From Pseudogemmobacter lacusdianii (GTDB taxonomy: Bacteria; Pseudomonadota; Alphaproteobacteria; Rhodobacterales; Rhodobacteraceae), in the NCBI RefSeq assembly GCF_030848395.1, contig NZ_JAVDBT010000021.1, forward strand, positions 1 to 42,622: DNA of 42,622 nt. The letters run 5' to 3'. The notes under the pieces were generated by a model, which saw nothing but the letters and a program-made list of their open reading frames with translations, made no database searches and was not told where the DNA came from. A program made the translations under genes and the position numbers. Shown piece by piece: positions 1 through 42,622 of the stretch (position 1 is the stretch's first letter; the number at the start of each line of letters is the position of its first letter).

Positions 1-63
1 TCTGTCAGTCTCCTCGCGGAGCCTGAATCACGCCGCGAGTGGATAATCAATGGGTCCTGACCC
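1..63 (-). mobile_element. IS5-family (IS427-like) insertion sequence, terminal fragment
   Basis: The minus strand begins at 63 with the terminal inverted repeat GGGTCAGGACCCATTGATT. It runs leftwards through a purine-rich ribosome-binding stretch (AGGAGA) to the window edge, where a transposase start would be expected just outside. The TA at 64-65 is the likely target-site dinucleotide. The right edge of the window (from 42561) carries a related terminus, GGGTCAGGACTCGTT, so the two ends probably belong to copies of the same or closely related IS. Only the end of the element is visible; the family assignment rests on the terminus and on the transposase tail at the right edge. Confidence 0.7.
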
Positions 64-170
64 TAGGTGGACACAAGCTTCTTGGCTTCATCAGGACGAT
101 CAGCATCGAGAAGCTGAATAACCGATTCAATGGGCTCAAATTGAATGAGATCGCCGTAACGCATTGCCAT
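63..170 (-). pseudogene. brxC: BREX-3 BrxC, N-terminal fragment cut by an IS
   Basis: The ATG at 170 has an AAGGA ribosome-binding site at 180-184 and follows the brxF stop by 14 bases. The first 35 codons contain [19 protein letters not shown] and KKLVST, which I recognise as the start of BREX type 3 BrxC (the large P-loop protein, now DUF6079). The reading frame runs into the IS terminus: the codon after ST should be a Tyr (TA-), and TA plus the first G of the IS makes a TAG stop at 63-65. The protein should exceed 1,000 residues, so this copy is dead unless the rest is rejoined elsewhere. Recognition is from memory of the family. Confidence 0.75.
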
Positions 171-184
171 CTCGAGATTTCCTT

Positions 185-643
185 TCAATTTACTCTGAAC
201 GGAACCACGCCATCACAGCTGTAGTCCTGATATTCTGGATGTCCTGTCGTTGCATACGACAGCCTGTTGTCTGTGAGCGTCCCCGGCCAAGCCGCAACAA
301 CGCGTCGCGCCTGGGAATGCCGCCGGAGCAAATCGAGCGGACTTAGCTTCAACTCCTGATCGAACAGGAGTTCGAGATTGTCCATGAGGAGAAGCCCTTC
401 CCGCGAAAACTCATCCGCTAACCCTTTCAGAAGGTCGGCTGCTTGAAGGTGTCTCCTGGGGCTCGGGATTGTCAGCAGTTCTCGTCCGAGGGCAGCTCCA
501 ATGTTGAGGATGTGCAGCTTTCGACGTCCAGCCAGCTGGCGTAGCAAGTCGCTCTTTCCGGAATTTGGCGCGCCAATCAGCAGCAATAGTTTGCTGTTCA
601 CCACAGCAAGATCGTCAACAACGCGTTCAAGTGCCTCGATCAT
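185..643 (-). CDS. brxF: BREX-3 P-loop protein BrxF
   Basis: A 152-residue small P-loop ATPase. Walker A is GAPNSGKS (residues 24-31), and a Walker B-like strand LLLMDNLE is at about 84-91. Size, motif placement and position between a WYL regulator and brxC match BrxF, the signature small component of BREX type 3 phage-defence systems (brxF-brxC-pglXI-brxHII-pglZ-brxA). The ATG at 643 overlaps the brxR stop (ATGA), so the two are translationally coupled. BREX blocks phage replication and usually methylates host DNA; the biochemical role of BrxF is not established. The gene looks intact, but its partner brxC is interrupted 100 bases downstream, so the system is probably inactive here. Confidence 0.8.
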
Positions 644-1536
644 CCGTTTACGCCTCCGCTCACAGGCGCCGAGACCCTCGGTGTCGAGTGCCCGATTTCG
701 GGGGCGTTCATAAGAACAATCTGTTGGTCTTGCGGGCGCCGTGCGGCGGGATCTGTATCCAATCCCAAGCGCCTCAGCGCATAATAGAGCAGCGCGCGGC
801 GCACCTTTATCTTCGCGCTGCCGCCACGCATCCCGTAGTCGAGGGCAATGACTTTAGCCTGCGTTTCTGACAGTTCGGGATGAGGAGCCACTTCGAGTAC
901 GACTTCAGAATTCCAGTCGAGATCATCATCGGCCGATGTCCCACTTTCGCGTGAGCCACGAATCTCAATCATCCGGGAAAGAAGGAAATCCTTGAAACAC
1001 TCGTCGGTTCGACAAAACGCGCGGGCGTGCCAGCGAAATCCATCGAAGGCAATCGCGTGAGGCGCAATCCAACGCCACCGCGGATCTGGGCTGGAAAGGG
1101 ACTGGTATCGTATCTCTATCTCTTCGGATCGCCTGATCGCTCCCACAACGGACCGAAGCGTCACGGGGTCAACACCACGGACCGGCGTCGGCGCAGAGGC
1201 AAAGGACGGAAGATTAGCAATCCAGGAGTCTTCGCGGTCAAGAATGTTTTCGGCCACGGACCGTAGCTGAGCTAAATAGCGACTGGCATCAGGTTCCAGA
1301 AATTGTGGTTGGAAAGCACTGCCTCGCACATAACTCCGCGCACTCTTGTCGTAGACCATGTTCGCTGGAGCAAAGCCAATGTAGCGATTCAGGTCAGTGG
1401 ACGCTTGGTTGACCGAGACACCGAATTGATCCATGAGGTCACTCCGGTTTACATGCCCCTCCCAAAACAAGCGGAACTCTATGAACTCGAGACGTTGCTC
1501 GACTCCCCATCGCAGTTCTGACCTGTCGCTATCCAC
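640..1536 (-). CDS. brxR: WYL-domain transcriptional regulator of the BREX locus (BrxR-like)
   Basis: A 298-residue protein with an N-terminal winged helix (about 5-70, including LMDQFGVSVNQASTDLNRY), a central WYL domain (about 125-200, with IEIRYQSL, RWIAPHAI and FRWHARAF) and a C-terminal extension. This is the architecture of the BrxR/CapW family, which represses BREX, CBASS and other defence operons and is thought to be released by a nucleic-acid or nucleotide ligand bound at the WYL domain. I prefer the GTG at 1536, which has GGGAGG five bases upstream, over a TTG at 1557. It is the first gene of the operon and overlaps brxF by four bases. Family call firm; the name follows from context. 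Confidence 0.8.
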   Translation of the reverse strand: MDSDRSELRWGVEQRLEFIEFRLFWEGHVNRSDLMDQFGVSVNQASTDLNRYIGFAPANMVYDKSARSYVRGSAFQPQFLEPDASRYLAQLRSVAENILDREDSWIANLPSFASAPTPVRGVDPVTLRSVVGAIRRSEEIEIRYQSLSSPDPRWRWIAPHAIAFDGFRWHARAFCRTDECFKDFLLSRMIEIRGSRESGTSADDDLDWNSEVVLEVAPHPELSETQAKVIALDYGMRGGSAKIKVRRALLYYALRRLGLDTDPAARRPQDQQIVLMNAPEIGHSTPRVSAPVSGGVNG

Positions 1537-1637
1537 CCTGGCCTCCCGGTATCCCAATGCGCATTGTAACTATGCGCGCCCACTTTCTGGGCCTGCGAAA
1601 ACATTAGGGAGTGACACCGAGATTATCAATCGAATTT

Positions 1638-1652
1638 CAAGGCGTTGCCTTG
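1638..1652. promoter_or_regulatory. candidate brxR operator (inverted repeat)
   Basis: A perfect hyphenated palindrome CAAGGC-GTT-GCCTTG lies about 100 bases upstream of the brxR start. BrxR proteins are known to bind inverted repeats in their own promoter, so this is a plausible site. A second palindrome, AATGCGCATT, lies at about 1556-1565. No promoter hexamers were confidently identified. Confidence 0.3.
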
Positions 1653-1673
1653 GAAGTTGACCATTCAGGCGTA

Positions 1674-2512
1674 GGTCGTTTTGACAAAAGGGATTCCGCT
1701 GTCAGTCGTGCTATGATTCAAGCTCATCTCTACGTGGGAGATGAACTTGGCAGGCAACCTGATATCCGACGATGAGTGGACCTTCTTCGAGGGCTTCATT
1801 CGTGCCGTCCGGCGCCCTAACGTGCGGAAACCTGCGGACCATCGTCTTGTTCTCGATGGGGTTTTCTGGACCGCAAGGACTGGTGCGCCATGGCGTGATC
1901 TGCCCGAAGAGTTTGGAAAGTGGTCCTCGGTCTACCGTCAGTTCCGCCGGTGGACTTTGGCGGGACTGTGGGAGGATATCCTGGATGCGCTGAACCACGC
2001 TGGGATCGCGCCAGACAAGCTCCAGATAGTTGATAGCACTGTGATCTGCGCTCATCATGCGGCGGGTGCAAAAGGGGGACACCGAAAGAGGCTCTTGGCC
2101 GCTCGAGAGGTGGATTCTCGACCAAGATCCATATGCGCGTCAACGGTGCTGGCCTCCCGATGAGGACCGAGATAACGCCGGGGCAGGTTTCCGACTACAC
2201 CGGCTACGATCTGGTGATGGCCGGCAATCTGCCACAGCCCGCCATCCTGGTGGCCGACAGGGGCTATGACACTGATAAAATTCGGGAAGACATCGAGAGC
2301 CGCAACGCCCTGCCCATGATACCGATGCGAAAGAATCTAAGGGTGCGCAAGGTCGTCGACATGAGCATCTACACCCTGCGCAACATGGTCTAGCGCTGCT
2401 TCAACAAGCTGAAAAGCAACCGTCGGCTGGCAACCCACTACGACAAAACCGCCGAAAGCTTCGTCTACGTCGCCTTTATCAGGCGACGGCTCCTCCATTT
2501 GCCAACATGACC
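1674..2512 (+). mobile_element. IS5-family (IS427-like) insertion sequence, 839 bp, decayed
   Basis: The ends are imperfect inverted repeats: left GGTCGTTTTGACAAAAGG (1674-1691), right (read on the minus strand) GGTCATGTTGGCAAATGG. They match at about 14 of 18 positions. Both ends are flanked by TA (1672-1673 and 2513-2514), the usual two-base duplication of this group. Length and the two overlapping transposase frames fit the group. The element sits between the brxR promoter and the fic gene. Its ends differ from those of the IS at the window edges, so it is a different IS. Confidence 0.8.
1741..2510 (+). pseudogene. IS5-family transposase, frame-shifted in two parts plus nonsense codon
   Basis: The first part (1741-2163) contains WTFFEGFIRAVRRPN, RLVLDGVFWTARTGAPWRDLP and LQIVDSTVICAHH, with the first DDE aspartate. 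The second part continues one frame back from the slippery run AAAAGGGGG (2070-2078) and contains ITPGQVSDYTGYD, ILVADRGYDTD and CFNKLKSNRRLATHYDKTAESF, ending at 2510. A -1 frameshift at A-AAA-GGG is the normal way this IS group makes its transposase, so that break is expected. The TAG at 2391-2393 is not: the family has a sense codon before RCFNKL, so this copy has a nonsense mutation shortly before its C-terminus and is probably inactive. Confidence 0.8.
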
Positions 2513-2687
2513 TAGGGGGTGTTATTGCGACAATAAAATGCTCTACTCGGCTGAATGTCAATGATGTATAGCCGACGAGTATTTGTGAACCGTCGTTGGC
2601 TCAGCATGGCCTGCCCTGCTCGTTCGGGCCAATCAATGTCGGCGTCTGCGTGGAAGACCACCCTGCCCTTCCCCAATGAACAGCCAG

Positions 2688-3794
2688 TTATCCCGCATTC
2701 AGCAACCAATACCGGGTATGACGCCGCTCGCCTGTTCGCGTCAGGGCACCCATCTCCACGAGGTCCTGAAGGTCTCGGGTCGCTGTCGCCCGTGATGTGC
2801 CGGTGATGGAGATATAGTTCTCGGCACTGAGCCCCCCTCGGAAACCTTCCGGCCCTTCACGGAACACGCGCTCGACCACTTTCGCCTGCCGCACGTTCAA
2901 CCTGCCCCGCAGCCGATCATAGAATCTAGCCTTGGAAATGAAAAACGCGACACGTTCCAGCGTTGCTTGCTGCGCCTTGAGGACTGTCTCGCCAAACCAA
3001 AGCAGCCATGGCGTCACGTCCAAAACCTTCTGATGGGTTTCAAGCTGCTCGTAATAGGCCCTTCGATCGCGTTCGATCGTATAGGCGAGCGCGATCAGGC
3101 TGGGCTGACCGATGTTCTGAGCCAGCGACTTCTCCGCCAGAGCGCGGCCAAGACGACCGTTGCCATCCTCAAAGGGGTGAATGCTTTCGAACCACAGATG
3201 CCCAAGTGCAGCCCGGGTCAGCGCCGCCACAGGCGCGGCGCCCTCCGGCGCGGATGCGTTGAACCAGGCAACGAACCTGTCCATCTCGGCAGGCACCTGA
3301 GCGGATGGCGGTGCCTCAAAATGTACGCGCTGCCGGTCGATACGGCCGGACACGATCTGCATCGCGTCGCTGTGTTTGCGATAGGCACCGACGATTTCAA
3401 GGTGTCGGTCATGGGACAAGAGCATCCCATGCCAGCGGCAAAGCGTGTCGTGATCCAACAGTTCGGCATAGCGCGAGTAGACATCGACCATCATCTCGGC
3501 GATGCCCTCCTCACGTGCCTTAACAAGCGTGCCATCGATCGCCAGCCCAAACTGGCGCCTCAGCGAGGATTGGACGCTTGAACGGTCCAGGACCTCGCCC
3601 TCAATCGCGCTTGTCCGCATAGCCTCTTCGCTCAGAAGCTCGATCCGCAGGCGATCCCGATCATCGCCCGTGACATGGCGAACAGCGCCGACGATCTCGC
3701 CAGACGAGATCAGGAACTTCTCCTCAAGAGGCTTGACTGCCTCGTCGTCATATCGAAAAAGCGGCCAGTTTTCCTGGGTCCAGTTCCAGCGCAT
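2688..3794 (-). CDS. Fic/DOC family protein with self-inhibitory helix and DUF4172-like N-terminus
   Basis: A 368-residue Fic protein. The N-terminus WNWTQENWPLFRYD resembles DUF4172. The inhibitory helix motif TSAIEG (61-66; consensus S/T-x-x-x-E-G/N) precedes the Fic core, as in class II Fic proteins. The core has the complete catalytic motif HPFEDGNGRLGR (206-217). A C-terminal winged helix (about 295-365, with TGTSRATATRDLQDLVEMGAL) suggests DNA binding. Fic enzymes transfer AMP (or other nucleotide parts) from a nucleotide cofactor to hydroxyl groups of target proteins; the target here is unknown. It stands alone, so a two-gene toxin-antitoxin pair is unlikely: inhibition is built in. 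Repeats at its start codon suggest that the winged helix controls its own expression. Confidence 0.88.
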   Translation of the reverse strand: MRWNWTQENWPLFRYDDEAVKPLEEKFLISSGEIVGAVRHVTGDDRDRLRIELLSEEAMRTSAIEGEVLDRSSVQSSLRRQFGLAIDGTLVKAREEGIAEMMVDVYSRYAELLDHDTLCRWHGMLLSHDRHLEIVGAYRKHSDAMQIVSGRIDRQRVHFEAPPSAQVPAEMDRFVAWFNASAPEGAAPVAALTRAALGHLWFESIHPFEDGNGRLGRALAEKSLAQNIGQPSLIALAYTIERDRRAYYEQLETHQKVLDVTPWLLWFGETVLKAQQATLERVAFFISKARFYDRLRGRLNVRQAKVVERVFREGPEGFRGGLSAENYISITGTSRATATRDLQDLVEMGALTRTGERRHTRYWLLNAG

Positions 3795-3852
3795 GAGTTA
3801 TAGATCCTCCATCTATCGCTCACGCTATAGAAATTTTGTGAGTTATAGAAGG
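3794..3852 (-). promoter_or_regulatory. three direct repeats at the fic start (candidate auto-operator)
   Basis: On the minus strand the sequence CTATAACTCA occurs twice (around 3839-3848 and 3794-3803), with an imperfect third copy CTATAGCGTGA between them (about 3820-3830). The copy nearest the gene runs into the ATG at 3794. Similar repeats overlapping a start codon usually serve an autoregulator, and the winged helix of the Fic protein is the obvious candidate. Confidence 0.4.
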
Positions 3853-4010
3853 ATGATCTATGCGTCATCTTACATCACCCGAGCTGCCGCGCGCGTTGCG
3901 CAGACACATCAGCTTTGTCTTCTGCGAACCCTGAGCCGGCATCATGTCACAATTCCTCCACTCAATCTCGATGTTCTCAGAGGTATTGCCGCTCGCATTC
4001 GCGGGGCACG

Positions 4011-4022
4011 CCCCCCCCCCCC
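4011..4022. repeat. 12-base poly-C tract, non-coding
   Basis: Twelve consecutive C residues lie in the gap between fic and scpB (which ends at 4058). It is outside any gene I accept. The rest of 3853-4057 shows no recognisable feature. Length heterogeneity or a sequencing artefact is possible here. Confidence 0.7.
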
Positions 4023-4057
4023 AAACCTATCACCCATACTAACGTGTGGACGAAGGG

Positions 4058-4699
4058 TCATTCGACCTCGCCCGAAATCGGCAGATCCAGCGCGATGTCA
4101 GCCGCGGGCTTCAGCAGTCCCGCATCTTCGAGCGCCTCAAGGTCCGGCAGGTCACGCAGGGTTACCATACCGAACTGCACCAGAAACCCGGGCGTGGTGA
4201 CGTAAGTGTAGGGCGCGCCGGGCTCTGGGCTGCGCGGACCTCGGGCGATCAGGTCCTGGCGGTGCAGGCGGGCGATCAGATCTCGGCTGATCTCGCGCCC
4301 CGTGAGGCGCGAGATCGCGCCGCGGGTCACCGGCTGCATATAGGCGATGATGGTCAGGACGAGGGCTTCGTTCTGCGTGAATTCTCGGACAGCGTCATCC
4401 TCGCCGCGCGCGACGCGGATCGCCACCGCATGGTGCGGCCGCGTGCGGAACTGCCAGCCTCCCGCAACGCGCGCGATCTCATAAGGACGCCCCGTAAGCT
4501 CAGCGGAAATGTCCTCGATCAACAGATCAAGCGCGCAATCCTTACCGACCACTCGGGCGAGCACCTCCCGCCCCACCGGCTCGGAGGCGGCGAACAGCAC
4601 CGCCTCGACCCGCGCCATCCATTCGCGCCAGCGCAACCCCCACGGCAGGTCGGCGAGTTCGGTGTCCAGCGGCTCGGCGGTTTTCGGGGCCATGGTCAC
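4058..4699 (-). CDS. scpB: ScpB-like segregation/condensation protein (plasmid type)
   Basis: A 213-residue ScpB homologue with two winged-helix units. Conserved stretches are EAVLFAASEPV (about 31-41), EALVLTIIAYMQPVTRGAI followed by EIS, and PYTYVTTPGFLVQFG near the C-terminus. Chromosomal ScpB joins SMC and ScpA in condensin and aids chromosome organisation; plasmid-borne copies without scpA or smc are seen in alphaproteobacteria next to DUF1403 and a recombinase, as here. Its ATG overlaps the upstream DUF1403 stop (ATGA at 4696-4699). Whether it acts with the host SMC-ScpA or has a plasmid-specific role is not known. Confidence 0.82.
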   Translation of the reverse strand: MTMAPKTAEPLDTELADLPWGLRWREWMARVEAVLFAASEPVGREVLARVVGKDCALDLLIEDISAELTGRPYEIARVAGGWQFRTRPHHAVAIRVARGEDDAVREFTQNEALVLTIIAYMQPVTRGAISRLTGREISRDLIARLHRQDLIARGPRSPEPGAPYTYVTTPGFLVQFGMVTLRDLPDLEALEDAGLLKPAADIALDLPISGEVE

Positions 4700-5613
4700 A
4701 ACCCATAGAGGCGAAAGGTCGCCCGCCCGGTCAGTTCACGCACCAGACCGAGCGAGATCAACCGATCAAACAACCGCCTCGCAGCGCGGTCGCTAGCCTC
4801 GGCCCCCGCCTGGGCCGCCAGCGCATCCTCAGTCAGGAGCCCGGTGATAATAGAGGCGGCGTCCTTTCCCGGCCGCCGCAGATGTGCCGCGCGCAGGGCA
4901 TCGGCCCGGCGGGTCAGATCGACGTGAATATCAACGGCAGCAATCGCGCCCCTGCCCCAGGCGCTCGCGCAGGCCGCAAGCCATGCCTCGCCCTCCAGTC
5001 GGAAGGCTGCCCGCGGAAGATGGGCGGCGAGCAGTGGCACCGGTCGATCCCAGCCGAGAGCGCGCGCCAAAAGCGCATCCGCCAGCCAGAGCGCCAGGCC
5101 GCGATGGGCTGGTCCAAGGGCGAGCACTTCCCGCGCGGCCTCCGCCGCGAAGCGTAGAGGCGAGGAGCGGCCGACAAATCGAGCACCGAGGTCGCGCAAA
5201 ATCTCCGCGCTCGGCTCGGGTGGCAGGTCAAAGAAGCCGGGCAGACTCGCGGGCCACTCCGCCGATCTCAGCGCCCGTGCCTCGCCCAGGGCACGCCAGC
5301 CGATCAGCATCCGCCCGGCGGGTCCGGGATCATCACCGGGTTTCCGAAGGGCGAAATTATCTCGGAGCTGCGCCTCACCCTCCCGGCGCCCTTCCAACTG
5401 GGAAACTGCCACTGCGCTCGAGAGCGCCAACCGCTTGCGCCAGAGGATGCCGACCGGATCCTCGGACCGGGCTATCGGGTCCAGCACAGCAAGGACTGCT
5501 CCGGCGGAAAACATCGCTGTTTCATGATCATCGCGACCAGCGCCCTGCCGCATCCATCGCGGCAGGGCCGGAGGATTTGAGGGAGGCAGGGGAGATTTTG
5601 TGCCAACTTTCAT
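4696..5613 (-). CDS. DUF1403 family protein
   Basis: A 305-residue Ala/Arg/Leu-rich protein that I recognise as DUF1403, a family of unknown function found in Rhizobiales and Rhodobacterales, often on plasmids beside scpB. Landmarks are ALPRWMRQGAG (about 15-25), a central run of helices with LALWLADALLARALGWDRPVPLLA, and a C-terminal part (RRLFDRLISLGLVRELTG) that looks like a winged helix. There is no signal peptide or membrane segment. It is co-transcribed with scpB by a four-base overlap and is divergent from the recombinase across a long dyad (5685-5723). No function can be assigned from sequence. Confidence 0.75.
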   Translation of the reverse strand: MKVGTKSPLPPSNPPALPRWMRQGAGRDDHETAMFSAGAVLAVLDPIARSEDPVGILWRKRLALSSAVAVSQLEGRREGEAQLRDNFALRKPGDDPGPAGRMLIGWRALGEARALRSAEWPASLPGFFDLPPEPSAEILRDLGARFVGRSSPLRFAAEAAREVLALGPAHRGLALWLADALLARALGWDRPVPLLAAHLPRAAFRLEGEAWLAACASAWGRGAIAAVDIHVDLTRRADALRAAHLRRPGKDAASIITGLLTEDALAAQAGAEASDRAARRLFDRLISLGLVRELTGRATFRLYGL

Positions 5614-5684
5614 GGCGGAACGCTAGCAAGTATCGGCGCTTTATACTAGATAGGTTCTCATTATCCGCCGCGCCTGTCACTCCC

Positions 5685-5723
5685 ACATAATGTCCAATAA
5701 GATTGCATTATCGGTCATTATGT
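5685..5723. promoter_or_regulatory. 39-bp dyad between DUF1403 and the recombinase (candidate shared operator)
   Basis: The arms ACATAATGTCCAATAA (5685-5700) and TTATCGGTCATTATGT (5708-5723) are reverse complements at 14 of 16 positions, with a seven-base spacer. The dyad lies in an AT-rich stretch, 72 bases from the DUF1403 start and about 160 from the recombinase start, and so could control both directions or be a recombination site. The rest of 5614-5885 shows nothing else I can name. Confidence 0.5.
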
Positions 5724-5885
5724 TCTTCTATAGAAAAATGCGCTCCAGGACCCAGAAAATGCCCCGAAATCCCACCCAAGACGCGCCAGCGAGGCCGTGC
5801 AGAACGCGAGCTTCTGTCTGGGATTCTGCGGCGGCATCACGCTTCAGCGCGCACACGCCGGCACGTGCCGCCCGTGGAGATCGCC

Positions 5886-6944
5886 ATGACAGATGAGGCA
5901 TCCGCTCTGGAGGGCGCGATGCAGGACGCCCCCTACCCTGCCCCGCTCGGCCACCAGCCCCCTGCGCTGCGGGATCTGGCCGAACGGGCGCGCGGCTATG
6001 CCGAGGCCGCAAGCTCAGCCAACACCCGTAAGGCCTATGCCGCCGACTGGAAGCATTTTGCCGGTTGGTGTCGGCGCGAGGGGTTGGATGCGGCTCAGCC
6101 CGATCCGCAGGTCGTGGGCCTCTACATCACGGCCTGTGCTTCCGGCGCGAAATCTGTCGGCGGACGCAAGAACGTGGTCTCGACCATCGAGCGGCGGCTC
6201 TCGGCACTGGTCTGGGCCTATAATCAACGCGGCCTGGCCCTCGACCGGCGCGACCGCCACATCGCCACCGTCCTGGCTGGCATCCGCAACAGCCATGCCG
6301 CGCCACCGCGTCAGAAGGAGGCGATCCTGCCTGAAGATCTGCTGGCCATGCTGGAGACCTGCGACCGGGGCTCACTGCGGGGCCTGCGCGACCGGGCCAT
6401 GCTGTTGATCGGCTTCGCCGGCGGGTTGCGGCGGTCCGAGATCACCGGGCTGGATGCGGGCCAGGATCAGACCGAGGACGGGCGCGGCTGGATCGAAGTT
6501 TTACCCGGCGGGTTGCTCGTCACTCTGCGCGGCAAGACCGGCTGGCGGGAAGTCGAGATCGGACGCGGATCCTCGTCCGCCACCTGCCCGGTCGAAGCGC
6601 TGGAACTCTGGCTGAAGCTCGGCCGCATCAGCCAGGGACCGCTGTTCCGTCGTGTCACCGGCGGGGGAAAGGAACCGGGGCCGTTTCGCCTCAATGACCG
6701 CGAGGTCGCAAGGCTGGTCAAGCGGGCCGCTCAGACCGCCGGACTGCGGGGTGATCTGCCCGAGAAGGACCGCCCTGCCCTCTTCTCCGGCCACTCGCTT
6801 CGCGCCGGTCTCGCCTCCTCGGCCGAGGTCGATGAGCGGCATGTCCAGAAGCAACTCGGCCATGCCAGCGCCGAGATGACCCGCAGGTATCAGCGCCGCC
6901 GCGACAGGTTCAGGGTGAACCTGACCAAAGCTGCTGGATTGTAA
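5886..6944 (+). CDS. tyrosine recombinase / site-specific integrase
   Basis: 352 residues from the ATG at 5886 (GGAG upstream). The frame is open further upstream, but the SAM-like N-terminal core-binding domain starts only at about residue 30 (SSANTRKAYAADWKHFAGWC). The catalytic domain has the tyrosine-recombinase residues: R182 in GGLRRSEI, K at about 217 in RGKTGW, H303 and R306 in SGHSLRAG, H326 in QLGHAS and nucleophile Y335 in TRRYQRR. It breaks and rejoins DNA through a 3'-phosphotyrosine. Context (plasmid, beside scpB/DUF1403 and upstream of repABC) points to plasmid multimer resolution or a plasmid integration role rather than a prophage; no att sites were found. Confidence 0.85.
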   Translation: MTDEASALEGAMQDAPYPAPLGHQPPALRDLAERARGYAEAASSANTRKAYAADWKHFAGWCRREGLDAAQPDPQVVGLYITACASGAKSVGGRKNVVSTIERRLSALVWAYNQRGLALDRRDRHIATVLAGIRNSHAAPPRQKEAILPEDLLAMLETCDRGSLRGLRDRAMLLIGFAGGLRRSEITGLDAGQDQTEDGRGWIEVLPGGLLVTLRGKTGWREVEIGRGSSSATCPVEALELWLKLGRISQGPLFRRVTGGGKEPGPFRLNDREVARLVKRAAQTAGLRGDLPEKDRPALFSGHSLRAGLASSAEVDERHVQKQLGHASAEMTRRYQRRRDRFRVNLTKAAGL

Positions 6945-7238
6945 GCCAAACCTGTTCGCCACGATCAAAGCGCGCGTTCCTCTCTGGGGAAGCAAGATTC
7001 GGCCAAAGCCAGAAGCCGCTGCCAGGCGACTTATCCACAGAAGCCACCGGACGCTGGCAGCTGCGTTGTCACCTCTTAAGGTGAAGCGCGAGCTTTTCTC
7101 GTTAAGCTGGTGATTTATATAATTATTTTTTCACCAGAAAATCACTCTCTAAACGCAATTTTAGGCATCAACGGTTTTGGCTGGATTAATCGAGCAAAAC
7201 TGTTAAAGTGACGGAAAATAACAACATCGAGGGCAGCC
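6945..7238. promoter_or_regulatory. repABC upstream region with DnaA box and AT-rich dyad
   Basis: This 294-base gap has a perfect DnaA box, TTATCCACA (7031-7039), and an AT-rich stretch (about 7110-7150). The latter lies inside the inverted repeat CTGGTGA (7107-7113) / TCACCAG (7131-7137), a likely operator or promoter element for repA. The repA ribosome-binding site is GAGGG just before 7239. In repABC plasmids the operon promoter is repressed by RepA with RepB, and the origin usually lies within repC; the DnaA box here may help origin or promoter control. Confidence 0.55.
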
Positions 7239-8420
7239 ATGAGTGCGATACAGGCATCTCAGCGGTTCGAAACCATGTCTACGCGGCTCGGCAACCGTTT
7301 GCGAGAGCATGCCGAAGAGACGTTCCCCCCGGATGCTCAAAAGGGCCTTCGGCGCTTCGCCATGCGCGAAGCCGCTGATCTGTTGCGCATCAATCAAAAT
7401 ACCTTTCGCCATCATGTGTCAAACTTGGAAGGTTTTCCGGAGGGCATACTGGAGGGTGGCAATCGGCGATCTTTTACTGCCAGCGAACTGGTTGAGGCGC
7501 AGCGTATACTTCTGGACACGGGGCGCATTCGCCGTGACGACCACCCCCATCGAACGGACGGTGAAGCCTGCCAGGTTGTCACTGTCTTCAATCTGAAGGG
7601 TGGTTCTGCCAAGACCTCGACGGTGACCCACCTCGGGCAGCTTCTTGGCTTGCGCGGCTATCGTGTGCTTCTCATCGATCTAGACAGTCAGGCCAGCCTG
7701 ACCAATCTCTTCGGTATCACACCCGAGCTCGCACCTGACATGCCGACCTCCTACGATCTTATTCGTGCGGAGAACCCCCTGCCCGCTACAGAGATCATCA
7801 GGAAGACCAACTTCCCGACCGTGGACCTCATCCCCGCGTCGATGGACATTATGGAGTATGAGTTCGAGGTTGCGCTAAGCTTCCGAAGCGGGACGACGAC
7901 GTTCCACACCCAGCTCAAGGAAGCGCTCGAGCCCGTTCTCGGCAACTACGATATCGTCCTCATCGACACGCCACCACAGCTCAACTTCTCGGTGATCTCT
8001 TCCATCTTTGCGTCAACGGGCGTCCTGATCCCGCTCAATGCCTCCATGCTGGATGTGATGTCTCTTGCCAGCTTTCTCAAAATGGCAAGCAGCCTGATGG
8101 GCGTGGTCGAGAGCCACGCCCCCGAGCATGGGCTGAACTTCGTTCGTCTTCTCTTGACCCGTTATGAACCGACAGACGGACCACAGGTGCAGATCTCGTC
8201 TCTTCTGCGCACAGTGCTCGGGGATTCGGTCCTGCCTGCCGAGTTTCTCAAGTCGACCGCCGTCGGCGATGCTGCGAACACGCAGCAGAGCATCTTCGAG
8301 GTAGAGCCGAAGGACGTGAACCGTCGGACATACGAGCGTGCAATCGAATCCGTCTCTCGAATTACCGACGAGATCGAACGGGAAATCCGTAAGGCATGGG
8401 GACGGACTGATGGCGCGTAA
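7239..8420 (+). CDS. repA: RepA, ParA-type plasmid partition ATPase
   Basis: 393 residues. An N-terminal helix-turn-helix (about 40-65, ADLLRINQNTFRHHVSNLEG) is followed by the ParA ATPase: deviant Walker A KGGSAKT (120-126), then LLIDLDSQASLTNLFG and VLIDTPPQLNFSV. RepA hydrolyses ATP on the nucleoid to move RepB-parS complexes and represses the repABC promoter. It heads the repA-repB-repC operon; its last 11 bases overlap repB. Length and order match Rhodobacteraceae RepABC plasmids. The start at ATG 7239 has GAGGG upstream; an internal ATG at residue 13 is a less likely alternative. Confidence 0.93.
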   Translation: MSAIQASQRFETMSTRLGNRLREHAEETFPPDAQKGLRRFAMREAADLLRINQNTFRHHVSNLEGFPEGILEGGNRRSFTASELVEAQRILLDTGRIRRDDHPHRTDGEACQVVTVFNLKGGSAKTSTVTHLGQLLGLRGYRVLLIDLDSQASLTNLFGITPELAPDMPTSYDLIRAENPLPATEIIRKTNFPTVDLIPASMDIMEYEFEVALSFRSGTTTFHTQLKEALEPVLGNYDIVLIDTPPQLNFSVISSIFASTGVLIPLNASMLDVMSLASFLKMASSLMGVVESHAPEHGLNFVRLLLTRYEPTDGPQVQISSLLRTVLGDSVLPAEFLKSTAVGDAANTQQSIFEVEPKDVNRRTYERAIESVSRITDEIEREIRKAWGRTDGA

Positions 8421-9372
8421 GGTATTCGGCTCCACGCTCAAAAAAGCGATGGACCAAGGTGTTTCTCTCGATGCCATTGAGGCCCAGGCGGTGCAGACCC
8501 GCACCAGTCCGACTGTTACACGGGCCCAGGCTTCGGTCATCGAGGAAGACAAGCATGCCACCCGGCTGCTCGACCCAAATCTGATCCGCATGTCCGCTGT
8601 TCAGGATCGCCTCGATCCGTCAGACGGTCTCGAAGAGCTGGTGGAGTCTATCAAGGAGCACGGCCAGAAGGTCGCCATCCTTGTCCGCCGCCTGGCAGAC
8701 GGGGCCTATGAGATCGTCTATGGCAGGCGACGCCTTCTCGCCTGCCGAGAGCTGGGACAAAAAGTCCGTGCTACGGTCATGGAGCTTTCGGACGAAGAAG
8801 CGCTGATCGCCCAAGGCGTAGAAAACAATGCGCGCCAAGACCCTTCGTTTATCGAGCGGGCGGTTTTCGTTTCAGGCATCATCGCAGAACTCGGCAAGAC
8901 CGAGGAGACCCGGAAGAACGCCCAGACGGTTGCCTATCGTGCCTTGCAAATCGATGAGTCTCTGGTTTCGCGGATGCACCGGATCGCATCAGCAATCCCG
9001 ATGGTCCTGATCCGGGCCATTGGACCTGCGCATGGCTCCGGGCGGCGGGTCTGGGAGAAGCTCGCAAAGCTTTGCGAAGCAACCCCCGATCTCGCAGGTG
9101 CGGTGGCAAATGGTTTACCGAAGGACCTTGCCAGTGCCGAGCGGCTGGAGTTGGCCATAAACCGCATGAGTCCTCCCCCTGCCCCCGCCACAAAACCGGC
9201 GAGTTCAGATCGGATCACGATCAAGCGGAAGGGCAACAAAATCACTCTCGAAGCCGATCCCATGATGCTGCCTAAGCTTGAAGACGCAGTTCGCAATCTG
9301 GTCGCCGAGCTTCTTGACCGCGGTCAAGAAGAAGCGCCGGAACCCGCCACAAGCACAGCCACACCGTCTTGA
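8410..9372 (+). CDS. repB: RepB, ParB-type plasmid partition protein
   Basis: 320 residues from the ATG at 8410, which overlaps the repA stop; an earlier in-frame start at 8338 would lie inside repA and is not favoured. The ParB/Srx-like CTPase fold is visible (LVESIKEHGQKVAILVRR, YEIVYGRRRLLACRELG), followed by ALIAQGVENNARQD and a helix-turn-helix region (DESLVSRMHRIASAIP). RepB loads on centromere-like parS sites and couples the plasmid to RepA. A 20-bp palindrome lies inside the end of the gene and a 24-bp palindrome contains its TGA stop, so the likely binding sites are embedded in the gene itself. Confidence 0.92.
   Translation: MARKVFGSTLKKAMDQGVSLDAIEAQAVQTRTSPTVTRAQASVIEEDKHATRLLDPNLIRMSAVQDRLDPSDGLEELVESIKEHGQKVAILVRRLADGAYEIVYGRRRLLACRELGQKVRATVMELSDEEALIAQGVENNARQDPSFIERAVFVSGIIAELGKTEETRKNAQTVAYRALQIDESLVSRMHRIASAIPMVLIRAIGPAHGSGRRVWEKLAKLCEATPDLAGAVANGLPKDLASAERLELAINRMSPPPAPATKPASSDRITIKRKGNKITLEADPMMLPKLEDAVRNLVAELLDRGQEEAPEPATSTATPS
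9311..9330. promoter_or_regulatory. parS candidate 1 (perfect palindrome inside repB)
   Basis: A perfect 20-bp palindrome with core CTTGACCGCGGTCAAG lies in the last 60 bases of repB. The same core recurs at 9364-9387, which marks it as the plasmid-specific partition site recognised by RepB. Confidence 0.75.
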
Positions 9373-9387
9373 CCGCGGTCAAGACGG
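9364..9387. promoter_or_regulatory. parS candidate 2 (perfect palindrome across the repB stop)
   Basis: A perfect 24-bp palindrome with the core CTTGACCGCGGTCAAG. The repB stop codon TGA (9370-9372) is part of it. It opens the repB-repC intergenic region, a usual place for parS in repABC loci. Confidence 0.78.
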
Positions 9388-9430
9388 ACAACTCATAACA
9401 ACGATAACGAGCAGAAAGGAGGACAGGACC

Positions 9431-9469
9431 GAAAAAGAAAGACCCCCCGAAAGCGGTGCTTCCGAAGGG
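9431..9469 (-). terminator. Rho-independent terminator of the antisense RNA
   Basis: Plus-strand bases 9443-9454 (CCCCCCGAAAGC) and 9458-9469 (GCTTCCGAAGGG) form a GC-rich stem with a three-base loop. On the minus strand it is followed by TCTTTCTTTTTC. In repABC plasmids this hairpin also shapes the repC leader. Confidence 0.7.
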
Positions 9470-9486
9470 CCTCAATTAGTCTCGAC
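9431..9486 (-). ncRNA. antisense counter-transcribed RNA of the repB-repC region (incA-type)
   Basis: Inferred minus-strand transcript of about 56 nt opposite the repC leader. Its promoter has -35 TTGATG (9516-9521) and -10 TATCAA (within 9492-9498) with a 17-base spacer. It ends in a hairpin (arms 9443-9454 and 9458-9469) followed by a T-rich tract on the minus strand. repABC plasmids use exactly such a small RNA to limit repC translation and set copy number and incompatibility. Length, location and terminator all fit; transcription itself is inferred. Confidence 0.75.
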
Positions 9487-9491
9487 ACCTG

Positions 9492-9521
9492 ATTGATACC
9501 CTACATACGAATCGGCATCAA
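9492..9521 (-). promoter_or_regulatory. promoter of the antisense RNA
   Basis: Minus-strand hexamers TTGATG (9516-9521) and TATCAA (within 9492-9498) are separated by 17 bases, close to the sigma-70 consensus. Transcription would start near 9486. Confidence 0.6.
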
Positions 9522-9565
9522 CATCGCTTGCGGTGATCGGGGATACTTTTTCTTCCTAAATCACA

Positions 9566-10765
9566 ATGAAACACATCACATCCACGGCCCTTGCGGCCGA
9601 GGCACAGGAGACTTGTGCCAAATCCGCGGAGCACTCGCTCCCCGGCATGGGTTCAATCACCCTGCAGCCAGCATTCCGACCGATTTCGCGTCGTGACATC
9701 ATGGCTGCGGTCAACACATGCAGCCGCGATCTCGGCATCCGGCAAGGGGCCGTGGTCGTTCTTGACGCTCTCCTGAGCTGCCTGCCCTGCCAGGGCGTGG
9801 ATGGTCGCGAGACACCGGTCTCGCCGACCACCCTGCTCACGGTCTATGCCAGCAACGAAACCCTGTGCTTCCGCGCCAAGGGCCTCACCGACCGTCAACT
9901 GCGTCGGCATCTGGAGACACTCGAAGCCGCTGGCCTGATCCGGCGCCGTGACAGTGCAAATGGCAAGCGCTTCCCTGTGATGCAGCACGGCAAACCGATC
10001 GGCGCTTTCGGGCTGGACCTGTCCCCTCTCTTCGCGCAGTCCGACGGGCTTCTCGCCCTTGCCCTACGTCGCCGCGAGGAAGCAGACGAGTTGCGCGGGC
10101 TGCGGGCCCAGATCCTCAGACTGCGCGCGGCATGTGCTGAACTCCAGCTGAGCGACACTGTCGCCACCTTCATCGACGGGCTACGCAACCTCGTGCGGCG
10201 CACATCTCTGACCCTCATTGAAGCTCGAGCAGCTCTCTCGCAACTGACCGCGGTCCTCTCTTCTCATGCAGCCATTCAGGTGCCGGCTGTTTGCGAAGCC
10301 GAACAGGTTAAGCAACGCATGCCTACCAAGGCGGAAGCCGCCCATACTGCCTCCTGCCCCGAGCCCGCCACCGACGAAGCAGTCCCTGAAGCGTTTCAAT
10401 CCCTCACCACAGAAACCTGCGACATCGCGCAAACCAATCAAAAGCCCGCCTCTGACGGACGGAATGTCCGCCACATAAAGCAAGACTCATATACAAAAAA
10501 AAGAAAGCAAGAAGCAGAGGAACTTCCTAGTTGGGCAGCCCTGACCGAGGTCAACGCCTTTTATAAAGAGCCCACCAGCGCCCAAGAGGCCACACGGATC
10601 GCTTTCGAATTCGGAAAGATGCTGAGAATAAGCCAGGAAATCCTCGCCAGCGCTGCGAGCAAGCTAGGGCTTTGGGAACTTCTCAAGCTTGAAAACCGCA
10701 TGGCAAAGCAGATCGGAACCATCCTCAACCCTGATGCCTATGTGAGATCCGTACTACGAGCGTAA
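9566..10765 (+). CDS. repC: RepC replication initiator
   Basis: 399 residues. The N-terminal winged-helix region is recognisable as RepC (AFRPISRRDIMAAVNTCSRD, GAVVVLDALLSCLP, LTDRQLRRHLETLEAAGLIRRR, FGLDLSPLF), followed by a variable linker rich in Ala and Pro and a C-terminal helical domain (EFGKMLRISQEILASAASKLG). RepC binds the origin, which in this plasmid class lies within its own gene, and starts replication in cis. The start ATG at 9566 has no strong ribosome-binding site, in keeping with attenuation by the antisense RNA opposite its leader. Two more copies of the parS-like core lie in the gene (10245, 10542) and one just after it (10770). Confidence 0.93.
   Translation: MKHITSTALAAEAQETCAKSAEHSLPGMGSITLQPAFRPISRRDIMAAVNTCSRDLGIRQGAVVVLDALLSCLPCQGVDGRETPVSPTTLLTVYASNETLCFRAKGLTDRQLRRHLETLEAAGLIRRRDSANGKRFPVMQHGKPIGAFGLDLSPLFAQSDGLLALALRRREEADELRGLRAQILRLRAACAELQLSDTVATFIDGLRNLVRRTSLTLIEARAALSQLTAVLSSHAAIQVPAVCEAEQVKQRMPTKAEAAHTASCPEPATDEAVPEAFQSLTTETCDIAQTNQKPASDGRNVRHIKQDSYTKKRKQEAEELPSWAALTEVNAFYKEPTSAQEATRIAFEFGKMLRISQEILASAASKLGLWELLKLENRMAKQIGTILNPDAYVRSVLRA
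10245..10255. promoter_or_regulatory. parS-like half-palindrome in repC
   Basis: TGACCGCGGTC repeats the 11-base centre of the parS palindromes found in repB, inside repC. It may be a weaker RepB site; chance cannot be excluded for this one copy. Confidence 0.4.
10542..10553. promoter_or_regulatory. parS-like site in repC (one mismatch)
   Basis: TGACCGAGGTCA differs at one base from the centre of the parS palindromes. Lower confidence than the perfect copies. Confidence 0.3.
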
Positions 10766-10769
10766 TCCC

Positions 10770-10780
10770 TGACCGCGGTC
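10770..10780. promoter_or_regulatory. parS-like site just downstream of repC
   Basis: TGACCGCGGTC lies five bases after the repC stop, the other common position for partition sites in repABC loci. Confidence 0.45.
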
Positions 10781-10827
10781 GCATGGCTCTGAAACGCCCG
10801 ATAGACCGCTCAAGAGGAATCAGATAG

Positions 10828-10842
10828 GTTCGTTGATTGTTC
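10828..10842 (+). promoter_or_regulatory. LexA (SOS) box of alphaproteobacterial type
   Basis: GTTC-GTTGATT-GTTC is an exact match to the alphaproteobacterial LexA consensus GTTC-N7-GTTC. It lies 29 bases upstream of the SRAP gene, the first of a DNA-damage operon, and implies induction when LexA is cleaved. Confidence 0.85.
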
Positions 10843-10870
10843 TCATATCGGAACTCTGCGAGGCGAGATC

Positions 10871-11551
10871 ATGTGCAACCTTTACGCCCAGACGAAAAGC
10901 CAGGACGCGATGCGTCAGGTCTTTCGTGACGTGCTGGAACAGGATGAGGAACTGATCGATGCCGCAGGTAACCTCGCGCCCGCAGCCTGCATCTTTCCCG
11001 ACTATGCCGCGCCAATCATTCGCCGCAGTGAAGGACGCAACTGGACGCTGACCACGGCCCGTTGGGGGATGCCAACCCCTCCCGTCTATCTTACGGCCAA
11101 GCGCACAGACCCCGGCGTAACGAACATCCGCAATGTCAGCTCGCCCCATTGGCGCAGATGGCTCGGGATCGAACACCGCTGTCTCGTCCCGTTCACAAGC
11201 TTCTCCGAACTCGATGCCCGACCCGGCGCGCCTCGCAACAACCCGGTCTGGTTCGCCCTCGGCCAGGATCGCCCGCTCGCTTTCTTCGCCGGCATCCGCA
11301 CCGAATGGACCTCGGTCAGAAAACTGAAGGAGGGCGAAGTGACAGCTGAGATATTCGGCTTCCTGACCTGTGAGCCAAATGATGCAGTTCACCCGGTGCA
11401 TCCAAAAGCCATGCCAGTGATCCTCACGCACCCAGATGAATGGCGCTGCTGGCTGACCGCGGACACGAGCGAAGCTTTGAAGCTCCAACGGCCACTGGCG
11501 AATGGGCTTCTCGATATTGTCGCGGAGGGCACACGTGCGGACCCTGCGTGA
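10871..11551 (+). CDS. SRAP-domain protein (HMCES/YedK family, abasic-site crosslinking)
   Basis: 226 residues. Cys2 right after the start Met is the catalytic nucleophile of the SRAP family, which forms a thiazolidine crosslink with abasic sites in single-stranded DNA and so shields them. Other family marks are the Asn in TNIRN (about residue 78), Glu in the stretch CLVPFTSFSELD, and the His in HPKAMPVIL near the C-terminus. The usual FYEW is FSEL here, a variant common in plasmid and alphaproteobacterial copies. It is the first gene after a LexA box and overlaps imuA, placing abasic-site protection in the same SOS operon as the translesion mutasome. Confidence 0.88.
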   Translation: MCNLYAQTKSQDAMRQVFRDVLEQDEELIDAAGNLAPAACIFPDYAAPIIRRSEGRNWTLTTARWGMPTPPVYLTAKRTDPGVTNIRNVSSPHWRRWLGIEHRCLVPFTSFSELDARPGAPRNNPVWFALGQDRPLAFFAGIRTEWTSVRKLKEGEVTAEIFGFLTCEPNDAVHPVHPKAMPVILTHPDEWRCWLTADTSEALKLQRPLANGLLDIVAEGTRADPA

Positions 11552-12133
11552 ACAGCTGAAGGCCGGAAGTGATCAACCGTTTCATCTGGTGAAGGGCCGC
11601 GTCCACGAAGTCGAAGGACGGGGGCGAAACGGCTTTGCACTGTTCCAGACCACGAGATTGCCAGGGCCGGTTTTCTGGATCGTGCTGGCGCATGATCGCG
11701 ATCGGCCAATGCCGGGATCCCTGTCAGACGGCGTCAGCGAGCGGTTGCACTTCATAAGGCGAGGGGCGAGACCGATCTGCTCTGGACGGTCGAGGAAGCG
11801 CTACGGGCGCGGCCGGTCTCTCTGGTCATAGCGGCTCCGGAAAAGCCGATCTCACTGACCGCGGGCAGGCGGCTCCAACTCGCGGCCGAGGCTGGGGACA
11901 CTACGGGCCTGATGCTGATCCAGGAGGGCAGGGGAAGCAATGCCGCCGAGACCCGCTGGAAATGTGATCCGCTGCCGTCACCTCTGGACTCGACTCGTCA
12001 TCGCTGGATCCTTAATAAGAACAAAAGAGGAACAATCGGAATCTATGATGTGAGCTGGAATGGCACGACGGCTGCTGTCCATCTGGTTCCCCAGGCTGGC
12101 GAGCGACATCAGCCTGAGGGCCCGCCCCGTTGA
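11535..12133 (+). pseudogene. imuA: ImuA-like SOS mutasome protein, single-base frameshift
   Basis: GTG at 11535 has GGAGG upstream and overlaps the SRAP stop. The first part (KAGSDQPFHLVKGRVHEVEG, PGPVFWIVLAHDR, ERLHFI) breaks at 11758-11759. One frame over, the protein continues as GETDLLWTVEEALRARPVSL, TAGRRLQLAAEAGDTTGLML and ETRWKC, ending at 12133. Restoring one G in the short G run (ATAAGG to ATAAGGG) gives a continuous protein of about 200 residues. ImuA is a RecA-like partner of ImuB and DnaE2 in mutagenic translesion synthesis. The break may be a real mutation or a sequencing error. The end overlaps imuB by 74 bases. Confidence 0.75.
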
Positions 12134-13535
12134 GGGGCCTTTCGCGTTGACGCTCCGGGCGTCGAACGCGGAACATCTGCATTGTCTGAACAGCATCGCA
12201 AGCGCGGCAGGGCTTCATCGCGGCATGGCACTTGCCGATGCACGCGCCGTCTGTCCAGTGCTCTCGACACGGCCCGCTGATCTGATCCGCGAGGGTAGGG
12301 CGCTTGAAGGTCTGCGCAGATGGGCCAGCCGCCATGGACCGCATGCGGCGAAAAACGGATCGGACGGGCTGATTGTCGATGTTTCGGGCGTGCCGCATCT
12401 CTTTGGCGGTGAAGTCGAGCTTCTGGCCGATCTCGAGGCGCGACTCGAGAGGGCAGGAGTGTACTCGAAAAGTGCCATTGCCGAAACCCGTGGGGGTGCC
12501 TGGGCACTTGCCCGCCGCGGTGGTGGCGTGATCCCCGAGGGCGGGCTTCTGGCCCGGCTCGGGCCGATGCCGATCAGCGCGCTTCGGATAGAGGTATCGG
12601 TCGCTGAAGGTTTGACACGTCTCGGGCTGCACAAGATCGCCGATCTGACCACGGTTGCACGGGCACCACTGGCGCGCCGGTTTGGCGCGGAGCTTCTGCG
12701 CCGTCTCGATCAGGCGCTCGGGATGCAGGCCGAGCCGGTGGCCGCCGAGGCCGATGCGCCGCATTTCGGGGTGCGGATTACCTTGCCCGAGCCGATCGGG
12801 CTCACGGCCGATGTGATGGGAGTGCTGGACCGTCTTCTGATCCGGCTTTGCGACAAGCTGACATCCGCCCAGATGGGGGCCCGGGCTGTCCGGCTGGAAC
12901 TGCAGCGGGTGGATCACTCGGCCGCCGTGGTCGATGTGGGTCTCGCTCGTGCAATGCGTGACCCGGTCCGGATCTCGCCCTTGTTCCTCAAAGGCGTGGA
13001 TGAGGTGGATTCCGGTTTCGGGATCGACGGTCTGCGCCTGACCGCCACGGTGACAGAGCCGCTGGCGCCCGAACAGATCGGCAACGCAGAGACCCGGGCC
13101 GAGGATGAGCTTTCCGACCTAATCTCCCGGATCGGCAACAGGCTCGGGTTCGATGCGGTGCAGCGTTACCTGCCGGCAAGCAGCCGCATACCAGAGCGCA
13201 GCTTCCTGACCGTCCCTGCCGCCTATGCCGCACCGGAGCCGTTTCCGCCAAAGCGCCGTCCCCGCCGTCCCATCACCCTCTTCCCGGCGGAAGCCCTGGC
13301 CCAGGTCTCGGGTAGCCCTCCCGCCCGCTTCACCTGGCGCCGGATGGGTTTTACCACCCTTCGGGCACATGGCCCCGAGCGGATCACCCCGGAATGGTGG
13401 TTCGATGATCCGGCATGGCGCAGCGGCGTTCGCGACTATTGGCGGATCGAGACCAATGAGGGGCCCCGGCTTTGGCTCTTTCGCACCCCACAGTCGGGAT
13501 CTCGGGACTGGTATGCGCAGGGAGTGTTCCTGTGA
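12060..13535 (+). CDS. imuB: ImuB, catalytically inactive Y-family polymerase
   Basis: 491 residues with the DinB/UmuC-like fold: MARRLLSIWFPRLASDI at the N-terminus, then SAAGLHRGMALADARAVCP, VDVSGVPHLFGGE and a helix-hairpin-helix region (LTRLGLHKIADLTTVARAPLARRFG). The acidic residues that bind metal in active Y-family polymerases (DxD near the N-terminus, DE in the palm) are not in place, as is normal for ImuB. ImuB is the hub that binds the beta clamp, ImuA and DnaE2 in SOS mutagenesis. It is intact here, between a frameshifted imuA and a truncated dnaE2. Its stop overlaps the dnaE2 GTG (GTGA). Confidence 0.9.
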   Translation: MARRLLSIWFPRLASDISLRARPVEGPFALTLRASNAEHLHCLNSIASAAGLHRGMALADARAVCPVLSTRPADLIREGRALEGLRRWASRHGPHAAKNGSDGLIVDVSGVPHLFGGEVELLADLEARLERAGVYSKSAIAETRGGAWALARRGGGVIPEGGLLARLGPMPISALRIEVSVAEGLTRLGLHKIADLTTVARAPLARRFGAELLRRLDQALGMQAEPVAAEADAPHFGVRITLPEPIGLTADVMGVLDRLLIRLCDKLTSAQMGARAVRLELQRVDHSAAVVDVGLARAMRDPVRISPLFLKGVDEVDSGFGIDGLRLTATVTEPLAPEQIGNAETRAEDELSDLISRIGNRLGFDAVQRYLPASSRIPERSFLTVPAAYAAPEPFPPKRRPRRPITLFPAEALAQVSGSPPARFTWRRMGFTTLRAHGPERITPEWWFDDPAWRSGVRDYWRIETNEGPRLWLFRTPQSGSRDWYAQGVFL

Positions 13536-14755
13536 TTCCTCACGCCGAGCTTTGCGTGACCTCGAACTTCACCTTTTTGCGCGGTGCTTCGCATCCCGAG
13601 GAGCTGGTGAAGCGGGCGGCCGAGCTTGGCCTCACGGCCATAGCCATCACTGACCGGAACTCCGTTGCCGGAGTGGTGCGGGCGTTTTCTGCGCTGAAGG
13701 AACTGGCACGGATCGCGGAGGAAGCGGGGCAGGGGTCGCCCTTGCCCCGGCTGATCCCGGGCGCGCGCCTCGTGCTGACCGACAGCCCTGTGGAATGGGT
13801 GGCGCTGCCGACCGATCTGGCAGCCTGGTCGCGGTTGACCCGGCTTCTGTCGCTCGGCAAGCGGCGCGCCGAAAAGGGCAGCTGCCATATCGGCCTCGCC
13901 GATCTGGAGGAATGGGGCAGGGGGATGGTGCTGATCGCTCTGCCGTCCGACCCGCTGGAAGCGACGGGCTTCGAGCGCGATCTGCGCCGGATCGCAGCCC
14001 GCTTCGCGGGTCAGTGCTTCCTTGGCGCGGCCCCCCTCTATGACGGACAGGATCAGGAGCGCCTGGACCGGCTGGCGGAGATTTCTCAGGCAACCGGCAT
14101 GCCCAAAGTCGCTGTAGGTGATGTGCTGATGCACCGATCAAACCGGCGGCCGCTTGCGGATGTCCTGACCTGCATCCGTGAGGGATGCACCATCGACAGC
14201 ATTGGCGACCGGAGGCTTGCCAATGGCGAGCATCGGCTCAAATCCGGCGAGGAACTCGCCCGTATCTTTCACCGCTATCCGGCTGCCCTTCGCCGCACGG
14301 TCGAGATCGCCGACCGCTGTGCGTTCCGCATGGATCAGCTGTGCTACCAATATCCCGACGAGGCCCGGGACGGGGAAACGGCCCAGATCCGGCTCGAGCG
14401 GCTGGCACGCGAAGGGCTGCACTGGCGCTATCCCGGCGGCCCGCCACCTAAGATCGTCTCTCGTGTCGAGAAGGAGCTGCACCTGATCGCCGAGGTGGAA
14501 TACGCTCCCTATTTCCTGACCGTCTATGACATCGTCAGCTTCGCGCGCTCGAAAGGCATCCTGTGTCAGGGCCGGGGATCGGCGGCGAACTCGGTGGTCT
14601 GTTACCTGCTCGGCATCACCGAGGTGCCGCCCGAGAGCATCACCCTCATCTTCGAGCGCTTCATCTCGAAGGAACGCGGCGAGCCGCCGGATATCGACGT
14701 GGACTTCGAGCACGAGCGCCGCGAGGAGGTGATCCAGTGGATCTATGAGCGCTAG
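13532..14755 (+). pseudogene. dnaE2: DnaE2 error-prone polymerase, 3' part lost to an IS
   Basis: The GTG at 13532 overlaps the imuB stop. 407 codons remain of about 1,080. The PHP domain is at the N-terminus (HAELCVTSNFTFLRGASHPE, AIAITDRNSVAGVVRA), followed by the polymerase core with GRGSAANSVVCYLLGIT and the catalytic PDIDVDFEHERR (386-397). The frame then hits the end of an IS903-like element: WIYER is followed by TAG, where TA is the start of the next Tyr codon and G is the first base of the IS. The rest of the gene is not found on the other side of the IS. The fragment lacks the third catalytic Asp, the fingers and the clamp-binding parts, so it cannot be an active polymerase. Confidence 0.9.
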
Positions 14756-15799
14756 GCCTTGTTGCATAAAATTCGGTGGATTCAGTATCTTGTCTGATCA
14801 TGCTACGTTGGCTGCATGAGCTCCCCATCCAAACCCCGCTACAAGACCAGCAACTGGCGTTCCTACAATCAGGCGCTCAAACATCGAGGTCCTCTGACCG
14901 TATGGTTTGATGAGAGGATGGCGTGGGATGCAAGACCCTCCGGCAAGCGGGGCCGTCAGCAGATCTACAGTGACGCTGCCATTCAAGCCTGCCTTACCTT
15001 GAAGGTTCTTTTCGGATTGCCGCTGCGTCAGACCACGGGGTTCATGGAGAGCCTTTTGGCTTTATCGGGTCTGTCCTGGTCGGTGCCCGACTTCAGCACA
15101 TTGAGCCGACGACAAAACACGCTGAATGTGGCGATACCCTACCGTGCAAAAGAGGGCCTGCACCTCTTGATTGACAGCACGGGGATCAAGGTTGAGGGCG
15201 AAGGTGAGTGGCTACGCCGCAAGCATGGCAGCTCTAAACGCCGCATCTGGCGGAAGATCCATATCGCCGTTGATGAGCAAACATTGGAGATCCGTGCCAT
15301 TGAAGTCACTTCCAGTGCCATCGGCGACGCGCCAGTTTTGCCTGATCTGCTCAATCAGATTGCCCCGCAAGAGCAGATCACATCCGTGACAGCAGACGGC
15401 GCCTACGACACCCGGTCTTGCCACGATGCAATTGCCGCCAGAGGTGCTGCCGCGGTCATACCGCCCCGCAAAAATGCTCGCTTATGGAAACCCACAACCG
15501 ACGGTGCCAAGGCTCGCAATGACGCCCTCCAGGCGTCTAAGCGTCTTGGGCGTGCACTCTGGCGCAAATGGAGCGGATATCATCGCCGAAGCCGCGTAGA
15601 AGCCAAGATGAACTGTATCAAACTGCTCGGTCAAAGACTCATGGCCCGAGCCTTCGACAGGCAAGTCGCAGAAGTTCAGATCCGTGCGGCCATCCTAAAC
15701 CGGTTTACGGCGCTCGGCACGCCAGTAACCGCTGCTGTGGCATGAAACGCGGCTGGCCGAGCGAACCTCTAACCGAAACACGATTTACGCAACAAACCC
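14755..15799 (+). mobile_element. IS5-family (IS903 group) insertion sequence, 1,045 bp
   Basis: The left end GGCCTTGTTGCATAAAAT (14755 onward) and the right end, read on the minus strand, GGGTTTGTTGCGTAAATC (from 15799) are imperfect 18-bp inverted repeats of the IS903 type. The element carries one intact transposase gene. The nine bases outside each end (14746-14754 and 15800-15808) do not match, so no target duplication is present: the IS has taken part in a deletion or other rearrangement that removed the rest of dnaE2. Confidence 0.85.
14816..15745 (+). CDS. IS5-family (IS903 group) transposase
   Basis: 309 residues, full length for the group. The N-terminal part (YKTSNWRSYNQALKHRGPLT) is the usual DNA-binding region. 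The DDE catalytic domain shows LLIDSTGIKVEGEGEW (first Asp), TADGAYDTRSC (second Asp) and YHRRSRVEAKMNCIKLLG (Glu). It has no internal stop or frameshift, so the element could still be mobile. The copy is oriented in the same direction as the dnaE2 gene that it interrupts. Confidence 0.92.
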   Translation: MSSPSKPRYKTSNWRSYNQALKHRGPLTVWFDERMAWDARPSGKRGRQQIYSDAAIQACLTLKVLFGLPLRQTTGFMESLLALSGLSWSVPDFSTLSRRQNTLNVAIPYRAKEGLHLLIDSTGIKVEGEGEWLRRKHGSSKRRIWRKIHIAVDEQTLEIRAIEVTSSAIGDAPVLPDLLNQIAPQEQITSVTADGAYDTRSCHDAIAARGAAAVIPPRKNARLWKPTTDGAKARNDALQASKRLGRALWRKWSGYHRRSRVEAKMNCIKLLGQRLMARAFDRQVAEVQIRAAILNRFTALGTPVTAAVA

Positions 15800-15825
15800 C
15801 GGGTGGATCGCGCCGGTCCAGCTGA

Positions 15826-16284
15826 TGGTCAAATCGCTGCTGGCCCGGGGCCAGCACGGCGGTTGCCATTGCGGCAGGGGCGATGATCGGTCCCGCACAG
15901 GTCGCGGCCCGGGTCCTGGAGTTCGGGCTGTTGCGCAGGGTGCATCCCCTGATTTCGACGCGGATCGCCGCGACGGCGCATCCGGTTGCGGCGGTGGTGT
16001 TGGTGGGTTTTGGCGCGCCTGCGGCCTATGCATTCACGCTCCTGCACGGGGCGGAGAACGGCATCCTGACCATTGCCAAGGGAACACTGCCGCTCGCTCT
16101 GTTTGGCCCAGCGGGATACGGGCGTCGGATCGGCTGGCTCAACGCGCCCGCCCGCATCTTGCAGGCGGCCGCCCCGCTGATCTTTGGCGCTGCCCTGACT
16201 GCATGGGGCCTGCACGCCATCTGGTTGACTGCAGCAGTTGGTCTGCTGGCAACGATTGCGCTGCTCGTGCTCAGACGGACCTGA
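15826..16284 (+). pseudogene. MFS transporter, C-terminal remnant
   Basis: About 150 codons with four or five hydrophobic helices, including VAIAAGAMIGPAQVAARVLE, HPVAAVVLVGFGAPAAYAF, LPLALFGPAGYGRRIGWLN and LHAIWLTAAVGLLATIALL. It reads as the last third of a major facilitator transporter. Continuity is lost upstream: an in-frame stop lies at 15823-15825, and the sequence between there and the IS903-like element (15800-15825) is not recognisable in this frame. An ATG at 15883 could allow expression of a short piece, but function is unlikely. It converges on arsJ, overlapping by 14 bases, so it may be the edge of the arsenic island that was cut by the rearrangement. Confidence 0.65.
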
Positions 16285-17542
16285 GCCGCCGGGCGGCCAG
16301 CCAACTGGCCAAAGCCATCAGGCCCGCCGTGGCAAGGCACAGCGTCAGCCCCCCGATCTGGTAGCTGAGGCCCGAGAGCAGCGTGCCGATCAGCCGACCC
16401 GCCGCATTGGCCATGTAGTAGAACCCCACATCCCGTGTGATCCTCTCTGCCGATCCGAAAGCCAGGATCAGGTAGGAATGAACCGAAGAGTTGATCGCGA
16501 AGACGAAGCCGAAAACCAAAAGTCCCCCTATGAGCGTCGCCGTCAGCCATTCCGCTGGGTCGCCGGCTACCCAGGTTGCTGCAGCAAGAGCAAACGGGAT
16601 CGGGACGAGCAGCCCTGCCCAAAGGATCGCCTTTCGGGTGGTCTCGGCCTCGGGCTGACCCTTGCCACCCAAAAGTCGGGGGGCAAAGGCCTGCACTGCG
16701 CCGTAGGCGATGATCCAGAGCGCGAGGAAACTGCCGATAAGAAAGAATGCCTCTCGCCGGCCTTCGGGTGTGCCATCGGACAGGACCGCTTGGAAATAGA
16801 CCGGGATGCCGACCACGAACCACACGTCGCGGGCGCCGAACAGGAACATACGTGCCAGCGAAAGCCGATTCACGCGCGGTTCCTTTGACCGCCAGCCACC
16901 CCAGGCCTCTTCGGATTTCATCCGCCCTGGTAGGCCTGCGGGCAGAAACAGCACTACGGCGATCAGGATCACCGCCAGCACGGCCGCCATGCCCCAGACC
17001 GCCGCCTGAAATCCCGCCAGCGCGAGCAGCGCCGCGCCGAGGAAGAAGCCCAGCCCCTTTACCGCGTTCTTCGACCCTGTAAGGAGCGCCACCCAGCGGA
17101 ACAATCCGCCGTCCTCTTTGGGGGCTAGAAGCTTGACAGCGGATTTCGAGGACATCTTGGCAAGGTCCTTGGCCACGCCCGACACGCCCTGAACGGCCAT
17201 CACGAAGGCGACCGATGCGGCGACACCCCATGTCGGATCAAGCTGTGCCAGCGCCACCAAAGCCCCGATCTGCAACGCGAGCCCGCCGTAAAGCGTGGCC
17301 GCCAAGCCAAAGCGCGCCGCCAGCCAGCCCGCAGCCAGGTTGGTGACGATGCCCGCGACTTCGTAGAGCAGGAACAGCCAGGCAAGCTGGATCGGCGTGA
17401 AGCCTAGGCTGTTGAAGTGCAAAAGCACCAGCATCCGCAGCGCGCCGTCCGACAGCATGAAGGCCCAGTAAGCCGCTGTCACGGCGGCATAGGCGCGGAG
17501 AGGATTCGGCGGCGGGGCGACGGGGCTTGCGGCGTCCGTCAC
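16271..17542 (-). CDS. arsJ: ArsJ, exporter of 1-arseno-3-phosphoglycerate
   Basis: 423 residues from a GTG at 17542 that overlaps the GAPDH stop (GTGA); an upstream ATG at 17596 would lie within the GAPDH gene. It is an MFS protein with about 11-12 membrane helices; recognisable ArsJ stretches are [72 protein letters not shown] and [17 protein letters not shown]. ArsJ exports 1-arseno-3-phosphoglycerate, which the adjacent GAPDH makes from arsenate and glyceraldehyde-3-phosphate; together they form an arsenate efflux route that needs no reduction. The tight coupling to GAPDH supports this. Confidence 0.92.
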
Positions 17543-18546
17543 AGCGAGCCTGCGACCATCCGCGCGATATCTGCAAGTCGGCAGGCATAGCCCCATTCAT
17601 TGTCATACCAGGCGTAGATCTTCACTTGGGTGCCATTGATGACCATGGTGGACGGCCCATCGACGATGGAGGAGCGCGGATCGTTGGTGAAGTCGCAGGA
17701 CACCAAAGGACGGGTTTCGAACCCAAGGATCCCCTTCAACGGCCCGTCAGCCGCGGCGGCGAACAGGGCATTTACCTCCTCGGCCGTGGTCGCCCGCTCC
17801 ACCTCGAACACGCAATCCGTGAGGGACGCATTCAAGAGCGGGACGCGCACGGCATGGCCGTTCAGGCGGCCCTTGAGTTCGGGATAGATCAGCGTGATTG
17901 CCGTGGCGCTGCCCGTTGTCGTCGGGATGAGGTTCATCAGCGCCGACCGCGCGCGGCGCATGTCCTTGGCCGGACGATCCACGATGGTCTGGGTGTTGGT
18001 CACATCATGGATCGTGGTAATCGACCCGTGCCGGATCCCAAGACTTTCGTGGATAACCTTGACCACCGGTGCAAGGCAGTTCGTCGTGCAAGACGCGGCG
18101 GTCACAAGGGTCTGCGTGCCGTCATAAAGGCGATGGTTCACCCCATAGACGAGGTTCAGCGCGCCCCCATCCTTGACCGGGGCCGAAACGACCACCTTCT
18201 TCGCCCCTGCGGCGTAGTAGGGCGCCACCTTCGCGGCTGTCTTGAAGACGCCCGTGCAGTCGATCAGCAGATCGACGCCCAGTTCCGCCAAGGGCAGCGC
18301 TTCGATGGACTTTTCATGCGTCAGACGGATGGTCTGGCCGTTCAGGATCAGTGCGCCATCGCCTGCCGCGACCGGCGTGCGCCAGCGGCCATGGACGCTG
18401 TCGAATTCCATCAGCAGCGCATGCTGATCAGCATCGCCGACGGGATCGTTCAGGAGAACGATCTCGCCACCCGCGCCGGTATCGATCAAATCTCGCAGGA
18501 CAAGCTTTCCGATCCGGCCGAGGCCGTTAAGAGCGATACGGGTCAT
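17539..18546 (-). CDS. ArsJ-associated glyceraldehyde-3-phosphate dehydrogenase
   Basis: 335 residues, complete. The NAD-binding N-terminus is [19 protein letters not shown] and the catalytic Cys is in [12 protein letters not shown] (about 150-161). [11 protein letters not shown] and [11 protein letters not shown] are typical of the C-terminal domain. In arsenic clusters this enzyme uses arsenate in place of phosphate to form 1-arseno-3-phosphoglycerate in the cytoplasm, which ArsJ pumps out. The gene sits six bases after the ArsR-ArsC fusion gene and overlaps arsJ, so the three form one minus-strand operon. Confidence 0.92.
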
Positions 18547-18551
18547 GAAGA

Positions 18552-19406
18552 TCAGGCCTTTGCGTGTGCGTCAGTGCCGATAGAGTCGACACGGGATTGG
18601 AGGGACATCCGGCTCAGCGACTCGAATGGCAGCTCGACGAAAGTCATGATCCGCCGGCGCAACGCCGCGTAGGTCTGGGCGAAAACCAGAGCCTTCTCTG
18701 CATCTGTTCCTGTTGCTTTCACCGGGTCGGGCAAACCCCAATGGCCAGTGATGGGCTGGCCGGGCCAGGGCGGGCATTCCTCGGCCGCTGCCGTGTCGCA
18801 GACGGTGAAGACGAAATCCATCACGATGCTGCCCGGCTGCTGGAACTCCGAAATATGCTTGGACCGCAGACCGGCGATGTCATGTCCGTTTCGCTTCAGG
18901 ATTTCCAAAGCGAAGGGGTTCAATTCGCTGTTGGGCCGAGTGCCAGCAGAGAAAGCCTGAAACTTGCCCTTGCCCAGATCGCGCAGAAGCGCTTCAGCAA
19001 AGATCGAACGGGCAGAATTGCCCGAGCAGATGAAAAGCACGTCGAAGTCGGTGTCGGGGATATTCGGATCCATTTGGGTGGCGTCCTTTGGGGCGGAGAG
19101 TAAGGGGGCAAGGAGATCGGGTCGCGCACGGCCCACATCGAGGGCGAGGTAGCCGATCAATCCTTCCGTCGTGTCGAGATCGACAGCGTAGTAGAGCGAC
19201 CGACCGGCCCGTGTGACCTGGACAAGACCCGACGCCGCAAGGTCAGCGAGGTGATGCGACAGCGTGTTCTGTTTCAGACCCAAAGCCTCGGCGATCTCGG
19301 TCGGCCGCACGCCTTGCGGCGCAAAGCGCATCAGCAAGCGGAAGACCGCCATCCGGCCGGGGTGGCCGAGCGTGGCGAAAGCGTGGATGGCGCGATTCTG
19401 TTCCAT
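18552..19406 (-). CDS. ArsR-ArsC fusion: winged-helix regulator joined to arsenate reductase
   Basis: 284 residues. Residues 1-105 form an ArsR-type winged helix ([29 protein letters not shown], beta wing [11 protein letters not shown]). Residues 120-265 form a low-molecular-weight-phosphatase-type arsenate reductase with the loop CSGNSARS (C127-x5-R133) and the shuttle pair in [10 protein letters not shown], as in thioredoxin-coupled ArsC. It reduces arsenate to arsenite, which Acr3 exports. There is no cysteine in the first 126 residues, so the regulator half has no obvious arsenite-binding site of its own. The ATG at 19406 abuts a palindrome (19407-19426) and lacks a well-spaced ribosome-binding site. 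It leads the operon with GAPDH and arsJ. Confidence 0.88.
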
Positions 19407-19426
19407 ATTTCCCGATTAACGGAAAT
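19407..19426. promoter_or_regulatory. palindrome at the ArsR-ArsC start (candidate operator)
   Basis: ATTTCC (19407-19412) and GGAAAT (19421-19426) form a perfect inverted repeat with an eight-base spacer, touching the start codon. It is a likely binding site for the ArsR half of the fusion or for the neighbouring ArsR. Confidence 0.5.
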
Positions 19427-19514
19427 AAAAAACTGCGTCCAATGAAGGTTTCATGACATCAGACGCTCAGGCACCTGCGCTGATTGATCCAGATCACGGC
19501 AGTGATCGCCCGCC

Positions 19515-19532
19515 CATGCGCAGATGCGCATG
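19515..19532. promoter_or_regulatory. palindrome upstream of arsR at 19549 (candidate ArsR operator)
   Basis: CATGCGCA-GA-TGCGCATG, a perfect 8+8 inverted repeat, ends 16 bases before the arsR ATG and just ahead of its ribosome-binding site (GTGGAG). It lies between two divergent ars operons and is a good operator candidate. Confidence 0.5.
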
Positions 19533-19548
19533 AAGTGGAGCGCCGCCG

Positions 19549-19839
19549 ATGATCCTAGCCGTTCTGTCTGCCCTTGCCGAACCGACCCGTCTTGAAGCCA
19601 TGCGCTTGCTGGCGGATGGGTCGGAACACTGTGTCTGCGAGCTGATGCGAAAGCTGGGAGCCACCCAAAGCCGGATGTCGCGGCACATGCAGGTGCTGAA
19701 GCAGGCGGGGCTGGTGCTGGACCGTCGCGACGCGCAATGGGTGCGCTACCGGATCAGCCCGGAACTGTCGCCATCCCTCGCCCGTCTGGTCGAAGCTGCG
19801 CTCGAGCGGCCAATCATGGTCACGGAACGGGCAGCATGA
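19549..19839 (+). CDS. arsR: ArsR-family arsenite-responsive repressor
   Basis: 96 residues, a compact winged-helix ArsR/SmtB protein. The metalloid site is probably the CVC pair (C28 and C30) in EHCVCELMRKLG at the start of the DNA-recognition region, the classic ELCVCDL-like motif of arsenic sensors; recognition helix TQSRMSRHMQVLKQAGLV and wing RRDAQWVRYRIS follow. It represses in the absence of As(III) and is released when the cysteines bind it. The ATG at 19549 follows GTGGAG; the stop overlaps the permease start (ATGA), so it heads the permease / thioredoxin-like / OsmC / CDF operon. It is divergent from the ArsR-ArsC operon. Confidence 0.9.
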   Translation: MILAVLSALAEPTRLEAMRLLADGSEHCVCELMRKLGATQSRMSRHMQVLKQAGLVLDRRDAQWVRYRISPELSPSLARLVEAALERPIMVTERAA

Positions 19840-20834
19840 GCGTGTTTGGCTGGCTGAACGACCAACTGCTGCGGATGACCTGGCTCAACGATCTGGTCGG
19901 CGCGGGCGTGGCGGCCGTCGGGCTGGACCCCGCCTCGCGCATTGGCGGGTCGGTGCAGTTCTTCGTCTATGACGTGATCAAGATCTTCATCCTGCTCTCG
20001 GTGCTGATCTTTGCGATCTCCTATGTGCAAAGCCATTTTCCGCCCGAACGCACGCGCGCCATGCTGGGCGGACGGTCCGGCCTTGGCGCCAATACGCTCG
20101 CGGCCCTTCTGGGCACGCTGACGCCCTTCTGTTCCTGTTCGTCAATCCCCTTGTTCATCGGCTTCACCGCCGCGGGCCTGCCTCTGGCAGTGACGTTCTC
20201 TTTCCTGATCTCCTCGCCGCTGGTGGATCTGGCCTCGGTCATCCTGCTGGCCTCGATCTTCAGCTGGCCCATCGCCCTCGCCTATGTGGCGGTCGGGCTG
20301 GTGGTAGCCATCGTGGGCGGGACGATCATCGGACGCTTGGGTATGGAGGGTCAGGTCGCGGATTTCGTCCGCACGGTCCCTGTCTCGGGCGAGGTGGCGA
20401 CCATGACGCGGGGCGAGCGCTTGGCCTATGCGCGCGATCAGGTGATGGAGATTGTCCATCGGGTTTGGCCCTATGTGCTTGTCGGTGTGGGCATTGGTGC
20501 CGCGATCCACAACTGGGTGCCCGCAGACGTCATTTCGGCCATGCTCGGGCAAGACAAGTGGTGGTCGGTTCCCGTGGCGGTGCTGGTGGGCATCCCCATG
20601 TATGCCGATATCTTCGGCACCTTGCCGATCGCCGAGGCGCTGGTCGGCAAGGGCGTGGGTCTTGGCACGGTGCTGGCCTTCATGATGGCGGTGACGGCCC
20701 TGTCGTTGCCCTCGCTCATCATGCTAAAGCGGGTGGTGAAGATGCCGCTCCTCGTCACCTTCACCGGCGTCGTCACCCTTGGCATCCTGTCCATCGGGCT
20801 GATCTTCAACGCGATTTCCAACTGGTTCGTCTGA
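19836..20834 (+). CDS. arsP: ArsP-like permease (UPF0718/DUF318 family)
   Basis: 332 residues with eight or more membrane helices. The signature TPFCSCSSIPLFIGFTAAGLP (about residues 96-116) is the conserved Cys motif of the permease family that includes ArsP, an efflux pump for trivalent organoarsenicals such as methylarsenite and roxarsone(III). A second conserved half has VGIPMYADIFGTLPIAEALV. The start at 19836 overlaps arsR; an ATG-less extension upstream would run through arsR. It is followed by a thioredoxin-like protein with a CxxC, as is common for this family. Substrate range is inferred from family and context: other members may move other metals. Confidence 0.8.
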   Translation: MSVFGWLNDQLLRMTWLNDLVGAGVAAVGLDPASRIGGSVQFFVYDVIKIFILLSVLIFAISYVQSHFPPERTRAMLGGRSGLGANTLAALLGTLTPFCSCSSIPLFIGFTAAGLPLAVTFSFLISSPLVDLASVILLASIFSWPIALAYVAVGLVVAIVGGTIIGRLGMEGQVADFVRTVPVSGEVATMTRGERLAYARDQVMEIVHRVWPYVLVGVGIGAAIHNWVPADVISAMLGQDKWWSVPVAVLVGIPMYADIFGTLPIAEALVGKGVGLGTVLAFMMAVTALSLPSLIMLKRVVKMPLLVTFTGVVTLGILSIGLIFNAISNWFV

Positions 20835-20848
20835 GAAAGGACCGCATC

Positions 20849-21076
20849 ATGATCATCAAGATACTTGGCTCGGGCTGCAAGAAATGCGTCACCTTGGGCG
20901 AAAACGCCAAAGCCGCTGCGGCGGCTGCGGGCAAGCAGGCCGAGATCGTTAAGGTCACCGATTTCGCTGAAATCGCCGCCTATGGGGTGATGTCGACGCC
21001 GGGGCTGGTGGTGGACGAGAAGGTCGTCTCGACCGGCAAGGTGCTGACGGTGGAAGAAATCGGACGGCTCATATGA
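20849..21076 (+). CDS. small thioredoxin-like redox protein
   Basis: 75 residues with a thioredoxin fold pattern: a short beta strand MIIKILGSGC, redox motif CKKC (C10-C13), and cis-Pro region MSTPGLVVDEKVV. It matches the small 'redox-active disulfide' proteins usually coded next to UPF0718/ArsP-type permeases. A role in reducing arsenicals or keeping the permease cysteines reduced is plausible but unproven. It lies 14 bases after the permease and overlaps the OsmC-like gene by four bases. Confidence 0.85.
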   Translation: MIIKILGSGCKKCVTLGENAKAAAAAAGKQAEIVKVTDFAEIAAYGVMSTPGLVVDEKVVSTGKVLTVEEIGRLI

Positions 21077-21477
21077 TGGAATATCGCGTCCACGCCCGCC
21101 GGATCGATGCGCATGGGAGCCTCGCCGTGGCCAAGGAGGCCGAAGTCACGCTCGACACCGATTTGGCGGGGCGGCGCGATGCGATGAACCCCGTGGAATT
21201 GCTGCTGGCGGCGCTGGCCGCTTGCATGCTGAAGGGTATGGAGCGGGTGACGCCGATGCTTAACTTCCAGATCAATGGCGCAGAGATTGCGCTGGAGGCG
21301 ATCCGGCAGGACGCCCCGCCCAAGCTGACGCTGATCCGCTATGAGATTACAGTCGACAGTGCCGAGACGGACCAGCGGCTGGACCTTCTTCATCGCAACA
21401 TCCTCAAATACGGCACGATCTCGAACACGCTGTCCGGCGCAGTGCCGATGGAAGGGACGCTGACCCGGAAGGTCTGA
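21073..21477 (+). CDS. OsmC-family protein
   Basis: 134 residues of the OsmC/Ohr fold: MNPVELLLAALAACMLKGMERV is the conserved helix with the reactive Cys, followed by EIALEAIRQDAPPKLTLIRYEI and a C-terminal HRNILKYGTISNTLSGAVP. OsmC proteins are Cys-based hydroperoxidases. The first Cys (in AACMLKG) is present; a second active-site Cys is not seen in the usual C-terminal place, where SNTLSG occurs, so peroxidase activity is uncertain. The position in an arsenic operon suggests a role in oxidative stress or thiol chemistry. The last 87 bases are duplicated in decayed form at 22449-22535. Confidence 0.82.
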   Translation: MMEYRVHARRIDAHGSLAVAKEAEVTLDTDLAGRRDAMNPVELLLAALAACMLKGMERVTPMLNFQINGAEIALEAIRQDAPPKLTLIRYEITVDSAETDQRLDLLHRNILKYGTISNTLSGAVPMEGTLTRKV

Positions 21478-21481
21478 CATC

Positions 21482-22366
21482 ATGGCTCACGACCACACCC
21501 AAGATCATCGCCCGCCCACGGACCTTGGCCCCGCGTTCCGCTGGGCCGTAGGCCTGAACACGGGCTACGTGATCGTGGAAGGTGCAGCGGGCTGGATCAC
21601 CGGATCGCTGGCCCTGCTGGCGGATGCCGCGCACAACCTGACCGACGTAGCCGGTCTGCTGATCGCCTGGGGGGCAGCGGTGCTGGCCAAGCGAGCGGTG
21701 ACGGCACGGCATACCTGGGGTCTGGGGCGGGCCACGATCCTTGCCGCGCTGTTCAACGCCATCGCCATTCTGGTGGGTGTCGGTGCGGTAACGTGGGAGG
21801 CGGTGCAGCGGCTTTCTGACCCAGTCGCCGTGCCCGGCCTGACGGTGATGTTGGTCGCGCTGGTCGGGATCGGGGTGAACACGGGCTCTGCGCTCTTGTT
21901 CATGTCTTCACGCAAGGGCGATCTGAACGCGAAGGGCGCGTTCCTGCACATGGCGGCAGATGCAGCGGTTTCGGGCGCGGTTGTTCTGGCGGCGGTGGGA
22001 ATCATGGTCACTGGCTGGGATTGGCTTGACCCCGCCGTGGCCATCGCGGTCAGCCTGCTGATCGCCGTTACCGCCGCCGGATTATTCCGCGAGGCGCTGC
22101 ACCTGAGCCTTGATGGTGTGCCGTTCGAGATTGATCGTGCTGCCATTGCAGACTGGCTGGAGAGACAGGATGGCGTGCAGGGCCTGCACGACCTGCACAT
22201 CTGGCCGCTGTCCACGATGCGCACCGCGCTGGCTGTGCATCTGGTCTGGCAGGGGGCCGACCCCGACGCCTTCATCGACCGGGTGACCGATGCCTTGGCC
22301 GAGGCGCATGGCATCGCCAATGTCACGCTGCAACTAGAGCGCCGCCCCTGCGACAGGGCGGCTTGA
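21482..22366 (+). CDS. cation diffusion facilitator (CzcD/ZitB-like)
   Basis: 294 residues. Six membrane helices and a cytoplasmic C-terminal domain fit the CDF family. Metal-site residues are H and D in DAAHNLTD (about residues 49-56; HxxxD) and in HMAADAAVSGAV of helix 5 (HxxxD). The C-terminal domain includes VQGLHDLHIWPLSTMRTALAVHL, typical of the CzcD/ZitB branch. These proton antiporters usually export Zn2+, Cd2+ or Co2+. The N-terminus has a short His-containing segment (AHDHTQDH). It is four bases after the OsmC gene and belongs to the same operon, giving the arsenic island a divalent metal function. Confidence 0.9.
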   Translation: MAHDHTQDHRPPTDLGPAFRWAVGLNTGYVIVEGAAGWITGSLALLADAAHNLTDVAGLLIAWGAAVLAKRAVTARHTWGLGRATILAALFNAIAILVGVGAVTWEAVQRLSDPVAVPGLTVMLVALVGIGVNTGSALLFMSSRKGDLNAKGAFLHMAADAAVSGAVVLAAVGIMVTGWDWLDPAVAIAVSLLIAVTAAGLFREALHLSLDGVPFEIDRAAIADWLERQDGVQGLHDLHIWPLSTMRTALAVHLVWQGADPDAFIDRVTDALAEAHGIANVTLQLERRPCDRAA

Positions 22367-22370
22367 TTCT

Positions 22371-22437
22371 GTCGCGGTCGAAGGGTTCACCCGCTTCATC
22401 AGGGCCTCAGCGAATTCCTAGCGGTCGAAATATCGGC
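22371..22437 (-). pseudogene. decayed copy of the arsH 3' end
   Basis: Bases 22371-22436 align without gaps to the last part of arsH on the minus strand (23345-23410), with about 53 of 66 bases identical by eye, including the SAEALMKRV region. It has no open frame of its own. It lies directly after the CDF gene and next to a decayed copy of the OsmC end. Confidence 0.7.
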
Positions 22438-22448
22438 TGGGCCGTTCT

Positions 22449-22535
22449 CACCGCAACATCTTGAAATACTGGACCATCTCGAACACCCTGTCATGAGCCG
22501 TGCCGCTGGAGGGAAGCCTGCGCCGCAAGGTGTGA
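22449..22535 (+). pseudogene. decayed copy of the OsmC gene 3' end
   Basis: These 87 bases align without gaps to the last 87 bases of the OsmC gene (21391-21477), with about 67 identical by eye. The frame reads HRNILKYWTISNTLS, then an in-frame TGA, then AVPLEGSLRRKV and a stop. It is a relic, probably of a diverged second copy rather than a fresh duplication. Confidence 0.75.
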
Positions 22536-22556
22536 CAGGTTCATTTGGGGGCAGGC

Positions 22557-23339
22557 ATGGTCGGATGGCCGCGGATTGTATTGGCTGGCGCGATCGTTGG
22601 CATTGTTGGCGGGCTGATCGGGCTTGGCGGGGCAGAGTTCCGTCTTCCGCTCTTGATCGGCATGTTCGGATTTGCAGCCCTTGATGCGGTGATCCTGAAC
22701 AAGGCGACCAGTCTGATCGTGGTGGCCACAGCGCTGCCGTTCCGGGCGGGGACCGTGCCCCTTGATCAGGTGCTGGCCGAATGGCCGATCATCCTGAACC
22801 TACTGGCGGGAAGCTTTCTTGGCGCATGGATCGGCGCGGGGCTGGCCGTGCGGATGAAGTCCCGTACCCTTTATCGAGTACTGGCCGGGCTTCTGGTGCT
22901 GATCGCGGCAGTCCTGGCGCTCAGCCACAGCATGAGCCTTGCGCCCGCTGCCCTTATCACCGGACCTGCGCAGATCGTCGCGGGCCTTGTCGCAGGGTTC
23001 GGCATCGGCATCGTGGCTTCACTGATGGGCGTCGCGGGGGGTGAATTGCTGATCCCCACGCTGGTCCTTCTGTTCGGGATCGACCTGAAACTCGCAGGCA
23101 GCCTGTCGCTGGCGATCAGCCTGCCCACCATGCTGGTCGGGTTCGCCCGATACAGTCGCGACGACAGCTTCACGGTTCTAGCGCGCAATCAGGGCTTCGT
23201 GCTGTTCATGGCCTTGGGGTCAGTGATCGGCGTCGCTATCGGCGGCCAGCTTCTGGGGATCGTGTCCGAGGTCGTGCTGCTGCCGGTGCTGGTCTCCATC
23301 CTGCTGGTATCCTCGGTCAAAGTATGGCGTCACGGCTGA
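22557..23339 (+). CDS. TauE/SafE-family membrane transporter
   Basis: 260 residues from the ATG at 22557 (GGGGG upstream; a TTG at 22545 is an alternative). It has eight to nine membrane helices in the two-repeat plan of TauE/SafE proteins: IVGIVGGLIGLGGAEFRLPLL near the N-terminus and VASLMGVAGGELLIPTLVLLFG in the second half are the paired glycine-rich repeats. Family members export sulfite and other organosulfur anions; the substrate here is unknown. It stands alone, downstream of decayed gene ends and convergent with arsH (one base apart from its stop). Homologues occur beside arsenite oxidation and arsenic genes, which fits the context. Confidence 0.82.
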   Translation: MVGWPRIVLAGAIVGIVGGLIGLGGAEFRLPLLIGMFGFAALDAVILNKATSLIVVATALPFRAGTVPLDQVLAEWPIILNLLAGSFLGAWIGAGLAVRMKSRTLYRVLAGLLVLIAAVLALSHSMSLAPAALITGPAQIVAGLVAGFGIGIVASLMGVAGGELLIPTLVLLFGIDLKLAGSLSLAISLPTMLVGFARYSRDDSFTVLARNQGFVLFMALGSVIGVAIGGQLLGIVSEVVLLPVLVSILLVSSVKVWRHG

Positions 23340-23340
23340 G

Positions 23341-24057
23341 TCAGGTCGCGGCAGACAGATTCACACGCTTCATCAAGGCCTCGGCGGATTCCTTGCGTTC
23401 GGAATAGCGGTCCACAAGGTAGTCAGCCCGGTCGCGCGTCAGCAGGGTGAACTTCATCAGTTCCTCCATCACGTCCACGATCCGGTCATACAGGGACGAC
23501 GGACGCATCCGCCCGTATTCGTCGAACTCCTGAAACGCCTTCGGGATCGAGGACTGGTTGGGGATCGTCAGCATCCGCATCCAGCGGCCAAGGACGCGCA
23601 TCTGGTTCACCGCGTTGAAGCTCTGCGATCCGCCCGAGACTTGCATGATGGCCAGCGTCTTGCCCTGCGTCGGCCGCACCGCGCCGTCGGAGAGCGGGAT
23701 CCAGTCGATCTGCGTCTTCATCAGCCCGGTCATGGCGCCGTGGCGCTCTGGCGACGACCAGACCATCCCCTCGCACCAGGATGCAAGATTGCGCAGCTCC
23801 CGCACCTTCGGGTGGGTCGCATCGACCCCGTCATCGACCAGCGGCAGGCCAGAGGGATTGAAGAAACGCACCTCGGCTCCAAGCCGGGTCAGGATCCTGG
23901 CCGCCTCCTCGGCTGCCAGCCTTGAAAAGCTGCGGGTGCGCAGCGAGCCGTATAAGATCAGGATCTTCGGAGGGTGGGCGGCGATTGGAGGAGATAAAAG
24001 CCGATTGCCGTCGATGCCGGGGAACAGTGCGTCGTCTATGTTGGGTGTATCGGTCAT
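23341..24057 (-). CDS. arsH: ArsH, NADPH-dependent FMN reductase/organoarsenical oxidase
   Basis: 238 residues of the flavodoxin-like NADPH:FMN oxidoreductase family. The FMN phosphate loop is [11 protein letters not shown] (about 36-46). [20 protein letters not shown] and [21 protein letters not shown] are the ArsH-specific stretches. ArsH oxidises trivalent methyl- or aryl-arsenicals to the less toxic pentavalent forms and reduces flavins and quinones. The start codon overlaps the acr3 stop (ATGA), so arsR-acr3-arsH form one minus-strand operon. A decayed copy of its last 66 bases lies at 22371-22437. Confidence 0.93.
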
Positions 24058-25073
24058 GAAGGAAACCTGTTGCGTGTGCGGTTAGAGAAGGCGACCAGCG
24101 TCAGCATCACCGGCACCTCGACCAGCACGCCCACGACCGTGGCGAGCGCGGCGCCCGAGTTCAGACCAAAGAGGCCGATGGCCACAGCCACCGCCAGTTC
24201 GAAGAAGTTCGACGTGCCGATCAGGGCGCAGGGGGCTGCCACCTTGTGGGGCAGCTTCCAAGCAAAGGCCCAGGCATAGCCGAGTGCGAAGATGCCATAG
24301 GACTGGATGATGATCGGCACGGCAATGAGCGCGATCAGCAGAGGCTGCGCGATGATCACTTGGCCCTGGAAGCCGAAGAGCAGCACAACGGTCAGCAAGA
24401 GGCCGAAGACCGAGGCGGGCTTGATCCGCGCCGTGAAGTCCGACACCGCCACTTCACCCCCGCGCGCCATCAAGGCTCGCCGTGTCAGTGCCCCGGCGAT
24501 CAGCGGGATCACGATGTAGAGCACGACCGACAGGATCAGCGTCTCCCATGGCACCGAGATGTCGGTAACGCCCAACAAGAAGGCGACGATCGGCGCGAAG
24601 GCCACGACCATGATCAGGTCGTTCACGCTGACCTGCACCAGCGTGTAGTTCGGATCGCCCTTGGTCAGCCGCGACCAGACGAAGACCATCGCCGTGCAGG
24701 GCGCGGCACCCAGCAGGATAAGCCCCGCGATGTATTCCGGTGCCTTGGTCGGATCGATCAGCCCCGCGAACAGGTGGTTGAAGAACAGCACCGCCAGCGC
24801 GGCCATCGTAAAGGGCTTGATCAGCCAGTTGATGACCAGCGTGATGATGAGGCCCTTCGGTCGCCGCCCCACATCCTTCAGCGAACCGAAGTCGATGGCG
24901 ATCATCATCGGATAGACCATTGCCCAGATCAGCACGGCCACGACCAAATTGACCGAGGCATATTCCAGCCCTGCGAGCGCAGTGAACAGGCCGGGCATAA
25001 GGTTGCCAAGCACAAGCCCCACAAGGATGCAAAGGGCGACCCAGAGGGTCAGCCAGCGTTCGAACAGGCTCAT
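24054..25073 (-). CDS. acr3: Acr3-type arsenite efflux permease
   Basis: 339 residues from the ATG at 25073, which overlaps the arsR stop. About ten membrane helices of the bile/arsenite/riboflavin transporter superfamily. Key residues are present: the Cys of [14 protein letters not shown] in helix 4 and the Glu of [13 protein letters not shown] in helix 9, both needed for arsenite transport in characterised Acr3 proteins. It drives As(OH)3 efflux by proton antiport and removes the product of the ArsC domain encoded at 18552-19406. The gene is complete, and this is the only dedicated arsenite exporter in the island. Confidence 0.94.
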
Positions 25074-25408
25074 GCAGATTTCTTCTTTCCAGGAATGCAG
25101 CAGGCCCCTTCGGGCGGAGGGGTGAGACCCATGATCAAATCGGCGAGCGGTGCCAATGACGCCGGGTTCAGCGCATAGCAAATCCGGGGTCCGTCGATCT
25201 CGCCAGTGATCACGCCCGCGGACTTGAGGATACGGAGGTGTTCCGACACTGTTGACTGAGCAAGGCCGACTGCGCCCACGATATCGCCTCCGATGCAGCC
25301 TGGCGTGGCCTGAAGCAATCGTAGGATCCGGATCCGCGCCGGATGTGCGAGGGCCTTTGCCAAGGCGGCCGTCGTTGTCTCGTCCGTTGCCATCTGCGCG
25401 CTTTCCAA
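25070..25408 (-). CDS. arsR: ArsR-family repressor of acr3-arsH
   Basis: 112 residues. Winged helix with recognition helix [21 protein letters not shown] and wing [10 protein letters not shown]. Cysteines occur at C38 (TPGCIGGD), at RICYALN and as a CC pair near the C-terminus (GACCIPGKK). This is a different arrangement from the CVC motif of the arsR at 19549, so the two repressors use different arsenite sites. It heads the arsR-acr3-arsH operon, with an inverted repeat (25427-25442) immediately upstream. An internal ATG at residue 6 could be the start. Confidence 0.88.
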
Positions 25409-25426
25409 ACCGCTAAGATTCCGTAT

Positions 25427-25442
25427 ATCGTCGATTTACGAT
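25427..25442. promoter_or_regulatory. inverted repeat before arsR-acr3-arsH (candidate operator)
   Basis: ATCGT (25427-25431) and ACGAT (25438-25442) form a perfect inverted repeat with a six-base spacer, 19 bases before the arsR start, in the gap shared with the divergent AioX-like gene. Both directions could be controlled from here. Confidence 0.5.
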
Positions 25443-25523
25443 TTCATCCGCCATTGGACAAGCAAGTTTGTGGCGCTTGAGATCGTAGGCGGCGCGCGGG
25501 AGACGCGCCCCGGGAGGAAAAGG

Positions 25524-26382
25524 ATGAAAAGCAGGCGTCGCGCTTTGCTGATGGGGCTGGCGGCCGCGGCCGCGCCCTTCGTCGTGACTCGAGGCTGGGC
25601 CCAGGGCCCGGCACCCTTCAGATTTGCTCTGACGCCAGTCTTTCTCGACAACGACGCGGCAGTCATTTCTGCCCTTCGCGCTGCTTTGGCCGAAGGCATG
25701 GGCCAAGACATCGAGCTCGTCCAGAGACGGACGTATCAGGATCTCGGGCGCGCTTCTCGACGGCTCCGTGGATGCCGCCTGGACATGCGGCTATCCCTAT
25801 CTTCAGCACAAGACCGAACTTTCGCTGCTCGGCGTACCCGTCTGGCGAGGGCAGCCGCTTTACCAGTCCTATCTCATCGTCGCCCAGGATGATCCCGCGA
25901 CCGCGCTATCGGACCTGCGTGGCGGCGCTCACGCCTTTTCGGACCCCGACAGCAACTCCGGTTTCCTCGTCACTGCGTCTGACCTCGCGCGGGATGGCCA
26001 AACCCCGGACCAGTTCTTTTCACGCGTCATCTTCACCTATGGCCACCGCAACGTGGTCCGGTCGGTGGCAGGCGGCCTGACGCGATCAGGCAGCGTGGAT
26101 GGTTACGTCTGGGAGGCACTCAGTTCCGCGGAACCGGATCTGACAGCACGGACAAAGGTCATTGTGCGCTCGGAGTGGTTGGGCTTCCCCCCTATGGTTG
26201 CCCGGGCAGATCGCATGGATGAGCCATCTGTGATGGCCTGCAAGGCAGCGCTACTGGGTCTTTCGGCCACAGCGCAGGGGACGGAGGCACTCAAACTCTT
26301 GAGCCTGGATGCGATCGAGCCGGGGGAGGACGCCCTCTTCGACGGGATCGCCGCCCGCATTGCTGTCTTGTCGGGCGGATGA
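25524..26382 (+). pseudogene. PhnD/AioX-like periplasmic binding protein, frameshifted
   Basis: ATG at 25524 (GGGAGG upstream). The N-terminus MKSRRRALLMGLAAAAAPFV is a Tat-like signal. The first part ends at about 25743 (RTYQD); one frame over, it continues from SGALLDGSVDAAWTCGYPY through YLIVAQDDPATALSDLRG to 26382. Combined length, about 286 residues, fits the phosphate/phosphonate-binding (PhnD-like) family, which includes AioX, the arsenite-binding sensor of the AioXSR system. A kinase gene overlaps its stop (ATGA), as in aioXS, and the Cys in WTCGYPY could be the arsenite ligand. Two bases seem lost (or one gained) near 25743: mutation or sequencing error. AioX identity is an inference. 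Confidence 0.6.
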
Positions 26383-27357
26383 GACCTTTGCCGCGCTTTC
26401 GCAACTTGCCCGTGACCCTGCGTGTGCCGCTGGTGATGGCGGGCCTGATGATCCTGCTTGGATTTCTGGCCAGCCAGAGTGTCCTGTCGGCCTTGGGCAA
26501 GGTACAGGACGCCCGCCTGTCCGAAACCGCGCGGCTGCATGTCGAAGGCTTGTCCGTCGCTCTTGGCCCATCTGTACTTCGGCAGGATGTCTGGGAGGTC
26601 TACGACATTCTGGACCGAGCCCGCTCAGCCTACGATGGACAGAGATTGCTCCTGTCGATCGTCGCCGACGAACGCGGGCGCATCCTCGCCGCTACGGACC
26701 CGCGTCGCGCGCCTGTGGGCGAAGCCGTCGCAGAGTTCGAGGAGGGCGCCGCGCCACCTGATGCCGTTCGCATGACCGGTGACCCTGTGCTGCGGGTCGC
26801 GGCACCGCTGCTTTTTCAGGGCCGTCAGATCGGTCAGATCGTGACCGAACTGGATGTGACCGATCTTCTCGCCGAGCGCCGGAATGTCTCGATGTGGCTC
26901 TTGTTCGGAAATGCGGCGGCCACGGCGCTCCTCGCCTTCGGTGGCTGGCTGGCCGTTGCGCGAATCCTTCGACCCGTCGGCGCTTTGGTATCGGCCATGG
27001 ACGAGTCCAAGGGCGCGCCGAGGCCTATCGCTGAGTCAGATATTCCGCGTGGCGACCCGGGGCTGTCACGGCTGATCTCCAGCTACAACCGCATGACAAC
27101 GGCTGTCGAAAGCCGCGCCGAGGCCGAGCGTCGGCTTGCCGAGCGCGAACGATTTGTCAGCCTAGGAAGGCTGTCCTCATCGCTTGCACATGAGGTAAAC
27201 AACCCCTTGGGCGGTCTGCTCAATGCGACCGACACCATCCTCTCCTATTCAGACCGGCCCGAAGTCGTGCGGCAATCGGCAGAGCTGATGCAGCGAGGCC
27301 TCTCGCATCTACGGGATGTGACCCGGGCCATTCTGGATGAAAACCGCCTTGACCGCG
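26379..27357 (+). pseudogene. sensor histidine kinase (AioS-like), truncated before the ATPase domain
   Basis: The ATG overlaps the AioX-like stop. About 326 codons are authentic. Membrane helices lie at about 15-37 and 171-194 with a periplasmic sensor region between; then come a HAMP-like segment and the phospho-acceptor helix RLSSSLAHEVNNPLGG (H271). After ILDENRLDR the frame enters antisense sequence of an antiporter gene and runs on as meaningless Arg/Gln/Pro-rich codons to 27611. The HATPase domain is missing, so it cannot autophosphorylate. Pairing with a periplasmic binding protein points to an AioS-type arsenite sensor. The junction, at about 27340-27375, has no IS. Confidence 0.7.
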
Positions 27358-27830
27358 TTGGCCGCACCGTCCACATCCTCGTCCGCCGCATCGCCCGGTT
27401 GCAGATAGGCCCAAACCAGATACCCAATCAGCCCTGCAAGAAGAATAAACCCGGTCAGCCGCCCCATCTGCCCGGTCATAAAGATCGGGACCAGCACCGC
27501 GGCGGCAGCGATCATCACAGCGGTATCGCGCTTCAGCGTGGCCCCCGAAACACGGATCGGCCAAACAAGGCAGGTCAGCCCACCGATCAGGAGGATGTTG
27601 GCGATGTTTGATCCGACTATATTGCCGATGGCGATGGCCGGCACATCAGCCAAGGCCGCCTGCACCGACACTAGCAGCTCTGGCGTTGATGTGCCAAAGC
27701 CGACGACCGTCAGGCCGATCAGCAGGGACGACATGCCCAGCCGCTTCGCAATCCCAACGCTGCCGCGAACCAAAGCTTCGCCGCCGAAAAAGAGGCCGAT
27801 CAATCCGACTATGATGAAGATGTAATCCAA
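27345..27830 (-). pseudogene. Ca2+/Na+ antiporter (CaCA family, YrbG-like), N-terminal half only
   Basis: Starts at ATG 27830. About 160 authentic codons with the first alpha repeat of the CaCA family: VVGFGTSTPELLVSVQAAL (about 42-60) and AIAIGNIVGSNIANILLIGG, flanked by hydrophobic helices. Full-length members have some 320 residues with a second inverted repeat; it is missing because the gene is fused back-to-back with the truncated kinase. The last dozen codons (KAVFIQNGPGHIP) are kinase antisense. Function is lost. The two truncated genes share one junction, so a single recombination event explains both. Confidence 0.8.
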
Positions 27831-28050
27831 GACGATGTCGCTTTCCTAAGATCCGCCAGCGTGATCCCTGAGCGTTAGGCATTATGGAACATACTCCATC
27901 GGTTTCATCGCAGGCTTTAGGGGATAATAACACTCAAAGGGCGCAGGTAATGTAGCCCTGCACCCCTTGTATGACATCGCAATCTACTTAGGCAGATCTT
28001 AAGTTCTGACTCAATGGGCCTGCTAATAGGACATTCTCTAGAAAATAGTC

Positions 28051-28695
28051 CTACCGGGGCGCGCCAATTGGCTGGATATAGGTCACGATCGAGTTTGAGG
28101 GCAGTTCCAACGCCTCTGCGATGGCCTGCCGGTTGGCTGCGCCACCAATCAGGCAGGTGCCCAGGGCTTCGGCAACGCAGGCCAGATAGACATTTTGCGC
28201 TGCGACTGCTGCATTGACATGCGCACCCACAGCCAGAGCCTGATCGTCAGCACCTTCTGCGGCTGCGCGCAACTTTTCGCCGTCCGAGACGTAAATCAGC
28301 AGGGCGGGTGCACGCGATACAAAGGCGCTGTCCGAGGAAATCGCCCGGATATCCGTATCGCTTACCTTGTCCAGGGTGTTCGTCTCATGGGCATGTCTGA
28401 ACAGCCCCTCGGCGGTCGCGAGGTAGATCACTGTATCATGCGCCGACCGCCAGGAAGGCGCGGTCTGGCCGCCGCTGTCCGGTCGGTTCACGCCGTTTGC
28501 TGCCCAAAGCAGCCGCAACAGGGCATCCTGCGCCACAGGGGCCGAGCCGAAACGTCGCACGGATTGGCGGCCCTCAAGCGCTGCTTGAAGTGTCACATCC
28601 CCGATGGCGGCGGATGCTGGAACGACGGTGGCGGCCAGCGCCACTGGGGCTGCGGCGGATGTCGCCAGAAAGCGACGGCGGTTCAGGTCATTCAT
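28051..28695 (-). CDS. Tat-exported nitroreductase-like protein
   Basis: 214 residues from the ATG at 28695 (GAGGAGA upstream). The N-terminus NRRRFLATSAAAPVALAATVV with the A-S-A end is a twin-arginine signal, so it is probably folded with its cofactor before export to the periplasm. The mature part matches nitroreductase/SagB-type FMN proteins: EGRQSVRRFGSAPV, LLRLLWAANGVNRP, HVNAAVAAQNVYLACVAEAL and IVTYIQPIGAP. The usual role is NAD(P)H- or electron-dependent reduction of flavin-bound substrates; the substrate is unknown. It is the last gene of the nqr operon, 25 bases after the CBS protein. A periplasmic flavoprotein next to NQR and ApbE is unusual. Confidence 0.78.
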   Translation of the reverse strand: MNDLNRRRFLATSAAAPVALAATVVPASAAIGDVTLQAALEGRQSVRRFGSAPVAQDALLRLLWAANGVNRPDSGGQTAPSWRSAHDTVIYLATAEGLFRHAHETNTLDKVSDTDIRAISSDSAFVSRAPALLIYVSDGEKLRAAAEGADDQALAVGAHVNAAVAAQNVYLACVAEALGTCLIGGAANRQAIAEALELPSNSIVTYIQPIGAPR

Positions 28696-28720
28696 GGCTT
28701 TCTCTCCTCTTTGAAACTGT

Positions 28721-29122
28721 TCAGCGCCACTGCAGTGACAGCGCACGCAGCACATCGGTACGGCTGACCTGTCCGAGTAGCCTGCCTTCTTCGACCACCG
28801 GGAAGCGGCGGAAGGCGGACTTGACGAACCGCTCCGCGGCAGAAACGAGATCCAGATTTGCGTCAAAGACCTCAAGTTCAGTCGACATCAGATCGGCAAC
28901 CGTGCCGCCCCATTCTTTGTAATAGGCGGCGGAAAGCGCAGCTTTCAGACCATCGCGCTTTGAGAGTACCCCCACGAGATTGCCTTCGTCGTCCAGGACG
29001 CAGGCGCCGGAAACTCCGGCATCGAGCAGGGTCGTGATTGCACGGATGATCTCAGTCTCCGGGCTCAGGGTCACCAGGTCGGTCACCATGTAATCCCTGA
29101 CGCGGGCGATCGTGTCACTCAT
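28721..29122 (-). CDS. CBS-domain pair protein
   Basis: 133 residues with two CBS domains (about 8-62 and 73-130): [19 protein letters not shown] and [15 protein letters not shown] in the first, [18 protein letters not shown] and [25 protein letters not shown] in the second. CBS pairs bind adenosine nucleotides (AMP, ATP, NAD or S-adenosylmethionine) and regulate a partner. There is no second domain, so it probably acts as a soluble energy or redox sensor protein. Its ATG overlaps the nqrM stop (ATGA), so it may tune NQR activity to the nucleotide level; that is inference. Confidence 0.88.
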
Positions 29123-29280
29123 GCTTGTCCCCCTTTCTTTTTCGGGCAGGCGTGACAGGCGTTCTGACAGGCAAGCCCGCCGCACGATCCCTTGATCGGC
29201 GTACGCCGGAACATGACGCCCAAGCTCAGCCCCAACATGGCAAGAGCAAAGATCAGCAATGTGAACACCAGTGTCTGCAT
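29119..29280 (-). CDS. nqrM: NqrM, maturation factor for Na+-NQR
   Basis: A 53-residue gene, [20 protein letters not shown] followed by the NqrM signature IKGSCGGL and further Cys residues (ACQNACHAC). One N-terminal membrane helix anchors a Cys-rich cytoplasmic tail. NqrM (formerly DUF539) is required to build the iron centre coordinated by four Cys of NqrD and NqrE, and has been reported essential for Na+-NQR activity. ATG at 29280, 13 bases after the apbE stop; its stop overlaps the CBS gene. The presence of nqrM supports a true NQR rather than an Rnf complex. Confidence 0.9.
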
Positions 29281-29292
29281 CGCCGGCTCCTA

Positions 29293-30222
29293 TCATATCA
29301 GACGTGCGGCGAATGCCGCGTTATGGCGTGCGCGTAACCCATTGCCGTCGCGGATCAGGAAAAGCGCCCCAAGGTTCTGGGCCTCTGCAAAGGCGATCCC
29401 TTGGTTTTCGCCCATCACCATCAGCGCGGTCGCCATCGCATCGGCGCGCATCGCATCGGGGGCAATGACGGAAACCGAGGCGATGCCGTTCGACACCGGT
29501 TGCCCGGTGGCAGGGTCAATCACATGCGACCAGCGCCGCCCGCCATGATCGAACCCGTTGATGGCATCGCCCGAGGTCGCCACGGCATTTGAGGACAGGC
29601 GGATGCGGCTATGCACACTGCCCGTCAGCGGATTGAGGATACCAACGGGCCAATTGCCATAGGCACGGATTTCGCCGCCGATTTCGACGATGAAATCATC
29701 TGTTTCCTGCGCCAGTATGTCCGTCAGTTTGTCCACTGCAAAGCCTTTAGCGATGCCGCAAAGATCAAGCGTTACCGGCGCGTCGGCTGTCAGCTGGCCC
29801 CCCTCGCAGCGGATGGCCTGCCACGCGCCTGCGCGGAATGTGCCCCGGATTGGGCCAAAGCCATAGCGATGCACGGCGGGACCCACGCTGGGGTCGCAGG
29901 CTCCGCCGCTCGTAGCAGCCACCGCTAGTGCGGCCCGCGTCACATGTTCGAAATCCACAGAAACCGAAATCGTCCGTAATCCGGTATTGAAGCGTGACAG
30001 GACGCTATCCGGGAGAAAGGGGCTCATCTCGGTATCTATGGCGGTAAGAGCGGTGCGAATGCGGTCGGTAATGGCAACCGGATCGCGTAGCACTGCAGAA
30101 ATGACGGTCCAGGTGGTGCCGAATGCACGCCCCGAAAGACGGGTTCGGCTGCCTGCGAATGCCGGCAGCGGCAGGCCAGCAAGGGCGATCCCGAACAATA
30201 CGCTGCGGCGGGTCGGTCGCAT
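29293..30222 (-). CDS. apbE: ApbE, FAD:protein FMN transferase
   Basis: 309 residues from the ATG at 30222; an in-frame start further up (30270) would overlap nqrF. The N-terminus MRPTRRSVLFGIALAGLPL is a signal peptide (Tat-like RR). Family marks are GTTWTVIS, CDPSVGPAVHRYGFGP, LDLCGIAKGFAVDKL, VEIGGEIRAYG and WSHVIDPATGQPV with the Mg/flavin-binding Asp further on (DAMRADAMATALMVMG). ApbE splits FAD in the periplasm and attaches FMN by a phosphoester bond to Thr or Ser in Dxx(S/T)GA(T/S) motifs of NqrB and NqrC. It follows nqrF directly, as in known nqr operons. Confidence 0.93.
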   Translation of the reverse strand: MRPTRRSVLFGIALAGLPLPAFAGSRTRLSGRAFGTTWTVISAVLRDPVAITDRIRTALTAIDTEMSPFLPDSVLSRFNTGLRTISVSVDFEHVTRAALAVAATSGGACDPSVGPAVHRYGFGPIRGTFRAGAWQAIRCEGGQLTADAPVTLDLCGIAKGFAVDKLTDILAQETDDFIVEIGGEIRAYGNWPVGILNPLTGSVHSRIRLSSNAVATSGDAINGFDHGGRRWSHVIDPATGQPVSNGIASVSVIAPDAMRADAMATALMVMGENQGIAFAEAQNLGALFLIRDGNGLRARHNAAFAARLI

Positions 30223-30226
30223 CGGC

Positions 30227-31444
30227 TCAGATCCCGAAATCGTCATTGTGAATGTCCTCCGGTTCGACACCGCAATCGTCCAGCACGGCTCGCACCGCTT
30301 GGATCATCAGGGGAGGGCCGCAAAGATAGTATTCGCAATCCTCGGGGGCAGAGTGATCCTTCAGATAACTGACATAGGCCACGTCATGCACGAATCCGGT
30401 GGCGCCTTGCCAGTCGTCACCTCTTGCGGGTTGCGACAGTGCGGGCGTCCAGCGGAAATTCGGATGTTGCCGGGCGAGTTCTTCGAATTCATCGGCATAG
30501 AACAGCTCTGCCTTTGAGCGAGCCCCATACCAGAAGCTGATCTGACGCCCGGTCCCGGCGCTAAGCTGTTCATGGATCATCGCCCGCAATGGTGCCATGC
30601 CGACGCCGCCGCCGATAAAGACCATCTCTTTTTCCGTGTCTTGCACGCGGAATTCGCCGTAGGGACCAGCGATTTCGACCACATCCCCCGGCTTCAAACC
30701 GAACAGCCATGACGAAACAATCCCGGGCGGCACATCTGGATTTCCGGGTGGCGGCGTCGCCAGCCGGATGTTCAGTACGACCAAACCCTCGTCCTGCGGA
30801 CGTGAGGCGACCGAATAGGCGCGCGAGACCGGCGCTGCGGACTGTGCCACAAGATCAAGGATGCCCAGCCGTTCCCATTCCTCACGGAACGCTGCGGGCT
30901 GGTTGATATCGGAATAGGCGCGACGATAGGTAGGGGCGGTCACCTGAACGAAGTTTCCCGCTTGGAAATCGAATGAGGCACCTTCGGGCAGAGCCAGGGC
31001 GATTTCGCGGATCAGGGGCGTCAGACTGGTAATGCTAGTTACGCGGCAGATATGGCTGACCGAACCCAGCACGTCCTCGGGTACGTTTACGGCCATATCT
31101 CCGCGCACCGTAACCTGACAAGCCAGCCGCACGCCTGCTCGCAGATCTGCAGGGGAAAGCCGCGCAGTCTCGGTCGCCAGCGGCCCCTGCGTGCCGGTGA
31201 CGCCCGAGACCCGGCATAGGCCACAGGTGCCCTGTCCGGCACAGCCAGATGGGACAGGCACGCCGGCCCCGTTCAGCAGGTCTAGCAGTTTCTCGTTACT
31301 TTGCCCGTCGATCCGGCGCTGGCCGTTCAAGGTGAGCACCACTGGGCGTGAGGGCAGCAGCTGGGCGCGGGCTTTCTGTAAGGCCCAGGCCAGCAGGATG
31401 GTCAGCCCGGTCAGAAATATCAGGGCGAACAGGATCTCGGTCAT
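30227..31444 (-). CDS. nqrF: NqrF, NADH dehydrogenase subunit of Na+-NQR
   Basis: 405 residues, complete. One N-terminal membrane helix (about 3-24) is followed by a plant-type 2Fe-2S domain with C-x5-C-x2-C ([10 protein letters not shown]) and the fourth Cys in RLACQV. The FAD/NADH reductase domain has RAYSVAS for [25 protein letters not shown] for NADH, CGPP near the end, and C-terminal DDFGI. It accepts electrons from NADH on the cytoplasmic side and passes them through FAD and 2Fe-2S to the NqrD/E iron. Start at ATG 31444 overlaps nqrE. Confidence 0.95.
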
Positions 31445-32043
31445 GGCAGACTGACCCCCACGAATGCGGAAAAGCCCATCGACATGATCCCGGCGACTAT
31501 GAAGGCGGCGCCAAGCCCTTCGAGCCCACGCGGCATATCAGCATAGCGCAGCCGCTCGCGAATGGCGGCAAATGCGGTGATCGCCAGCGCCCAACCAATG
31601 CCGGTGCCGATACCGTACACCGTGCTTTGCGCCAGATCGTAGTCACGCTCGACCATGAAAAGACTACCGCCAATGATCGCGCAGTTGATGGCCAGCAGCG
31701 GTAGATAGATCCCCATGGCGGCATGCAGCGCGGGCGCATAACGGTCCAGAACCATTTCCAGCACCTGTACCATAGCGGCGACGATGCCCAGAAAGGTAAT
31801 CAGTCGCAGGAAGTTCAGATCGAGATCGCCAAATCCGACCCATGCCAGCGCGCCGGGTGCCAGTACCCACGCGTAAAGCAGGTGATTGAGAGGCACCGAC
31901 AGACCCTGCACCACGATCAGCGAGATGCCGACGCCAAAGGCAGTCTTCACCTGCCGTGACACCGCAAGAAAGGTGCACATGCCTAGGAAGAACGATAGTG
32001 CGAGGTTTTCCTCAAAAATGGAACGCTGGAAGAGGTCGATCAT
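31441..32043 (-). CDS. nqrE: NqrE, membrane subunit of Na+-NQR
   Basis: 200 residues, six membrane helices, family length. The conserved half-channel Cys residues are in [19 protein letters not shown] and [15 protein letters not shown]; with two from NqrD they hold the intramembrane iron. [24 protein letters not shown] is typical of NqrE/RnfA. It overlaps nqrD by four bases upstream and nqrF downstream. Confidence 0.95.
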
Positions 32044-32687
32044 GACGATGCCTCCGATCCGGTATCGCGTGGGGCGAAATCAGGTTTTTCGGCCAGTCGC
32101 CCGCGCCAGCTGCGCAGGGCCCAGACCAGGAGGCCAAGTATGATGAACGCCGAAGGGGCCAGCAGCATTAGTCGCAGCGGCACGAACCAGCCGCCCTGCG
32201 CCTGAGTGATCAGGATCTGTATGCCGAACAGGCTGCCTGCGCCGAACAGCTCGCGGATGAAGGCCACGCTCATCAGCACGAGCGAATAACCAAGCCCATT
32301 GCCAAGCGCGTCGATCATCGAGGGCAACGGCGGGTTATGCATAGCATAGGCCTCTGTCCGACCCAGAACTATGCAGTTGGTCGCGATCAGCGACACGAAA
32401 ACCGTCAGCCGCTGGCTCATGTCATGGGCGAATCCCTGCAACAGCAGATCGGCCAATATCACCAGTGTTGCGATGATCGTCAGTTGCACGATGATCCGGA
32501 TCTGGTTCGGAATATGGCTGCGCAGGGCCGAGATGAGGCCCGCCGCCAGAGTCACCACCACGGTCAACGCGACCGACATGGTCAGCGCCGTCGCCATCGA
32601 GGTCGTCACCGCCAGCGCCGAGCAGATGCCGAGGATATGGACGGCGACCGGATTCTTGTCGATCAGCGGATCGGTCAGTTGCTTCAC
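32040..32687 (-). CDS. nqrD: NqrD, membrane subunit of Na+-NQR
   Basis: 215 residues with six membrane helices. The Cys residues of the iron site are in [14 protein letters not shown] (C22) and [18 protein letters not shown]. The second half has [30 protein letters not shown], and the C-terminus is a longer charged tail ([16 protein letters not shown]) than in Vibrio. NqrD and NqrE are inverted homologues that carry electrons and Na+ across the membrane. Four-base overlaps with nqrC and nqrE support strict co-translation. Confidence 0.95.
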
Positions 32688-33463
32688 AGCCCGGCCTCCC
32701 CTTTGCGCAGATTGTCCATGAAGGGACCGAAACCATCGGGGCCCAGCCAGAAATGCACCATGTCGATGGTGCCGTAGCTGGTGACGGAGGCCCCCGAGAT
32801 CATTTCGACCTCAAAATCCCCGGATGCACCTGAAACTGTGTCGATCTGGATCACGTCCCCCTCGAAAATGCGACGCCCGGTCCAGCCGTTGCGAAACTCG
32901 GCCTCGGTCACGCGCGATCCCAAGCCCGGGGTCTCGCCCTGTTCATAGACCGTGAAAGCGGCGACGGTGTTCAGGTCGCCCTCCAGCGCCAGATAGGCGC
33001 GGATGGTGGATTGATAGCCCGCACCGCGCACCGGCAGAACCAGAAGCCGGATTTCGTCCCCCTCGCGCACCAGCCAGATTAGCGATTCATTCTCGCGCCG
33101 GCTGATCGCGGCAAGATCGGCCGCCGGAGGCAGCGCGGTGCTGCGATCAGGATCTGCTGCCGCTGCGGTTTGGTCGAAATCGGTGGGGTCTGTCTGCGAA
33201 ATCCGACCCGTTGCCAGATCGACGATCAGGGTTTCGATCCCGCCACCATCGAGCAGATCGGAGATACCTGGTACGCTTTCCAGCATTGCCGCCATCTGAC
33301 CGGCGCGCGCAGCGAGGCGGTTTTCTTCGATCAGCGGGCGCAAGGTGACGGCGGTCCCGGCAACGATCAAGGCACAGATGGCGGCGACCAGCGCCGCCAT
33401 GCCGATGGATTTCACCGGATCGCTGTTGGGACGGGCCAGGAAGCGTTGGAAAGCCTTAGCCAT
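32684..33463 (-). CDS. nqrC: NqrC, periplasmic FMN subunit of Na+-NQR (Ser at the FMN site)
   Basis: 259 residues from the ATG at 33463. One N-terminal membrane helix (about 20-42) is followed by the periplasmic FMN-binding domain. Two flavin-attachment-like motifs are seen close together: DTVSGAS and, 16 residues on, MISGASVTSYG. The second aligns with the FMN-Thr site of Vibrio NqrC (DGLSGATLTS, recalled from memory) but has Ser in place of Thr and Glu-Met for the Asp-Gly. HFWLGPDGFGPFMDNL near the end is typical of NqrC. ApbE is known to modify Ser in some proteins, so a Ser-linked FMN is possible. The start overlaps nqrB by eight bases. Confidence 0.92.
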   Translation of the reverse strand: MAKAFQRFLARPNSDPVKSIGMAALVAAICALIVAGTAVTLRPLIEENRLAARAGQMAAMLESVPGISDLLDGGGIETLIVDLATGRISQTDPTDFDQTAAAADPDRSTALPPAADLAAISRRENESLIWLVREGDEIRLLVLPVRGAGYQSTIRAYLALEGDLNTVAAFTVYEQGETPGLGSRVTEAEFRNGWTGRRIFEGDVIQIDTVSGASGDFEVEMISGASVTSYGTIDMVHFWLGPDGFGPFMDNLRKGEAGL

Positions 33464-34235
33464 TGCGCAGCCTCCGAGCACGGTGATGCATCCATGCGGA
33501 ATGGATTACGATTGCGATATGGTCCAGCAGCGGCGCAAATATCTGCGCCAGCAATGTGGCAAAAACCACTGCGCCAAAGACAGGACCGGAGGCCGCGAAC
33601 AAGGCGGTCAACCCACCAGCCAGCACTCCATATGCCAGGCGGCCTAGGGATGTCGCACCCGATACAGCCGGATCGGCGGTCAGGAAGAGCAGCGCCAGCA
33701 GCAACGTGCCCGTGATCAACATGGTCATCTGCTCCGGCGCGATCAGCGCGCTGACTCCGGCAAGCCCGGCTGCAAAACCGGCCAACACTGTGAGGCGCGC
33801 CTGCCCTGTGATCACCAGCAAAGCCAAGGCAGGCAGGATGGCGATCAGCGGCAGATCCGGGCCTTGACGCCAGGGCTGATCGGCAAAGGAAAAGGCCATG
33901 AAGGCGAATGTCAGCGCCACTGGCTGCACGAAGTTGCGGCCTCTCCCGCCAAAGATCGCCTCACCCAGCACCATGCCGAAACTGACGCCCAAGGCCAATT
34001 GCCAGAAGGGTACGCCCATGGGCGCAAACAGGGCGACCAGCAGGGCTGCGACAGCACCGTGCAACCCCATCCCTTGGCGTCTGACCTGCGCGAACAGAGC
34101 CTGCCAGCCAAAGATCAGTACCGCGCAGAACAGCAGCCGCGATGCGACCCAATGGTCCTGCGACCATAGCCAGGCAAGAGGCGGCAGCAGGGCGAGGATA
34201 GCCGCAAGATCATCCCTCAGCAGTCCCGGCCTCAT
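33456..34235 (-). CDS. nqrB: NqrB, short variant lacking the usual FMN loop
   Basis: 259 residues against about 410 in Vibrio. Conserved parts are LGVSFGMVLGEAIFGGRGRNFVQPV and LTADPAVSGATSLGRLAYG, then FATLLAQIFAPLLDHIAI at the C-terminus. About nine or ten hydrophobic helices can be drawn. In characterised NqrB, FMN is attached to a Thr in DGYSGAT shortly after the FxxP region; that loop is absent here. Instead SGAT appears in a different place, in DPAVSGATS, where Vibrio has DPVSASFT. So the FMN may be attached elsewhere or be absent. The N-terminal extension that binds riboflavin and quinone is also shortened. The start overlaps nqrA (ATGA). Confidence 0.85.
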   Translation of the reverse strand: MRPGLLRDDLAAILALLPPLAWLWSQDHWVASRLLFCAVLIFGWQALFAQVRRQGMGLHGAVAALLVALFAPMGVPFWQLALGVSFGMVLGEAIFGGRGRNFVQPVALTFAFMAFSFADQPWRQGPDLPLIAILPALALLVITGQARLTVLAGFAAGLAGVSALIAPEQMTMLITGTLLLALLFLTADPAVSGATSLGRLAYGVLAGGLTALFAASGPVFGAVVFATLLAQIFAPLLDHIAIVIHSAWMHHRARRLRNG

Positions 34236-35440
34236 ATCGTAGCCTCCAACTCATGAAGGGTCTGGCGCAGCAGAACGCGGTAATCGGGGTGCCCTCGCAG
34301 GCGGGCATTCAATGCCATGAGGTCCTCCTCGATCAGGCCAAGAACACCCAGATCTCGCGCCGCTGTGAGATCTCCCGAGGCGAGTGCGCGTAAAAGCGGA
34401 ACCGCGAGTATCCCCGGGGGCATCGTAACCTCGTCCCATGGGTTTGGGATGAGGGCGGCTATGCGCGGCGCCGTCAGCCGCATGAACCAGCCCTTTCGGT
34501 GATCGGCCCTTTCGTGCGGGACGGCTGAGATCTGACGGATGCCTGGCCGCAGAAAGGTGGCCGGGCTGCCATTTTCTCCGCCCGCCAGCAGGCGTAGGGT
34601 TGTATCCTTCAGCCTTCCAGCGGCAAGATCATGCAGGCGCGCACCGATCGGGGCGGCAATCAGGCCGGGACGGGCCATTGCGGACCCGGTAAGCGCGACG
34701 ATGCGGCGCGGCCAGATCGTTCCGGTCTTCAGTAGATGGCCAAGCGCCGCGACCTCTTGCCAGTGGATCTGCCAGACCATCCCACCATGGGCGACCGGAT
34801 GCAGGGTATGGATATGCGCCGAGGCCAGACCTCCGCGGAATGGGTGGGTGCGGATGCCTAAGACTTCTGGCAGGGCTAGATCGGGGGGATGGCAGAGGTT
34901 GACCGGCCCATCTGAAAGCATCGTCAAAGCACTCAGCCCGCGCGTGAACCAATCCATGAGATCAGGCAGGATCGCCGCAGGATCAGGCATGCCCGGAGCG
35001 CCCTCTGTCAACGTGACGAACAGGGCCTCGGGCTGTGTCGATGGATCGGGGATCCGCCCGAAAGGGCGCGTTCGCAACGCGGTCCAGAGCCCCGAGGCGA
35101 TCATGAGATCAATCAGCTGCGCGCGATCCGCGACATCTGTCGTGAACTGCCGCACGGCATCGCCCTCGGGAAGGATTTCCAGCTCAGAAAGGCTGCGACG
35201 AGCGCCAAGTTCAAGCTTTGATACCCGCCCGGCTGCAGGGGCGATTGCGGTGATCCATGACCGCTTGCGATCACGAAAGAGGATATCGCCCGCGGCAACT
35301 TTCTGGTTCGCTTTGACCATCAGCGCGGGCCTTAGCTGTTGCAGATCGGATCCCGTGATACCGAGAGGACTATCCGAAGATACGTTTTCGACCAGACCGC
35401 CAGTCAGTCTCGGGCACCAAGCCCCTATCATGGGGATCAT
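34232..35440 (-). CDS. nqrA: NqrA, cytoplasmic quinone-site subunit of Na+-NQR
   Basis: 402 residues (about 446 in Vibrio). The N-terminal part is a barrel-sandwich/RnfC-like domain (LRPALMVKANQKVAAGDILF, ITAIAPAAGRV). Family marks are SGLWTALRTRPFGRIP, FVTLTEGAPGMPDP, HPFRGGLASAHIHTLHPV and ALTGSAMARPGLI. NqrA carries no cofactor but contacts NqrB at the ubiquinone site. It heads the operon; the ATG at 35440 has GGAGA four bases upstream. The upstream region has an FNR-type box at 35517-35530, about 80 bases before the start. Shorter length is in keeping with a divergent NQR. Confidence 0.9.
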   Translation of the reverse strand: MIPMIGAWCPRLTGGLVENVSSDSPLGITGSDLQQLRPALMVKANQKVAAGDILFRDRKRSWITAIAPAAGRVSKLELGARRSLSELEILPEGDAVRQFTTDVADRAQLIDLMIASGLWTALRTRPFGRIPDPSTQPEALFVTLTEGAPGMPDPAAILPDLMDWFTRGLSALTMLSDGPVNLCHPPDLALPEVLGIRTHPFRGGLASAHIHTLHPVAHGGMVWQIHWQEVAALGHLLKTGTIWPRRIVALTGSAMARPGLIAAPIGARLHDLAAGRLKDTTLRLLAGGENGSPATFLRPGIRQISAVPHERADHRKGWFMRLTAPRIAALIPNPWDEVTMPPGILAVPLLRALASGDLTAARDLGVLGLIEEDLMALNARLRGHPDYRVLLRQTLHELEATI

Positions 35441-35516
35441 TCAGTCTCCGATCCGTGTGCGTAGGGCAGCAGATTCTCCGCCAATCTCAGACTATACTCC
35501 ATGGTATGTTCCAGCT

Positions 35517-35530
35517 TTGATTCAGGTCAA
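35517..35530 (-). promoter_or_regulatory. FNR/FnrL-type box upstream of nqrA
   Basis: TTGAT-TCAG-GTCAA matches the FNR consensus TTGAT-N4-ATCAA at nine of ten positions. It lies about 80 bases before the nqrA ATG in a gap with no other gene, at a place compatible with activation at low oxygen. Confidence 0.6.
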
Positions 35531-35544
35531 GTTTGCTAAGTCGA

Positions 35545-35608
35545 CGTTTTTTGGCCTCCTGACAGAATTCTGATTGATGAAATCATTACCTAATCAATGG
35601 GTCCTAAC
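35545..35608 (-). mobile_element. IS5-type terminus, remnant
   Basis: Read on the minus strand from 35608, GGTTAGGACCCATTGATT repeats the IS end at the left edge of the window (GGGTCAGGACCCATTGATT) with two differences. It is followed by an AGGAGG-containing stretch like a transposase leader, ending near 35545. No transposase gene follows: the sequence passes straight into the nqrA promoter. It is a scar rather than a full element. Confidence 0.45.
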
Positions 35609-35915
35609 CATAGGCCGCCGATCGCAGCGATAGTTCGCAGTGAACACGACAAGGAGACTTTTGGCGCAACGGTCGCGGACAGATCAGGAGAAGCAGATGT
35701 GCACCACGAACAATCGAGCTCGCGGCGTTGACTTGGCCTTACCGCGAACACCATGCGGGCTCGTAGCATCTGATAGCCACGCATCGCTCATTTGCTTTTC
35801 CGCAGGCTTCAGAGCTCAATGCGACCTCTCTTTCCCCCCGAAAGGAAGGAAAATCTAATGCTCTCGCCAGAATTCTGCAGGTGTTCGGGTCATCCCAACC
35901 TTCTGTATTCGGCCC
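35609..35915. other. intergenic stretch without an identified gene
   Basis: About 300 bases between the IS scar and the hairpin beyond the universal stress gene. A short frame from an ATG at about 35599 (44 codons, with FGATVADRSGEADVHHEQ) and one on the other strand are open, but neither is recognised nor has a good start. I see no RNA gene or repeat here. Confidence 0.5.
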
Positions 35916-35935
35916 GGCCCGCTTCGCAGCGGGCC
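35916..35935 (-). terminator. hairpin downstream of the universal stress gene
   Basis: GGCCCGCT-TCGC-AGCGGGCC forms a perfect 8-bp GC stem nine bases past the stop of the stress protein gene. No U-run follows, so it may stop transcription only weakly or protect the mRNA end. Confidence 0.5.
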
Positions 35936-35943
35936 AAGGGGTG

Positions 35944-36396
35944 TCAGGCCCGCACGACCAAGACGGGGATTGCGGAACGGGTGACAACCTCGGTTGCCTG
36001 ACTGCCAAGTAGCATCCGCTTCAGCCCGCGCCGCCCGTGAGAGCCCATACAGATGAGATCGCAACCGAGTGCCTCGGCGCGCTCTAAGATAGTATCAGCA
36101 GGCGTGGCATCAGGCACATGCAGGGCGGTTGCAGAAACGCCCGCATGTCTCGCACGCTCTGCGGCGGCCTCAAGGATCCGCTCTGCCGTTTCGCGCTGCG
36201 CCTGATCATAGCCCTCGAGAACCGCCGCTGGCGTGTATGCCCCGGCCCCCATCGCCGCTGCTGCAATCGGGAAGGGCGGCGTCACAGTCAGGATCGTCAC
36301 CGCAGCGCCGATGCTGGATGCAAGTGCAATGCCATGCTCAAGGCCGAGGCCCGCGTTCTCAGAGCCATCGGTGGTGATAAGGATGTGGTTATACAT
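35944..36396 (-). CDS. universal stress protein (UspA family)
   Basis: 150 residues from the ATG at 36396 (an upstream in-frame start lies inside the ATPase gene). MYNHILITTDGSENAGLGLEHG is the UspA nucleotide-binding start, and GSHGRRGLKRMLLGSQATEVV with the G-x2-G-x9-G(S/T)-type ATP loop closes it, ending IPVLVVRA. It is an ATP-binding type of Usp, cytoplasmic, linked in Rhodobacteraceae with low oxygen and stress survival. It overlaps the upstream metal ATPase by eight bases and is followed by a GC hairpin. Confidence 0.92.
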   Translation of the reverse strand: MYNHILITTDGSENAGLGLEHGIALASSIGAAVTILTVTPPFPIAAAAMGAGAYTPAAVLEGYDQAQRETAERILEAAAERARHAGVSATALHVPDATPADTILERAEALGCDLICMGSHGRRGLKRMLLGSQATEVVTRSAIPVLVVRA

Positions 36397-38344
36397 GAGA
36401 AACCTCTTGAGGTTGGGAGGAGGGATGCGAGGGCGCTTTTCGCGCCGCACCGAGATCATTGCGGATCGGATCAGCAAGGAGCCGTAAGCCGTTTAGGACC
36501 ACGAGAACGGTGCCCCCCTCATGACCGATGACGGCAAGCGGCAAGGGTAGGTCGAAGAAGAGCGCTGAGATCATCAAAAGCACCATCATCGCCAGAGCAA
36601 AGCCAAGGTTCTGCCGGATGATCCGGCGTGTGCGCAAAGCGAGCTTCCGCGCGGCGGCAAGGCGCGTCATGTCCTCGGACAGCAGGGCGACATCCGCGGC
36701 CTGCAGCGCCACCTCGCTGCCCGCGACCCCCATAGCGACGCCGACATCCGCCCGGGCAAGGGCTGCGGCATCGTTCACCCCGTCGCCGACGAAGGCCGTT
36801 CGGCCTTTTTCCGCAAGCGCGGCAACCAGCCTCACTTTGTCCTCAGGCAAGAGCTCGGCGTTGATTTCCGCATCTGAAAAGCCAAGCTCCCGTCCGATCC
36901 GCTCGGCGACCGGGCGGCGATCCCCGGTCATCAGGGCCAGATGCGCCACCCCCGCCGCACGCAGTTGCGAAAGCCCGGCGGCAGAGCTTGGCCGCGGGCG
37001 GTCTGCCACCGTAACACCACCGATCAGCTGCGCGCCGCGGCCGATCCAGGTGACGGTTTGGGCAGAGGCCTTCAGCCGCTGAGCCCCGGCGGTATCGGCA
37101 CGTGCCCCCATCCGCTCCAGCATCCGCTGGTTTCCGGCCCAGATCGGCCCCTCTTCGTCGATCCCGGTGATGCCTTCACTCGGATGGGTCACCACATCCC
37201 GAATGGCGGCGGGGGCAAGCCCCTCGGCCTCTGCCCGGCGCCGGATCGCGGCGGCGATCGGATGCTCGGACTGCGCCTCCAAACCCGAGAGCAGCGCCAG
37301 CATGCGCCCCTCGGGGGTCTCTGAGGTGAGGTCGGTGACCTCTGCAACTCCGGTGGTCAGGGTGCCGGTTTTGTCAAAGGAAAAGCTCTTCACTTCTGCC
37401 AAGGCTTCAAGCGCCGCGCCACCTTTGAACAACACGCCGCCCCGTGCCGCAGCCGCCAGCGCCGACAGCATGGCGGCGGGCACCGAGATCACCACGGCGC
37501 AAGGGCTTGCTGCCACCAACAGCACCGCAGCGCGGTAGAGGGCGTCGGAGGCGGAAGCCCCCATCCCCCAGAGAACAACAAACGCCAGCGTGGCCCCCAA
37601 AAGCACGGCCACGGTGTAGCGCTGCCCGAACCAGGCGCTGAAGGTCTCGGACGGCGCGCGGGCGGCTTGGGCCTCGGTCACCATGTCGATCATCCGCGCC
37701 ACGGTGCTGCTTTCGACGGTGGCGCTTGCGCGCATGGTCAGCACGGAATTGAGGTTGACCGTCGCCTCGAAAAGCTTCGCGCCGGGCGCCTTCGAGACGG
37801 GCATCGACTCTCCGGTGATCGTCGCCTCGTCGACCGTGCCTTCGCCGGTGACAAGCACGCCATCCACGGGCACGCGCGAGCCCGGACGCAGGACAAGCAA
37901 ATCCCCCTCGCGAAGCGCCACGACGGGGATTTCCTCTGTCGCGCCCGTGGCGCTCAGCCGCAGCGCAGTCTCGGGGCGCAGCGCCATCAGCGCCTCGATC
38001 GCGCGGCGGGCGCGGCCCATAGCGCGATGCTCCAGCGTGCCCGAAATACTGAAGAGCGTGAGGAGAACCGCCCCCTCCAGCGGGGCGCCGACGGCAAGCG
38101 CGGCCAAAGCCGCGATGATCATCAACAGGTCGATGTCGAGCACGCGGTCCTTGAAAAGTGCACCAAGCGCGCGCAGCCCCGTCGGAAGCCCGGCCGCAAG
38201 ATAGACAAGTGCAAGCCCTGCCGTGAGCCAGATCCCCGGCAGCACGAAGGTGCCGAAGAAGGCGGCCGCCATGCCGAAACTCGCCGCGAGCGTGAGGGGA
38301 AGCATGAGGCGTTCTTCAAGACTTACAGGGGCGGTGCTGGGCAT
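36389..38344 (-). CDS. P1B-4-type heavy-metal ATPase
   Basis: 651 residues with the full P-type set: TGES (177-180), SPCA in helix 6 (280-283), phosphorylated Asp in DKTGT (324-328), EHP (360-362), MTGDRRPVAERIG (472-484) and GDGVND (520-525). The SPC motif rather than CPC, the HEGGT signature in the last helices (608-612) and the lack of an N-terminal metal-binding domain place it in the P1B-4 group (CoaT/CzcP/PfeT), which exports Co2+, Zn2+ or Fe2+. It is co-translated with a universal stress protein and is divergent from an iron/manganese VIT-type transporter, so Fe2+ or Co2+ export under oxygen-limited conditions is plausible; the true substrate is not decided by sequence. Confidence 0.93.
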   Translation of the reverse strand: MPSTAPVSLEERLMLPLTLAASFGMAAAFFGTFVLPGIWLTAGLALVYLAAGLPTGLRALGALFKDRVLDIDLLMIIAALAALAVGAPLEGAVLLTLFSISGTLEHRAMGRARRAIEALMALRPETALRLSATGATEEIPVVALREGDLLVLRPGSRVPVDGVLVTGEGTVDEATITGESMPVSKAPGAKLFEATVNLNSVLTMRASATVESSTVARMIDMVTEAQAARAPSETFSAWFGQRYTVAVLLGATLAFVVLWGMGASASDALYRAAVLLVAASPCAVVISVPAAMLSALAAAARGGVLFKGGAALEALAEVKSFSFDKTGTLTTGVAEVTDLTSETPEGRMLALLSGLEAQSEHPIAAAIRRRAEAEGLAPAAIRDVVTHPSEGITGIDEEGPIWAGNQRMLERMGARADTAGAQRLKASAQTVTWIGRGAQLIGGVTVADRPRPSSAAGLSQLRAAGVAHLALMTGDRRPVAERIGRELGFSDAEINAELLPEDKVRLVAALAEKGRTAFVGDGVNDAAALARADVGVAMGVAGSEVALQAADVALLSEDMTRLAAARKLALRTRRIIRQNLGFALAMMVLLMISALFFDLPLPLAVIGHEGGTVLVVLNGLRLLADPIRNDLGAARKAPSHPSSQPQEVSHV

Positions 38345-38423
38345 AGGAAGCTTCCTGTGTTGACACGCATGCGGCGGGTTCGGCGCATGAGGAGCCGATC
38401 ATTCATTCCGTCCAACGTCGGCT

Positions 38424-38437
38424 ATGACCCAGATCAA
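38424..38437. promoter_or_regulatory. FNR-like site between the metal ATPase and VIT genes
   Basis: ATGAC-CCAG-ATCAA matches the FNR consensus at eight of ten positions (it reads TTGAT-CTGG-GTCAT on the other strand). It sits 80 bases before the ATPase start and about 160 before the VIT gene. A weaker match than the nqrA box. The rest of 38345-38598 shows no other gene. Confidence 0.4.
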
Positions 38438-38598
38438 TTGCAATGATCCGGTTCACCCTACATTGTTACCGGAAGTTTAAGGAAGTCGATTGCCTCGTCA
38501 GCGTTTCGATCCATCGAGCGCGGATGAGCGGTGAAGCCTTGGCGCGGCCTGGAACCTACAGGGTCAGATCGACAGTATGAAATTGGAGCGGGACGGCC

Positions 38599-39300
38599 AT
38601 GACCTATCAGTCAGCCCATGAAGAAGTGCATTTCGTCAACCGCAGCGGTTGGTTGCGGGCCGCGGTGCTCGGCGCCAACGATGGGATCGTCTCGATCTCG
38701 GCGCTCATCGTGGGCGTGGCGGTCGCCAATCCTTCCGCAGAGGCGGTGTTGATTGCAGGCGCCGCGGGATTGGCCGCCGGGGCGATGTCGATGGCGGCGG
38801 GGGAATATGTCTCGGTCAGCTCACAATCGGATATTGAAGGTGCTGACATCGCCCGTGAGGCGCAGGCTCTGCGCGAGACACCCGCGGAGGAGGAGGCGGA
38901 ACTGGCTTCTATCTGGGAGAGCCGAGGGCTCTCGACCGCGACGGCAGCGCTTGTCGCGCGCGAGTTGACCGAAGCTGACGCGCTTGGTGCCCATGTGCGC
39001 GATGAACTCGGCCTCTCTGAGGTGCATAGCGCCAATCCCTTACAGGCTGCCTTTGCCTCTGGGCTCACGTTCACTTTGGCCGGGGCTGTGCCGATGGTCG
39101 CTGCGCTCGTCTCACCCGCAGAAACTGTCGCCGTCGTGGTTACTGTGACAACGCTGCTGGCACTTGCCGTTCTCGGGGCTCTCGGGGCTTGGGCCGGCGG
39201 AGCCAAGTTGTTGCGACCAACACTGCGTGTGGTCTTCTGGGGCGGTGCCGCGATGGCAGTGACCGCCGCTATCGGGAAACTCTTTGGGGTCGCGGTCTAG
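38599..39300 (+). CDS. VIT/CCC1-family Fe2+/Mn2+ transporter
   Basis: 233 residues. Two N-terminal membrane helices (GANDGIVSISALIVGVAVA, AGAAGLAAGAMSMAAGEYVSV) carry the VIT1 signature with its acidic metal-pathway residues, then a charged cytoplasmic loop (EGADIAREAQALRETPAEEE) and three further helices (SGLTFTLAGAVPMVAALVS, VAVVVTVTTLLALAVLG, VVFWGGAAMAVTAAIGKLFG). VIT-family proteins move Fe2+ or Mn2+ out of the cytosol. The short loop lacks the ferritin-like domain of the membrane-bound ferritin branch. It lies divergent from the P1B-4 ATPase; an IS481 element begins one base after its stop. Confidence 0.9.
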   Translation: MTYQSAHEEVHFVNRSGWLRAAVLGANDGIVSISALIVGVAVANPSAEAVLIAGAAGLAAGAMSMAAGEYVSVSSQSDIEGADIAREAQALRETPAEEEAELASIWESRGLSTATAALVARELTEADALGAHVRDELGLSEVHSANPLQAAFASGLTFTLAGAVPMVAALVSPAETVAVVVTVTTLLALAVLGALGAWAGGAKLLRPTLRVVFWGGAAMAVTAAIGKLFGVAV

Positions 39301-39301
39301 G

Positions 39302-39957
39302 TGTTTGATCCCACGGTTTGATGGTGCGATCCTTTCTCTGGAATGGAAGGATGCCCTATGGGACAAATTCGTCATGGCAGCGCCACGACCACGCACGCCG
39401 TCAGAGCAGCAATACAGCGATCGCAAGCTTCGCTCGCGCAGTTGAGCCGTGAGCTGGGTATCAATCCCAAGACCGTTGCGAAGTGGCGCAAGCGCGCGAC
39501 GGTCGAGGATATGAAGACCGGGCCGTCGGAGCCGCGTTCGACGATCCTGACGGAGGCCGAGGAGGCGGCCGTCGTTGCTTTTCGGCGCCATACGCTGCTG
39601 CCGCTGGACGACTGCCTTTATGCCCTGCAGCCGTCCATCCCGCACCTGACACGCTCGGCGCTGCATCGGTGCCTTCAGCGCCACGGCATCTCTCGACTGC
39701 CCGAAGTGGATGGCGACAAACCGAAACGGTCGAAGTTCAAGCGCTATCCTATCGGCTTCTTTCACATCGATATTGCCGAGATGCAGACCGCCGAAGGGAA
39801 GCTCTATCTCTTTGTCGCAATTGACAGAACCAGCAAGTTTGCCTTCATTCGCCTCGTCCAAAAGGCAGGGAAGATGGCTGCAGCCCAGTTTCTGCGCGAC
39901 CTGATCGCAGCTGCGCCATACCCGATCCACACGGTGTTAACCGACAATGGAGTGCAG
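39302..39957 (+). mobile_element. IS481-family element, left part only
   Basis: Begins with TGTTTGATCCCACGG, the TGT-type terminus of IS481 elements, one base after the VIT stop codon. It continues to 39957, where an IS3-family element is inserted. The rest of IS481 (the end of the transposase and the right terminus) is not found after the IS3 element, so an additional deletion has occurred. Confidence 0.82.
39358..39957 (+). pseudogene. IS481-family transposase, C-terminal part lost
   Basis: The ATG at 39358 starts MGQIRHGSATTTHAVRAAIQ, followed by a helix-turn-helix (LSRELGINPKTVAKWRKRA) and part of the DDE integrase core: first Asp in FFHIDIAEMQTAEGKLYLF and second Asp in VLTDNGVQ. About 200 of about 320 residues remain; the catalytic Glu and the C-terminus are gone. 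The frame reads on for 15 codons into the IS3 element, to 40002. Inactive. Confidence 0.88.
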
Positions 39958-40044
39958 TGTCCGCCATCAGCACCCTTGGAACAGTTTGGCGTGATTGCTT
40001 AGCGGAGGGTTTGCGGCTCATCTTTATCCCAGTTGGAGTTGAAG

Positions 40045-40413
40045 ATGATGAAGAGCCGAAGGGCCGCGCCAGCGAAACCCGTGACGATCAAGGCCCCTGC
40101 CCAGCAAGTCGTGAAGGACATCCGGCGTGCGACGCGCAAGTTGCATTCTTCTGAGGAGAAGATCCGGATCGTGCTGTCCGGCCTTCGTGGCGAAGACAGC
40201 ATTGCCGATTTGTGCCGCAAGGAAGGGCTCGCCCAAAGCCTGTATTACAGTTGGTCGAAGGAATTCCTCGAGGCCGGCAAGAAGCGGCTGGCCGGTGATA
40301 CGGCCCGCCAGGCGAATACAGGCGAGGTGAAGGATCTACGCGCCGAGGCTTTGGCACTGAAGGAACTTGTGGCCGATCTCAGCCTTGAAAACCGTCTGCT
40401 CAAAAAAACATGA
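40045..40413 (+). CDS. IS3-family OrfA (transposase N-terminal, helix-turn-helix)
   Basis: 122 residues from the ATG at 40045 (GGAG upstream). A helix-turn-helix of the Tnp_1/IS3 OrfA type is present (SSEEKIRIVLSGLRGEDSIADLCR, GLAQSLYYSWSKEFLEAG), followed by a coiled coil/leucine zipper region (LRAEALALKELVADLSLENRLL). It ends just past a seven-A slippery stretch (40402-40408), where a -1 shift would join it to OrfB. Confidence 0.9.
   Translation: MMKSRRAAPAKPVTIKAPAQQVVKDIRRATRKLHSSEEKIRIVLSGLRGEDSIADLCRKEGLAQSLYYSWSKEFLEAGKKRLAGDTARQANTGEVKDLRAEALALKELVADLSLENRLLKKT
40402..40408 (+). promoter_or_regulatory. programmed -1 frameshift site of the IS3 element
   Basis: Seven A residues (A-AAA-AAA) at the end of orfA. 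Slipping back one base joins ENRLLKK to the orfB frame (HDRGWGRPRMRYPAAEK), giving the OrfAB transposase. Confidence 0.75.
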
Positions 40414-40435
40414 CCGGGGCTGGGGGAGACCCAGA

Positions 40436-41416
40436 ATGAGATACCCCGCCGCTGAAAAGCTCGAAATCATCCGGCTGGTGGAGCAGTCGCATCTGTCAGT
40501 CAGGCGCACCCTGGCCAAGATCGGCATCCCACCCACCACGTTTTACCGGTGGTATGACCGCTTCGTCGAACATGGGCCCGAGGGGTTGGAGGACAGGCCT
40601 TCTTCCCCTTCCCGGGTCTGGAACCGCATCCCCGATGCGGTGCGGGATCGGATCTTGGCGCTGGCGTTTGAGGAGCCCGAGCTGTCGCCGCGCGAACTGG
40701 CGGTCCGGTTCACTGACACAGAAAAGTATTTTGTCTCAGAGGCTTCTGTCTACCGGCTGCTCAAATCGCACGACCTCATCACCAGCCCGGCCTACATCGT
40801 CATCAGGGCGGCCGATGAGTTCAAAGACAAGACCACGGCGCCAAACCAGATGTGGCAGACTGACTTCACCTATCTGAAAGTCATAGGCTGGGGCTGGTTT
40901 TACCTGTCCACGATCCTCGACGACTACTCCCGCTATGTCATCGGCTGGAAGCTCTGCGGCAACATGCGGGCCGAGGATGTCACCGACACGCTCGACATCG
41001 CTTTGGCAGCGTCAGGCTGCGACAGTGCCAAGGTTGTGCACAAACCCAGGCTGCTCAGCGATAATGGCTCGTCTTACATCGCTGCCGATCTGGCAGAATA
41101 TCTCGAAGACAAAGGCATGAAGCACATTCGCGGCGCACCAATGCACCCCCAGACACAGGGAAAGATCGAAAGATGGCACCAGACCCTGAAGAACCGCATC
41201 TTGCTGGAAAACTACTTCCTCGAGGGCGAACTCGAAGCAGCCATCGCCGCCTTCATCGATCACTACAACAACCATCGCTACCACGAGAGCATCAGCAACC
41301 TAACCCCGGCTGACGTCTACTTTGGTCGCGGTGAAACCATCCTAGCTGAAAGGAGACGCATCAAACAGCAGACCATCCAAAACCGCCGCTTGAACCACCA
41401 GCGTCAAGCAGCATAG
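40436..41416 (+). CDS. IS3-family OrfB (DDE transposase catalytic part)
   Basis: 326 residues from the ATG at 40436; the frame is open upstream to the slippery site. HTH_21-like and rve integrase domains: first Asp in MWQTDFTYLKV, second in KPRLLSDNGSSYIA, and Glu in GKIERWHQTLKNRI, with YNNHRYHESISNLTPADVYFG at the end. No stop or frameshift interrupts it, so the element looks competent. Confidence 0.93.
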   Translation: MRYPAAEKLEIIRLVEQSHLSVRRTLAKIGIPPTTFYRWYDRFVEHGPEGLEDRPSSPSRVWNRIPDAVRDRILALAFEEPELSPRELAVRFTDTEKYFVSEASVYRLLKSHDLITSPAYIVIRAADEFKDKTTAPNQMWQTDFTYLKVIGWGWFYLSTILDDYSRYVIGWKLCGNMRAEDVTDTLDIALAASGCDSAKVVHKPRLLSDNGSSYIAADLAEYLEDKGMKHIRGAPMHPQTQGKIERWHQTLKNRILLENYFLEGELEAAIAAFIDHYNNHRYHESISNLTPADVYFGRGETILAERRRIKQQTIQNRRLNHQRQAA

Positions 41417-41664
41417 CCTGAAACCGATGAGCCCACGCCATCCGCTACAAAATCACCGCAGCTGTTCCAAATCATCCGACGACGGACAGCCGGCAGGCGG
41501 AACTGATTCTTTTGCTCGTGCAACGACTGCAATCGTAGGCTACTCTCTTGCCTATCACAGATAAGCATATCGACCATATGATTGTTAATTATAAGCACCA
41601 CCGGCTCAGTTCCGGGTGATAATTACCGCACCACTGACGGAGTACGGTAGTCCAGTCTGCGGCA

Positions 41665-42351
41665 GTGTCAATGAAGCATCTGGCGGCGAGGCTTATGAGA
41701 CGGAAATTATGGAGAATTTATATAAATGACACAGGCATGAACAAGCTACGCGTTGATTTTTTAAGTGGAGCCATGACATATCGATTGAAATATGGCGGCG
41801 GTCGCCGTCAGGCGTTGGGCCGTGCACTTGGCTTTAATGGTCGCGAAAAGATGAACGTCATTGACGCGACGGCAGGATTGGGTCGGGATGCCTTTGTCAT
41901 GGCTGCGCTCGGGGCCAGTGTCACTCTTATTGAACGTTCGGAGCAGATGCAGGCCATGCTCCACGAAGGGATTGAGCAATGCCGCCGTGTTGGCGGTGAA
42001 TATGCTGAGATTGCCGAGCGTATGACGCTTCTTTGTGGTGATGCAATGGATCTGCTGCCTCAGCTTTCGCCGGATGTCATTTACGTCGATCCGATGCATC
42101 CAGAGCGTAAAAACTCTGCCCTCGTAAAGCTTAATTTACGACAACTGCGCGAAATTGTGGGCAAGGATGACGATTCCGCTGACTTGATGCGAGTGGCTCT
42201 TTCTTGCGCCCGTAAACGCGTGGTGCTGAAATGGCCTCTTAAGGGAAAGTCCATGGGTGGCATCGGTAAGCCGACACATCAGATACTGGGGAAGTCTACG
42301 CGGTATGATGTCTTCATCTCTGCAACTTCGACCGTTGCAAATATTTTTTAA
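41665..42351 (+). CDS. rsmJ: RsmJ-like 16S rRNA methyltransferase, probably N-terminally truncated
   Basis: 228 codons from an ATG at 41665; family similarity starts only at about residue 27 (LRVDFLSGAMTYRLKYGGGR). The SAM motif VIDATAGLGRDAFVMAALG (about 64-82) and the catalytic region IYVDPMHPERKNSALVK match RsmJ (YhiQ), the enzyme that methylates G1516 of E. coli 16S rRNA at N2. E. coli RsmJ has 250 residues with an N-terminal stretch missing here; the segment upstream does not encode it. The block looks clearly lower in GC than the rest of the window, with different codon use, so it was probably acquired from another lineage. Its start follows an IS3 end, and truncation during the rearrangement is likely. 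Confidence 0.68.
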   Translation: MSMKHLAARLMRRKLWRIYINDTGMNKLRVDFLSGAMTYRLKYGGGRRQALGRALGFNGREKMNVIDATAGLGRDAFVMAALGASVTLIERSEQMQAMLHEGIEQCRRVGGEYAEIAERMTLLCGDAMDLLPQLSPDVIYVDPMHPERKNSALVKLNLRQLREIVGKDDDSADLMRVALSCARKRVVLKWPLKGKSMGGIGKPTHQILGKSTRYDVFISATSTVANIF

Positions 42352-42391
42352 TTTCAAGAAAAACGCTCGATTCTGACTTTCGTATCTCGTT

Positions 42392-42560
42392 TTGCGCTTA
42401 GGCGCTGGTGTCTTTCGAGGGTATGGGCGGTTATATCACCAGAGTCCGGCAGAGGAGCAGTTGTCTTATCTTGCGGCTGTTCGTAGTGATGATGGGGGCC
42501 AAGATGGCACTGGCCAGATCATCAACACCAACTGGCAAAACCAGAGCGCATCGGTTATTA
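42392..42560 (+). pseudogene. unrecognised gene fragment cut by an IS5 element
   Basis: An open frame with protein-like composition (LYHQSPAEEQLSYLAAVRSD, DGTGQIINTNWQNQSASV) runs up to the IS terminus at 42561. No ATG with a clear ribosome-binding site is found (TTG at 42392), and I do not recognise the protein. It has the same low-GC look as the rsmJ-like gene and may be the start or middle of a gene interrupted by the IS. Confidence 0.3.
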
Positions 42561-42622
42561 GGGTCAGGACTCGTTCTTGTGTCATAGCCAGAAGATGACG
42601 GTTGCGGCGAGGGCGACGACGG
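42561..42622 (-). mobile_element. IS5-family (IS427-like) insertion sequence, terminal fragment
   Basis: The terminus GGGTCAGGACTCGTT starts at 42561 after TA (42559-42560). It pairs with the terminus GGGTCAGGACCCATT at the left window edge as left and right ends of the same kind of element. The fragment contains the last codons of the transposase on the minus strand and continues beyond the window. Confidence 0.72.
42582..42622 (-). CDS. IS5-family transposase, last 12 codons
   Basis: On the minus strand the frame ends VVALAATVIFWL followed by TGA (42582-42584), a C-terminus I recognise as that of IS5/IS427-like transposases, which often end in a short hydrophobic tail. The remainder lies outside the window. 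Confidence 0.65.
   Translation of the reverse strand, partial: VVALAATVIFWL

Follow-up and report, generated by a model that had tools for sequence, protein, structure and literature searches.

Where NQR and RNF complexes pump ions is debated, with NqrB/RnfD and NqrD/E as the candidate sites (PMC12174285). In NqrB, the residues of the quinone site have been defined (PMC10643135, PMC4014512, PMC12174285), extra helices of that site lie in the N-terminal region (PMC12174285), and D346 is a riboflavin ligand (PMC10643135). The published ApbE flavinylation motif, D-x-x-[S/T]-G-A-[S/T], includes Ser, which ApbE accepts with lower efficiency in T-to-S replacements; losing the Asp of the motif had minor effects in a test protein (PMC12052999). 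The closest published idea to the one developed below comes from two-subunit Nqr/Rnf-like systems, which pair an NqrB–NAD-domain fusion with an NqrC-like subunit and contain no NqrD/E. Their NqrB/RnfD-like subunit has, as in the complex described here, lost its flavinylation Thr, and one-way electron flow has been proposed for them (PMC8238504, PMC10979944).

The window, by which we mean the whole stretch of DNA analysed, is a 42,622-base contig of the 3.78-Mb genome of Pseudogemmobacter lacusdianii. Its minus strand carries genes in the order nqrA-B-C-D-E-F-apbE, followed by an NqrM match, a CBS-domain gene and a nitroreductase-family gene (Table 1). As in canonical Na+-NQR, the six nqr genes and apbE/nqrM make up one operon. 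Curated NCBIfam models recognize NqrD, NqrE and NqrF above their cut-offs, and NqrA, NqrB and NqrC match theirs below cut-off; the short NqrB is the sole match to PF03116 in this genome. In the scripted comparison of short-NQR loci, start codons were set by a simple rule, next to the nqrA stop. Further along the minus strand, a 173-aa frame (27309–27830) resembles a sodium/calcium exchanger (PF01699 in L095) and looks truncated, compared with about 330–350 aa at the same place in L095, L099 and L100.

Table 1. The NQR operon of the window and the genes that follow it.
Feature	Coordinates	Strand	Remarks
nqrA	34232..35440	-	402 aa; C-terminal SLBB domain, 41/51 positions matched
nqrB, short form	33456..34235	-	259 aa; ten-helix NqrB/RnfD core; FMN loop and N-terminal quinone-site region both absent
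nqrC	32684..33463	-	259 aa from ATG 33463; GTG at 33481 also a possible start; FMN_bind domain; motif EMISGASVTS
nqrD	32040..32687	-	both cluster cysteines present
nqrE	31441..32043	-	both cluster cysteines present
nqrF	30227..31444	-	[2Fe-2S], FAD and NAD-binding domains
apbE	29293..30270	-	FMN transferase
nqrM (PF04400) match	29137..29217	-	maturation factor; 23.7 bits (cut-off 22), covering profile positions 1-29 of 43
CBS-domain protein	28721..29122	-	relative 3' of the operon in most short-NQR loci extending that far
nitroreductase-family (PF00881) protein	28051..28695	-	twin-arginine motif NRRRFLATSAAAPVALAATVVPASA; proposed periplasmic acceptor in the window's subclade

At 259 aa, the window's NqrB belongs to a family of 112 distinct short sequences of 249–287 aa. 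A preliminary description of this DNA had called the protein short and its DGYSGAT loop missing, and both observations hold. The DG[FY][ST]GAT loop is absent from the window protein, Vibrio positions 224–271 have nearly no counterpart in the aligned short proteins, and the FMN threonine is found in 0/112 short and 44/44 canonical NqrBs. A structural alignment, proposed in that description as a test that could refute it, bears it out: the alignment places 252 of the 259 residues of the predicted window structure (pLDDT 94.1) on V. cholerae NqrB 49–414, and the sequence alignment has a gap at the loop in 112/112 short proteins. Because the loop for attachment is absent, the short NqrB probably carries no covalent FMN. 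A frameshift, chance or a sequencing artefact behind the short form was rejected, since 131 loci share it, a count that leaves out L085, whose NqrB frame continues into NqrC, and L108, where the script called no NqrB.

The cofactor sites of NqrD, NqrE and NqrF are, by comparison, complete. The window retains NqrD Cys22/105, NqrE Cys23/121 and NqrF Cys68/74/77/109, and the preliminary description was right to list these cysteines, ApbE and NqrM as present. Among the short loci, the cluster cysteines of NqrD are conserved at both sites in 109/109, those of NqrE in 107/107 and 106/107, and those of NqrF in 105, 105, 105 and 104 of 105; the canonical proteins have them in 44/44 throughout. In sequence, then, the input half (NqrF, NqrD/E and NqrC with its ApbE motif) is intact.

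We propose that the complex is an NQR without its quinone-reducing output half, in which NADH electrons would pass via NqrC to a dedicated periplasmic acceptor. Electrons would enter from NADH at the FAD and [2Fe-2S] of NqrF and cross the intramembrane [2Fe-2S] of NqrD/E to reach the covalent FMN of NqrC. From there a soluble partner would take them up in the periplasm; for most family members this would be a multiheme cytochrome c, and for the window's subclade a Tat-signal nitroreductase-family protein. The role of NqrB and NqrA would be that of a scaffold and a docking site, with NqrB possibly retaining riboflavin. The loss of the FMN loop and quinone region from NqrB, the intact input half and the gene associations described below can be read from the sequences; path, direction and partners we infer from sequence and gene order, and we put the probability of this reading at about 0.65.

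The destination of the electrons is suggested by neighbours that the preliminary description had missed, namely genes for multiheme cytochromes or, for the subclade of the window, for a flavoprotein with a Tat signal. The 112 distinct short loci divide into 80 with a pentaheme cytochrome, 7 with a cytochrome of four or six hemes (one of them an NqrC fusion), 8 with the nitroreductase and 17 with neither. ORFs containing three or more CXXCH occur in 86/108 short loci (the distinct loci with at least 1.5 kb upstream) and, by the same criterion, in 1/44 canonical controls, which are 44 of the roughly 78 such loci in the order (Fisher p ~3e-20; the test ignores relatedness, and related genomes are non-independent samples). 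The ORF in that single control (L171:14466-15758) has five CXXCH and is unlike the pentaheme family. None of the 80 pentaheme frames is more than 200 bases away from the nqrA frame, and 76 are divergent from it. The other four (L107, L121, L130 and L141, that of L121 cut by the contig end) are on the same strand directly before nqrA, so each may be the first gene of its operon. In L154, a Bauldia MAG, the NqrC frame itself (10495-11925) runs via a proline-rich linker into a c3-type tetraheme with four CXXCH, and Pfam places FMN_bind and Cytochrom_c3_2 in the one frame.

The association also holds across genomes. A pentaheme profile matched 64 of 390 genomes of the order, comprising 47 of the 49 with short NqrB and 17 of the 341 others (Fisher p ~1e-43, relatedness again ignored). 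Among the 47, G289 has a fragment only, G023 a split gene, and G352 the gene on another contig; the profile search found no pentaheme in the short-NqrB genomes G000 and G251. In 14 of the 17 pentaheme genomes without short NQR, a ferric-reductase/NOX-type protein is encoded divergently beside the pentaheme, a neighbour seen in 0/112 short-NQR loci. The basis for counting all 14 was similarity to the L214 protein, which has ferric-reductase, FAD and NAD-binding domains; Pfam matched nine of ten such frames, the tenth (L216) being the wrong strand. In the remaining three genomes, all of one genus (L226, L228 and L230), the pentaheme's neighbours are a cytochrome with nine CXXCH (PF11783) and a cytochrome b561, possibly a third way of feeding it. 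The membrane part of NOX/ferric-reductase proteins is heme-b based and unrelated to NQR. That the same pentaheme is paired with two or more non-homologous membrane-spanning conduits is our main argument for outward electron flow. Foldseek gave no confident PDB match for the pentaheme; VIA-align pointed, among the folds it listed, to a resemblance to NrfA-type folds and octaheme relatives, so the pentaheme may itself be a reductase.

Some loci have neither partner. Of these 17, three have little or no upstream DNA, L034 is transposon-cut, and L110 retains only a pentaheme fragment; the rest, including most of a five-member clade, contain no candidate partner in the locus DNA examined. That clade (L110, L115, L119, L124 and L138, with L124 and L138 on short contigs) has neither an intact cytochrome nor a nitroreductase nearby. 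A similarity search over 16 of the 17 (without L034) found no shared alternative partner beyond the CBS gene.

Within the window's subclade, every locus that extends past apbE carries the nitroreductase-family gene (8/8 distinct loci, 14/14 counting near-copies), with an RRxF Tat motif in all 14. This gene occurs in no other short locus and in 0/44 canonical controls, and the locus DNA examined for the eight distinct subclade members holds no ORF with two or more CXXCH. The window's protein matches PF00881 with an E of 2.1e-19, has a twin-arginine signal from which export is predicted, and has nitroreductase-like proteins as its PDB relatives. A profile search of the window's genome found no pentaheme elsewhere at E<=1e-10; the best match of a single pentaheme query (E 0.007) lies over a frame with stops. 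A Tat-exported, folded flavoprotein beside a complex with a periplasm-exposed NqrC FMN would be a natural acceptor, and we propose it as the partner in the window from conserved gene order and its signal motif.

The partners also bear on direction. Among the pentaheme's other partners, NOX/ferric-reductase-type proteins move electrons from NAD(P)H outward, and the nitroreductase family consists mostly of reductases. Both points count against the same wiring run in reverse, in which a periplasmic cytochrome or flavoprotein would donate to NqrC and an ion gradient would drive electrons up to NAD+. We judge this reversal unlikely, if deserving of attention, as RNF complexes have been described to work both ways (PMC11889175) and NqrF, NqrD/E and NqrC are all retained.

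Alternatively, the complex could still be an NADH:quinone reductase, with the NqrC FMN docking directly at a residual NqrB flavin pocket and quinone binding at a new place. The truncation of NqrB is, by alignment and structural comparison, larger than the preliminary description stated, in that the N-terminal region bearing the extra quinone-site helices is missing too. V. cholerae NqrB E157, F159 and G140, each present in 44/44 canonical proteins, are kept in 0/112, 1/112 and 2/112 short ones, and G141 in 28/112. The ten-helix scaffold is kept, but only a minority of the quinone-site residues, and of the acidic residues along the proposed Na+ path, survive. The riboflavin pocket, in turn, is partly conserved (G198 in 112, D346 in 110, T162 in 79, N200 in 61 and N203 in 54 of the 112; G, D, A, N and Q in the window), so some electron flow into NqrB is possible. 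For a two-subunit Nqr/Rnf-like complex whose NqrB-like subunit lacks the Thr, a covalent flavin sampling a non-covalent site has been proposed from a model (PMC10979944). Nonetheless, continued quinone reduction is at odds with the lost quinone-site residues and N-terminal region, and it leaves the cytochrome association, the NqrC–cytochrome fusion and the NOX pairing unexplained; we regard it as improbable.

The preliminary description had further pointed to a Ser at the FMN site of NqrC, a second SGAS motif in that protein and an SGAT displaced within NqrB. The window's NqrC ends ...EMISGASVTSYG..., and its Ser does align with the last Thr of LSGATLTS in V. cholerae NqrC. The motif [STA]GA[ST] is present in 110/110 scored short-NQR loci (two of the 112 had no NqrC to score), reading EMISGAS in the window with Glu at the position of the motif Asp. 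Its last residue is Thr in 99/110 and Ser in 11/110, the latter being eight loci of the window's subclade, the transposon-cut copy L034, and L129/L137. Because Ser falls within the published ApbE motif and is confined mainly to this subclade, it is mainly a subclade trait and not an anomaly. On this basis the motif is kept for covalent FMN, and flavinylation of NqrC is predicted. The second motif, DTVSGAS, exists but lies 12, not 16, residues before the first; among those listed, it occurs only in the window, in L034 and L090 (near-identical copies), and in L093 as DTTSGAS. In NqrB, the window's DPAVSGATS aligns with the canonical C-terminal motif DPVSASFTN, its Asp corresponding to D346, and SGAT appears at this position in 5/112 short NqrBs (the window, L034, L090, L092 and L093). 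The SGAT overlies the DPVSA.. motif beside riboflavin and was rejected as a displaced FMN site. A full NQR with its flavins moved to these two motifs, present as they are, is thus highly improbable, given that SGAT is confined to five NqrBs, that most NqrCs have Thr, and that the NqrB SGAT would sit on the membrane side beyond reach of periplasmic ApbE (from PMC10643135). What survives of the earlier proposal is that, with the NqrB FMN loop gone, the sequence points to a separate kind of NQR whose flavin set differs.

The short form occurs in 48 of 389 relatives of the order, or 49/390 with the window's genome, where the class is defined by a single long match and G094, G263, G280 and G381 (one weak match each) are left unclassed. 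A class-wide sample of 385 genomes gave three long single matches (the window's own genome, one of the same family and G504), and a phylum sample of 398 gave at least five, all in the window's family among the matches listed; the remaining class and phylum matches listed are partial, in frames of 374–484 aa. Names are attached to the best 80 of 168 confirmed loci; these include Rhodobacterales, a large number of Hyphomicrobiales and two Burkholderiales MAGs, and the closest match among them is Pseudogemmobacter bohemicus Cd-10, with 99% NqrB identity. The short NQR is also found on some plasmids, and it is annotated as NQR subunits or as "RnfABCDGE type electron transport complex subunit D".

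A tree of concatenated NqrD+E+F was built by a quick method and rooted on the canonical rows. It used 20 of the 44 canonical rows and 69 of the 104 short rows that have D, E and F, namely non-pentaheme rows and, of the pentaheme ones, those with names. A single branch (SH-aLRT 100) sets the short group apart. Members of the window's subclade form one clade (support 100), which joins pentaheme-bearing members with a support of 93, under the tool's mark of 95. An identical NqrB protein is shared by L035, L095-L098 and L145, which come from Shinella, Rhizobium, Brucella and other Hyphomicrobiales; a recombinase gene lies close by (in L095 at 17393-19312), and this suggests recent horizontal transfer. 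The Paracoccus aminophilus plasmid pAMI8 (L034, 13477-17091) carries a near-identical nqrA-B-C (NqrB 98.7%) followed by a recombinase and a Tn3-family transposase, and nqrD-F and apbE were not seen in its 24.7 kb. This copy, cut after nqrC by the insertion, together with the G023 frame break and the G289 pentaheme fragment, could speak for a decaying operon without function, a reading that the intact nqr frames of the window and the retention of cofactor cysteines in nearly every member across divergent genera make scarcely credible.

Were our preferred reading true, it would describe a quinone-free route from NADH to periplasmic cytochromes or flavoenzymes. We extend it tentatively, at somewhat less than even odds, to a half-NQR that would work as an NADH-to-periplasm pump, in which NqrD/E alone couple ion transport, quinone is bypassed, and the acceptors (NrfA-like pentaheme, NqrC-fused small tetraheme or Tat nitroreductase) are interchangeable. 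A natural complex that keeps NqrD/E and NqrC, and is without the NqrB FMN, the quinone site and most acidic Na+-path residues, puts the question of the pumping site within reach of a direct test, since continued pumping would mean that NqrB flavin chemistry is dispensable. The literature searched, largely without subscription papers, contained no description of a short NqrB with periplasmic cytochromes.

Set against known systems, the complex departs from canonical Na+-NQR of the V. cholerae type in its short NqrB, from which the FMN loop and the N-terminal quinone-site region are missing, along with most residues of the quinone site and most acidic ones on the Na+ path. It departs also in its surroundings: canonical loci of the same order have a multiheme gene (at least three CXXCH) nearby in 1/44 and a nitroreductase in 0/44, whereas most short loci adjoin such a gene. 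RNF and short NQR have core subunits in common (B/D, C/G, D/E and E/A), but the input of RNF is RnfB (ferredoxin) and that of short NQR is NqrF (NADH), and the window operon has nqrF and nqrA instead of the Fe-S subunits RnfB and RnfC. RnfD carries covalent FMN (PMC12174285), unlike the loop-less short NqrB. The Methanosarcina RNF, reported with a multiheme cytochrome, MmcA, is a precedent in kind for linking such a complex to a cytochrome. NOX/ferric-reductase (PF01794) conduits take the same divergent position beside the same pentaheme in 14/17 loci, but no flavinylated periplasmic subunit was seen beside them. Finally, relative to the two-subunit Nqr/Rnf-like systems, the short NQR keeps the opposite half, NqrF-NqrD/E-NqrC, intact, and where those systems have an NqrB–NAD-domain fusion, the window's NqrB carries PF03116 alone, with NAD_binding_1 on a separate NqrF.
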